From Cololabis saira (Eukaryota > Chordata > Actinopteri > Beloniformes > Belonidae): a DNA stretch of 64,000 nucleotides. The position numbers were made by a program, and so were the translations under genes. The stretch is taken from positions 38,965,505-39,029,504 of the forward strand of contig NC_084590.1 of NCBI RefSeq assembly GCF_033807715.1. Reading direction: 5' to 3'. This document shows, one piece after another, positions 1-64,000 of the stretch. Below the pieces are notes generated by a model, which did not search any database, was not told the DNA's origin, and worked only from the letters and a program-made list of their open reading frames with translations. Each line of letters starts with the position of its first letter. Within the stretch, counting starts at the first letter, position 1.

Positions 1-322
1 GCAGTGAAACATCTAAAACATGCAGGACACCGGCCCTTCTGGGATTCAGTTTGACACCTGTTTTATTCTTTCTTTCAGATACAGACCCATGCATTTTTTT
101 TTTCTTCACCCATGTACTTCTACCCTCCACTTCTGTGATAAATATCTTGGGAGTGAAGTCCAGATTTCATGGTTTCCTTCCTTCTAATCAATGATCATCA
201 CCAACTCGCCAAGGTCGGCAAAACTCTGTTGCTGACAGTCATTTGTATCTGGTTGTGCTGGAACACAAACTTTTAAAGCGTACAGGACAGGGGCTCTCGA
301 GGACCAGGAACGAAGACCCCTG
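1..322. mobile_element. Two partial copies of a hAT-like MITE (CAGGGGTGTCC family)
   Basis: Positions 1-60 carry the right-hand part of the MITE (CTAAAACATGCAGGACACCGG) and the left end lies outside the window. About 181-322 resembles another diverged copy, ending in GACCCCTG at 322 after a CTCGAGGACCAGG block. Intact copies with 8-bp duplications lie at 4723, 10294 and 21323. Boundaries here are approximate. Confidence 0.55.
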
Positions 323-781
323 ATGTAGAGGTTACTTCTTTAGCCTTATTAGATATGCAATATTTATGGGACAACGTCTGCATTCTTGCCCATAGACTTT
401 GAACATGGTGACGTCATCCGTTGCTTAACTTAGGAAAAAAAAAAAGCTTTATTTATACGAATGCAAGTACAGAGTAAACAAGAGAATGAACAGACAGATA
501 GCCAGGCGTGCTAATTAGACAAACGCACGTAAAATATTACATATACAAATGGTTCTCACAGCCGTTTTATTAATAGTCTGTTGTTGGTTTAACATATAGT
601 CCCACATCTGTAAGAAAGTGAAGAAAATATGGTGTTTTCTTGATAAATTTAAATTTACCTTTTATTCTGATGTGTGCTAATTCGTCCAGCAGATGGCACC
701 ATTTCACCCGCACGCAGCTGAGGGCTTTCTGCTCCCCCCCTCTGTTGTGTAAAGTTAATCCAACCCTTACAGTACAGTATA
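323..781. other. Unassigned intergenic DNA
   Basis: AT-rich sequence with no convincing coding region, RNA gene or repeat boundary. It ends at the TA dinucleotide that flanks the next MITE. Confidence 0.4.
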
Positions 782-1150
782 CAGGACTGTCTCAGAAAAT
801 TAGAATATTGTGATTTTCTGTAATGCAATTAAAAAAAACAAAAATGTCATAGATTCTGGATTCATTACAAATCAACTGAAATATTGCAAGCCTTTTATTA
901 TTTTAATATTGCTGATCATGGTTCACAGCTTAAGAAAACTCAAATATCCTATCTCAAAAAATTTGAATATTCTGGGAATCTTAATCTTAAACTGTAAGCC
1001 ATAATCAGCAATATTAAAATAATAAAAGGCTTGCAATATTTCAGTTGATTTGTAATGAATCCAGAATGTATGACATTTTTGTTTTTTTTAATTGCATTAC
1101 AAAAAATAAAGAACTTTATCACAATATTCTAATTTTCTGAGACAGTCCTG
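782..1150. mobile_element. Tc1/mariner-like palindromic MITE, TA target
   Basis: The two ends are long inverted repeats beginning CAGGACTGTCTCAGAAAATT, flanked on both sides by TA. The left and right halves are almost complementary over their whole length, so the element folds into one hairpin. It has no transposase. A solo end of the same family lies at 29762. TA duplication and lack of coding capacity fit a non-autonomous Tc1/mariner derivative. Confidence 0.8.
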
Positions 1151-1347
1151 TAAGCCTGGTTATGTCTCAGCCAATCAGAGGGCTGGTTGTTAGTATATAA
1201 GGACCGGGATGGTTGTCGATGGTTACTGTTGCTATGGACGCTGAAGTAAACGTTTTAACGGCAAGTCACTCTCTCTCTACCTCGTTATTTTAAGATAAAT
1301 ACGCTTAGAATAACGTAACACCCTCCTCAACATGTACTGTACATTTT

Positions 1348-1402
1348 ATACACCTGTGACTTTCAGTGTGACCTGGGGTCACACTGAAAGTCACAGGTGT
1401 AT
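1348..1402. repeat. 26-bp hairpin with 3-nt loop
   Basis: Arms 1348-1373 and 1377-1402 are reverse complements around the loop TGG. The right arm runs directly into the ORF at 1397. Confidence 0.9.
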
Positions 1403-1627
1403 GAAGTTGTCAGGAATCAGGATCTTACCATTGCCCGTTACATCCAACAGAACACCACCCAGGTGGATGATCTGATGCCTGTCAACCAAATAGCAATGCA
1501 GGAGATCATGAAGGTGTCCGTGATCATCAGCTGCATCTTCTCACTCATCAACATTGCCTGCATAGTGTTGAAAGCAGTACACAAACCCCCGGAAAGTGAT
1601 TCTCACAGTGCTGCCACCAACATCTAG
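1397..1627 (+). pseudogene. Orphan exon or gene fragment with one membrane segment
   Basis: A 76-codon open frame begins inside the right arm of the hairpin and ends at TAG 1625-1627. It is not low-complexity and codes a polar N-terminal stretch (residues about 1-38), one hydrophobic segment of about 20 residues (KVSVIISCIFSLINIACIVL) and a short polar tail, like the last exon of a single-pass membrane protein. I do not recognise the family. Possible acceptors are CACAG at 1391-1395 and GTCAG at about 1408-1412. No upstream exon is seen, so a decayed fragment is as likely as a real terminal exon. Confidence 0.35.
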
Positions 1628-1692
1628 ATCTGAGTGAGCTCTCAGCAGCAGGAAGATGAGGGCATCGTCCACCTCCAGACGTGACTTGTAGA

Positions 1693-2947
1693 CAGAGCCG
1701 GATTAACGCAAAGGCAGACTAGGCACGTGCCTAGGGCCCGACAGGGGGGGGGCCCAGACAGAGGGACAAAATTTTTTTTTTTTTTTTTGTCTGCACACAT
1801 ATTAATGGTTGATAACATGCCGGTAAAAACCTAAGGCATATATATATGTGCATTATTACTATATTTAGTATACATACATATACGGATACATACGCAGAGG
1901 GCCGCCGCAAGGGATGTGCGAACCGTGCGAACGCACGGGGCCTGGCGCCCCAAGGGGCCTGGCGCCCCAAGGGGCCTGGCGCCCCAAGGGGCCTGGCGCT
2001 ATGGGCCGTTTTTTTTTTTTCCCCAATTTTTTTTTTTTTTTCCTTATAAATATCAACAGTCACGTTCCATTACAGACCTAAATGTGTACTAGTCTGTGCA
2101 TATCAATAAATATATGTGCAATGATGACGCGTGTCTGTTGTTCAATACAACTGATCAGACCAAGCGCAGACACAAGCTGCTCTGATCCAGACGGGTGGAG
2201 TTGGAACAAACTGTCACACAATGTCGAGAGAACGAGCCAGATTCAGGAAATTTCCATCAGGGGATTAAAAAAGAAAAAAACAAAAGAAAATGGAAGAGTT
2301 TAATGTCTCTCTGAAAGGCACGTTTGATAAATTTGTTACAAAAATCACCGATCCGCCCGGGTCTCAAGCAGCCATGGGGCCCCGCGTCGAGGTAAGCCCA
2401 GATGATGATGAGGCAGGGGAAGGTATCCAGTATTTTGCTAATTGGAGAGTTAAAATTGCGCATATAGACACCCGATCCGACCCGAAAAACCCAAAAATTT
2501 TGCCCCCCTGGCCATTTCACACAGGGCCTCGCAAATCTCCCAGACGGCTCTGCATACGCATACACATACATACATATACACATACAGACATACATACTAC
2601 AGCACACTTTGTCTTACTGCAAATTCTATTGGTCACATTTAATTAAGATTTTCGGCAAAATGCTCACAATCGATAAGATAAGGATAATTTAATAGCATTT
2701 AATAGAGCGTTGTTATAACGTATAAATAATAAAAATCTAAAAATAGTCTGATAGACTGTTTAATATACAACACATGACTTATTTTGGAATACAAAGAACC
2801 AACTTGACTATGACTATGCTATGTAAAATGTGAATTAACTTTTATTAGTAACTTTGGTAAGTTTAAGATTTCATAAATAACATCGATGGAGGGGGGCCCA
2901 AAAATCACAGTCTGCCTAGTGTAGTCCATTTATTTAATCCGGCTCTG
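1693..2947. mobile_element. hAT element, non-autonomous copy with 8-bp TSD
   Basis: The ends are inverted repeats CAGAGCCGGATTAA and TTAATCCGGCTCTG, flanked by a perfect 8-bp duplication CTTGTAGA (1685-1692 and 2948-2955), the hAT signature. Inside are a GC-rich minisatellite (1937-2000) and a short coding remnant at 2290-2646 (MEEFNVSLKGTFDKFVTKI...), probably the N-terminus of a lost transposase. A truncated sister copy lies at about 4960-6277. Confidence 0.85.
1937..2000. repeat. 17-bp GC-rich tandem repeat, about 3.8 copies
   Basis: The unit GGGGCCTGGCGCCCCAA is repeated three times, then a partial fourth. It contains the palindrome GGCGCC and lies inside the hAT element at 1693-2947. 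Confidence 0.9.
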
Positions 2948-2955
2948 CTTGTAGA

Positions 2956-3615
2956 CAAACTGCAGAGATTTTCTTGTCATAAACCTCAGATCGTGTCCGA
3001 GTCTTCTAGCCTGGTCAGTGGACACACAACAAGGTCGCCTTGATACCAGCTAACGTTCTGAAATGTGAGCTGAGATCGACGTTCATGAGGAAAAGGAAAA
3101 CATTTCATTTTGGAGATGACAACTTTTGATCTGCTCAGTTTCCCAGCTGAAAGAAGATGCAAAGCAGTGGAAAATATGACCACCGAACAAACACTCTTAA
3201 ACTACTCTTAAAATAAAATTGTCAATTTTGTTTCAACATTTCTATTTCCATTCAGTTATAGGTAAACACAGATGAATGTATCAATATATTGATTGTTATA
3301 TTTGACCTGTAAAATAAAAGATACTGAGGAATAACAAATCAAAGAAAGTGGATGGCATGGAATGTTAAAAAGGCATGAAGAGTTAAACATTTTCACCCTA
3401 ACACTTTCTTTAATGTGTCATAGATATTCAAACAAACAGTACACATTCACTTGTTATAATTGGTCTAATTCCATTTTGTATTTACTTATTTTTAGATATC
3501 CTGCAAATACCATTGAAATGGGGCAGGAACAAACTGTATCAGCCGTCATAAAACGTGAAGATGTCCAGAAAGATAATCCTACTGAAATGATGAGTTTCAG
3601 AGTTGTTTTATGGTA
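2956..3615. other. Unassigned DNA with old duplication junk
   Basis: No confident gene. The start (CTTGTAGACAAACTGCAG) resembles 4444-4465, so the flanks of the first hAT copy seem to be an old duplication. A short open stretch follows a TTTTTAG acceptor-like site near 3495 (GQEQTVSAVIKREDVQK), but there is no family match or partner exon. Confidence 0.3.
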
Positions 3616-3730
3616 GAATCTACCTTAACCTACAGCAGGTCCAGAGATGTCCTGACCTCCAACCGCAGGAGGGTCAGAACCAGCTTCTGAAACACCTTCA
3701 TCACATGTGAGGTGAGGGAAACCGGTCTGC
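3616..3730 (-). mobile_element. LINE reverse-transcriptase fragment (jockey-like)
   Basis: Read on the minus strand it encodes PVSLTSHVMKVFQKLVLTLL, which resembles the conserved block of fish jockey-type reverse transcriptases around RP(V/I)(S/A)LTS. It faces away from the plus-strand LINE tail that follows and may be its inverted 5' part. Confidence 0.6.
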
Positions 3731-3904
3731 TGAGTTGTTTGTACGAGTGACGTGGTGTTTCCCGCTTTGGCTCTTCAGCCCGCGGACCATAATGACACTT
3801 TTTTTTTATCATGCTTTTATTCAATCTGTTTAAACTTTTTCACTAGCATCATGGTTCGGAAACCTGCCCCGAAAAGAAAGGAGCTCACTCAACCAGGTCA
3901 TTAA

Positions 3905-4437
3905 ATGGTCAGGTCGGCTGATTGGGGAAACACAGCTGGGCCTGGAGTCTTGTACGTGAAGCAGTTGCAGCAGCTCGCCAGCTCCATTTCAAATGATGCC
4001 TCACATCCCTTAGCGAGTGAGTGCCAGCTACTGCCATCAGGACGCAGATTCATAGTCCTGAGAACTAGGACCACACGCTATAGGAACAGCTTTGTCCCTG
4101 CTGCTGTCTCTCTTTTAAACAAATCTTAACACATTTTATTTATTGCTGAGGTCTATCCTGCTTTTAAGTTATTTATTTCTATTTATTAGAAACCCTGACC
4201 TTGGTTTTACCTCTATTTATTGTTCTTTGCCTTGTGGGCAATATCTACTTTTATCCTGTTCAGTGAGCATTGTGAGTACCTGCCATGTCTGTCTTGTGTT
4301 GTCGTAAACCTGTTCTCTGTATTTGTCCTGTGTCAAATGAATGACTGTAAAGATTGTGTGTGAGATGCCTTCTTCTATCTACTGCAAAACAAATCTACCT
4401 ACGGGTACTAATAAAGTCAACTTGATTTGAACTTGAA
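3905..4437 (+). mobile_element. LINE 3' end: C-terminal ORF2 tail and 3' UTR
   Basis: The coding remnant at 3905-4129 contains LLPSGRRFIVLRTRTTRYRN and ends in a LLNKS-like C-terminus, as in jockey-type LINE proteins. About 300 bases of AT-rich 3' UTR follow, ending with an AATAAA-like tail near 4410. The copy is 5'-truncated. Confidence 0.65.
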
Positions 4438-4722
4438 CCTCCAGACATGACTTGTAGGCAAATTGCAGCAGGTCCAGAGTTTTTCCAGAGAAATATTGTC
4501 ATTTATGTGTTTTAACATAAAAAAGTGCCCCCCACCCCCCCATTTTTATTTTTAAGTGACCTTATTGAGAGCTGAACTAACTAAAAAGACTTACATACAG
4601 TGGGAATTTACCCTTCCTGGTCAGTAGATGGCGCTCTAGCGCTTCTGTGGGTCATACTGGTAAATATTTTCTGCAAGCCCAACGGAGCGTCAGAAATAAA
4701 ATGGTGCTGGCTTTGTATAGAC

Positions 4723-4941
4723 CAGGGATGTCCAAAGTCGGTCCTCGAGGGCCGGTGTCCTGCAGGTTTTAGATATTTCCCTGCTTCAGCACACCGTGAT
4801 AAAAGCTGCGTCACCAATAGAGTTGTCCAGACCTTGATGGCAATGGTGACGACCGTTAATTTGAATCAGGTGTGTTAAAGCAAGGAGACATCTAAAACAT
4901 GCAGGACACCGGCCCTCGAGGACCGACTTTGGACACCCCTG
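4723..4941. mobile_element. hAT-like MITE (CAGGGRTGTCC family)
   Basis: Inverted ends CAGGGATGTCCAAAGTCGGTCC and GGACCGACTTTGGACACCCCTG, with flanking 8-mers GTATAGAC and GTATAGAT (7 of 8 identical). There is no coding capacity. Confidence 0.85.
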
Positions 4942-4959
4942 GTATAGATGATAAGGGCC

Positions 4960-6277
4960 AAGGGCTGTTTTTTTTCCTTCTTTCCCTTATAAATATCAAC
5001 AGTCACGTTCCATTACACACCTAAATGTGTACTAGTCTGTGCATATCAATAAATATATGTGCAATGATGCGCGTGTCTGTTGTTCAATACAACCAGTACT
5101 CGAGTTGAGGGGGGATGAGGGGGGATGGCATCCCCCCCTGAAATAAAAACAGTCAAAATCATCCCCCCTGTAAAACTGCCATCCCCCCTTTCCATCCCTT
5201 ATGTCATTTCATCAATGGATGTGGTTTTACTGCTATTTCAACATTTAGAGTCATCACCAGAAAAATAACACCAGAAAAATAACTTATTTGACAATTTTCA
5301 CGTGTTTCAAGTAAATTTTCACTTGAAATAAGTAGAAAAATCTGCCAGTGGGACAAGATTTATCTTCTTATTACAAGCAAAAAAAATCTTGTTCCTCTGG
5401 CAGATTTTTGTACTTATTTCAAGTGAAAATCTACTTGAAACAGGTGAAAATTGAAGTTTTTTCCAGTGATGAGTCTTGTTTTAAGTGTAATGAGATTTTT
5501 TTTACTAAAATTAGACATTTTAACTAGAAATAAGACGAATATTCTTGTTAAGATTTTGAGTTTTTGCAGTGATCCATGTTACTTATCCTGTGAAGGACAG
5601 AGTCATATTGATAAGTTCAGAAAACTTTTATTTATTTATGTGTTTTGATGTATTTGATGTAAGCCCAGTGGATATTTAAAGCTTACAGAAGGCTGCATTT
5701 AACTGCTGCTATGTCATTCCTGCAGTATTTCTGCAGGTGTTTTGGTCACTGCTATTATTTGTAATATATAATATTATTTGTAATCAGCACAAATTATCTG
5801 TCCCCATATGATAAAATCCACCATCCACCCTGATTTTTTTTTACAAGTCGAGTACTGAATACAACTGCGTCAGACCAAGCGCAGACACAAGGTGCTCTGA
5901 TCGAGACGGGTGGAGTGTGTAACAAACTGTCACACAATGTCGAGAGAACGAGACAGATTCAGGAAATTTCCATCAGGGAATGAAAAAAGAAAAAAACTAA
6001 AGAAAATGAAAGTGTTTAATGCCTCTTTAAAAAGCTCGTTTGATAAATTTGTTACAAAAATCACCGATCCGACTGGGTCTTAAGCAGCCGCGGGGCCCCG
6101 CGTCGAGGCACGCCGAGATGATGATGAGGCAGGGGAAGGTATCCAGTATTTTGCTAAATGGAGAGTTAAAATTGCGCATATAGACACTGATCCGATCCGA
6201 AAAACCCCAAAATTTTGCGAGGCCCCCCCCCCCCGGCCATTTCGCACAGGGCCTCACAAATCTCCCAGACGGCTCTG
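4960..6277. mobile_element. Truncated second hAT copy, interrupted by another hAT
   Basis: About 4960-5093 and 5858-6277 together match 2000-2553 of the hAT at 1693-2947 closely, including the segment around CAGACACAAG and the coding remnant. Both terminal inverted repeats are missing. The copy is split by the element at 5094-5857, which lies between two copies of AATACAAC. Confidence 0.8.
5094..5857. mobile_element. hAT MITE nested in another hAT
   Basis: Inverted ends CAGTACTCGAGTTG and CAAGTCGAGTACTG, with a perfect 8-bp duplication AATACAAC (5086-5093 and 5858-5865) in the host hAT. Inside, about 5294-5455 is a palindromic segment built from TTTCAAGTGAAAAT and CTGCCAG blocks, as in other fish MITEs. 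A shorter copy lies at 8699-9091. Confidence 0.9.
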
Positions 6278-6647
6278 AATGCAGATATGTTTTTTTCATT
6301 ATCATTACCGTGATTACACCCATACTTCCACCGTAATATTTACACACTCTTACTGTAAAAGAAAAGGATGAAACACTTTTCTTTTTTTTACTTCAGCTTC
6401 TGTTTTGCAGGGACTATAAAAATGAATTCTCCCATAATTTCACCCAATTCCTCATAGCCGTCTTCACAACTACAATCACTACAGGCACAGTGAATTTCAA
6501 ACAATTTTACTGTATAAATATTGAAATATTAACAAAGAAAAGTGTTTCATCCTTTTCTTTTACAGTAAGAGTGTGTAAATATTACCGTGGAAGTCTGGGT
6601 GTAATCAAGGTAATGAAAGAAATCTATGAAAAAAACATATCTGCATT
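6278..6647. mobile_element. 370-bp fold-back element
   Basis: About 110 bp at each end are imperfect inverted repeats, starting AATGCAGATATG and ending CATATCTGCATT. They include the block ACACTCTTACTGTAAAAG and its complement. The element abuts the broken end of the hAT copy. No target duplication is obvious and there is no coding capacity. Confidence 0.75.
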
Positions 6648-7072
6648 ATCTCAAACTCAGTAGCCTACTTCATATCTTTCTGTTTTTGAGCCGCTTTCAT
6701 TCATTTGCCGTAAAGAGCGCACATGAAATTTAGGAGCGGCTGATTTGACCACGTAAGTACGAATGACGGCTGGCTTGACCGCAGTTGCGCCATCGGCGTC
6801 GCAGTTTAACACAGCATCTACACTTTTTGTATTGCTTCTTCTGAGAAGCGTTTGTTACAGGCCCCAACAAGTGTGTCAATGACGGGATAGAAGACTAATA
6901 ATAATACAAAATAAAAAAAAATATTTATTTTTTGTGTGTGTGTGCGTGACAACTTGGCAGAGGAGGCTTCTTGTTTACATCGCCGCCTCTCATTCGGCTT
7001 TTCCGGCTTCATTCGTTTTTTTCCGGCCTCATTCGGCTTTTTCCGGCAACATTCGGCCTTTTCCGTTTGCCG
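6648..7072. other. Unassigned intergenic DNA
   Basis: Nothing coding. The last 90 bases hold short imperfect repeats of TTCCGGC and CATTCGGC, next to the large near-palindrome. Confidence 0.35.
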
Positions 7073-8206
7073 CGGCCGTATGGAGCCAAATCAGGGCCAA
7101 AAGTTTTGCTAATTTGAAAATAAAATTTGAACCTGAAATTTTTTTTTAACAGTTTCAGTTTTATTTTTTTCAGTATCAGATCTTTTTTTCAGTTTCAAAT
7201 CTTTTTATTTCAGTTTCAAATCTTTTTTTCAGTTACAAATCTTTTTTTTTCAGTTTCACGTCTTTTTTTTTCAGTTTCACATCTTTTTTTTTCAGTTTCA
7301 CTTCTTTTTTTTTCAGTTACAAATTTTTTTTTCAGGTTCAGACTTTTGGCCCGGATCTGGCGTGGGGGGCGTGGCATCAACTGAGAGGGGCGTGGCATCA
7401 TGAGTGACAGCAGAACAGAGAAGGCGGGGGACCTTCCTCAGTCATGTTGCCTTCAGGAAACGTAGGTTGCAGAAGTTATCAGTAGAAGTATGAATCAACA
7501 CTGTATATACACCATATTCACGTGATTGGCAGTGGAAAAAACGGATACTAGTGACACATTTCTGTTTAAAAAGCTGTTTTAGACCGTACTTGGTAGTATG
7601 TAGAAGTGGGAAATGTCAAACTTTAAAGTGTGGCTGTTGAACTGTACAGTCTGGCATAGTTTATTGCTTTTATACTGCGATTGGTGCCAAGTACGGTCTA
7701 AAACAGCTTTTTAAACAGAAATGTGTCACTAATATCAGTTTTTTCCACTGCCAATCACGTGAATATGGTGTATATACAGTGTTGATTCATACTTCTACTG
7801 ATAACTTCTGCAACCTACGTTTCCTGAAGGCAACATGACTGAGGAAGGTCCCCCGCCTTCTCTGTTCTGCTGTCACTCATGATGCCACGCCCCTCTCAGT
7901 TGATGCCACGCCCCCCACGCCAGATCCGGGCCAAAAGTCTGAACCTGAAAAAAAAATTGTAACTGAAAAAAAAAGAAGTGAAACTGAAAAAAAAAGATGT
8001 GAAACTGAAAAAAAAGACGTGAAACTGAAAAAAAAAGATTTGTAACTGAAAAAAAGATTTGAAACTGAAATAAAAAGATTTGAAACTGAAAAAAAGATCT
8101 GATACTGAAAAAAAATAAAACTGAAACTGTAAAAAAAAAATTTCAGGTTCAAATTTTATTTTCAAATTAGCAAAACTTTTGGCCCTGATTTGGCTCCATA
8201 CGGCCG
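7073..8206. repeat. 1.1-kb near-palindrome with two ~520-bp arms
   Basis: The left arm (7073-7593) and right arm (7687-8206) are nearly identical reverse complements around a unique 93-bp centre. Each arm begins CGGCCGTATGGAGCC and holds an array of about eight roughly 20-bp units of the type TTTTTTTTCAGTTTCACATC, so one arm is T-rich and the other A-rich. The layout fits a fold-back transposon, but no clear target duplication flanks it and it has no convincing ORF; open frames here are simple-sequence translations. Confidence 0.85.
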
Positions 8207-8698
8207 CTCATTCGCCTGTTTACGCCATCCGACCAACGGCGAAAAATGTATTGACCCGTTATTTTTGATGTACTTCCGAAAATCTGATAAAGATGGTGTT
8301 TTTAAAACAAATTAATGTCGAAAACTTCAAGTCATGGCGTGGAAAAGAGATAATTGGTCCGTTTATGCGGTTTAACTGCTTGTTTTTAAGACATTCAAGG
8401 TCTGTTTAAATCTGGGTTCAGTGAGCGAAAAAAAAAAAAAAATCCCTGTCTGGCATGTTCATACCTGACCAATACAGCTTATTCTATTCTATTCTATTCT
8501 ATTCTATTCTATTCTATTCCATTCTACCCCTAGCTCTCTTCTTTTAATTTATTTTCTTTATTTTTTTTATTTGTATTATTTAATTTCATCATTTAATTTC
8601 CATATTTCCTTTGACTCTCTATTTTACTTTGTGTACTGTCTGTTGCCTACCTACGTGCTTTATACATTATACCATCATGCATTATACCACATTATACC
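8207..8698. other. Intergenic DNA with (ATTCT)n microsatellite
   Basis: The ATTCT pentamer is repeated about eight times at 8481-8518. The rest is AT-rich with no gene. Confidence 0.6.
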
Positions 8699-9091
8699 CA
8701 GTACTGGAGTTGAGGGGGTATGAGGGGGGATGGCATCCTCCCTGAAATAAAAACGGTCCAAATCACCCCCCTGTAAAACTGCCATCCCCCCTTTTCATCC
8801 CTTATGTAATTTCATCAATGAATGTGGTTTTACTGCTATTTCAACATTTAGAGTCATCACCAGAAAAATAACACCAGAAAAATAACTTATTTGACAATTT
8901 TCACCTGTTTCAAGTACATTTTCACTTGAACTAAGTAGGAAAATCTGCCAGTGGGACAAGATTTAGTCTTGTTTTAAGTGTAATGAGATTTTTTTTTTAC
9001 TAAAATCAGACATTTTAACTAGAAATAAGACAAATCCCCATATGATAAAATCCACCATCCCCCCTGATTTTTTTTTACAACTCGAGTACTG
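8699..9091. mobile_element. Short hAT MITE, deletion derivative
   Basis: Same family as 5094-5857: ends CAGTACTGGAGTTG and CAACTCGAGTACTG, flanked by ATTATACC and ATGATACC (7 of 8). It lacks about half of the internal palindrome of the longer copy. Confidence 0.85.
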
Positions 9092-9197
9092 ATGATACCA
9101 TCATGCCATTACTGTTTGTAAACCTGTTTCAAAGAAAAAAAAAACAACAACATTGCGATGTAACGGCAATGAAAACAGACGAAGAAGAAGCAACCGC

Positions 9198-9205
9198 TGA
9201 CGTCA
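9198..9205 (+). promoter_or_regulatory. Perfect CRE (TGACGTCA) upstream of scaf4 exon 1
   Basis: An exact TGACGTCA palindrome, the CREB/ATF consensus, lies about 194 bp before the start codon, in sequence richer in CpG than its surroundings. The transcription start site is not known, so it could be in the promoter or the 5' UTR. Confidence 0.5.
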
Positions 9206-9398
9206 CGGCCGTCGTCTGCAGGGTGGAGGCTAGCGCCGCTTAGCACAGCCACTGCTAACACCAACAAAAACAACTAAACCCTTGTTTTACTTTCCTTATT
9301 GCGACGTTGTCAGTCGTATACATGGAAATAATTTATCTTTGTTAAGGTAACAGAATCGTACGTGATAGTTGGTGTGGTTTCCACGACCGAACACCGAC

Positions 9399-9428
9399 AT
9401 GGACGCGGTGAACGCGTTCAACATGGAG
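9399..9428 (+). CDS. scaf4: scaf4 exon 1 (start codon)
   Basis: Encodes [10 protein letters not shown], the conserved start of SCAF4/SCAF8, followed by GTAAAG donor. Exactly ten codons, phase 0. Confidence 0.92.
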
Positions 9429-12400
9429 GTAAAGTTGATCACATGCTAAATCCCGAAGCTAACGCCACCTTATGAAGGATTACTCGGACAATCTGAATTG
9501 AAATTGTACCTAGTTTCTGCTTCAAACCCCCGTCGTGACTATTTTAGGCTGAAAGTGTCATGCTGTTTAGTGTGTTTTGGTTGTATTTATTACCGCAGTC
9601 CGGGGCGGCCTGCTGCTCTTTTACTGTGTTAACCAAACTCCCCGAGGTCAATCACGTTTCTGAACATGCAATTTACTTCAAATTGAAGTTATACGTCATA
9701 TTTGTTTGGGTTCTTTTGTACTGGATAGTAATGCCGGAGTTAATTTAGGTTCAACGCATTCGATAAGTCACACATCACTAGTGTCAAAACGACAGAGGTG
9801 TCAAAAGTATTCACATTCATTACTCAGGTAGAAGTATAGATACTAGAGTTTAAAAATACTCCTGTAGAAGTTGAAGTATCAACTCAAGTTTTTTACTCAA
9901 GTAAAAGTACTGGTTTCAAAACTACTTAAAGTGTAAAAGTAATGTAAGGGGGAAAAAAGCCATTGAAAATGAATGTATCTTAGTATAATGCAAATATATT
10001 AAAGAACCATATATGTGTACTATTGAGCATTAACATGTGTTTCAGAGAGCAGGAGATATGATGACTAGTTGCCTATAAGTATTGTAATGGTGCAAAAAGT
10101 CAAACTTCAGAGGCATGTTATCATTTATCCTAACCTTTATTGGAATGTACATCCAAGTTTAGTTGCAGGAATCTGAGGGCAACGGATGTAAGAACAAAAC
10201 TGGACAAGAACATCTGAAACAACCAAATTCACTCTATCCGGATGGCGCAATTTAACTGGATAGTTTTTTTTTTAAGGCAGAAATGAAATAGAGCAGGGGT
10301 GTCCAAAGTCGGTCCTTGAGGGCCGCAGTCCTGCATGTTTTAGATGTTTCCCTTTTTTTATCAAACCGTGATACAAGGAGCTTGGTCATCAACAGAACTA
10401 TCCAGACTTTGATGACAAGGTGGTGACGACCGTTAATTAGAATCAGGTGTGTTGATGCAGGGAGACACCTAAAACATGCAGGACTGCAGCCCTCGAGGAC
10501 CGACTTTGGACACCCCTGAAATAGAGTAACGAGGCTGTTTTTAAAATGTAAGGAGTAAAAAGTACAGATAATTGCGTGAAAATCTAAGGAGTAAAAGTAA
10601 AAAGTCGTCTGAAAAATAATGACTCCAGTGAAGTATAGATAACCCAAATTTCTACTTAAGTACAAATACTTCGTTACTTGACACTTCTGCAAAACAACTC
10701 TTTTTAATAAAGTTAGTGTGTGTTGTAGGCAAGGCAAGTTTATTTCTATGTATTTATTTATTACTCTTTTAAACATTATTCTAGAGTATCAACTAGGAAT
10801 TGCTTCTTTCAGCTTAGAAATGTTACCAAACTTCAGAAATTATTGTCAAAATCTGAGTGGGAGGTGATTGTTTATGCTTTTATTAGGCAAGGCAAGTTTA
10901 TTTGTATAGCACAATTCAACACATGGTAATTCAAAGTGCTTTACATCAACATTAAAAGCGGCCAGACGCAATAAAACGGTAAATAACAAATAAAATGAGA
11001 AGAAAAGAGGTAAAATATTAAAAGCACAAGTTGTTAAAAAGTAAGGGCAGTAGAGTACAGCAGGTAAGTATTTAATTTAAGAGTAGCTAAGTTAGTTTGT
11101 TCCACCGGTGAGGAGCAGAATAACTGAACGCTGCCTCACCTTGCTTGGTTCTGGTTCTGGTTCTTGGGACAAACAATAAACCAGATCCAGATGAACCTCA
11201 GGGGTCTGGGTGCTTCAGATTAAGACGACTTTATTAATCCCTTTGGGAGGTTCCCTCGGGGAAATTGACATCTCCATCTCACTCATAGCACTGTCATTTA
11301 CAAATCAAACACCCCAAAAGCCAAATACCCATATAAAGATAAAAATATAAGAAAAATAAAGATACAAATAAAAGTAAAAGGTAAAAGTAAAAAAAATTGC
11401 GGTGCCATAAAAAGAATTATAGGGATAGCAAAGTGTCATGTAATATTGTACAAAGTTATTGCACTGTCCTGGTTATGCACAGTCGAGTTTGTTGTTGGTT
11501 AGACTGAGTGACTGATCCCCCCACAGTCCCTCTGTTCTTCAGGTCTTCATAGGGAACTAACAGATCAACCATGTATTTTGGTCCAAGACCATTCAGTGCT
11601 TTGTAGACCAGCAGTAAGATTTTAAACTCTATCCTTTGACTCACTGGAAGCCAGTGTAGTGATTTCATGACCGGTGTAATGTGGTCCAGTTTCCTGGTGT
11701 TTGTAAGGACTCTGGCAGCAGCGTTCTGGATCAGCTGCAGCTGCCTGATTGATTTCTTGTTAAGGCCTGTAAAGATGCCATTGCAATAATCCAACCTACT
11801 GAAAATGAATGCATGAACAAGTTTTTCCAAGTTTTTGTTTGTTCTTTTTGCAGATACATATTTCATGTTATAACATTTAAATGTCATGCATGAGTGAATA
11901 GAATTTCTATATCTTATTGGTGAGATTTAGTGAGTGTTCACTGTTATTGAATTTTCTGTTGGGTCTTTTTGCACAAAAATGTGGTAGTGTCAAATGTTTT
12001 ATTTTTGTGGAAGGAACTCTACAAGATTTCTGATTCATTGTAGACCAATTTACACCACTTCTGATATCAACTAATCAAAATGTCCTTTCCAAAACTCCTC
12101 AGCTGTTTTCCATGATTGACATGAAGCCTCCAATATCCCGTGCCAAAATGATGTCCATTACAAAATCAGCCATCAAAGCTATAAAGGTACATTTAAATTT
12201 TTCAAGATTCTTTTTCTTCCACGAATACTTGCACCGTCAACTCTGTCAATCACAACAAACAGGAGTTTACATATGAGACATTTTTATACAAAATAAATGA
12301 GACAGAAACTTAAATCATCTAATAATTTGTACTTGGTATATTATTTATTTGTACCTTCACACAGATTTTTATTTATTTATTTTTTTCCCAACAACATTTT

Positions 12401-15400
12401 TGCTTAAAGTTAAATAAAATGACTACAACTGCAAGGCTTTATTAAAAAAAAAGTTTTCTGTGAGGCAGGGATCATTAAGACACTATCTTAGAATTGTTCT
12501 GACATTAAATGTTTCTTTATGAATAATAGTTTTTGTTTCTGTCTTTAATTAGCTTTATAAACATGTTGTCCAGATTGTTGAAAAGTTCATCAAGAAGGTA
12601 CGTATCATTAAGCCTTTTACTGTATGCTTAGTAAAATATAAGCATTTGAGCTCGGTGCATTGTACTAATACAAACTGTGATGGGACAACTGAAATATCTT
12701 TTTCCCTTTTTTTCTCTTCTTCAGTGCAAACCAGATTTAAAAGTCCCTGGTTTATATGTGGTTGATTCCATTGTGCGACAGTCACGCCACCAGTTTGGGG
12801 TAGACAAGGATGTTTTTGGACCCAGATTCTTGAAAAACTTCACAGATACCTTCCAAAACCTTTATCGTTGTCCAGAAGATGATAAGGTATTTTCTTTCTC
12901 CATGCTTTCAATATTATGTTATTTAAATTGAAGGATTTGAAGAATCTAAGTAGATGACATTTTTGTTCTCATTAGAATAAGATACTTCGCGTCCTAAACC
13001 TGTGGCAGAAGAATGGTGTGTTCGACATGGGCATTCTTCAGCCTCTGATGGATATGGTTAATGGTGTCATTGCACCTCTTTCTGCTGTGGAAGGTAATAA
13101 AAGTACATTTGATGAATTTGTAATCGAGTATTAAATGTAGTGACTGTTATGTTGATGCTTGAACTTTTATCAGTATTGTTTTTTGCCATTTTAAAATATA
13201 CTTTTTTTTTGTGTGTGTCGGCACAGTCCCTGCTAGCTCCAAACCAGATGGTCAACCTCCTGGTGCTACTGCTCCTCTTGTCCCTGCTGAGCCCCAGCTA
13301 CCTAGTGCTGATGCCTTAGCTGCTGTAGCCCAGCTGTTCCAATCTCCCCACGAAGTAAGAAATAATTCATTTTTTTAGGTGCTTCAGTGTTTATTTGGAA
13401 ATTATTAGTTCTCAATTACCTTTATCATTCTCCACCAGCTGCAGAAGATGCTCCAGAACTTTCAGCAGGCAGATAAGACAGTTCTGCCTACCAGCATTGG
13501 AAATGTGCCAAATTCATCTCAGATACCAGCAACTCAGTTCAATTTTAACAGCACAAAAACTGAAAAGAAAAGCTCTTTAGCTGAGGTAATGGCATTATTT
13601 GGTATCTCAACATAACTTTGTTTGATGATATACTTTTTTGTGAAGTTACTAATTTAGCACCTATCTCCTTAGAAACTCCTTGATCGATTTGACTACGATG
13701 ATGAACCTGACGATGTTCCAGAAAGCCACATTCAGTCCCAGTAAGTATGAGGAAAGGTAGTTAAACTGAATGGTGTATAGCCTAATGAACAACAAAATTC
13801 TGGTTAATTCTTTGAGTTACAGCTGAAGGTTTTTTTTGTAAATATCAACACACTCACTTTCTCCCACCCGTTGCTATTTAAGACAATGCAACATATTTGC
13901 TTCATGTACCTTATGAAAAAACTAACTATAAAGACTTCTGTGCCTTTTGTGTGTGATGTGCCATCTCATTCGCCAAACATTGACTGGAGAAGTTGTCATT
14001 GGATCTTAATGCAATTGATTGCATCTGTTTGTAATGCCTAGTATGTGTTTTATCTTTATAGCTGCGTTCCGGAAAATGCATCAAATCAATATCCTGGACA
14101 GATGCTCGACACAAATGTTCATCCTGATATGCTGAGGCAAGCTGGGGATATAAAGGTATTTCTTTATTTGAAATATTTTAATTTAATAGAGTTACTAAAA
14201 TGTTTGCATCATCAGTGTTTCCTTTAGGATTTTTTTTAAGGTACCGGTAATATAGACAAAAGTATTTTTTAAATCACAAAATCTCTAGTTTATCTCTGAT
14301 ACTTTTTTCTTCCTTTAACAGTTCAAAACTAAAAGTATATATGGAAAATCATTTTTCATGGTTTCCAATCGTCATCTCTTTGGTGAAGGGGATAATGAAC
14401 AAATCATAATGGGTTGTGATAGCTGCTAACAAATCATAATGGGTTGTGATAGCTGCTAACAAATCATAATGGGTTGTGATAGCTGCTAAAAAATCCTGCA
14501 ATACGTAGGGTTGGATCCTTTATGGGAAAATGTCTTTAACCTATAGTGCCACAGAATTTAGCTCAAAATGTTGCTATGGAAAAAAAAATGCATGCATTTA
14601 TCAGAACAGAAGTCATTTATTTCCCCTCAAAACATTGGGGCTCATTCACAAGTATTAAGTTCACATGACTTTCTGCATCAGTACTTAAAACAAACTACCA
14701 TCCAGTTTGGGGTCTCGAACAAAATGCCTTTTTATTTATTTTCTGAGAGAATTTGCCTTATTAAAAAAAAAAACAAAACAAAACAAATACAAATTAATTT
14801 TGCCATATTATTGGATGTCCTGTTCATCGTCTTAGAGTAGAGCAGTTATTTTGGTTGTACTTGTGTAGTGTCAAATGGAACACAATTAGGGCTGGGCGTT
14901 ATGGCAAAAAAAGTGATCACGATTTTTTTTCCCATATTGAATGATCTCGATTTTTTAAATCAGAAGATCCTCCCTCCCTTCTGAAATAAAATGGAAAGAA
15001 ACCAGAGATTATTTTTTTTTATTATTAACAAATAAAGCAAGTAGCATGTTTTAACAAGAGCCATATAGAAAATGGCACAACAAACAGGTAGTTTTAAGCA
15101 GTTTAAAAAAGTTTCAAGTAGTTTTAGCAGACAAAAAAAAATGTTCATGATCATTTAAAATGTAAACCAACCAAAAAAGTGCAAGTGAGTGAACTGTAAA
15201 ACCTGCAGAACTGTGAACAAAAACAGTGCACAGAATATCAAGCCACTAATATTGTTTAACTTAGGTATTCATATGCAACATGGATAGTCAAACAAACAAA
15301 CAACTCTGACAGTTCACATCAAATTATTTTAGCAGCCACCAAAATCTCCACCATAGTCAATATTCAAAATGTAAACAAACAGTTGTGCTTCCTAGAGGGA

Positions 15401-18400
15401 AGTGAAATGCAAAATCTGCAGAATTGTGAATTAACACAGCACTCAGAACACCAAGCAAATATCTTAAATCTAAATCTATAAATAGAAATGACTACAGTAG
15501 TAGTAAGTATTCCTTATCAACAACTCTGATTCATAGGTAACAGGTATTGAAAAAAAAAACAGCTCTGACATCTCACATCAAATTGTATTAGCGGGCAGCA
15601 AAACCTCCTTGATCAGTATTCAAAAATGTAAACAAACAGTTTTACCAACTGGAAAAAGTGCAAATATATTAACAAGTAGTCAGTGCCATGCAAGGACTAA
15701 ACTGAATCTAGTGCACATCATTCAGGATCTATTGTGAGGTTTTTGGCCAGAAAGACAAGTCTGTCCACAGCATCTGGCTTTAAAGCTGTCCTGTGGCAGG
15801 TAACAATATTGCCACCTGTGCTAAAAGCTCTCTCTGAGGGCGAGCTAGTGGCAGGTATGCAAAGGTACCGCTTTGCAACAAGGCTCACCTTGGGGTATGC
15901 TGTACAGTGGGTCTTCCACCATTCCAGAGGATTGGTGTCACTGTCTGCTAGGGCTGGGCGATTTTGGACAAAAATAAAATCCCGATTTTTTTTCTCTGAA
16001 ACCCCGATTTTCGATTTTTTTTGGTAAAACTACAAAAGACAATGGAATAAATTGTTTCAAATATTTTATCTTTATTTTTAAAGAAAAATAGCAAACAAAT
16101 TTCCCTATTGGGAGTGAAGTGCAATTGAAAGACACTGTAAATCCTCCTTGAGTTTAGTAAAGTGACAACATTTACAATTTTCTTGACCAAACAAAGATGA
16201 CTAGACGAGCTCTGTCTGTAATGCAGCCAGCTGCAAAAAAGGAAAATCGATTTTCCGATTTTCCTTTTTTAACATCGATTTTGATTAATAAATCCGATTT
16301 AGATTTAAAATCGATTAATCGCACAGCCCTACTGTCTGCATTTGCAGATTGCAAGTAACTGTTCAGTTCAGCCTCAACAGCCTGGTGGTCTGTGAGGCCA
16401 GCAGTAGCAACTGGCCTTTTGAAAAAGCTGCCAAGTGTCTTTTTGTGGATGACTGGTGCAGCTGAAATTGATGCTTCTGATTGAGCATTAGGGCTAGAGC
16501 TAGACTGTGAGCTCTTCCATTCATCCAGTATCTGCAAGACCGGATTGACCCGCACAGCCTTTGTCAGCCTGGATGTAGTGGGTCTTAAAGCGAGGATCAA
16601 CAAGGGTCGCCATGCTTAGGAGGTCATCAGTAGCATCATCACTGAATTTCTCGTTCAAATATGTAATGACAGCAGTCTTGATGGCCTTGGTAAGCTCTGC
16701 GTCATCATCTTCTGGCTTCAAGACTTCCTCATTGAAAAGCTGAAGGACCGGTTTCACACATGAGACACTGACATATGCTTCACCAGAAAGGGCGTTAGTG
16801 AAGTCTGCAAGTGGATTTAGGGCCTTGCGGACAGATTCCAATACCTCAACATCTTGCCATGTGGGAACGAGGTGCCTGCTTTTTCTGTCAGCAGACAACA
16901 CTTTTGCAATAGCCTTCTCCTGCTCCAGTACTCGCGCTATCATGGCATGACGGGACCCTCACCTGGTAGGAGATTCGGTGATTAACCTGTGTTTAGGGAG
17001 CTCTAGGTCATCTTGAGCAGTTGCTAGTGCTCTTTTCTTTTTCCACGAGTAAGAAAAAGCACTGACCACTTTCTTGCAAATGCTGACAGCCCTGTCAATT
17101 CTCCGGTCCTTCATACTGCACTCTAGAGGAGAATGAAAGAAAAAAGAAAGAAAAGATTCAATCAGTTATGAAATACTCAATATAATAATTTTAAATGCTG
17201 TTTTTTTTTTTCAAACAACAAGAAAATAAATTGGCGCTTTGTAGTGAATAAGAATAATGTAGTGAATGAGAATGCTATTTTGTTATTAACCTGTAGGTGG
17301 CATTATAGGCTCTAATATTTAAGTAGTAGCAGAGGATATTACATACTTCAAATGTTTTCATGTCTGAGGGTGATCATAACAATATGCAAAACTAGCCAAG
17401 CTAACCTATCGTGAGAGGTTGTACTTTAACTATCATTTCCTGATCTATTTTACTATTTTTAATGTAATTAATTTCATTATTTACTTTTCATTGAAGCACA
17501 CAGTCATTGGAGTCAGACCAAGCATTTCACTATGATTGTACCATGTACAATAAATATAAATAAATTATAAACATTTGTTTTGATTTGATTTAGACAAGGC
17601 TACTAACAGACCTAAAATCATTTTACCATTTTATTTTCAACTATTGCTACACTGTGATATAGCATCAGAAAGAATATAAAAATAAAGATAGGCTACAATA
17701 TATTTCAAAAGTTCGTTTAGGGTATATTTACCAATAGCTGTGTTTAGCCGGTGACCGAAGCACTGCAAGCGAGTCCATCCTTTCAGAGCTACGGCCTTGA
17801 CGATGTTTGCACCGCTGTCTCAGTAAGGCCCCAAGATTCCAGTGCATCCTCAAGTCCCTGGCAAATTATTTCGGCTGTGTGGTCGTCCGGAAAATACACC
17901 GTCTGCAGGCATGTGCTTTGCAGAGCCCACTCCTCATCAATGTAGTGTATCGTCAGACTCAAATAGGGCTCAGATGTGCGACTAGACCACATGTCAGAGG
18001 TGGTCGACGCGAAATGCTTGATATCTTGGTGCCGGGTTTCCAACTTGTTACGGCATTTTTCATAAAGCCGTGGGATGGCAGTCTGAGAAAAATATTTTCT
18101 GCTAGGGATTTCGTACCTCTGGTCCAGCACGTTTAGCAGATATTTAAACCCAGTTCGCTCAACTGTTGAGAGCGGCATCATATCCTTGGCTAGGCAAAAA
18201 GAGTCTGCGTATGTTATTGCTCTATTCCTTTTGGACTGTTTCTCGTTCGGCGTAATGGCTGCAAAGGAGGACACAATTGATTGTTGTTGAGGTTTCGGTC
18301 CTGTGGCTGCACCGCTGGTACCAGGTCTGCGTGCTGAACGCACAGGCTGAGCTCGCATTCTCATACTATCCGAGTAGTCACTTGGATGGTATTTTTTTAA

Positions 18401-21400
18401 GTGATTTAAAAAGGTTCGTTGTATTGCCAGTCTTAGAAGACACTAGTCGCCGGCATATCTTACATACCGGCTTCGTCTGGTGGGTGTCACTTTGGCCATA
18501 TCCAAACCACCGCCACACCACTGACGTTGAGTAACCTTTTTTATCGACAATGACTTCAGTCTCGGAGGACACCTCCATGTCATGTTCCTCCATGTCAACT
18601 TCAAATTCACTGCTCCCACCTTCGGCCATTGTTGTTGTCTTGTAGTTTTATTCTCTCTCTGGTCACGCTTGCTCCCACCGGTGCAGGGGAGGCAGATGTG
18701 ACTAGTTTACTGCCTATGGTCATGCAACTTGCCGCGGCATGTCGTGCATGATCAATTAATGCAGACAGCGCGGTGCCAGGAAAGCGGGTTGTGATCAGTT
18801 GTCGTGCACTTTGCTGCAGCATGTTTTGCACGTGATCGAGAAAGTATACCCACAGCTGATCACCGTGATCGAACTTAATTTGATCGTGATCACAAATCGA
18901 GATCGTATAATCGCCCAGCCCTAAACACAAGGTACCATGTTTTCATCCTCATGGGCCTGTTTTTATCAGGTAACTGATAATACTGGTCCATATTTCATCA
19001 AGCAACAGTGCTTTTAAATCGCTGATGAGCTTTATATAGAAATGGCGAAGAGGAAATGACCCTGTTGCTAAGTCGGACAAAACTGTCATCTTTCCCATCC
19101 ACTTCCATTGTAAAAATGGGGGTTTACATCACTTTATTTTTAATTATTGTACCAAAGAAATTCAACAGCAACTAGATGTAAATAAAAAGGAACACTTCGG
19201 ATATCGTGTAGTTTAAAAAAACTGAGCTTTTCGGCAAAAATTAGATCTTTTGATTTAGCTGATACCATGGTGGAAGGGTTGAATTACGAGTCTGCCCGAC
19301 CACATTTATCCAAAGCAAACATTTTTTGTAATTTACAGTTGGTTTTGGGATTAAATGTATTCCTGTGATTCTAATCTGATTTTTAAGCACTGGAGAGAGA
19401 GTGTGAAAGACTTCCCTCCAGTATTTGTTTAGACATGGGCAGGACCAGTACATATGGATGAGAGAGGCTTTTGCACATTTTTTTATTTTACACAATATGG
19501 ACTAATATCTGGGTACATGGAGGATAACTTTGCTTTGGAAATATGAGCCCTGTGTACTACTTGAAACTGAATTAAGCAGTGACGTGCACACAGGGAGGTT
19601 GAATTAACCAATTTGAGTATGGACTCCCAGGTATCCTCCGATAGGGGGAACCCTAAGTCCTGCTCCCATGCTGCTTTGAGTTTATCTGTGGGGGCACTCC
19701 TAAGATCCAGTAATATGCCATAGAAAGCTGAAATGAGCCCCTTTTTAAGTGGGTCTGTGGCAAGAACTTTGTCAACTATGGTCAAGCCTATTGATGCACC
19801 AGGGCTGGATGTCTGGGAAAGACCAAAATGTCTAGCCTGTAGATACCTGAAGAAATTTGACATTGGGAGGCTGAATTTCCTACTTAACTGCTCGAAAGAT
19901 GCCAAGGTGTTGTCTATGAACAAATCTTTAAAACGGATTATACCCTTCTTGTGTCATTCCTGGAAGGTGGGGGTCCTCACAGGATGGTTTGATGGTGATT
20001 TGATTCAAAGGGGCTAAGAAGTGAGAAGCTGTGAAAACCAAAACACTTCCTAAATTGGGCCCAAATACTAAGAGAATGTATAACTACTGGGTTTTTGATT
20101 GATTTAAGTGAAGGGAGGTGAGGAACCGAGTAGGGCAGGAATTGACAGATTATCAGTTGGATGTAACTCCATCGCCACCCAGTCAGGGCAGTCAGCGCAG
20201 CCACGGTAGAAGGACCAGAATGCAAGGCAGCACAGGTTAGCAGCCCAATAATAAGTTTGGGAGGGCCAGACCACCTGAGGTGAGTGAGTCAAGGTGAGTC
20301 TTGTTCAAACGTGGCCGTTTACCCCGCCATAAGTATGAAGAAATAACTGACTCAAGAGACTGGAATAAAGAGTGGTAAGGCCTGGAAAAGGTACAAAAAT
20401 GTAGGTAGACTGGTCATTTTGACTGAATTGATGCGACCCACAAGAGACATTAACAGGGGTGACCATTGTGTTATGATTTGTTTGGTCTTATTTAACAATG
20501 AGATAAGATTCTCTTGGAGCAGATCTTTGTGTTTCCTTGTCACAGATATGCCTAAATAGGAGAATTTGTCATTTACGATTTTAAAGGGAAAATTGGAAAG
20601 GTCTAAAGCACGCAATTCAAGATTGGTAGGGAAAAGCTCATTTTTTGCTGAGATTCAGTTTATAGCCTGAGAGTTTACCGAACTGACTGAGAAGCGAGAG
20701 CACAGGGGGTAATGAGGCCAGAGGGTGAAAGATGAAAAGTAAGAGGTCATCGGCATAAAGCGGGACCTTATGTTCCCTGCCACCTCTCCAGATACCAGAC
20801 ACATCCTCACAAGATCAGAGCGCTGTGGCAAGTGGTTCGATAGCCATGTCGAAAAGCATGGGACTAAGGGGGCAACCCTGACGGGTTCCACGATGCAGAT
20901 TAAATGATCTTGACCGTTGTGAGTTAGTACGAATTGAGGCTGTTGGGTACAAATAGAGAAGTTTAATCCTTAGGGTAAGGTTTGGACCAAAACCAAACCC
21001 GTCCAGCACAGCAAAGAGATAATCCCATACGACGCGGTTGAATGCTTTCTCTGCATCAAGAGAGACAACGCATTCAGGGATAGCCTCGGAGGCAGAGTAG
21101 ATAATATTGAACAGTCTCCTTGTGTTAAAGTAAGACTGTCTTTAATGAACCTTTAATGAAGCCAGTTTGGTCTTCAGATATAATTGTGGGGAGGGCAATC
21201 TCCAGCCTAAGGGCTAGGACTTTAGCTAAGATTTTAGCATATGTGTTTAAGAGGGAGATGGGCCTGTAGGAGGCGCATTCGGTTGGATCCTTCCCTTTAT
21301 AAGCTATGAGGGTGATATAGGCCAATGGTTCTCAACTCCGGTCCTCGGGACCCCCTGCCCTGCATGTCTTAGATGTTTCCCTGCATCAACACACCTGATT

Positions 21401-24400
21401 CTAATTAACAGTCGTCACCAGCTTGTCATCAAAGTCTGGACAGTTCTGTTGATGACACAGCTCCTTGTATCACGGTGTGCTGAGCAGGGAAACATCTAAG
21501 ACATGCAGGGCAGGGGGTCCCGAGGACCGGAGTTGAGAACCACTGATATAGGCCTCTGAAAAGGAAGGAGAGAGGGAACCGTGGCTGAAGGATTCTGAAA
21601 GAACTGTAGATAGCAATGCGGAAAGCAGAGTAGAACATTTCTTTAGAAATTCTCCCGGGAAGCCATCAGGGCCAGGACACTTACCCGACTGCAGCGAAGA
21701 AATGGCTAGTTATTTCCATCAGGGATAGGGCTGAACAATTTTTGAAAATAATCTAATTGCGATTTTTTTTTTCCCTTTTCCTTTCCCCTCAATATTGCGA
21801 TTTAATATGCGATTTTTCTTTTTTTTTTTTTTTTTTTCCCCCCAAGGTCCTGTTCTCATGTATTTTTCAACTACACAAGCAATAAATCAGTCTGTTTTCA
21901 TAAACAATGTCAGATTTATTTAAAGCACAGATTACGACAATAAAGAAAACAAATCTGTGGCTTTACCTCTTTAACACGTCTACACACGTCTGTACACACG
22001 AGTGTTATGGGTCGTTCTCTCTGAATCCAATCGCACGACACCAAACCGGGTTAAACTTTAGCCAAAACGAAGTGTAGTTTAATAGAAAAAAAAACAAAAA
22101 AATCACAGGGAGAAAAAAAAACACCAGCAAACAAACCAACAAAGCTCAGAGTTATCAAAACGATCCAGCAATGAACAACTGGCAGTCCCGCTCTTTAACC
22201 TCTCCTCCTGACGAGCTGCAGGTGTGGCTCACAGCGCGACTCCACTGTCCACCAGCGCGCGCCCGGCTCGTGCAGCTTCTCGCCACGCCGACTCCGCGCT
22301 CATACATCTCCTCCGCAGCCCGCTCCCAACGCGAGGCCCGGCCGAGCCCCAACACTGTGGCCATGGTAGCCATGGTTACGTGGCACTGTTGACTTTTTTT
22401 CCCCCGCCGGCTCTGCTCACTCGCACATTACGTGACCAGATCACATGACTGGTCAAATCGCAGCCTTTGCGACCTTAGAAAATCTTGTTTTATCACATCG
22501 CGATATTATCGCAAATGCAATTAATCGTTCAGCTCTTATCGGCTCTTCTAATTTCTTCCTTTAGATCTGGTGGAAGACTGGGAATGCTGAGACCATTTAA
22601 AAAGTCAGCAATCTCATCTCGATCAGTCTGAGATTCCGAGGTGTATAGCTGGGTATTAAAGTCCCTCAATGCTTCGTTTATTAAGTGATCTGTAGTTACA
22701 TGGCCATTTGGTAATCGAATCTTAGAAATATTTTGTTTAGCCGTAGAGCCTTTAAGTTGGTTGGCTAATAATTTGTCACATTTGTTTCCATGAACATAAA
22801 ACCTGATTTTACTTCAGAAGTGACTCAATTGAGTGAGTGGTAAGCAGGTCAAATTTGGTTTTAAGTTCCAGCCGCTTTTTGTAAAGATCTGGGGATTTAG
22901 TCCGAGCATATTCTTCATCGACCTCTTAGATTTGACGGGCATGGTCTGATCGCTCCCTATAGGATTTTTGCCTCACCCTAGCAGTGTAAGATATAATATG
23001 TCCCCGGAGATAAGCCTTGAGGGAATCCCAGACAGTTAAACTAGACATTCCTGGAGTCATATTAGTGGATAAGAAAAAGGCTATTTCTGTTTCCATTAAT
23101 TTAACAAAATGTCTGTCCGACAGCAGAGTTGAATTGAATCGCCACTGTCTGTCTCTGAAGTAGCTCAGGAAGGGACATTGTTAGGACAACAGGAGCGTGG
23201 TCAGAAATGACAATGCTCTGATAAGAACAGGAATTAACCAGGGGAACCAGCTGATTATCAATAAAAAAAATAATAACTTGTGAGAGAGTATTTTCTGTCG
23301 CATGGACGTAAAATAGCGCCACACATCACAAACACCATAGTCGGAAAGGAACGCCTGAATAAGACAGGCTGACTTACTTGCCATGCCGGGGTTGGTAGAG
23401 GATCGGTCTAAAACTGGGTCGAGCCAGCAGTTAAAATTACCACCAAGTATGAGAATGTGTATTAATATCAGGGAGCAGTGAAAACAGTTGTTCAAAAAAG
23501 ACTGCATCATCCGAATTAGGGGCATAGACGTTCACAAGTACGACCAATTTATTGTATAATTTCCCAGAGACAATCACGTTACGACCACTTGTCAGAAATC
23601 ACATGAATGAAACATCCTGACTGATGAGAACTGAAACTCCGGCCTTAGCTTGAAAGGAGGAGTGAAATCCCTGCCCGGAACAGGTGGCTATTAGAACTGC
23701 GAATATGAATTTCTTGTAGGAAGCCTATTTCTGTTTTGAGATTTTTTAGATGTGAGAAGTCCTTTTTTCCTTTTTAACAGGGTGATTCAGACCCTTAACA
23801 GCTCACCAGCTTCATGTATCTATTCATAATATTTATCAATGAAAATTAGGAGGTGAGCACAATAACCTAGGCAAATAAAACGGAAAGGAGATTAAATGTG
23901 ACCCATATTAAATAATGAGTTGAAAAGAGTTAATGCAAAGTTTCTGGCAGTGACATGTCCCCCCAACCCACCCACCCCAACTAAGACAGCTGCTAGAGGA
24001 AAAAGAAAAAAAAAAAACAGCAAGCTCTTCAAAACAAAGTGCAATAACGCATCTTCCTGTCCTATACACTAATAGCTTTTGCTCCCGTATCATGGATATA
24101 TATCAAATTAGCACCTCAAAACGTGTAGATATAAATAAAGAAAGAAATACCCTCTCAAATCAAGACTCGGAAGTCCCGATATGAGCCCAGAAATATTTGT
24201 GCAAAAATATAAAATAGATATAAAATTTCCGACTTAAGCCGTGTGAAGTTAAAGTTAACAGCTTACAATTATTACAAAACTTATAGGTAAATTGTAAAAG
24301 CTTATACTGCCGTTTTTTTAAATGGCCAAAAAGAACTGGGTATTAATTACAAAAGGGCAGTCAAACCACATCAGAGGGATTATTCCATTAACTCACGTAA

Positions 24401-27400
24401 ACAAACCACGCCAGTTAACATTTGTTTTTATAAACTTTGTGGATGCAAGTTATCTTAAAAAGAAAATTTAGGGTTAAACTTTTTTTTTTTTATTATTATT
24501 AAAAAAAAAAAAACTTTTTAAAAGCCTACCTCTTTGTCTTCCTTTAACAGCACGGAGGAGGAATGAGTCATGGAGAACATCATTTGATACCAGATCGATA
24601 TCATTCAACAAATGAGACTCGCTCTCAGTCACAGGCAAGTATTTCATTGTTATCTTTCATTCTCTCTGGGACTGTTATGGCATAAATACCACAGTCAATT
24701 GTAATTTCTGTAAACTGCAACTTGGAATCATTTAATCATGGGAAAAAATCTTTTTGATTATCCTTGTTTTGTAGGCAAACTCGAGTGAAAACTTGTCCAT
24801 AAGGCAGGATGGCATCCAGAGAGGCCATGGCAGGAGTTCCAGATCCAGAACTGGTTCCAGGTAATACATCACAAATGATCGTGCACTAAAGATAATGTTA
24901 CTGAGAAGTCAATTTTTTTTTTTTTTCATTTCCACACCAGTGAGCACATCAGTTAAACACATTTACTGGGAGTGTGTTGTGGAAGTTTTTCACTGAGTAC
25001 AGTAAATGTGAAGAGAAAAAAAAAAGAAATGTACTACTTTAAAAAATGTTATTCATTGGGATAGCTGATGATATACACACAGTCAGACTTGATTGATTAG
25101 ATGCTATATTTAACACATTTTTAGACCGCTCATTTACAGATCTGTCTAACAAAGATAAATATGTAAACTTTTAGGACAAACACACCTTGTACTTCCATGA
25201 AGATTGAGGTCTGCCTGCTTTCATTGTACTTGGTGACTGACAGAAAGAAGCAGTAGCATTGTCCCAGAGTTGCTAGCATATACACATTATTGTGTTCACT
25301 ATTCACAAATAATAAGCACGGGGTTGAGCTTATGATTTACTAATGAATTACTGTTGTTAGGAGACTGAACTGACGGAAATTATCTCAACATTCTATTTCT
25401 TTTTTCTCTCTGGGTCATGCATCACATTTGTAAATATGGCCAAAATCAAAGCACAGATATTGAACTTGATAGATGTTGTGGTTTGCCCGGAGGGAATGTG
25501 CTCATAATATTAAGATTATATTAAAACAGAGCAGAAATTCTCACAGCACTGATAGTGAGCTTGGTTCATGCAATTGTTTTAATGGGTAGCGTTTTAGTTA
25601 AAAATGTGTGCAGCTATTCAGGTGCATCAAGATACATCATAAGCTAAGAAAAAAAATAATCTATTAAACAAAGGATTTGAGGTTTTGACTTATTATGTAA
25701 AATTATTTACGAATCAATTGCTTTTGACAATGCTATGAGTGTTAAATTCAGAGAGACAACGCACAATTTACCAATTGTTGACTTAATTTCAGACAGTATT
25801 ACATACAACGCATTATATTCTTTTGTTAAATCTTGTTAAATATAAATTTGTGGTTATTGGGACAATCTAGAATACAACTTCCAGGTGTTATTTTATTTTA
25901 TATGAATTGGAAAAAAAAGTGCAGAAAACGTCTAGATAAGATAACATTGAGGAAATGTATATACATTTTTTATAAGTGTTTTCAGGACATCCTGAGAGTA
26001 TGTGGCATTATCACAAACATTTTCTGTAGATAAAAGGAGGTTTAAATAGTTTTCCCCCCATTTACATCTGATGTTATTTTCCCAGAACTATCCTTTACAA
26101 TTTGTACCTCTTATTGTTGAGGCTAATTGCAAAAAAGTGCGTAGGCAGTATTATTATCTAGCTTTTCAAATATTTGATGTTTCTAAATTTTGTGTTTCAA
26201 AATTGTCAACACATTCCCTGTCAGGGCTGTAGGCAGACCACTACGGTGCCATCACCGTCTCTGCTCAGCCATGGTTTAATATGATTGTAATTGATCTTGT
26301 TGAAGAATATCTGGGCATACCAGTAGAAGATGATACTTTGAAAGCAGCATATGTCGCTTTGAAATTACAATTTACTTTCTTGTGCTAATGTTGTCATCAG
26401 AGAGGGTTATACCTCTCTGATGAAGAGGTAACTGCAGGATGCATTGTGAGCAAATACAAAGCTTTCAGAGGCAGTTTATTGGGCTGCTTTGTTTCTGTTA
26501 GGAAATCTTGGATCTTACCAGTGTTACTTGGATACAAATCACCAACTTAAACATTATCACATATCATGGATAATGGATGGATGGATTCATAGCCATGGTA
26601 TTTCTTTATGACAGAGGGCTCTTTCATCATGAAAATGCACCGTCCCACACTGCACAAAGTGGTCAAGAATCTACAGATATGTAGAGTGTTGTTTTAAAAA
26701 GTATAGGTACAAAACAAATTAGATATAACACTAGAACCACCAGCTCTCTATACCCCCTCCAAAAAGAGCTGTAGCCGTCTCACAGACCGACAGATGTAAT
26801 TTCATTGTTAGGGTACAGAAATGAGTTTTTGAAATGGAACAATTTGTGTTAGCACTTCACATTTTGTGCGGATGGCGTGGGGGGACCGATATCGCAACTA
26901 ATTGCGTCAATTTTTATTTGAGATGTATTACTGATTATGCAGTAGGGTAAAAAATGTTCAGTTTCAATGTTTGAAATGTTCAGTTTTATATAAAATATGT
27001 TCATGGCACCAGCACACTCCTATACATATTATTTCAACAAACTACATGCAAAAAACCCCCACACAGTCTACTAAGGGTGTATCCACTGAAACAACGAGCA
27101 TTTAAAAGATGGGAGAGGGAGGTGCGGCGCAGATTAGTCACCCACTAGCTCAGAGCGCCCTCTTGCGTTAAAACAAAATCACTACATTGAAAAAGAAATC
27201 AGCGTCTGCTGCTTGTATTGACTGGATAAATTGGTCCTAATATCGTACTACAGTTTGTCACCTCCACAACACGTAACGTGACGAAATTTCGTGGCACGAT
27301 ATATTGTTACACCCCTACAGTTTACACACATGAGAGATAGATGAATAGATACATATAGATACTTTATTAATCCTGAGGGAAATGCAAACACAAACGACGG

Positions 27401-30400
27401 TGAATGTGTGTGCCCATGGATAAACCTTATGTTCTCTTGATTCTGTCTAGATTTATTGGGTTTATAGTGTTATTATTTTTGTGAGTCCTTACTTTGTTTT
27501 GGTGTTTTTAATAATGATAAAAATGTGTATAATCTGTGTATAGTGAGGATGGTGTGCTCCTCTATCACTCCCCTTTACTAATTTCTTGCAAAAGTTGGAA
27601 AATTTCTTCTCCACTATCCACATCTATTTTTGTTTGTGTGTTTGCTAGCTTTCCAAATCTGATCTTAATGGCTTTTCCCTTTTTTAGATCTGGATATAGA
27701 GCGTAAAATAAGGAAAAACAAGGATAAAATGGGGGGGGGGGGGGGGGGGGGGGGTGCACTGAACCGCGAAAACATCCAGTGATAATGAATTGTAAACAAT
27801 CTCCAATGTACATCAAGAAATGTGCAGCTGGGACCACCTGTAGTATAAATGATGGTAATCTACAGGATTGCTGCAGCGGTCTTATAGAATAAGTGCTCAG
27901 AATTTATGTATATTTTATTTTAAGATGTTTAAAACTTCAGAAAATACAAAACGTGCATATTTAGGAAGTCAGGGATTGACAGCCCTTTTTAAATTTTGTT
28001 TAGAAATATTATTCACATAATAAAACCTCTAACCATCTGTGAGACAGTCTCTGTGGTTCTTACATGACTGAAAGAATCTGTTGCTAATATTATGGTGGCA
28101 GACACCACAAGACAAATTTAGAAGGCTTGCAGTGACCAAATCTTCATGAATCAACTTTATGGTCTGCAAAAGGAGGACCTGCACAATTTTTAGGCTGGTG
28201 GTTGAAATGTTCTAATAATCAGATGCAAGTGACACTTAATGTAGTGTTTCATTGGTTTAAAAATAATTAATAGTATTGTGCAACAGTCAGTGCATCCTTT
28301 GTTCATGTCATTTTCTTCACACCATATAGATTAAATGATGATGTTTATCTTGAAAATAGCTATTTATTCAACTGTATTAAATGTTTGCATTGCAGATCTC
28401 CTAGGAGAAGACGCTCAAGATCTTCATCGCGGTCAAGGCGGCCAAAGCATCGGCGTTCTCGCTCCAGAGAACGACGCTGGAGGTCTCGCTCTAGATCACA
28501 GGATAAGCAGGAGAGAGAGAGGGACAGAGAAAGGAGACAGAAAGGTCTTCCCAGTATAAAGAACCACACACTCAGCGGTATGTGCTATGACACTTTTGAA
28601 CTTTACACGGTTCTGTTGACCTTGAATAATCAGTAAATTCTGCTTTTGATTTACATCATTAAATAGCACTAATAAAAGGAGACAGTTTTGATTTACACTA
28701 GAGCCCTGCAGGGGACTGTTTTCTTCATCCCGCTCCTGCCCGCCCCCGCTGAATTTCTGACCGCTCCCGCAAAACTCTGAGAATTCATGCCGCACAATAA
28801 TAGAGATACATTCATTTTGTGTCTTCTCCTGTCCCACAAGAAAAATGTCCTACACAAATCTATCTGATTTAAGGTTAACATGATCATTGTGGAGCTTGAT
28901 GGATAATTGGATGGATAATCCATCATTGTCATCATCGCACGTTTTTTTGCCTTTCGCGTACACATCAATTATGTGACTGTGGGTATAGCAACGAGGCTGT
29001 GAGTGGCTAAAATAACACTAATAAATAACATAAAATAAACAAAGTTAACGAATGAAACAAATGAATTTAATCACGTGGCCATTACATTGCTGTGGAGGAA
29101 GAGAATGTTGCTGACCGACTGCGTCCCAATCCCAGCTTCTCTCTTCCAAGATGCTCCAGACACTAAACGCAGTTTACTCTCGGTACACAGAGGGCGTATT
29201 TCCACTAGCAGGAGTTCAGGGTAAATCTGCCAGACAGGAACCTCTAACGGGGCTGAACGTCGTCTCTGGCCCTTCAGCCGGTGTGTCTCCACTACACTGT
29301 AGCACCACACAATAACCTTTGTCTGAAACAGTAGCACAGCCAACCACCAGGTGGGCGGAGAAGAAGAAACACCTAAACAACGGATGCTACTTGCATTTTT
29401 TCTTGTTTGACATACACAGCAGTTGTAGCTATTGAGATCAAAAGAACCCCCCCCTGCTGGACCTCTATATTGGTGTAATATGGCAACAAGACCTGACTTG
29501 TTGGTCCATCCATCACTTTTTCATGTATTTTAACTGTATCAAATGTATTGGTAGCAGTTGTCTCTGGTCCAAATGCCTAAATTATTTGTGGTCACATGAT
29601 TTATGGACACGTGAGAGTGCTGAAGGTAATTTAGAAATCCTGATTGGTAGAGCCCGCCCACCAGGATGTTCCTGTTGGTCAACCTGAGTACCTCTCCTAC
29701 TACAGAGTACATTCACCCTGTAAAGGTTCCTGAAGGCCACGTTCCTGGTGATGGAGACATACAGGACTGTCTCAGAAAATTAGAATATTGTGATAAAGTT
29801 CTTTATTTTCTGTAAATCAATTAAGTATGGTGCGCGTCGCCGCGTACCCTACGCCGTAGGCTCTGCGTCGATTTAACGCGGAACCATAAATCAGCCTTTA
29901 TTCTGGCGAGATCTGAAAAAACTTCGCAACTTCTGGAGGGCCAGAGAAAATTTCACTTTATATTCACTTTATATTATTATTTATAATATATAATATATAT
30001 ATTATAATATACTTTATAATATATTATATAATTTTTATTGCTTCACTTTATATTCAGACAAACTAATCTGGAAAATCTAACAACTGTTAGATTTCATCTA
30101 TTAAACCAACATTTATCTTCCTTAATGATTTATTTCAGCCACAGAGCTGCAGGTCAGTTCGTTGGATCACTTTCTCCCCGGGACGACGGCGTGGGTTGAC
30201 CCAGCGATCACGTCTGTACTCCGGCCGTGAGCTGCTGCTACGCCCGAGCCAGCGGTTCTTCTCATCCCCGAAAATATCGGAGCAAATTTCTTAACAGGCG
30301 TTATTTGGATAAACTGAGCCCAGGTTGGGGATCTTAACGGTTACTTTTACGCCTGAAAAAATATTAAAACTTAATAAAGTGGCATATTAACAGCGCTACA

Positions 30401-33400
30401 GCGGAAATTAAAACAGCTTTTAGCTCTCGGCTTCCTGATACGGTGTGACGCATGTGCAAACGTAACTACGCAGTCGCTTACGTACCTGAACGTAAACCAC
30501 GCAGTGACGTAGCAAGTGGTGTCCCAATCTCTAGGGAAGATTACAAAGCCCTACCCCTTGTGGCTTCATTTTGAGGGTGAAGTGGTAGTGGGTGAGGGCT
30601 AGTGGTAGTGAGTAGGGTGAACATTGGGATTGGCCCTTAGTGTTTATGAATGACTCGCCTAGGGCTGCAACAACGAATCGATAAAATCGATAAAAATCGA
30701 TTATTAAAAGCGTTGGCAACGAATTCCATTATCATGTCGTTTTATTACGATTATTACGTCACTCACTTTGCTTGACACAAATGAAACATACATTTAAACA
30801 CGTGGGAAAAACACCTAACCTTTTAAGTGATGTGTGTTATCAGGTGTAATGGCATTTTTAGGTTAGAAATAAGAAAACTTCTTGGTAAGATCCTTAGTTT
30901 TTTGAGTGAAGGCAGTGAGAGAACAAATTGTAATGTTCAAACAAATCCTGTTTCTGATTTGTATTTTTCTTTATTTTTTTATTTATTTATTGTTCTGACA
31001 GCTCAGGTCCCTTTTAAACAAAGTATACCTCTTTTGTGCACTTTAGTTTTATATATTTGGCAGATGTAAAGCATACATGTGTATGTTTTCTGTGTTAGTC
31101 CATTTAGTTTTTTTTTTTTAATCAATACTTTAAAAGCTCAGGGATGTTCAAGGAGCAACCTGTTTGTGAACTTTCTGAAGATTATCTGCACTGTGAATTT
31201 GCACTGTCAGTTCTGTTTTCGAATGGTTGGAATTTAATGCTTTTTTTTTTTTATCCGATTCATCGATTAATCGAAAAAATAATCGACAGATTAATCGATT
31301 ATTAAAATAATCGTTAGTTGCAGCCCTAGACTCGCCTAAAAAAAAATGACTGACTGTTAGGTGTTGTGCCTTTTATTTAGCGCCTCTGTTAATTAAATGA
31401 ATGAAGCGCCACTCACCCTTCCAGTAATTATAATATAATCCTTTGCTGAAAGATTCCAAAGCGGGATGTTGTTCATACTTGTAGGGCATAGCATCCATTT
31501 ATATACCCTCCCAGTCTTTTGTCATTTTTAGGAGAATCCCTGGAGTAGGATGAAGGAAAGTTGATCATAGATGTCGGGATATTGGAAGTCTGGCAGCTCC
31601 ATTGCAGTTTCGATGCTTTTAAAAAGTACTTCCCGGATCATTGTAATTGTCAGTAATATCGAGTCTTTCAAGTTTAGCAATATAGTTTTCTTTTATCTTC
31701 TGGGTTCATATGCGCAGAAAAATTAGTCTCGGAAGTCACGTGGGGTCTGGAGCTCTATCGACAAAACCATAGGTGCTAAATTACAATTTCTTTTCTCTTC
31801 TTACTTGAAGAACAAGGGTTCAGTTGGGTAAAAGATCCATCTTTTTATATGCAAAGTGTATTTTAAAGCATTCATATTATGCTCCCCCAATTGAGTGTTT
31901 ATGCTTTGGTTAAAATACCACAGGATACATGAACAAAACTCCCTTTCCACCATATTGTAATACTGCTGTACATACCACTAACTAACATAGAGGTTATCTT
32001 GGTAATATTGATAGATATCTTTGATTGATATGAATTTGAAACTATAAGTATTGTGGTGGCCAGAGCTGCTGCCCTGTATCAAGCAGTATCCCTGTATGTC
32101 ATACAAGCAGCTTTTCACTACTTGGCAGAATGGACTGTCATGGCCTGGCACGCACATACTTTGTACACTTTGTATAAAAGGGAGAGAGCACACCAGGCTG
32201 GTTATTGTTGGCATCAAGTTGCAACTCCTTTGTGCTGTGGATATGAAGTCAATGGGGTGCAAGTGATGCTAGATGAGGTGGAAGATATGTTATCTTATTG
32301 CTTCAGCAGCAGATGGGACATGAGAGACTGTGTTTCATCTACAAGCTCAGGTTGGTGAAAGATTCTGGTCTTCTTAGCTATGGAGTATATCAGTGTGGTT
32401 ATTTTATCATTTTTTGCTTAAATGCACACCATTTGTCCAAAATATTTACATGGAATCTCTAGCCTGCTGTTCCACTGATCACAACATCAGATGGCAGCTT
32501 ATGTACTAGCCCCTCCAGCCCTTGTTGCTCTTCCTTGAGCTCGTGACTTGATGTTGTGCTCTAGTGGGAAAACAATTATGCAGTTCTCTTCACTGGTTAT
32601 GATAATCTCACTGCACAATTACCTCCAGCAAAATATCATGTCATTGTACTCCACTTCTAAAATGTATTATTTGACTGAGAGCAGAGTCATGGGAAGACAA
32701 TTAGAGTTTTAGGGTAATTTTATTTGTATTTATTAATGGGTGACTACCTTTTCAATCTAGCATTGGTGCTTTTATGCCTATTGTCTTCAACCCAGCACCT
32801 CCAGTTCCCACTTAGGGTAATACTTCCCAGAGAGGCTATGATTTCAATGTAAAAAATTACACTGCGAGTGCTTGATTTGAATCTTCACTTACACAGCAGA
32901 CTCAGCAAGCTCCCCATCCTCGGAGCAGAGAACACCACGAATAAGCATATTACAGAAGCCATAATATGCTGGTTACAGAGGGGGGCTGGTGTCTAAAGGA
33001 ACGAGGTTCAAGCCCCTGAATTGCAACCGAGGATAATCACTTTGGGCCCCTGAGTAAGGCCCTTAACCCTTACTGCTCCCTGGGCATTGTACAAATGGCA
33101 ATTCACTGCTCTTAGTTTGACTAGAGATGGGTTAAAATGCAGAGGAAGAATTTCCCCATTGTGGGACTAATAAAGGAAAAATAACATTATTATTATTATT
33201 ATTATTTTATTATTATTTTATTATTATTATTATGTACCGTATTTATTATATGCAATTGGCTAGTAAAATAACAGACTTAGCAAGAAATGAAATTCAGGTC
33301 ATTAACAATTTGAAGAACCTTAGAAAGAAGTTGTATGCAATCAATGGCAGTAGTGGCAGAGAAATACTGGATTGGATTGGATTTTTGATTTGTGCTACAC

Positions 33401-36400
33401 GATCTAAGGGGGCAGCCACTCAGCAGATCATATTGCTCTTCAGGGTAGCATGGATCTGCCACCAGCTCTATCTCCTGCACCCAGTGCTGCATGAGCCTGC
33501 TCCTGCCATTTTGTTGAATTAAACCTAAAGCAAGGCCTGCATATTAAACAGTACTACTTGATGACGCCTCCCGACTCCTCTGCCCTCCCATCAACTTCGA
33601 GCACCAGGGAGGCAAAAACACTCCTTGCATTTACACTGCCCAGCATGGTGTAAACACAAATTCTTAGTCCAGAGAAATTAATGGGATCTAATTTAAAAAC
33701 TCCTAATGTTATCACTTCATTGCTCATCACGACTCTGTGACGTAATGTTGGGGGAAACTAGTGAATCTAGTTGATAAACCATATTACATGCTTCTTCTTT
33801 TTTTGGGCACACATGCATACATTTTAAGATCAAATAGCCTTAAATTTGGTGAAAGAGTGGGGTATTGCCTCCTATTGTAGGCAAGCTTCTAAAATATGCC
33901 ATGCAGGTTGGATGGCCTTCCCCGTCACACTGTTGTTGAGTTTTCAGTAACTAAAACAATTCTCACACATGCTGATTTATCTTTTTTCTGCTTGTTTTTA
34001 ATTGGCACCTGTGACTCCTCTTCCTTGGTCACCATGAAAGCCAAATAATGCACCATCATCCTCTCATGGGTACGGGTCATGTTCCTTTACACTGCACATA
34101 ACTTAACATGAGTCCTGCACTATCATAACTTTGATCACAAATAACACATACGTCAAATTGCGGTATACCGTAATGCCATAACACGACCATGCAAATGTTG
34201 ATCACCACACAGGTAATTACTTGGATAACAGCACATGAGATTCAAGGCACCAGGTGGTATCGAGTGAAATGGGATAATTTGGAATCTGTTATGGATATCC
34301 CGCTGTATGCTTTGCTTGTGCATATATGTTTAGTATCATTACTTCACTCAGATGTTTGTGAGCTGGTAAGCTGCAGATTGATTGCAGCATGTTAATGAGT
34401 TCCTAGAATCCCTAATTTTTAATAGTGATGTGTGAATGTATACTCCTGCATATGTTGCTACAGCTTCTGTTACAGTTTGGACATGTAGAGAATTTGTCTC
34501 CAAATGCTTTTAGAAGAGGTTCAGATGTCTTTGCTAATTTAAGTGTTTCTGAATGATATTTTTCTTTCTAATTCTGTCCAGGTTTGTGTCATTTTCATAG
34601 TATTCTACCTTTTCTTGACACATGCTCCATACACCTGAGCATACATGTCTCTGCCGTGTTTTGCTTCAACCCGACATGTTCGAGTCACATGAGACTAACA
34701 AGATTCTGACACAAAGATGGAAAAAAAAGTTTAGAATAAATATGAAATATAATGGAAACTTTCTAATGGAGATCAATTTGAAGCAGTATATTTTTGACTA
34801 TTATGTTTGTATCATGTTTTTATTTTAACCAGGTTCTGCACCGAACCTGTGCATTGACCCCATATTTGTACATCAGGGTGTGATTGATGAAACAATGTGC
34901 TACATGCAGTTTATATTTGTATATTATGATGAGCACAATATGAGCATTTGTGTGAATGTTTGTATGAGAAAACCCTGGTAACGAGCTTTGCAGGACCCAG
35001 ACATGTTTAAAAATGAGCTTCATAAATGTGAAGCAGAGTCTTGAAGGGCAGTGCTGAGGATGTTTTGTCCTAAAAGTTGCACCGGCCATGAAAATACGTT
35101 TAACAAGATCACTGACCTTCTATTGATCATCCTTGCTTCCTACACAGCAGCTCAAGCCATCATATATGCAACTGCAACACAAACGATAAGTAGGCACATA
35201 CCACATCTTGAGGTCTTGAACTAAGAGATAGGAACTTGGATAATTATTTAAAAAAATAGAACGTTTTGTGACGAAAGACCATAAGTTAAAGATAAAATTT
35301 GGTAGGACTGGAAGGTAGGTAAACCTGACATTTTTAAAGAAACGCCTTCTGTTTTTGAAGTAGCGTAAAGATGGTGTTCTGTTTGTTGAGTGTGATGTTT
35401 ATATTTGTATATTCTGATTTTAAAGAAATCAGTGTATTGCTTTTTTTATTTAAATCCCCAATGGCAATTTAAGTGAAATACTGTGGTGTTGTGGTACTCT
35501 TCTTCTGATAGGATTTGCTAACTGTTGTTGAAACTTCTGATATTCCGTGCGCTATTAACCATGGAGAAAAGTAATAGCAAATGGTGAAAAAACATTCCCA
35601 AAATAAGTGAATAATGTTGACAAAGCCAAGCTCTTAGCATTACTACAGAAAAGTGTGATCACTCAGTCAAGGTTCAACACCTGTTCTTCATCTCAGCCTC
35701 TTGGTCATGTAACCTCTTATTTGAACATTTTCAAGATTAAAGATGACCTTGTTATAGGGCTGGGCGATTTTGGACAAAAATAAAATCCCGATTTTCTTCT
35801 CTGAAAACCCGATTTTCGATTTCGATTTTGATTTTTTTGGTAAAACTACAAAAGACAATGGAATAAATTGTTTCAAATATTTTATCTTTATTTTTAAAGA
35901 AAAATAGCAAATTTCCCTATTGGGAATGAAGTGCAATTGAAAGATACTGTAAATCCTGAAAGTGACAACATTTACAATTTTCTTGACCAAACAAAGATGA
36001 CTAGACGAGCTCTGTCTGTAATGCAGCCAGCTGCAAAAAAGGAAAATCGATTTTCCGATTTTCCTTTTTTAACATCGATTTTGATTAATAAATCCGATTT
36101 AGATTTAAAATCGATTAATCGCACAGCCCTACCTTTAGTCAAGTCCATTACGTTTGGATTTTAACTTTCGCTGGATTTTTTTGGAGAGTTGTAAAACTAT
36201 ACATTTTTGAAAACTGTAATGTATAAGCAATCGGAAAAACAATGTTTCCATTTGCACAGGTGTCTGCATGGCGGCCATCTTGGATTTTTCAAAACGGTGT
36301 CCAAAAAAACTAAATTTTGTAATTTCTCAGCTTCTGAATAAGTTAGAACACTGATTTTAACTGCTAAACCTACATTTTCAGGGCCACTGAATCCAATGGT

Positions 36401-39400
36401 GGTAGTTTTAATGTTCTCAGACATTTTGTTACTACACTAATTTCTTTGCCCTGGTGATATAAAGTATTTACAAGTACTGTAGATGCATGTCTGACAAGCC
36501 CACCATACAAAACATCTCTGCTGGAATATGCAAAACTGGTGCAGTTTACATGTCCATCATTTTGCTTTACATGTCCAAGCTTGCCTGTGCAAAGCTCACT
36601 ACTACAGTGTACCCAGTATACAGGAGCAGTGCCACATAGTGAATGTATTGAGTGTCAACAAGTGTTCAATCAGTGTTGTCGATTTAGTGACTTAGTCGCT
36701 AGATTTAACGCATGTGAACAGCTGAACAGGCTAATGAAGGTCCACTCTGGACTCATAGGAATCTCCAACAATGCCAATGCCAGACAGAGATTCTTCATGG
36801 TGACACCAGAACTTGCACGCTTGTCGAAGGAGTTCAAAAGCCAATTTCACATGGAAACTGATGGAACCACAGAGCACCATGAGCTTGGGCCAAGTGCTGT
36901 CAAGAGGGCACATCATGCAGTCGACAAGATTAAGGCAGCCATACTCAGTCATGGAACCCCCTTTACAGCTGATGGTGACAAGCTGTACAACATTATCACC
37001 CATGCCTACATTCCAGATGAGTATGTACCACAGATTTTGAATGCAGATGTCACTGGCCAGAAGCTGTATGAAGACTATGTGGCAGAGAGGATCAATGGAG
37101 ATGTCAGTGTCTGGTCAGTGAAGAAGGAGAACAACAAGATGTTCCTGTCTGGGAATAAGAATACAACAGTTAAGCTCCGAGACAAGACTGTAGATCTGAA
37201 GGAGACCAAGGACCTATATGGGATGCTGATGGTACTTGCCAGGTCAAACAGAGACATCAACCAGAAAGAGGCCATTGGGAACTATGAATTCACCCTAACA
37301 CCAAGGGCACTCTTTGCTCCTGATGGAACAGTCCTGCCATGCCATGACAAGTCAAAGTTAATCCATCTCCTGGATGAGCTGGCAATAACAGACATGCCTG
37401 AGAAAGACTCTCAGCAGTCTCAGAATGCCACCAGCCAAGATGCAAGGGACATGGGAATCACAAACTCCATATCTAATGTTCCCCCAAGCCGGAAGATTGC
37501 ACTTGTGGATGGGATGGTACTTGTGAAGACGCTGACCAAAAAAACAGTGACTTTAGTAACAGTCAAGGATCTGAGTGGCTATTTCAATGACCGCCTGATG
37601 TCTCTAACACAAGATTATGATGAGATCCTTCTCGTGTTTGACACCTACAGAGAAGACTCTCTGAAGAGTGCTACCAGAGACAAACGAAGACAAGGCAAAG
37701 CTCCTGTCCAGTACCAAGTCAGAGATGACACCAACATCAAGCACATCCCAATGAGCAGGTTCCTCTCTCATGAGAAAACAAAGGCCGACTTGACCAGCTA
37801 CCTTGCTGCCAAAATCCTAGAGTACAACATGGGATCCACCAAGCTGATCATCACATCTGCTTCTGGGCACACAAGGAGCAACAAAGACCTGCTCTTTGAG
37901 GACAACAACCACGAAGAAGCAGACACACTGCTGATCCACCAGGCAGTGCTGGCGTCACAGCAAAACCCATCTGATGCACAGCTGGTGTTCTTCTCACCAG
38001 ACACAGATGTCTTGGTGCTGGTCATAGCAAACTATGATGTCCTGTTGAAGAACACTTCCATTTCTATGGCATCTGGTGTTGTGCAAATTGAACCACTGTG
38101 GAGTGCTCTAAGTCCAGAAAGAGCAAAGGCTTTGCCTGCCTTCCATGCCTTCACAGGGGCTGACAACACTGGGAGGTTCTCTCACATAGGCAAGACAACA
38201 TGGTTCCAGGTGTACCTCAAAGCTGATGAGGATGTCATCAATGCTCTGCAGATGCTTCTGGAGGAAGCATATGTGACAGGGGGAATGCTTTCAACACTGG
38301 CTACCTTTGTATGTACAGCCTACACACCCAAGGGCATCAGCATCAAGACAATCCCTGACCTACGTTGGCATCTCTTCTGCAAGCATATGGCAGAAGGTGA
38401 CAAGCTCCCTCCAACAATCGGAGCTCTGAAACAGCACATCTTGAGAGTCCATATCCAAACACGGGTGTGGGGACAGGCAGCCATCGCTCAGCAGGTTCCA
38501 CAGTTGGATCCTCTGGAAAATGGGTACTTCAAAGACTCAGATGGTCAGCTAAAAAATACCACCACAGAGGTCCTTCCAGCTCCAAAAGCCATTGTTGAGA
38601 TGGTGAGATGTCAGTGCAAATCAGACTGTTCCTCTGCTAGGTGCTCTTGCAGAACAAAGAACTTAGCCTGTACAGATCTCTGTCAGTGTGGCAGCCACTG
38701 CCAGAATGATGAAGACTCTCAAGACATCACATACGAAAGTGACAATGATGATGATGACGATGAGGTGTAGAGACTGTCAAAAGGGCATGTTCCTTCCTAT
38801 GTGTGACGTTCCATTACACTGACCATGTGCGCATGTCTGTAAAACAATCAATAAAAGAAAAAATCTGTATTAAAATCCATTTTGTTAAGACCTATCCAAT
38901 GTTTGTTGTTGCCATTGGATTCCTTGTCCCTGAAAATGTAGGTTTAGAAGTTACTATCAATGTTCTAGCTTATTCAGAAGCTGAGAAATGTCAAAATGTA
39001 GGTTTTTTGGACGCCATTTTGAAAAATCCAATATGGCCGCCATACAGACACCTGTGCAAATGGAAACATTGGTTTTCTGATTGCTTATACAATATACTTT
39101 TCAAAAATATATAGTTTTCTAACTCTCCAAAAAAATCCAGCAAAAATACATAGTGAACTTGACTACTTGTTATAGGACTTTAGTTTAAGAAAAAACAAAA
39201 ACAGTTTTGTCTTGTTTTCTGACTCAAATTTGAACTTCAGGCTTACACTTTACCATGAGTTATTCATCCCCATTATGTCTAATCCATGTCATGCTGGTGT
39301 TTTTAGGAATTTCTTTTTTTTTTTTTTATAAGCAGCCTTACTAGTTCCTATGGACTAGTTCAGACCATTATACCTACCATCAAACTTGCAATAACCCACA

Positions 39401-42400
39401 TTGTTAACTCATCTCTTAAATCTGGCATCTTTCCCTGTGCTTTCAAGCAAGCTTGGCTCACCCCACTACAGAAAAAACCCACAGTTGAAAACTACCGGCC
39501 GGTCTCACTGCTCCCATTCATGTCTAAAATTGTAGAACGTGCCGTCTTCAGTCAGGTCTCACAGTTCCTTCACGACAACTGCCTATTTGATGCACATCAG
39601 TCAGGCTTCAGGCAGGGCCAGTTAGATTCCATCGTGTGCCCACGTCTTCTGCTAGGAATCTTGATCCTTAAAGGTCAGCTGGCTGTCTGACACCATGTTG
39701 CCTCTGTTTCCCGAGTCTTGCTGATTTGCTCTTTACAACATCAGGGAAATCAGACCGTGCCTGACGGAACATATGACACAGCTCTTGGTTCAGACACTGG
39801 TCATGTCACCCATGGACTACCGTAATTCCTTGTTGGTCGGCCTCCCTGCATGCTCAGTTAAACCTCTGCATATGATTCAGAATGCACCTCCACATGTGGT
39901 CTTCAACCAGCCCAAGAGAGCTCATGTCACTCCCCTGCTAATCTCTCTGCACTGGCTACCAGTTGCAGCGCGCATCAAGTTCAAAGCTCTGCTTCGGGTT
40001 TACCAGGGATTACCCAAACGGCTCCTGCTCACCTTCACTCCTTCATCCAGAGCTACACTCCTTCTCGACAGTTACGCGCAGCCAGTGAAAGACGCCCGGG
40101 GCTCCCACCACAACGTGGTGTGAAATCAGTAGGCAGACTCTTTTCCTCTATTGTTCCGAATGGTGGAATGACCTACCAAACTCTAGTGGTGCTACGGATC
40201 GTCATTGGTCCCCGATCCTTTCTGATCACTATCTTCGGTTCGGCACACACGTGATCCCTGGATTGATTTATGAAGAAAAAAAAAAGAAAAGTTGTGCGCA
40301 TGTTCAGTCCACACAAAGCGTGGTCATGGCAACCGGAGGAGCTGCGAAGCTTGAACGCCCTGCGTCATTTAAATCCCCTGTATGGGACCATTTTGGCTTC
40401 CCTGTCAAATATAATGATGAAAGAAAGAGGTTGGTTGGATAAAACTGTGAAGTGTGTAGGCACTGTGGCACAAGCTATGACAGGGGAAACATATTGAGCA
40501 TGGCCACGCATTTGAAACAAAATCACCCCGTGTTTCAGTGACAGGAGCAAAAACAAAGGCTGCTCAACAACCGCATATCATGCATTTATACAGCCCCCCA
40601 TTGCACAATCTGGCCATCACAGGTGCAGACAGGGGACTCTCTCTCTCTATCTCTCTATATCTCTCTATATCTATATTGCTTTCTTTTGTCCTTCTTTGAT
40701 GTAGGCATAGGCTTTATTTCACTATCCATGGAAGATGACTTGCCTTCTTATGTTGCCTTCTTATGTTGTTTTTCATTTTCATATATATAGATTTTTATAT
40801 ATTTCAATTCAATAATTTAAGTGTTAATAAACAAAAAGACAACTTGTTTGTTTATGTATTTATTTATTTATTTTTTTTACTGATCTGAAAAATGATACAA
40901 TCTGTGACTGAGATCCGATAAACGATCCAATCTGAGTTTTCAGATCCGTTTCACTCCTACCAAACTGTCTGATCTGCAGGGTCCTTACCTACTTTTAAGA
41001 GCAAGCTAAAGACTTCCACATTTAGGGTGCTTTCACACCTGTCCTGTTCAGAGCAGTTGTTCTGAAACAGGGAACGTTTCCCCCTAAAGATCGGATCGTT
41101 TGGTATATATGAACACAGCAATCGCGCTCGGATGCGGCACAAAACAAGCGAGCCGAGATCACCTAGGAGAGGTGGACTCGGCCCGATTCCATTCGAGACC
41201 TGGAGCGGTGCGTTTTTTTTATTTGGAGTGAGAACATAATCCACACAGCAACCGACACAACTCCATTCATGTGTATGTGCTACCGCGGCGCAAGGAGAAG
41301 AGTCGGCGCAGCCTCCACCACCTTCTCTCCTATTGGACGTGCCGAGATGTTCTCATAGCGCGGCACGGTGAAATTAAAAAATTGTTCAATTCGGGCAGGG
41401 TTTGCGCAGCGCAAACCTGGCGGCAGGCGGCCTCTCGGCAGGCGGCCTCTCGGCAGGCGGCCTCTCGGCAGGCGGCCTCTCGCCCGGCGGCCTCTCGCCC
41501 GGCGGCCTCTCGCCCGGCGGCCTCTCGCCCGGCGGCGGTCTGCGCTTCGCGCCCTCTCTGTGAAAGGGGCTCGTTGTTTCCTCGGGGTACGGAAGAGGAA
41601 ACTCCGTCCACGTTCATTTCTGACCAATCAGAGAACAGTTGGTTCGCGCATGGCATTTGTTAACAGCTTTGAACCATTACAGACGGTTGCCTTGTAAACA
41701 CAAACCCCACGAACGAGAAACGAAACAACTGTATCGATTTAGCCCCTGAATCGGAAAAAAACAAACGGGCCACAGGTCTGAAAGCACCCTTCGTTAACTT
41801 TTCCGCTCATTACAAGGAGTTAGATTTGTCCAGCTCTTTGGATGACTCAGTCCTGAGAAAGTTGCATGCACTTATGCCAAGATAATGTTATGATGGTGAA
41901 TTTAAGACCTAGTTTTTCTGAATAAAGGGACTGTTGTGTTGGTTGAGAAGGGAACAAAACATTAAAAAAAAAAAGAATCTGTTTTCTACACCTCATGTTT
42001 GTTTGAAGAAATTTAAGAATGAAAACTAGCTCAATTAAAATGTTTTTGTTTGTATTTTTTTGCTTGTAGTTTGCAGTACTACGCTTTGGATTGGACAGCT
42101 AGACAAGAAAACACAGCAGGCGGATTTGATGTCGGTTTTGGAAGAGTTTGGCCAGATTGAGTCCATCAATGTAAGTGTGGACAATTTGCCTCAGAGATAA
42201 TTGCCTCTTTAATCCAAAGCGAATGGAATTTTCAAATTAACTTTTAACTTTTGCTCTTTTTGTCCAGATGATTCCTCCAAGGGGCTGTGCCTATATTGTT
42301 ATGGTTCACAGGCAGGATGCCTATACAGCCTTGAGCAAACTCAGAAGAGGGTCATACAAAGTCAACCAAAAACCTGTGAAGGTATGTTGTTTTCATACTT

Positions 42401-43221
42401 AAAGTACGTTTATACATTAAAGCTGCCGTTGAGAACTTAGGCATCAGAGAACATCTGAGAACAAACCTACCTGGAGAAAAAAAACAATAATCTAACAAAT
42501 AGTACTAGTAGAATATCAGATTTATACATAAATACAACAGTAGCTTGTGATAGTTAACTTGAAGAGTGAGGCTGGAGCGGAGGAAGTGGGGAACTTGTCT
42601 GGAGCATGTGCTGATTGACATTGGGACTGTGATCGACATGTAAACTGCCTCTGATTGGAGGAACTGCAACTGGAGTGGTCGAAACTTCGCTGCAGATGAT
42701 GCCAAAGGAGCAGACTTCTTTCTCAAATTACCTAGTTCATTTAACATTATCTGAAGTTAGTATTAAGTTCATCAAATATGACAAAAAAACACGTACCAAA
42801 AGTAACGTAACTGCATGTATATTCTTTTTAGAGTTGCTTGATTACCTCTCACTTGTTGTCATTCTTTCGTAGATTGCCTGGGCTTTGAACAAAGGTATAA
42901 AAGCAGCACACAAAAAGTTCTGGGATGTGGAACGGGGAGTTACGTACGTCCCCTGGAGCAAAGTCAAAGTTGAGGAGTTGGAGAGCTATCGGGAAGGGGG
43001 TGTGCTGGATGCAGACTCATTAAATCCTGGTAAATGCATATCTATTCTTTGGCATGATCTTGATATCACTGGTTGATGCTGTAAGAAATAGTTTTTCTTA
43101 ATTTTTTGTTGTAATTTTACTTGTTCCAGAGTGGAATATCGCAAGAGACATCAACAACAAGGCAGCTGTAAATGGAGCAATGGAAAGGGTACAGGATGGA
43201 CCTGTCACTGCCCTCGCTCAG
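9399..43221 (+). CDS. scaf4: SCAF4-like SR-related CTD-associated factor, N-terminal half (16 exons)
   Basis: Sixteen exons join in phase to 564 codons. SCAF4 and SCAF8 bind the phosphorylated C-terminal domain of RNA polymerase II and prevent premature transcript termination in the nucleus. Domains in order: [10 protein letters not shown] start and CTD-interacting domain (about residues 1-150, with [11 protein letters not shown] and [11 protein letters not shown]); linker with [11 protein letters not shown]; arginine/serine-rich stretch (RSRSRERR); RRM with LWIGQL and RGCAYIVMV. The RRM-to-C-terminal-flank wording ([32 protein letters not shown]) is closer to what I recall of SCAF4 than SCAF8. 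The proline-rich C-terminus is not in the window. Which teleost paralogue this is cannot be decided. Confidence 0.93.
9793..10689. mobile_element. hAT MITE (CAGAGGTGTC family) with internal insertion
   Basis: Ends CAGAGGTGTCAAAAGTA and TTACTTGACACTTCTG, flanked by CAAAACGA and CAAAACAA (7 of 8). The interior is rich in AAGTA/TACTT blocks. It is split by the MITE at 10294-10518. Confidence 0.85.
10294..10518. mobile_element. hAT-like MITE nested in the MITE at 9793
   Basis: Ends CAGGGGTGTCCAAAGTCGG and CCGACTTTGGACACCCCTG with a perfect duplication AAATAGAG (10286-10293, 10519-10526). Same family as 4723-4941 and inserted later than its host. Confidence 0.93.
10886..11887 (-). mobile_element. 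5'-truncated LINE (L2/CR1/Rex-type), RT C-terminus and 3' tail
   Basis: On the minus strand 11456-11887 encodes the end of a reverse-transcriptase protein with [33 protein letters not shown] and [14 protein letters not shown]. Its 3' tail reaches about 10886 with the common fish end GGCAAGGCAAGTTTATTTGTA. A TTTATTAATCCCTTTGGGAGG block at 11228 looks like the end of another LINE or SINE inserted in it. The AP endonuclease part is missing. Confidence 0.8.
12103..12186 (+). CDS. scaf4: scaf4 exon 2
   Basis: CTCCTCAG acceptor, GTACAT donor, 28 codons. Encodes [17 protein letters not shown] and [10 protein letters not shown] of the CTD-interacting domain. Confidence 0.92.
12553..12597 (+). CDS. 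scaf4: scaf4 exon 3
   Basis: Fifteen codons, [15 protein letters not shown], between TTAATTAG and GTACGT. Confidence 0.92.
12725..12886 (+). CDS. scaf4: scaf4 exon 4
   Basis: 54 codons with [19 protein letters not shown], the CID core helices, and [10 protein letters not shown] at the end. Acceptor CTTCTTCAG, donor GTATTT. Confidence 0.93.
12976..13093 (+). CDS. scaf4: scaf4 exon 5
   Basis: [19 protein letters not shown] closes the CID. Ends in phase 1 before GTAATA. Confidence 0.92.
13227..13354 (+). CDS. scaf4: scaf4 exon 6
   Basis: Proline/alanine-rich linker ending [16 protein letters not shown]. Takes the leftover base from exon 5 and returns to phase 0 before GTAAGA. Confidence 0.9.
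13439..13585 (+). CDS. scaf4: scaf4 exon 7
   Basis: 49 codons, [17 protein letters not shown] onward, a glutamine- and asparagine-rich linker. Donor GTAATG. Confidence 0.9.
13673..13740 (+). CDS. scaf4: scaf4 exon 8
   Basis: [18 protein letters not shown], the short acidic motif kept in SCAF4 and SCAF8. Ends in phase 2 before GTAAGT. Confidence 0.92.
14062..14155 (+). CDS. scaf4: scaf4 exon 9
   Basis: In frame from exon 8, with [19 protein letters not shown]. The sequence is little conserved; support is phase, acceptor TCTTTATAG and donor GTATTT. Confidence 0.78.
14401..14490 (+). repeat. 30-bp tandem repeat, 3 copies
   Basis: AAATCATAATGGGTTGTGAT plus AGCTGCTAAC is repeated three times, identical except for the last base. 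Confidence 0.95.
15730..18629 (-). pseudogene. hAT transposase pseudogene (BED finger, catalytic core, dimerisation region)
   Basis: The first part has a BED finger ([26 protein letters not shown]), followed by a one-base slip in an A-run near 18390 that separates it from the next frame. The second part (17789-18364) has [24 protein letters not shown] text (shown as [11 protein letters not shown]) and [12 protein letters not shown] probable intron spans about 17124-17733. The third part (16521-16943) has [13 protein letters not shown]. The region before the MITE encodes the end with [14 protein letters not shown], the hAT dimerisation block. Several breaks show it is dead. Confidence 0.82.
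15949..16331. mobile_element. hAT MITE nested in a hAT transposase
   Basis: Ends TAGGGCTGGGCGATTTTGG and AATCGCACAGCCCTA with a perfect duplication CTGTCTGC (15941-15948 and 16332-16339). Full of CGATTTT/AAAATCG blocks. A near-identical copy sits at 35755-36131. Confidence 0.95.
21323..21545. mobile_element. hAT-like MITE nested in the LINE
   Basis: Ends CAATGGTTCTCAACTCCGG and CCGGAGTTGAGAACCACTG, with a perfect duplication ATATAGGC (21315-21322, 21546-21553). Internally related to the family at 10294. Confidence 0.92.
21726..22538. mobile_element. hAT-type MITE with GC-rich core, nested in the LINE
   Basis: Ends TAGGGCTGAACAATTTTTG and GCAATTAATCGTTCAGCTCTTA interrupt the reverse-transcriptase frame. 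The core 22170-22400 is GC-rich with open frames on both strands, probably the promoter or first exon of a related autonomous element. The flanking duplication is poor, so limits are approximate. Confidence 0.7.
24551..24634 (+). CDS. scaf4: scaf4 exon 10
   Basis: 28 codons with [19 protein letters not shown] after TTTAACAG. The donor is GCAAGT, so intron 10 is of the GC-AG class. Confidence 0.82.
24775..24860 (+). CDS. scaf4: scaf4 exon 11
   Basis: [17 protein letters not shown] and the start of the RS region ([10 protein letters not shown]). Acceptor TTTTGTAG, donor GTAATA, ends in phase 2. Confidence 0.86.
24861..28395 (+). other. scaf4 intron 11
   Basis: A 3.5-kb intron. A degraded mariner-type transposase scrap ([10 protein letters not shown] in one frame) lies near 26630, a LINE-tail scrap (ACTTTATTAATCCTGAGGG) near 27360, and a run of 24 G at 27731-27754. 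The rest is AT-rich and unassigned. Confidence 0.6.
27731..27754 (+). repeat. Poly-G tract (24 G)
   Basis: Uninterrupted run of 24 guanines inside scaf4 intron 11 on the coding strand. Confidence 0.9.
28396..28577 (+). CDS. scaf4: scaf4 exon 12 (RS domain)
   Basis: Continues the arginine/serine-rich domain with [14 protein letters not shown], then [17 protein letters not shown] leading to the RRM. Ends in phase 1 before GTATGT. The RS block is the SR-protein-like region of SCAF4. Confidence 0.92.
28700..28990. mobile_element. Partial MITE-like repeat (CTAGAGCCCTGCAGGGG)
   Basis: Begins with TAGAGCCCTGCAGGGG, resembling the ends of common fish hAT MITEs. No matching right end is seen. Confidence 0.35.
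28991..29759. other. Unassigned intronic DNA
   Basis: No gene. Moderately GC-rich patch at 29100-29340 with TCTAACGGGG and nearby GGTGTGTCTCC; may be part of an old repeat. Confidence 0.35.
29762..29825. mobile_element. Solo end of the CAGGACTGTCTC MITE
   Basis: About 60 bases identical to the left end of the element at 782-1150, flanked by TA on the left. The rest is missing. Confidence 0.8.
29826..30640. mobile_element. Composite of unclassified repeat fragments
   Basis: 29826-29910 is GC-rich (GTGCGCGTCGCCGCGTACCC). 29950-30040 is TATA-rich. 30130-30300 is again GC-rich. 30530-30640 holds CACTACC-like blocks. These look like pieces of fish MITEs, but no matching ends were found. Confidence 0.4.
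30660..31328. mobile_element. hAT MITE (TAGGGCTGCAAC family)
   Basis: Ends TAGGGCTGCAACAACGAATCG and CGTTAGTTGCAGCCCTA, with a perfect duplication GACTCGCC (30652-30659, 31329-31336). Clusters of ATCGATTA lie near each end. No transposase. Confidence 0.95.
31337..32964. other. Unassigned intronic DNA
   Basis: No recognised gene or repeat. An open frame at 32053-32358 ([19 protein letters not shown]) has no family I know and no partner exon. Confidence 0.35.
32965..33235 (+). mobile_element. tRNA-derived SINE
   Basis: The head has a B-box-like GGTTCAAGCCC at about 33006-33016, and the body has CCCTTAACCCTTACTGCTCC. The tail is AATTTCCCCATTGTGGGACT followed by AATAAAGG and an (ATT)n stretch to 33233, the layout of a fish SINE whose tail is shared with a partner LINE. 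Confidence 0.7.
33236..35754. other. Unassigned intronic DNA
   Basis: AT-rich with no convincing coding sequence or RNA gene. A GC-poor 2.5-kb stretch between the SINE and the MITE at 35755. Confidence 0.4.
35755..36131. mobile_element. hAT MITE, twin of the copy at 15949
   Basis: Ends TAGGGCTGGGCGATTTTGG and AATCGCACAGCCCTA. Its left 8-mer is CCTTGTTA (35747-35754). The right copy of that 8-mer is broken by the element at 36136-39165: CCTT lies at 36132-36135 and CTTGTTATAGG resumes at 39166. Confidence 0.9.
36734..38770 (+). CDS. Transposon-borne FEN1/XPG-fold nuclease with cysteine-rich C-terminus
   Basis: 678 aa from the first in-frame ATG; the frame stays open upstream to 36458 without another ATG, so an upstream exon may be missing. 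Residue numbers count from that ATG. Acidic residues D259, D303, E395, D397, D423, D425 and D477 match the FEN1 set in order: paired E-x-D and D-x-D, the 52-residue gap D425-D477, and I-G nine residues after D477, as in the FEN1 helix-turn-helix. VFDTYRED with basic residues follows the second Asp. A nine-cysteine CXC-like module lies at 626-656, then an acidic tail. Predicted role is cutting branched DNA; this is inference from residue pattern. Confidence 0.8.
   Translation: MKVHSGLIGISNNANARQRFFMVTPELARLSKEFKSQFHMETDGTTEHHELGPSAVKRAHHAVDKIKAAILSHGTPFTADGDKLYNIITHAYIPDEYVPQILNADVTGQKLYEDYVAERINGDVSVWSVKKENNKMFLSGNKNTTVKLRDKTVDLKETKDLYGMLMVLARSNRDINQKEAIGNYEFTLTPRALFAPDGTVLPCHDKSKLIHLLDELAITDMPEKDSQQSQNATSQDARDMGITNSISNVPPSRKIALVDGMVLVKTLTKKTVTLVTVKDLSGYFNDRLMSLTQDYDEILLVFDTYREDSLKSATRDKRRQGKAPVQYQVRDDTNIKHIPMSRFLSHEKTKADLTSYLAAKILEYNMGSTKLIITSASGHTRSNKDLLFEDNNHEEADTLLIHQAVLASQQNPSDAQLVFFSPDTDVLVLVIANYDVLLKNTSISMASGVVQIEPLWSALSPERAKALPAFHAFTGADNTGRFSHIGKTTWFQVYLKADEDVINALQMLLEEAYVTGGMLSTLATFVCTAYTPKGISIKTIPDLRWHLFCKHMAEGDKLPPTIGALKQHILRVHIQTRVWGQAAIAQQVPQLDPLENGYFKDSDGQLKNTTTEVLPAPKAIVEMVRCQCKSDCSSARCSCRTKNLACTDLCQCGSHCQNDEDSQDITYESDNDDDDDEV
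38850..38855 (+). terminator. Polyadenylation signal AATAAA of the nuclease gene
   Basis: AATAAA, 80 bases after the stop codon and before the right inverted repeat. Confidence 0.55.
40183..40958 (+). mobile_element. hAT deletion derivative with BED-finger remnant
   Basis: Flanked by a perfect 8-bp duplication ACCAAACT (40175-40182, 40959-40966) in the LINE. Ends are imperfect inverted repeats around GGATC. A coding remnant at 40330-40545 has [15 protein letters not shown] and a cysteine-histidine segment typical of BED fingers of hAT transposases. The catalytic core is absent. Confidence 0.82.
41024..41790. mobile_element. MITE-like element with GC minisatellite (AGGGTGCTTTCA ends)
   Basis: Ends AGGGTGCTTTCACACCTG and CAGGTCTGAAAGCACCCT match 17 of 18 as inverted repeats and interrupt the LINE frame. 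No clear duplication. Inside, 41420-41537 is a 15-bp tandem array. Open frames on both strands here come from the array and are not taken as genes. Confidence 0.75.
41420..41537. repeat. 15-bp minisatellite, 4 + 4 variant copies
   Basis: Four units CGGCAGGCGGCCTCT are followed by four units CGCCCGGCGGCCTCT. The unit is a multiple of three, which keeps several frames open. Confidence 0.92.
42070..42170 (+). CDS. scaf4: scaf4 exon 13 (RRM, first part)
   Basis: [18 protein letters not shown] with RNP2 (LWIGQL) and [11 protein letters not shown]. Phase joins exon 12, after TTGCTTGTAG; donor GTAAGT. Confidence 0.94.
42268..42381 (+). CDS. scaf4: scaf4 exon 14 (RRM, RNP1)
   Basis: 38 codons: [19 protein letters not shown] with the RNP1-equivalent RGCAYIVMV. 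Acceptor TTGTCCAG, donor GTATGT. Confidence 0.94.
42873..43029 (+). CDS. scaf4: scaf4 exon 15 (RRM end and conserved flank)
   Basis: [20 protein letters not shown], then [18 protein letters not shown], a stretch shared with SCAF4. Ends in phase 1 before GTAAAT. Confidence 0.93.
43130..43221 (+). CDS. scaf4: scaf4 exon 16 (last exon seen)
   Basis: [20 protein letters not shown] in phase from exon 15, with GTAATA donor after 43221. No following exon was found in the window. Confidence 0.82.
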
Positions 43222-43807
43222 GTAATACTAATGCGGTCCTTAAACACGTTCTCTTTAATTTCACAGGTGTTTGTAAGTTGTTGGTTTATGGGCTTGGAGA
43301 GGACCCTTTCTCTCATGGATCGACATAGGAAAACATTATTTTTGCATACAAGCAGTGGAGCTTATCTGAATCACCTTTTTTCTTTTAAAACTTAAAGACA
43401 CTTCAAAATTAAATTAGATTTTATTATAAAAAAAGTCGGTATTCAAAATATTTTAAAATTTGCTTGCTTTAGAAAGCTTCTGCCAGGGCTTATTATAATA
43501 AGAATGGAAGAAAGGGAATCACTTGCTCCCACATTAGGGAGGTTCTAGTTGGCTAAGTGTCCATTAGAATTGTGTTCATGGAACATGAACAAGATGATTT
43601 GTGAAATCCATAATATTTTAGTATATGATTAATAAATCATTTTAATGTCCTACACCTTTATGGCACCTAACCCCTACATATTGGATAGCCACATAGGAAA
43701 TGATACTGTGCCATTCAACAAAAAAAAAAAAGATTCAATTTACATTTCAAGAAGAATGCTTCGTTGTTCCAGATAGCGCTTCCTCCCTCTCAGTAGCATC
43801 TCATGTA

Positions 43808-44530
43808 CCGTATTTTCCGGAGTCACGTTTTTTTTCATAGTTTTGCCCGGGATGCAACTTATACTCTGGAGCGATTTATGTGTAAAATGATTAACACATT
43901 AATACCAGTATATCATTTCACATGTTATTTTCACATTAAACCACAAGAGGTCGCTTTAGGCCTGTGTTGATAATTTCACCATTGGCGGTAACTTTTAAAA
44001 AAACTGAGAGGGCTTAACAAAAATGTCACTGAAAAGAAAATCATATTCTGCAGATTACAAGTAGAAAAATATGCAGCAGAAAACGGCAATTGAGCAGCAT
44101 AAAGAAAGTTTGGAGTTAGCGAGAAACGAGAAGAGGAAGCGAAAAGAGGAAGCGCTGCATCTTCTACCTCCGGAGTTAGCGGAGTTGTTTAAAAGTGACA
44201 CAGAGGATGAAGATTTCATTTGATTTTGGTTATTTGGAATGACACGGATGGTTTGGTAAACTTCTTGGCATGTTATTTATGCTATAGTTGAATAACTCTT
44301 AATATGTTATGTTAACATACCAGACACGTTCTCAGTGGTGTCATGTAACATAAGCAGACCGTACAATTATTCAGCCTGTTGCCTCTATTCTATTTTTATT
44401 TTGAATTGCCTTTCAAGATTACATGTCTGTTCTTTGTGTTGGATTTTATAAAATAAATTTCCCCCAAAAACGCGACTTATACTCCTGGTGCGACTTGTAC
44501 TCCAGAGCGACTTCTGTCTGGAAAATACGG
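43808..44530. mobile_element. Tc1/mariner-like (possibly pogo-type) element with TA target
   Basis: Ends CCGTATTTTCCGGAG and TCTGGAAAATACGG flanked by TA. A broken coding scrap near 44020-44220 (MSLKRKSYSADYK, then stop; SDTEDEDFI) recalls the N-terminus of a pogo-like transposase. Not functional. Confidence 0.7.
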
Positions 44531-45888
44531 TAAACCAAAAGTATGCTCAGCGTATCGGATATACTAAATTAATCTGTATTCTTCATTTGAATCATTCACT
44601 TAACTTTGTGAATAGTATTTGTGGAATGAAAGACAATTCTAAACATGTCTGCCAGAACACATCAAGTTGTCCGTGAAAATGTTTTAAAAAAATATAAATG
44701 TAAGCTCTGGTTCCAAGAATGCTTTACACCTTTGTGACAGTCAGTAAATATGATTCCCATTTATTTGTTACTTGTATGGAAGTTGATCTTGTATCAAATA
44801 TAAGGTCAGATCCAGATCACATTTGGCTAGGAAACTACAAATGTACCTCTTAGTTCATATTTGTAATAATAGTTGTGCAAATTATTGAATATTTGCATCT
44901 TTATATTGTAACTGTGACATGAAAATGAACGGATGTAAAATCATGAATTACAGTTACATGAATTCCAAATGTAAAAAATGAATACACTTAGTTGTCAGGG
45001 GGAACAAAGAAAGCTCTTGTGACAGGGCCTGGGTTTTCCTATTTTAGTTCAATCGTGATGTGTCTCTTAGTTTTACTTGGAGACAATTTATTTTTAGCCT
45101 TTGTAATTACAAGGGTCAAATGCTATTGACCAATTACTGTCAACACTGACAGTCTCACTTGTCATCAAGTTAGATGCTGCTCCGGTCTTGTGGTCGCCAA
45201 TTCTGGATTTTGTGTTGGGAACTAAGCAACGCGTGTTGTGTCAGTGTCTCAAAGGAGGCAGACAGCTTGTTATGAGCACATTATCTTATGAAATGCAGTT
45301 CATAAGACTTGTTTTTCTCAGTGAAGAGATGCATATTAACTGTGAGAAAGGGAATTATTTTTGTAGTTTTGCCACCATTTTCTAAAAAGCAGTCAAATTT
45401 TCAGATTTTTCATTTAAATTGATTTAAAATTCAGATAGGCTCCTCTGCTGGTATGCATTACATTCAACAGTGATCATTTATCGATTTCTTCTTTCTTTCC
45501 TTCAAAGTAATTGCCTCTCCACATCTAACCCTGTACTGTGTCATCTATCTTACTTAAATAAAATGAGAATTAAAAAAAAAAAAAAAAAAAAATCTATCAC
45601 TCTTGTATGTCTGCAGGGAAGTATTTCTGTTATCCTTTCTGTGTTCAGGAACTAAGTTTCAGGAAGCTAGAGGATGTCTGTTGGCAATGTTTGTTGTGGT
45701 AACATCATCAATAAATGTTTACTTATAGAAATTAATTACATTGAAATATTCCAACTATTCACTCATGCTTGAATGATGAAAATGTCATGGTTGGAGATAG
45801 GAGAAGAAAAGTTAGCTTCAGTGGGTCAAACTAAATAAATAACATTCAAACGGGTTTGAAAAACACATCTCCAAGCATCCAAAATTAA

Positions 45889-46388
45889 AGGGGACCTATT
45901 ATGGCATCTAATACCTATTTTAAACAGGCCTTGAATGTCTTAAAAACAAGCTTTTGATTATTTTTGCTAAATAAATGAGAAATTCAGCCTCTGTCTTTAT
46001 CTTCCCATTCTCTAACCTCATTATCTATGAGGGATTCTGAGTGGGCGGGGCTATGATAATGAGGCACTGTGCTGATTGGCTGCCTGAATGACGTGATACA
46101 CCGCTACGAAAAAATGGCGGAAGCTCCGGCCGGCGGAGTTAGTTGTGGGCGTGGTTTCACGCATCGGAGGCCAACCTATGTAAATCGCATTTTCGTTACG
46201 TAACGAAAGTGAGAAGAATCTGAACGGCTCGTAGAAGCCACATCACACTGGACGGCTCATCCGGGCGGCTGTACAGACACTGCAGAATTTAGTTGCTTTC
46301 CACCTTCTCTGAGTTGGCAGGCTGAGGGGAGACCACTTTAAATATGTTAAAGCAAGATAAAAAACGTGTTATTCATAGTAGGTCCCCT
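45889..46388. mobile_element. TTAA-target MITE
   Basis: Ends AGGGGACCTATTATG and CATAGTAGGTCCCCT, with TTAA on both sides (45885-45888, 46389-46392). TTAA is used by piggyBac and Kolobok elements. A related but broken copy lies at 61291. Confidence 0.88.
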
Positions 46389-49300
46389 TTAAGTCTAGTT
46401 AAATTTGAATCAGAAATGTTGCTGCTTTAAAAAAATTATGTCATGACTTTGACAAATAAAAACAATGGTCAAGCAAAATAGGCATAATAAAACAGACTGT
46501 CTGCAGTTCCACACATAGCCGGACTAAGAAACTAAACACTTGGCCTGGGAAAACAAACAAAAAAAGTTGCCCATGTCTTGCGGTTGAGAGTTTGAGACTG
46601 GTGGCTCCTGGTTGGACTTAAAGATCTGGTTTGGAAGAGGAATGTCAAAGTGTAAGGTAAGCCAGACCAGCCACATGTGATGATTTTGGACCGGAATTTA
46701 TAATTTTTTTAATAACTTTGTTAATGACCAAAAGATAACTTTTGTTTATAGTAAAATAATTAGCCTTACTGTGGGGCACAGAACGCAGGTTTGTTATTTT
46801 TAAATGTTTTCTCAACTTTGACAGACTTGGAAATTAAATGGTCTTTCCCAATTCAGTTGAGGAAATATTACTCCAACTGTCGCATCAACAAAATTACTCC
46901 AACAACTCGTGTTGGTTTTTAATAGGTAGGTATCAACAATTCTCAGGTACACCTTGTTTGCCTCCTGTGACCCTGAATAGGATTAAGCTGGTATAGATGA
47001 TAGATGGATGGTTCTTCATGCTGTCCTCTGACTTGGTTTCTGAGCAATGACCGAGCAGGAAAAGATCTAATGGATATTGTCTAGTTTGACAGATTACTTC
47101 CTTATATTCTTCATGAATGCCTGTTTACAGTTAAAGAAAGACGCGTGTAGTAAAAATAAAATCTAAATATGGTCAATAATGACTGTGATCAAAATACCTT
47201 CAGGGAATGTAACTAAACCTATAATAAGTAGCACCCCCTGCTATCGGGGTGTTGGGTGTTTTTTTTTTTTCATCATTCTTCATGCCTGAAAAAACTTAAT
47301 CTGTCAAGTAAATCCTGATATATTGGTTTTTGTGAGCACCAACAACTGAACAATGCACCTGTACCACATGGGGGTGCATACTACACACACTGAAGTCAAG
47401 AGATGCAAATACCCCAAAACAGATAAGAGTCAACACAGGGACACTTGTATCAAACAAGTTATATAATGTGGTACCTGGTAAAACCTTAATGGCAATAATA
47501 TGCTTAACTGTGCCAAACTGACCAATTCATGAAATCTGCCTAGATGTTCTTCTTTAAAAAAACAAAACAAAAACCCTCTTAAAATTTATAGCACAATAAC
47601 AAAATAGGTCATGGTATGTTAAATGCTGAAGTTTTATAGAAATTATGTCCAAAGTCTTTAGGTTTTCACTTCATTATTCCAAAGAGACCCAACATGGTCC
47701 TACGTATACATTTCTAAATTATTTTTGTAGTTACCCATTTTTATTTACTTTATTGACCGTGTAATATCGACTTAATCTTGCGCTTCTTTTGTGTCCTAAA
47801 GGAGTTGCCTTTATTTTGATACCAAATTTATTTAAATACAACTTATTTTCACTTTTGGCATTTTAAATTAGATGTGGCATTTTTGAGCACAACTTTCAAA
47901 AATAGTCTGGCTTGAATGTTCCTTGAGAATGAGCTTACTGTGAATAATTACATGAAACTTTATTTTTTGTTAAATCTTTGTATCATTAGTGACATTAGCC
48001 ATTTTTATACATCTACATAATGTTATGTATGAAGGAAGCAAAACAAAAATATGATAAAGCTGTGTTTTGTTTTGTTTTTTGGTGAGTGTAATGGAAACAC
48101 AGTTCAGCTGAGCTAAGACAGAAGTTGAAAGTTTTAAGCCTTATCATTTTTTTTCAAATCTTTTTTTTTTCTTTGCTTTTTTTTAAATCACGGCCCTGTC
48201 TGAATTGAAAAATGAACAAGAGCCTGAAAACAGTTGGAAAAACGGTAAACTGCTGGGCTCAAAAGGAAAAAGTAATTCCACTGCTTGCGGACCCGAAGCT
48301 CTGACACTTTCCTCAGGTATATTTTGGTTGACCGTCACACATGAAACGGAAGCTGAGCTGGAGGTTTTCTGTGAAAGGCGCATCCTGACACATGTGGATT
48401 CATCTTTACTTGGAATATTTTTCCTGCATACTGGAAGAACAAGAAAAAGCCCTAAAAGCAACACGGCTGCTTGCGTGGAGGCATCTGAGGTGAGTAGGTG
48501 GTCATGACATGTGCCTCGGGAGACATTTGCATTTACACTGTTGAAGAATTGTGGCTATTCGTATCCAAACCACCTACAAATGTGGTCTGAGCAATTTGTT
48601 CTCAGCCCACCCTGAATTTGTCTGGAGTGTGTTTGCACCTCTACTTTATGCTGTCCACTTGTAATTGGATAGGTCAGAACGTATGTATATATATCCTCGA
48701 CAGAACACGCCTATTTGCATACAAGGATCTACTGTAAGTGCACACTTTGGTAAATCCTATGTTCAGTTACATTGCTTCTTTCAATATTAGCTTGTGCAGA
48801 GCAGTGTAGGATTGATGAGTCACTCCTGTGTTGTTTTGCTCAGTAAAGGTTTTGCTAAAAATGCAGTAGGAGTTGTATCAACACTTGGGTGTTTTGTCTT
48901 CTGCATAATATCACTTACAAAATGTGCTTTGGTACATATGGACGCCTTAGAATGTTAGCTGTTCCTTTACCAACATGAACCTACATCAGCTTTCCAAAGA
49001 AGCAACAATTTCCATCACATTTGCTCCTCAGATCACCCCTATCTTCTTGGCCTTTCATGGTTTGCATCATGGGTACCACAAATTGTTCTTCCACTAATAT
49101 GTTGTGAGTGTACATTGTATTTACTTGATGGCACTTCACTGTCGGCCATCCCCAGGAAGAGCAGCAGAAAGTATTTGAGGAAGTAAGAGCAGCAAAAAGA
49201 CATGCAAAGGTTAATAGTGAAAAGTATAAAATAAGGCACTTAAACACGAATTTAAAGTTTAATGCTCAAAGTAAAAGGACTGGCCTTTTTTCTTTTTAAT

Positions 49301-49639
49301 ATAAAAAGGTCACTGTGCAGTGGCTCACTTAAGCACTAATACCTTTAGCAGCCTGTTGCTGGACTGGATTTTGTAAACATGTCTAGCGACTGCTATTGAA
49401 AACTGAAGTTTACAAAGGGCCTGTGACTTAGGTGAAATTAATAAAGATTCATGTATGCATGGTTCTTTTTAACATTTCAATTAATATAAAATTGTGTGCA
49501 TGCAAAGTCCAATTAGACCTTTCTGAAGTTTTATCATAAACCGAAGTAGATGCGAATCGCCTTCCGATATAAATAAATAAAGGCTGCAGTACTTTCACTA
49601 GACATTGAGTTAGGTTAAGATACTCATCTGAGAGCGTGG

Positions 49640-49900
49640 TAACATGCAGATGATGGCGATGGGTCAGTCCTGATCCACGTCCAGCTGCAGCAAAGACTTA
49701 GTGGCTGTCTAACAGGTGAGCAATGCATAACACAAGGAGTTAACTTGGTCTGAAAACTCCCCAGATCCCAATTGGATTGAGCATCTGTGGGAACACCAGA
49801 AAGAGTGGTTCACAGAGACCTCACATACAGGACCCAAAAGATCGGCTGGCAACATCCCAGTCAAAGGAACGGTCCAGAGATGCAAACTACACCTGTTCCA
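49640..49900 (+). mobile_element. Possible Tc1-like transposase C-terminal scrap
   Basis: One frame reads NWIEHLWEHQKEW, resembling the LNPIEHLW region near the end of Tc1 transposases. No TIR or intact frame. Confidence 0.4.
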
Positions 49901-50048
49901 TACACACACTTGAAAAAATGTGTATTATGCAGGTTTTTGTAATGACTGTTCAATGTATTTTCTCCATTAATTTGTTTTCTTCAAATGCACTGTTCCCCTT
50001 TTTACGAAGGAAAATGTAATCCATAATAACATTTTCAGATATCTTATT

Positions 50049-50803
50049 CATACCTGTCAAAATTTGGATTTAAAAATACGAGAAATTTTCCTCCGCTGTC
50101 CCACCAGCCCAACCATTAGAACATTTTAAAACAGATTTAGGAGAAATCCAAAATAACTACCTGTCAATCACTTACAAAGTACAATTATGTGCTCAGGATC
50201 GGCCGACCTTTGTTGACACTAAAATGCTGTGGACATCCTATGTATGTAATTCCTATAATAGAGCCTTAATGAACTCACAAAGGGGAATTAAAGGCCATTT
50301 ATTTATTTAAAATATTTTCAGTTTATATACACATTGAGTTACATTTTCTTTTTATTTGTCATTTTTCATTCGTGTGGCTCTCTGGCGCCGCCCTGGTGGA
50401 GCTGATGGACAACGTTCCTTCCCCCGTGAGAGACACTAAAAATGCATTTACAAAATTTTTCAGAACGGGTAACTGAGCCCCTTCCTGCTCCTCTTTAGGA
50501 AAGTGAATTCAGTTTCCCAGATATTTACATAGTTTTGGGCAGAAATGCCTCCTCTTCGTTACATCCATCCATCCATCTCGGATTTGTTCAGAGTTTTCTC
50601 CCGTTGTCCCCACTAACCTCGTGAGAACTGCCACCCGGGCTGCAGCAGGTGGCAGTTCTCGCGAGGCTAGTGACAATTCAGTTTGCAGTTTAAAATTTAT
50701 TATATGGGAAATTTAAATGGGAAATTTAAGGGAAAATACTAATACGGGGGGAAGGGTAAAATACAGTAGTTTCCCGGCCAAAATGGGAGACTTGACAGGT
50801 ATG
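50049..50803. mobile_element. hAT MITE (CATACCTGTCAA family)
   Basis: Ends CATACCTGTCAA and TTGACAGGTATG, with flanking ATCTTATT and ATCATATT (7 of 8). GC-rich centre; no ORF of note. Confidence 0.82.
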
Positions 50804-53800
50804 ATCATATTGCATCTCTTTATAACTCAAGGATTAAGATTTAAAATTAAGAGTTAAAAAGTCAGAGTTAAAGGTGAAATATTTAACCTTTCAGCACATA
50901 ATTATTACAATTCTGGGGATTTGCAAATGTAGGTGTCTGTGGCATGTATTGTTCGAAGGATCACCTGTTCCTGCCGTTTCACCCTGTGTAAATTGCCCTT
51001 TTCAGATCAGCAGCGTTTTTGTGCCTGTTGCTTTAAATCAAATGAGCCACTTCTCTGCCTGCTCTTCTCCTTGATGGTGGGAGACGAAGTGGGAACGACG
51101 CGCCCCTCCCTGTTTTCATTTAAATCTTTTGCAGAGAAAAGCATGACTGCCAGGTTTGAAAACACAGGTTCAGTCCTACACGTCTGAACCGGCGTCAGAC
51201 ACAGAAAATGAGGAGGCCACTGAGTATGCGGGGGGCACAGGGGGAAGGACTGCCAGGCGATGTATAGGAGAGGTTGAAGTGGACCGGAAAATAACTGGTA
51301 TTGCACATTTGATTGCTCTGCAGCCGAGTAGTGAAGGCGTCTCCCCCCCGCCCCCCCCCCCCCACCCCCCCCCTACTGTACACGAGTGGGGCCCACACTA
51401 AGTGAGGGAGACTGGCACAGACTGTAAAGCAAAAACTGTTATCTAAGAACCCTGAGGGTGTGTGATAATGCACACAAAACATGATAAACTCACCTTCACT
51501 GTGCTCAGTTTAGTTTCTCCTCATTAAGGTGTGTGGATGAAATATTTAACCCTTTATTAACCAGCCTGTTGTCAGGCTTCTGCTCTCAATCACACCTGCC
51601 TCCTGTGCAGGGGGCTCCGGTAATCAACAGCATTAATGCCAATATGAACATTATTTTTAACTTCATATTGACACCACATCTGCTGTCAGTATTTTCTAAG
51701 CGACTCCAAAAATACACGACGTCAAGTTTTTAAAATAAAAAATAAAAAATTTCATTGGTGGATTTGTCATGACCAGTTGGGGCAGACAGGGTTTTGCCTA
51801 CCGTAGGCAAGACTTAACCTTCTTTCTTTGTCTGTGAATGGCAGGGAATTTAAAGTTTTGTGCTGGCCTTCATAGCCAACAATAAGCACTTCAAATGCCT
51901 TCCAGTTTTGTGTGTGATAAGTCTGACTGCTGCTTGTGAAGACAACAATGTGACGTGTTTGGAATCACGGCTCAGTGCTGACAGGCCAAGGCTGTGAAAC
52001 TCTGCTATGAAACACTATTGGTTATTATAACGAAGCTTTAGCGTGAAACGGGACCAGAATCTGAACGGCCCGATTTCTTCCAGTCGTCCTGGCTGGGGCA
52101 GCATCCTCAACACGGACTGAGTGGTTGAATAAAATGTTTTTACGGTCTGGTAGGTGATGCGGATGCCTAAACATTTTTCTTTTTTTAATACTTGTAATAT
52201 ATCACCTTAAAATCACTGCTCTTTGGAGATGTAAGTGGTAAGGAGGCTTTTATTTTGAAAGAATTAGCTTTTCAGTAGATACAGTTTTGATGAATCATAG
52301 TAATTGAAAGTGATATGTTACATCTATGCAGAGGTGACTTTTGAGAAAACTGCATTTTAAACATCCTTGAACCTGCTTTAGTTGAGAGAAATGGACCGTT
52401 TAAGACTAAACTGGAGATGGGAGAGGAAATTAAAATGACTGAGTGTGACTGTGTTGCAAAAGCTTGGGGTACTTCATCTAGCTGTGAATGTATCAATATA
52501 AGTTTATATTTTGATTATTCTGTTTGTTGGAGATGTAACCAGTCGGAGCCACGTGGAGAATTTATGTGAGCAATTGGATAGCTTAATTTAACACGGGGAC
52601 TAATGACTTGGATTTTAATGAAAGTTTGGCAGTGTTCCTCTGTCAGTTGTGTTCAAACGAGGTGACCTTTCAAGGAAAAGGGGAGATTCTTCAGTTACAT
52701 AAAGCAGTACAACGCTGGCCTAGAGCCATGGACATCACCACACTCACATGAGGCCTCACAAAGGTGAGTGGGGGAGAAGATTGTTGGCTATCCAGATTAT
52801 TTTTCCTGGATGTTACTGTGGGATTGTTAAAAGGTAATAAAAGGTTCATTAATAATAAATGAACCTTTTTTCTCTTCTGTTTTACGATTAATCGGGTCTG
52901 ATGCCCAGTTTATTGTAGCTCTACTGCTGTGCCGTCATATCTTTTATTTAATTTCTTATTTTTCTGCTTATATCAGTTTAGTAACCAGAATAAATTAAGA
53001 GCAAAGTAATATACTGACTTAAAAACACAGAATAAACCCATCAAGAATCACTCTTGATCAGAAATCTATTGCCTGACTCGTGGCTGTCAGCTCTTCGATG
53101 GCCATTTGTCCTATTAGGCCCCTTTTCTTTCATTGGCTTATAATAAGTTATTGTGCAGTTTTAAGTATTTTTTTTTAATGATATGCAGCATTTTTAATCT
53201 AATTGATTACATTACTGAAGGCAGAGAAATTATAATTGTATAACTACAACAGTGCACGAAAGTCTATTCTGCTTTCATTTTGAGACTAGAAAATTATTAT
53301 GGATGTCATTAAAACTATGAAAGGCAACAAGATTAGGGATACTTGAGATTTTCCACACAGTAAGGTACATTTAAGTAATTTACTGTGGTCATACATGGTG
53401 TTAACTTTTTGACAAACTAACATGAAACTTGTGTTTCCCTACAAGCCTGAGTCATTTGACCAAACACTGGCATTTAGAATAAAACCTTGTTATAATAATA
53501 CATCAGTTCAATTAGGAATGATTAATTATGAAATTATTTCTTTACCTCTTTTTTTTTTTTAGTTATGCTTCATGGTGTTGCAGAGCATACTTTGTTTGTC
53601 ATGTATCTAAAGTTAATTTCACCCTCATGTTAAAATTAACATGGTGTTGGACTTAACACTTGGACTAACACTCCTTTTTTGATTTGGGGAGTATTCATGT
53701 AAACAGTATTTCCTGTCTGCTTAAATCATGATATGATATTATATCCAATTCATTAAATTCAAATGCATTAAATTAAGTTGGCAAAGATTTCCGTTCCAAT

Positions 53801-54539
53801 ATGGAGACATCTAAATATGTTCACTTTCATTGCAAGACGGTGGTCAAGCATTTGCTACATTTTTCCACGCTCATTGCTGCACAATCTCACAAAACCTCCA
53901 GGCTTCAGCAGAGCTGCAGAACAGGACTGCTGTGGATAATGGAGTGAAGGAATATCCTGAGTAGTACTTGTTTCTTGACAGGGAATATTGCCTTATTTAT
54001 AATCAGATGAAATGATTGTGTACATGTGAACATAGCCACTGACATGATCAGACTTCCATAAAACTGAACCTCTGATTCAGAAATTCACTTTGCTTGTGGT
54101 TTTACAACTCCAGCTTTTAGCTAACACCCTGGGGCTTAGTTACTTTAAGTGAAAAACTTTTTTTGATGTCTTTGGAATCTGCACTATTGATGTACATGAA
54201 AATTAGTTTACCAATGACCAGTCTGTGTATCGCAGATAACATGCTTCCACATCCACACCTGTTTAAATTAGCTATGTAAATAATTATGGCCAATGTTTTT
54301 TGTGCCAGTATGATACAACCTTTTTGGACAAATTTATTTTCTTTTTCTTTTTTTTAGATATCCTCTTATTTAGCCAGCTTGTGGTTATTTTCTCTGTTAC
54401 TTGATTTATTTAAAACAATTTATTTAAAAAAAAAAGAATATGCTGAACCAACTGTTTCAAGTTGAAAATAACATTAAATTAAATAAATCAGTCTGTCAAT
54501 CAAAGTTCCAACTGTAACTGCACAGCTGGAAACAAGGAG

Positions 54540-55260
54540 GAGACATTGTGCGTGCATCAAGCTCAGTGAAATCAGCCAATAGATTATCTATAGCCATGGC
54601 TGACTATTGGCATGACAAGGTCAATAATTTTCATGTTGCGGTTGATATCTACCACAAACAGCACGCTCAAACTGATATTGGATCGTCACTGGTTGCAGAA
54701 TCTCATTTGGAAATCTCTCTGCATCGCCTCCAATGACGATCAGCCTCGTTTTTCCAGTGAGGGAGATGCTGGCCCACACCATCACACTGCCTCCACGAAA
54801 AGACCTTACTCCATCAGTGGAGCAGTCTTTTTCCACACTTTGCCCCTAATATAATCCAACAGCTGTAGGCAAATCTGGACTCCTCACTGAACATAATGTT
54901 GCTCCACATGTTCAGGTTCTAGTGCGCGTGTTGCAGACACGGGGCTGACGGTGAAGGGCAGTCATGGGAAGCCTCCTGGCAGCCCATGAAGAAGATTTGG
55001 CCAAATTTTCTTGGGCACGACCAACATACTCAGCTCTGCTGCTCATCCCGCACATGCATGTCCCTTACAAATGTGGCACCATTTCAAAGGGAAATAAACA
55101 GGCTTTGCAATGGTATAAGATTTGCTGCCGAGAAGCATTGTTATAACAAAGAAATCTACCAAACACAAATTTCTTCACTTTTTGTGGTAAGTTTATTTGG
55201 CTTTCCTGTATATAGAAACCGTTCATAGCCAATTTCTTTCTGTGCTGTGATTCTTCTTTT
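54540..55260 (-). mobile_element. Tc1-like transposon remnant
   Basis: Minus strand at 54621-54836 encodes FRGGSVMVWASISLTGKTRL and later NEILQPV, the Tc1 transposase segment around the second catalytic Asp. Frame breaks surround it and the inverted repeats were not located. Confidence 0.7.
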
Positions 55261-58200
55261 GTTGGTTCAGGTTTTCAAGACATGACTTTAGTTTTTGACA
55301 TCTTTCCTGGTATGCCTCTGTTTACCTTGATGACTTGGAAACTTTACTGACTTGCAACAACATCTTTTTTTACATTTGTTGTTGACTTGTTAATCTGAAG
55401 GAGTTTCCCATTGTTTGAAGTGGCCGCTCTCTTGTTAGACTCTGTTTATTGCCAGGTTAAGCTCTGCAAGCATGCTTGGACTCCTGTTCACGCTCGCATT
55501 CGTGCACGTTTTAAATGTTGACACTGTTCATGAGGTATGCATGAAATCCCTATTTTTTGTTATATCAAAATGTTGGAATTGATAGAATTAAAAAAAAAAA
55601 AAGGAATAATATTATAATAATAAAGAAGCGGGATGAAATAGATGTTTTCAAGAACTTCAATTCTGTAACTTCCCTTTTTACCTCTTAAACCAGGGCAGTT
55701 AGTGATGAACTTTATGTATAATCCAGACATTAATGTAAGCACTTTTTTTAAAAATTAAGAGCATTATTAGAATTAATTATGAAAAAGACCGAAATATACA
55801 AATAGAAAATTAATCTAGATTAAACAAATTAGAAGTTTCAAAACCAGTTTTGATCCCAAATCAAATATTTAGGCACTTCAGTTTGGAGTGTCAAAGTGCA
55901 CATGTCCAGTAACACTGACAAATATAGTACATTCTGTAGTTTATGTAGTTAACAATAATGATAATAGTAATAATAATCATCTTTATTTGTCAGTATACAT
56001 GGAAACACGCAAAAATGTGTCCTCTGCTTTTAACTATCACTACTTAGACTAGGAACAATGGGCTGCCATTATTCCAGCGCCCAGGGAGCAATTATGGTTA
56101 ACTGCCTTGCTCAGGGGCCCAAAGGGGTATATTTTGGTTGCCGTCCTGGGGGCTTGAAGGGCTTGTAGGTTAAGTTGTAAGTGCCTCAGTAGTTTTAGAG
56201 TAATTGTGTATTCAGATATGTTATTTCAGATGATGATGATGTTATCGATAGCTAAACTTTTCAGATTGGTATCATACCTCTGTTTTTAATATCTTGCTTT
56301 TTTTCTTTTCGGCTTGCATTTTTTAATTTAATGTAAGATCATAGAAAATGCATTTGAGCCGCAGCAACTTGGACTAAAACAGAATGAAGACTGAACATAA
56401 AACTAATTTTTCGGGGCCCTCAACCCACAAGTCTCTTATCTTGGGAAAAAAAGAGGACATTTTCACTCTGATCTGATGTCTTTGTTGAGAATCTTTTTGA
56501 CAAAAGACTGCAGTTAACTCAGTGGAGAAAAAAAGCCAGAACGTTACACATTTTAGTCGAGACTTGCATCCATAAATATTCACACAAGGCTGTCAAGACT
56601 CTGTCAAGAGAATACGAGGCGCACAGAGGGAGAAAAGGGGTGCGCGTTGTGGTAAGATCATCAATACTTCAAAATATTTCAACAAGAGAGCCACCTCCAT
56701 GTGGAGGATTACACCAGGGGGGATTCCAGAGTTCTCCAACCCACCAATGTTCAAAATCTGCCTTAATGTCTGTGACGTATGCAGTACATTATATATCTTT
56801 AGTCTCCATGTCTGTGACACCTGTTAACTAATTTAGATGCAACATGTGCTTGCTTGCTTTTACTTTTTTTTTTTTTTTAAGTCTGATGCAGCATGAGTGG
56901 GACACTTTCAAGACACATGATCAGTTTTAGAGGAAAAAAGGCTTAGATTTTACACACTGGCAAGAAAAAGCAGCTCAACACTTTGGATTTCACTGGTTTC
57001 CTGCATTAATTTGAATCTGATCTTCATCTAAGTAAGGCTTCATAATAGACAAAATGTGTTTTAAGCCGATAACTCAAAAAATACTCAGGGCTGGAGGAAA
57101 AAGTAAGTTAACCCCTGGACTAATTACTTCAGTTAATGAAATGAGGAAAAAATGACATCTGAATGAAAGTATTCAGAAATAGTAGACCTCTGTGAGGTTG
57201 AAAAGGGAGAGGTTCAAAGTGACGAGGCATGAATCAGTCCTCACTTAGGTTGTCTATAGAGACAGTTTAGAAACACGCCTGCTCTGAAATGGGCTGTTTC
57301 TAAAGTCGCAACAAAGAATCCTCAGTGAGGTAAGAAAGAACCTTTTGAGTAATAGTTAGACTTGAAGACGTACTGGAACTGATGAACATCTCTGTTCATC
57401 AGTCTACCATGTGCAAGTCTTTAAACAGACGGGCTGTCGAACACTCAAACATTTAAAGTGGTCTGTGACAGTGTCGAGGAAGCCACAGCTTTCCAACATT
57501 TTGTACGGCACAGAAAAAGCACAGCTTATCAACATAAAATAACTAGTCCAGTGGTAAAGCAAGTTTACCAAAATGTCCTTCAAGTTGATATCAGCATGGG
57601 TTCTGAAAGATGCATTTACTTTTTCTTTCTTCTTTTTTTTTTCCATCCCTGTGGATGTTTAGTGGGTCTGTTTAATAAAGCACAAGCAATTATCATGTAT
57701 TATCAACCACAGTGGGCCTCCTTCACAAGATGTGAGCAGAACAAATTTGTCCCAAAATTAACAAAGAAAAATGTATGGGTTTTTGCATTCATAAAAATGT
57801 TAGAAGATACAAACAAAATCTACTCCTGCCTCTGACCACACGTAGAGCTTGTGTAAATGGTTTCTCAGCATCGGACTTTACACCATTAATGCGTTATACA
57901 GTCTCTTTTTTTTCAACAATATGCAATTACTTTTAAAATGCGTCTTTTAAACATGAGAATAATTAGAAATCTGACATGGTTATCTTCATTGAAGGACATT
58001 TTGCATATTGAAACTTTGTATTGTGTTTCTTAAAACTTGTTAAAAGCAATCCAGCGGCGTAGGGATTCAGCACAAAGCAGAATGAAACTTTACCATTGGA
58101 TTTGACGCCTGTGGAGGCATGTGGGTGTCTCCATCAGGTATGGTTTCTGATTAAGAGGTCTGTCCATGTATAAAGGCAATGTGGTTGTCTGCTGCAGAGA

Positions 58201-58707
58201 CTTTACCTTTGGATGTTTTTTCTATATGCTTTTTTTTTTCTTTTGCATCCAACTTCATATTCATATCAGACCCTTTTCATTTCAGCTCTCAAATGCGTCT
58301 TTGTACAGAAGTCACTGCACTAACGCAATAATTACCTCTTTCTAAGCCTGAGCCTTGAAAGTGCCCGTCAGGCCTGTACTAGAGGAGCAGAATAAAATAT
58401 TTCTTTGCTCCATTTCGGTTAAAATGACCTCATGTCCACAGGATTAGGATTCATCTTCACATAGTAATAACCAGCCCCCTACATGGTTGTCCATGATTGG
58501 GAATTTATGCTAATTAGTGACCAGTGTGAGTACGCTGCCAATATGTGATTGATTGGTGGTCCTAAAACATAAACACAATTTTATTATCATATTAGATCAT
58601 TATGAAAGAAAGTGTCATATTTACATAGATTTAATGAATTAGTTGTAATGTGTTTGTCTCTTATTGTGAGACCCAAAGAACCAAATCAGTTAACAAAAAC
58701 AAAGAAA
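55261..58707. other. Unassigned DNA with a LINE-tail fragment
   Basis: 55975-56160 has CTTTATTTGTCAGTATACAT and TGCCTTGCTCAGGGGCCC, text common in fish LINE/SINE 3' regions. The rest is AT-rich; scattered short frames have no support. Confidence 0.4.
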
Positions 58708-59534
58708 ATTAAAGCTGCTAGCAGCGATGAACGGGCCCTCGCGCGTGCAATTTTCCCCAATAAAAGTCAAGGACTCAAAACTAAGTCCGATGACACCACC
58801 CATGACTCCTTATGTCAAACCATTCAAAAGTTATGCCAGAAAATAGGGACTATCAAATATCGACCAATCAAAAGAAGGGGCCGGGCTAATTTGCACCAAT
58901 TAAGGTGAAGAAGTCAAAACCGAGTTCGATGACACCACCCACGACTCTCTATGTCAAACCATTCAAAAGGTATGGCAGAAAGTAGGAACTATGAAATATG
59001 GACCAACCAGATTAAGGGGGGGGGGGGGGGGGGGGGCACGCTTTTTGGTCTCTATTGTCGCCACGGTAACGCTTTTGACTTTTGAGAAAAGTAATGCCAC
59101 ATTTTGATGTATAACACACCTGGGTGCACGTTACGGTTCGGGCCGCATTAACTGCCGAAGAAATGGCATAAATTGCGCCAAAATTACACGATTAATTCAA
59201 AATGGCCGACTTCCTGTTGGGTTTTGGCCATGGCGCCAAGAGACTTTTCTTTAAGTTGCGACATGTGACAGGTGTGTACCGATTTTCGTGCATGTATTGT
59301 GGGGCTTGAGGCACAAAGTTTTCTAGGGGGCCATTAGGCCACGCCCATTAATGCAAACCATTAAAAATCCAAAATTTTCACCAGGCCTGGCTTGCGTGCA
59401 AAATTTGGTGACTTTTGGGGCACATTTAGGGGGGCAAAAAGGCCCTCATTTCGTCGGAAGAAGGGAAAAAAAAAAACGAGAAAAATTCCTACAGATACAA
59501 TACGGCCTTCGCACTGTCAGTGCTCGGGCCCTAA
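58708..59534 (+). mobile_element. Helitron-like non-autonomous repeat
   Basis: Starts AATTAAAGCTGCTAGCAGCG and ends with a small hairpin GCACTGTCAGTGC, then TCGGGCCCTAA. A hairpin close to a terminal CTAA is what Helitron 3' ends show. Two internal blocks with GATGACACCACCCA repeat at about 58790 and 58930. A 21-G run lies at 59026-59046. No helicase coding. The 5' end does not show a clear TC, so the class is tentative. Confidence 0.55.
59026..59046 (+). repeat. Poly-G tract (21 G)
   Basis: Uninterrupted 21-guanine run inside the Helitron-like repeat. Confidence 0.9.
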
Positions 59535-59860
59535 TAAATTCTGTAGCTTTAAATTCCAACTTTATTTTCATACTGTTTCTAGTTTCTTTAGAGGTCGAAG
59601 AATAAAACGTTTTCATGGACAAGTTTAAGATTTTCAGGCAACCTCAGATTTGAAAAGTTTTTTTAAATGAACTCTCCTCTCCTATCATAGTTGGTTTAAT
59701 TTGGTGTCTAACTCTTGTAGGAGTTTAGTTATTATCATGCTGAAATTATATGAGGAAAAACACAATCATCTTCCCCACTACTCAAAACTGTGTTTGATGA
59801 AAGTACAGTTCAGTAATTGTCCTGAGGATCCCCATAGTAGTGCATACAGATAAACTAAAA

Positions 59861-60041
59861 CAGGGGTAGGCAATCCTGGTCCTCCAGAGCCACTGTCCTG
59901 CATGTTTTAGATGTCTGCTTGCATCAACACACCCCATTCTAACTACTGGTCGTCATCAGCTTGTCATCAAAGTCTGCACAAGTCTGTAGCAGGGACACCT
60001 AAAACATGCAGGCTCTTGAGGACCAGGGTTGGCTACCCCTG
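59861..60041. mobile_element. hAT-like MITE (CAGGGGTAGGC variant)
   Basis: Ends CAGGGGTAGGCAATCCTGGTCC and GGACCAGGGTTGGCTACCCCTG; interior contains CTGCATGTTTTAGATGTCTG as in the family at 10294. Flanking 8-mers are diverged. Confidence 0.75.
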
Positions 60042-61174
60042 GATTAAAGGGACAAACAATACAAGTTACAATTCAACCTTAGTGGAGTTGGCGAGGGAAT
60101 TGTCGTAAGTAAAGCTACATTTTTGGGATAAGAACTTTTGAACTTATATGTAAATGCATTGACATTAAGTACTTCCCTGGAATGTAACTAGCTGTCATTT
60201 CAGGTTATATGTGTACATACACAAAGAAATACGCTGTCATGTGAAAAACGAATGACACCCCCTCCATTCTCTCTAATAAATCATGCTAATTTGGAAAAAC
60301 TAAGTTCACCCTTACTGCTTCCACAGAAATTAAGAAAGCAGCCAGGTGCTGCTAACCAAATTCACTTCATTAGATGATTAATGAAGCAAAGGTTGCTGGC
60401 CTTCAGACTGATTAGTGTTATAAGACCTTTTTCAGACAATTTAAGTCCATCATTCACAAGTGGAAACGATTTAAGACTGTTGCTAATCTTTTCATGAGTT
60501 GAAGCCCCAGCAAATTTAGTAAAGGTCAGATCAAATATTCCTGCTAAAAACTACTAACTAAAATGGCTGTGACTCAGACTCTACAGGTCTTAGTTAACAT
60601 TGTAAGTATCAAAGTCCATCAGAGATTCTAGAGAAACTGCACAAGTAATGTTTTTTAAATATAAACAAACAAGCTGCAAAACATTTGGGACATGGTGTTT
60701 TGAACAGATGGTTTGTTTACAATGCATGGTGTGTACTGGGTGAAAACTAAGAACAGAACATCAGCACAAACACCTCGTGACAGCTGTAAAGATCAGTGTT
60801 GATGCATCTGAGCACCATGGAGTCAATTAGTTGACCACAAACTTTTCTGTTGGCCAGTGTGTTCTTGTGTCATATGTGCGATCATCTGTCCAATGGCTAA
60901 AGATCAGCTGAGATGGGATCATGAACAGGTCGACCGTCCGAGGTAAACCAGCAACAGCAGCACCTACAGTGGACAAAGAAAGATTGGAACGTGTTGCAGT
61001 GGGTTTTATCTTATTGTTGCTAATGCTGCTTTTACAGACTACTGAATCATGGGATTTGATACGTTTTTTTACTTGCTGGTTTTGCTTCTTTTTTTATTTA
61101 AATAATGACGCGAGTATATACCATATTTTGCTCTTGTTCATTCCTATTTTTAGGACTTGTTAAGAACTAAATCA
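60042..61174. other. Unassigned DNA
   Basis: No gene. Some phrases (GATCATGAACAGGT) hint at an old Tc1 copy, not enough to call. Confidence 0.35.
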
Positions 61175-61260
61175 TTTGGTGTTCAATTGAGTTCAATTCA
61201 GCTTTATTCATAAAGTGCCAAATCATAACAAATGTCATCTCAAGGCACTTCAGCAATACA
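61175..61260 (-). mobile_element. LINE 3'-tail fragment
   Basis: TTCAATTCAGCTTTATTCAT and GTCATCTCAAGGCACTT form the usual fish LINE tail, read antisense. Confidence 0.5.
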
Positions 61261-61290
61261 GTTCAACTCATTCCTAATTAGTCCAATTAA

Positions 61291-61766
61291 AGGAGACCTA
61301 TTATGGCATCTAATACCTATTTTAAACAGGCCTTGAATGTCTTAAAAACAAGCTTTTGATTTTATTTTTGCTAAATAAATTAGAAATTCAGCCTCTGAGC
61401 CATGTCTTTATCATCCCATTCTCTAACCTCATTATCTATGTGGGATTCTGAGTGGGCGAGGCTATGATAATGAAGCTCTGTGCTGATTGGCTGCCTGGAT
61501 GATGCGTAGAAAATGGCGGAAGCTCCGGCCGGCGGAGTTGCTGTTGTTGTTCCGGCCAGAGTTAGTTGTGGGCGTGGTTTCACGCATCGTTACATAACGA
61601 CAGGAGCAGAATCTTATTGGCTCGTAGAAGCCACATCACACTGGATGGATCATCCGGGCGGCTGTACAGACACTGCAGAATTTGGTTGCTTTCCTCCTTC
61701 TCTGAGTTGGCAGGCTGAGGGGAGACCACTTTATATATGTTAAAGCAAGAAAAAACCTCTTTTTCT
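61291..61766. mobile_element. TTAA MITE, right end lost
   Basis: Starts AGGAGACCTATTATGG after TTAA and matches 45889-46388 for about 470 bases, up to GTTAAAGCAAGA. The right inverted repeat is replaced by another TTAA element. Confidence 0.8.
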
Positions 61767-61770
61767 TTAA

Positions 61771-62105
61771 AGGAGCATGAGGCTCCTTTTAAGAAATGAG
61801 ACTCTCTAGCGCCACCCTTCGCCACGACGGCCGTCGGGGGTACTGCAGCCAACAGTGAAGCCGGCACGGGAGAACGCGCATGCAGCGTCATGTGACGTCA
61901 CATCCGCAGGACAGCGCGGGAAAAGCGGCCCCAGCCTTGCAGCACATTTTGCAGCACATTTTGCAGCACACAGCCTGTTCAAGGCAACAGAGAGATACAC
62001 TAGAGGGCTCATTCTTTTTGGTTTGGAACGCTTCATCTGACATTATTACTAGAAAAATTAAAATGTATACAATTCTTTTTCTCATAAATCCAGCCTCAAG
62101 GTCCT
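61771..62105. mobile_element. Second TTAA-target MITE
   Basis: Ends AGGAGCATGAGG and CCTCAAGGTCCT (two mismatches), each next to TTAA (61767-61770 and 62106-62109). Contains about three tandem TTTTGCAGCACA units at about 61940-61975 and a GC-rich centre. Confidence 0.75.
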
Positions 62106-62109
62106 TTAA

Positions 62110-63637
62110 TACAAAGCCAATAAAATAATAATTGCCTCTCTAAGGAAAGCAACGATTTGCATAAAACATTTTCTTCAATACAATCATGAGTACATGACAG
62201 TACATGAGTAGGCTCCAAATAAATAAATGCTGAAAAGGTCCTGTAAAGTAAAACCTTTGAAAATAGCAGGTGTACTTTTATTTGTTTTTCACGTGGCTAG
62301 ATTGTACTTTTGTACATTAATGTGTAATATCCAGTTGAGAAAACTATTGATTTCATAGAAACATTTCTATTTTTCAAACACACAATGTGATGCTCATTTG
62401 TAGACACATGGCTCCAGTAGTGATGATAAACAGTTGTGAATTTATACGGAGAAATGTTAATTAATGTGAGTCTAGTAGGTTGACTTTGAGTAAATGATTG
62501 AAGGAATCCATGTGAGTGAAGATGAAACATCCTTGCTTTGTGAGCTTTAGTTTGTGTCAATAACAGTACTTATTAAATGCAGTATAACAAGGGATAATGC
62601 TGCATCATCTTAGCATTGCTTTGTGTCATTTTGTGGTATTATTTTGTGTCAGATAAGTGTAAAAGTACTATAAATGTACAAATATAGAACAATATTTATA
62701 ATAATAATAAACTTGGTTACAAAGTGCAAGAACAATAAAATACAGTGCATATTGGATTAGAACATAAGACGGCAATAACCAAGTCTAAAATTAATAACAA
62801 TATTCACACCACAATAAAAGCTTTTCTAAAAAGGAATGCTTTCCCTCTGTCATCACAGAGGGAAAGCCTTGTTATAATACCATAATATTTGGCTTTTTAT
62901 TAGTGAACATAAAAGCATACAGTAATAACTAATTTATATTAGGGTCTTAAACAGTTTGGAGTCAGTTGTTTTATCTTATTGAACTTTTTATATATTCTAG
63001 TTACATAGTTAAATCTGTTAAATGTCCTCCTCTCAAAGCACATCAGTATATTTACTAATCATTGCTTATTTATGATATCAGGATATATTATCATTTTGTT
63101 TTATCTTATTTTAACGTATTTTTCAGTGGTGGTGAATATAATACACTACAGAAATATCTCTCTCCCATAGCGGCCCCTGACAGCTCCACTGTTTCAAATA
63201 TTTCACTTCCTGCCACAAATATTTTACGAAATGCCAAAGATCTTTACACATATCGTCATTATTGGACGAGTGACCTTTTCAGGGTGAAACCCACCTTTCA
63301 GCACATGACAGCTGAGATGCCGGCGGTGAAAACAATACAATTTATTTAGAAATAAATAAATAAACTACAGTTACTGTGAGAAAAACACAACTAACAGCAC
63401 AGCCACATCCCATGCAACTCTGTTTTGGTCAGTGCACGCTGCTGCAGTACCAAACCACCTTGTTTTCAACGATTTCATGCCCTGCATCTGGTCGCAGCTG
63501 CAGTCTGCTGTTTGACAAAATGCAGAACAAACAGATCTACAAATCCACTTGTTCTTGATGCCACTGACCTTTTAAAGAACTCTTGACATTTGTGTGGTTT
63601 TATCTCACTATTGTTTTATGTGGCCAGTATATCTTTC
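62110..63637. other. Unassigned DNA
   Basis: AT-rich with no gene or clear repeat. A short hairpin-like pair CTTTCCCTCTGTC and its complement lies at about 62840-62870. 63623-63637 is the left target duplication of the LINE that follows. Confidence 0.4.
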
Positions 63638-63919
63638 TTTTTTTTTTTTAACAATATGTTTATTGATTTTCGTTTTTTGACAGAACATACAGTCACAAAC
63701 AGTTTTCCAAATATTTCTGTGTAGCTTCAAAAAGTCTTTCTTTGCAGCCCTTTCAGGGCCATCATCAGTGTAATACTCTAGTCCATCATTAGACTTAAAC
63801 AGAAAGAACATGTTTTACTATGCTTTAAACAAAATGTCAAGAGCTGTGACATCCCAAACATCCCTCCTCCCCCCACCCTCAACAACCAACACTCAAGGGT
63901 GAATTAAATCAAATACAAA
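63638..63919 (-). mobile_element. 5'-truncated LINE insertion with 15-bp TSD
   Basis: A T-run at 63638-63650 (the poly-A tail on the minus strand) follows CCAGTATATCTTTCT (63623-63637), and the same 15-mer recurs at 63920-63934. About 280 bases of a LINE 3' end lie between. A textbook target-primed insertion and probably recent, as the duplication is perfect. Confidence 0.88.
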
Positions 63920-64000
63920 CCAGTATATCTTTCTACTGGCTGAGGAGAAAATTGTCCCTTGGGGATAATTAAGACGCCTGAGATCATCCAATTGAAATGT

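Follow-up and report, generated by a model that had tools for sequence, protein, structure and literature searches.

A DNA transposon gene with a predicted FEN1/EXO1-type nuclease domain in Cololabis saira, internally deleted in one copy and intact in others

The window, a stretch of 64,000 nucleotides of Cololabis saira contig NC_084590.1, contains a 3,030-bp copy of a DNA transposon that ends in inverted repeats and is flanked by a 3-bp target duplication (Table 1). Its termini are TAGTCAAG...CTTGACTA. A forward-strand frame within it is open from a GTG at 36539 to 38770, and from the first ATG this frame gives the unbroken ORF of 678 amino acids that the original prediction had described. 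That prediction missed that the ATG lies in the middle of a protein, that the gene is 5'-truncated, and that 36539-36706 is the leader of the element read through in frame. The element interrupts CCTTGTTA, the right 8-bp duplication of an older hAT-like element, and this fixes both the empty site and the 3-bp CTT duplication. A second copy of the hAT-like element lies at 15949-16331 with its own 8-bp duplication, CTGTCTGC; the two copies are non-autonomous, about 380 bp long and about 92% identical. The 89% identity between the inverted repeats of the nuclease element was considered as a sign of an old copy and dropped, since the two sides differ by 9-12% in other copies too. Ends of the same side are 95-100% alike between copies.

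Table 1. Coordinates of the element, of its parts and of intact relatives elsewhere in the genome.
Feature	Position	Strand	Remarks
Older hAT-like element (TAGGGCTG...CAGCCCTA)	35755..36131	.	Its right 8-bp duplication is the target of the nuclease-element insertion
Left target-site duplication CTT	36133..36135	.	
Left terminal inverted repeat (TAGTCAAG...)	36136..36399	+	
5' leader of element	36400..36709	+	Common to other copies; frame upstream of first ATG, not coding in relatives
Internal-deletion junction	36708..36709	+	AC common to both sides; leader joined to codon ~943 of P0130
ORF	36734..38770	+	678 aa from first ATG; C-terminal ~40% of full-length protein type
FEN1/EXO1-type nuclease fold (predicted), residues 206-593	37349..38512	+	Holds D259, D303, K311, R318, E395, D397, D423, D425, D477
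Cysteine-rich CXC-like (Tesmin/TSO1-like) tail, residues ~624-655	38603..38698	+	Cysteines invariant in alignment A4
Right terminal inverted repeat (...CTTGACTA)	38912..39165	-	
Right target-site duplication CTT	39166..39168	.	
Full-length intact element L023	635-7972 of locus L023		1,526-aa ORF, 3-bp duplication
Full-length intact element L024	737-8896 of locus L024 (reverse-strand coordinates)		1,526-aa ORF, 3-bp duplication
Full-length intact element L025	892-9003 of locus L025 (reverse-strand coordinates)		1,532-aa ORF, 3-bp duplication

Relatives of about 1,500-1,670 amino acids were found among the 75 proteins of a protein search. Read by eye and with Pfam, they consist, in this order, of N-terminal cysteine/histidine motifs, in some a region matching DUF6589 (PF20231), the nuclease and the CXC-like tail, for which the PF03638 matches in relatives are weak and under the curated cut-off; a Pfam scan of the window protein itself found no PF03638 match. 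The window ORF aligns with one full-length relative, P0130 (1,610 aa), only from residue 942, and the window copy is without more than half of the protein of these relatives. Bases 1-574 of the element (36136-36709) are common to other copies, and at locus L017 the N-terminal coding sequence starts some 1.4 kb in from the left end. The upstream piece 36458-36706 gave no convincing match to relatives (best E 2.3) and was assigned to the leader. In alignment A3, which holds 28 of the 75 proteins chosen for length, D520, H717, D942 and E946 are present in 28/28 and D688 in 27/28, a pattern in which D520, D688 and E946 are the likely DDE residues of a transposase of the RNase H type. The window ORF keeps E946, with D520 and D688 gone, and so does not encode the complete transposase of an autonomous transposon; without two of the three likely DDE acids, this copy would move only with the protein of another copy.

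The DUF6589 match covers the N-terminal half of some relatives, and Pfam assigns this domain no function. It exceeds the curated cut-off in P0073, P0084 and P0115, is below it in P0001, P0011, P0130, P0128, P0146 and L025, and is absent in Pfam scans of the full-length P0122, P0141, P0144, L023 and L026. It was not found in the window protein, which lacks that N-terminal part. Among the papers listed in literature searches, one named AcademX and none DUF6589. A structure model of P0073 yielded no credible fold match for the transposase part, all listed family matches lying on the nuclease. This says nothing against a transposase fold, since the model starts after the likely first Asp and a single domain fills the list.

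The case for a nuclease began with seven acidic residues, D259 to D477 (Table 1), all of which are found where the original prediction had put them. Their order parallels that of the metal-binding carboxylates of human FEN1, D34, D86, E158, E160, D179, D181 and D233, as listed in PMC6009646. The spacings that had been singled out also stand, E395-D397 and D423-D425 being two apart and D425-D477 spanning 52 residues; the remaining intervals differ (44, 92 and 26 in the ORF vs 52, 72 and 19 in FEN1). An additional argument from an I-G motif after the last Asp has no weight, since the Ile is not conserved (consensus G-x-G-K in alignment A1). A homologue search with the 678-aa protein gave 170 relatives, 120 of them listed, from which 42 were picked for coverage, with fragments excluded, and aligned with the window protein as A1. 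Eight of the 89 acidic residues of the ORF are invariant across the 43 rows of A1, and the seven make up all of these save E185, which precedes the matched fold. Seven residues drawn at random from the 89 would all lie within the eight with p = 1.2e-9, which bears out the earlier claim that the match is unlikely by chance. The seven carboxylates occur in fixed order in 43/43 proteins of A1, 28/28 of A3 and 8/8 of A4. Only one of the seven is fully invariant in a further alignment, A2, because gapped fragments were included there.

Two basic residues strengthen the likeness. K311 is invariant in A1, and R318 is kept in at least 90% of A1, in 26/28 of A3 and in 8/8 of A4; their spacing of 7 equals that of Lys93 and Arg100 in the FEN1 gateway helix, which are termed invariant in PMC5490271. 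Among the 120 relatives listed of the 170, the closest named ones come mostly from bony fishes, and further ones from corals, a sea anemone, a sea spider and a whitefly. Two labelled as bacterial, P0019 and P0109, are presumably host DNA in those assemblies. Searches of viral and prokaryotic contig collections confirmed no relatives (88 and 31 pattern matches).

The sequence routes to FEN1 yielded nothing: a Pfam scan of the window protein had no match, and searching the PDB, whether with the sequence or with a profile, returned unrelated weak rows only. It was the comparison of predicted folds that connected the protein to known nucleases. Its model has the PIN/FEN fold of the FEN/XPG superfamily and matches FEN1/EXO1-type structures. 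Structural alignments with FEN1, EXO1 and XPG show 10-14% identity (10-12% for FEN1 and EXO1), TM scores are modest (at most 0.29 by query and 0.57 by target), several Foldseek superpositions have a high rmsd, and residues 223-247 inside the nuclease fold have pLDDT < 50. A library of viral folds also gave matches to the nuclease, among FEN/XRN-like predicted folds of fish and frog herpesviruses (Allo54 and others) and of giant viruses, and we read these as indicating the superfamily only.

The acids and the predicted fold thus uphold the reading as a FEN1/XPG-type nuclease in part; the I-G motif drops out, and FEN1 is not singled out from EXO1, XPG and XRN, whose matches lie too close together to name a substrate (differences of about 1 Z are ties). 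The domain may instead be an EXO1- or XRN-like 5'-3' exonuclease, which would break down one strand or RNA and not cut flaps. Such an enzyme would belong to the same superfamily, with an identical active site, and the preserved Lys93/Arg100 spacing speaks against it; we regard the exonuclease as possible, at well under even chances. FEN1 itself is not the right class for the domain either. The processed N-terminal Gly2 of human FEN1 sits in the active site (PMC5490271), whereas the matched fold, which starts near residue 206 in the ORF and near residue 621 in P0073, is internal in both models and without this feature. The predicted fold, the seven ordered carboxylates and the Lys93 and Arg100 equivalents are shared with FEN1, EXO1 and XPG; unlike in these, the domain lies inside a long transposon protein and is followed by a cysteine-rich CXC-like tail.

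The genome (1.146 Gb, 730 contigs) contains at least 75 matches to the ORF. The searches scored the best candidates (65 of 769 for the ORF, 29 of 1,121, and 40 of 43 for the noncoding 3' end), and all counts are therefore lower bounds. Eighteen further loci were read beside the window. Among these 19 loci, all 13 insertions with both ends readable have a 3-bp duplication, and the 13 have no sequence in common. In the family of the window these are CTT in the window, AGA (L010), ATA (L013), CTT (L014), AAT (L016) and ACA (L018); in a second family of about 70% protein identity they are TAA (L019), CCA (L020), GTA (L021) and TAC (L022); and in the intact full-length relatives TAA (L023), ATA (L024) and TGG (L025). 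Not counted were L015 (flanks as in L014), L012 (left end altered), L009, L011 and L017 (one end each) and L026, which has an intact ORF of 1,488 aa and unresolved ends. L013 and L014 carry one internal deletion at different targets, so that a deleted copy has moved. A whole-gene copy of the window's own family was not found among the scored candidates; L019, of the second family, retains positions 457-1610 in two frames. In the intact L023, L024 and L025 the seven carboxylates are all kept, as are both basic residues and those of the likely DDE set. Since the proteins of L023 and L024 differ by 4 residues, these two look recent and may be active.

Some copies may have a more complex history. 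L014 and L015, about 3 Mb apart on C3, are one insertion present with identical flanks twice on the contig, either a segmental duplication or an assembly duplicate. At G000:C3:10532026-10534957 the nuclease region is 94% identical to the window's family in one stretch and 67% identical in another that overlaps it; this copy may be recombinant or nested. The search with the noncoding 3' end, in which the best 40 of 43 candidates were scored, found no TIR-only family beyond three TIR fragments (C19, C7 and C4:46.1 Mb).

A group of nuclease-carrying transposons that likely includes this element, AcademX, has already been described, and its nuclease has been named XPG-type. Three-base-pair duplications are also made by other DNA-transposon superfamilies, and our comparison with AcademX follows its description rather than an Academ reference alignment, so that the element could belong to another such superfamily. 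We think this unlikely: the lack of a common sequence among the 13 duplications is unlike Harbinger, whose target sites are TWA, and a nuclease is what AcademX reportedly has (PMC10045372). That source places AcademX in the Academ superfamily (citing Kojima 2020), calls its enzyme simply a 'nuclease', and states that the contrast in duplication length, 3-4 bp in AcademX and 9-10 bp in AcademH, seems tied to the encoded nuclease vs helicase. The elements described here are like AcademX in these respects, with 3 bp at 13/13 insertions, no fixed target sequence, inverted repeats, and a nuclease, recognized by predicted fold and residues, encoded together with a likely DDE transposase; the window copy differs in having lost most of the transposase part. 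Membership in AcademX is therefore likely. PMC9587614 describes DDE transposons that likewise carry an extra DNA-processing enzyme, the Kolobok lineages KolobokD, E, P and H, which differ in belonging to another superfamily and in their enzymes (DnaQ-type, lambda-exonuclease-like, His-Me finger and RecQ).

An intact ORF of 678 codons with all seven acids raises the question of whether it has become a stand-alone nuclease gene, domesticated or still of use, and under selection since the transposase half was lost. Among the best-scored candidates there are also more matches to the nuclease half than to the DDE half. We compared the window with nine fetched copies of its family (45 pairs), dropping L015 as a duplicate of L014. 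With dS about 0.02, dN/dS is 0.5-1.1 in 35/45 pairs; the other ten pairs lie between 0.41 and 3.53, with the short copy L017 involved at either extreme. Values for pairs with L018 are low (0.41-0.83), as a selected gene would predict. Against this, stops occur at aligned codons in five of the nine other copies, the first ATG lies in mid-protein, and the deletions differ among copies. In L017 the position of D425 is changed and the region of D259 and D303 is missing; the other eight copies keep all seven acids, with L016 having a stop at R318. Six of seven distinct deletions stop short of the nuclease core, where by our own arithmetic uniform breakpoints would give 74% each, so that neither dN/dS nor the breakpoints support selective retention of the nuclease in derivatives. 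Near-neutral change between copies suggests that the window ORF is not kept by selection; we attribute its intact state to the young age of the copy and not clearly to its being in use, and a stand-alone gene is very improbable. A chance resemblance with scattered acids and an unrelated fold, to which the lack of a Pfam or PDB match by sequence might have pointed, is already contradicted by the present analysis and highly improbable.

A DDE transposase joins the 3' ends of its element to staggered cuts in the target, which leaves short gaps, often with a 5' overhang of the non-transferred strand. For such junctions in retroviral integration, processing by host FEN1 has been proposed. Since junctions of this kind need a 5'-flap nuclease, we take flap trimming to be the domain's most likely role in full-length elements: it would trim the 5' overhang of the non-transferred strand, after which the gaps could be filled and sealed. 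Alternatively, it might act at excision by opening the non-transferred strand. We consider it probable overall that the ORF is the 3' part of an internally deleted DNA-transposon gene, whose predicted FEN1/EXO1-type 5' nuclease, lying behind a likely DDE transposase in full-length relatives, would trim 5' flaps at element ends during transposition. The original prediction thus read a real active site correctly, and the element that holds it is most likely of a kind already known. More tentatively, the element's own FEN1-type domain might finish transposition by trimming 5' overhangs at new junctions, free the element from host FEN1 and so set the 3-bp duplication, and nuclease-only deleted copies could serve others in trans; we put this well below even chances.

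This reading offers a function that can be tested for a large family of eukaryotic proteins; in the 18 of them scanned, no Pfam model reached the nuclease region at its cut-off. The three intact copies, of about 1,530 aa and with a clean 3-bp duplication, can be used to ask whether a transposon's ends are repaired by its own flap nuclease. They could also show whether the nuclease sets the length of the duplication, as PMC10045372 suggests for AcademX vs AcademH.

Two features lie downstream of the element in the window. The segment 39383-40250 contains broken remains that by eye resemble a LINE reverse transcriptase; the single open frame that was scanned had no Pfam match. At 41424-41536 there is a G+C-rich 15-bp tandem repeat of 7.5 copies (CAGGCGGCCTCTCGC), open in several frames on both strands.
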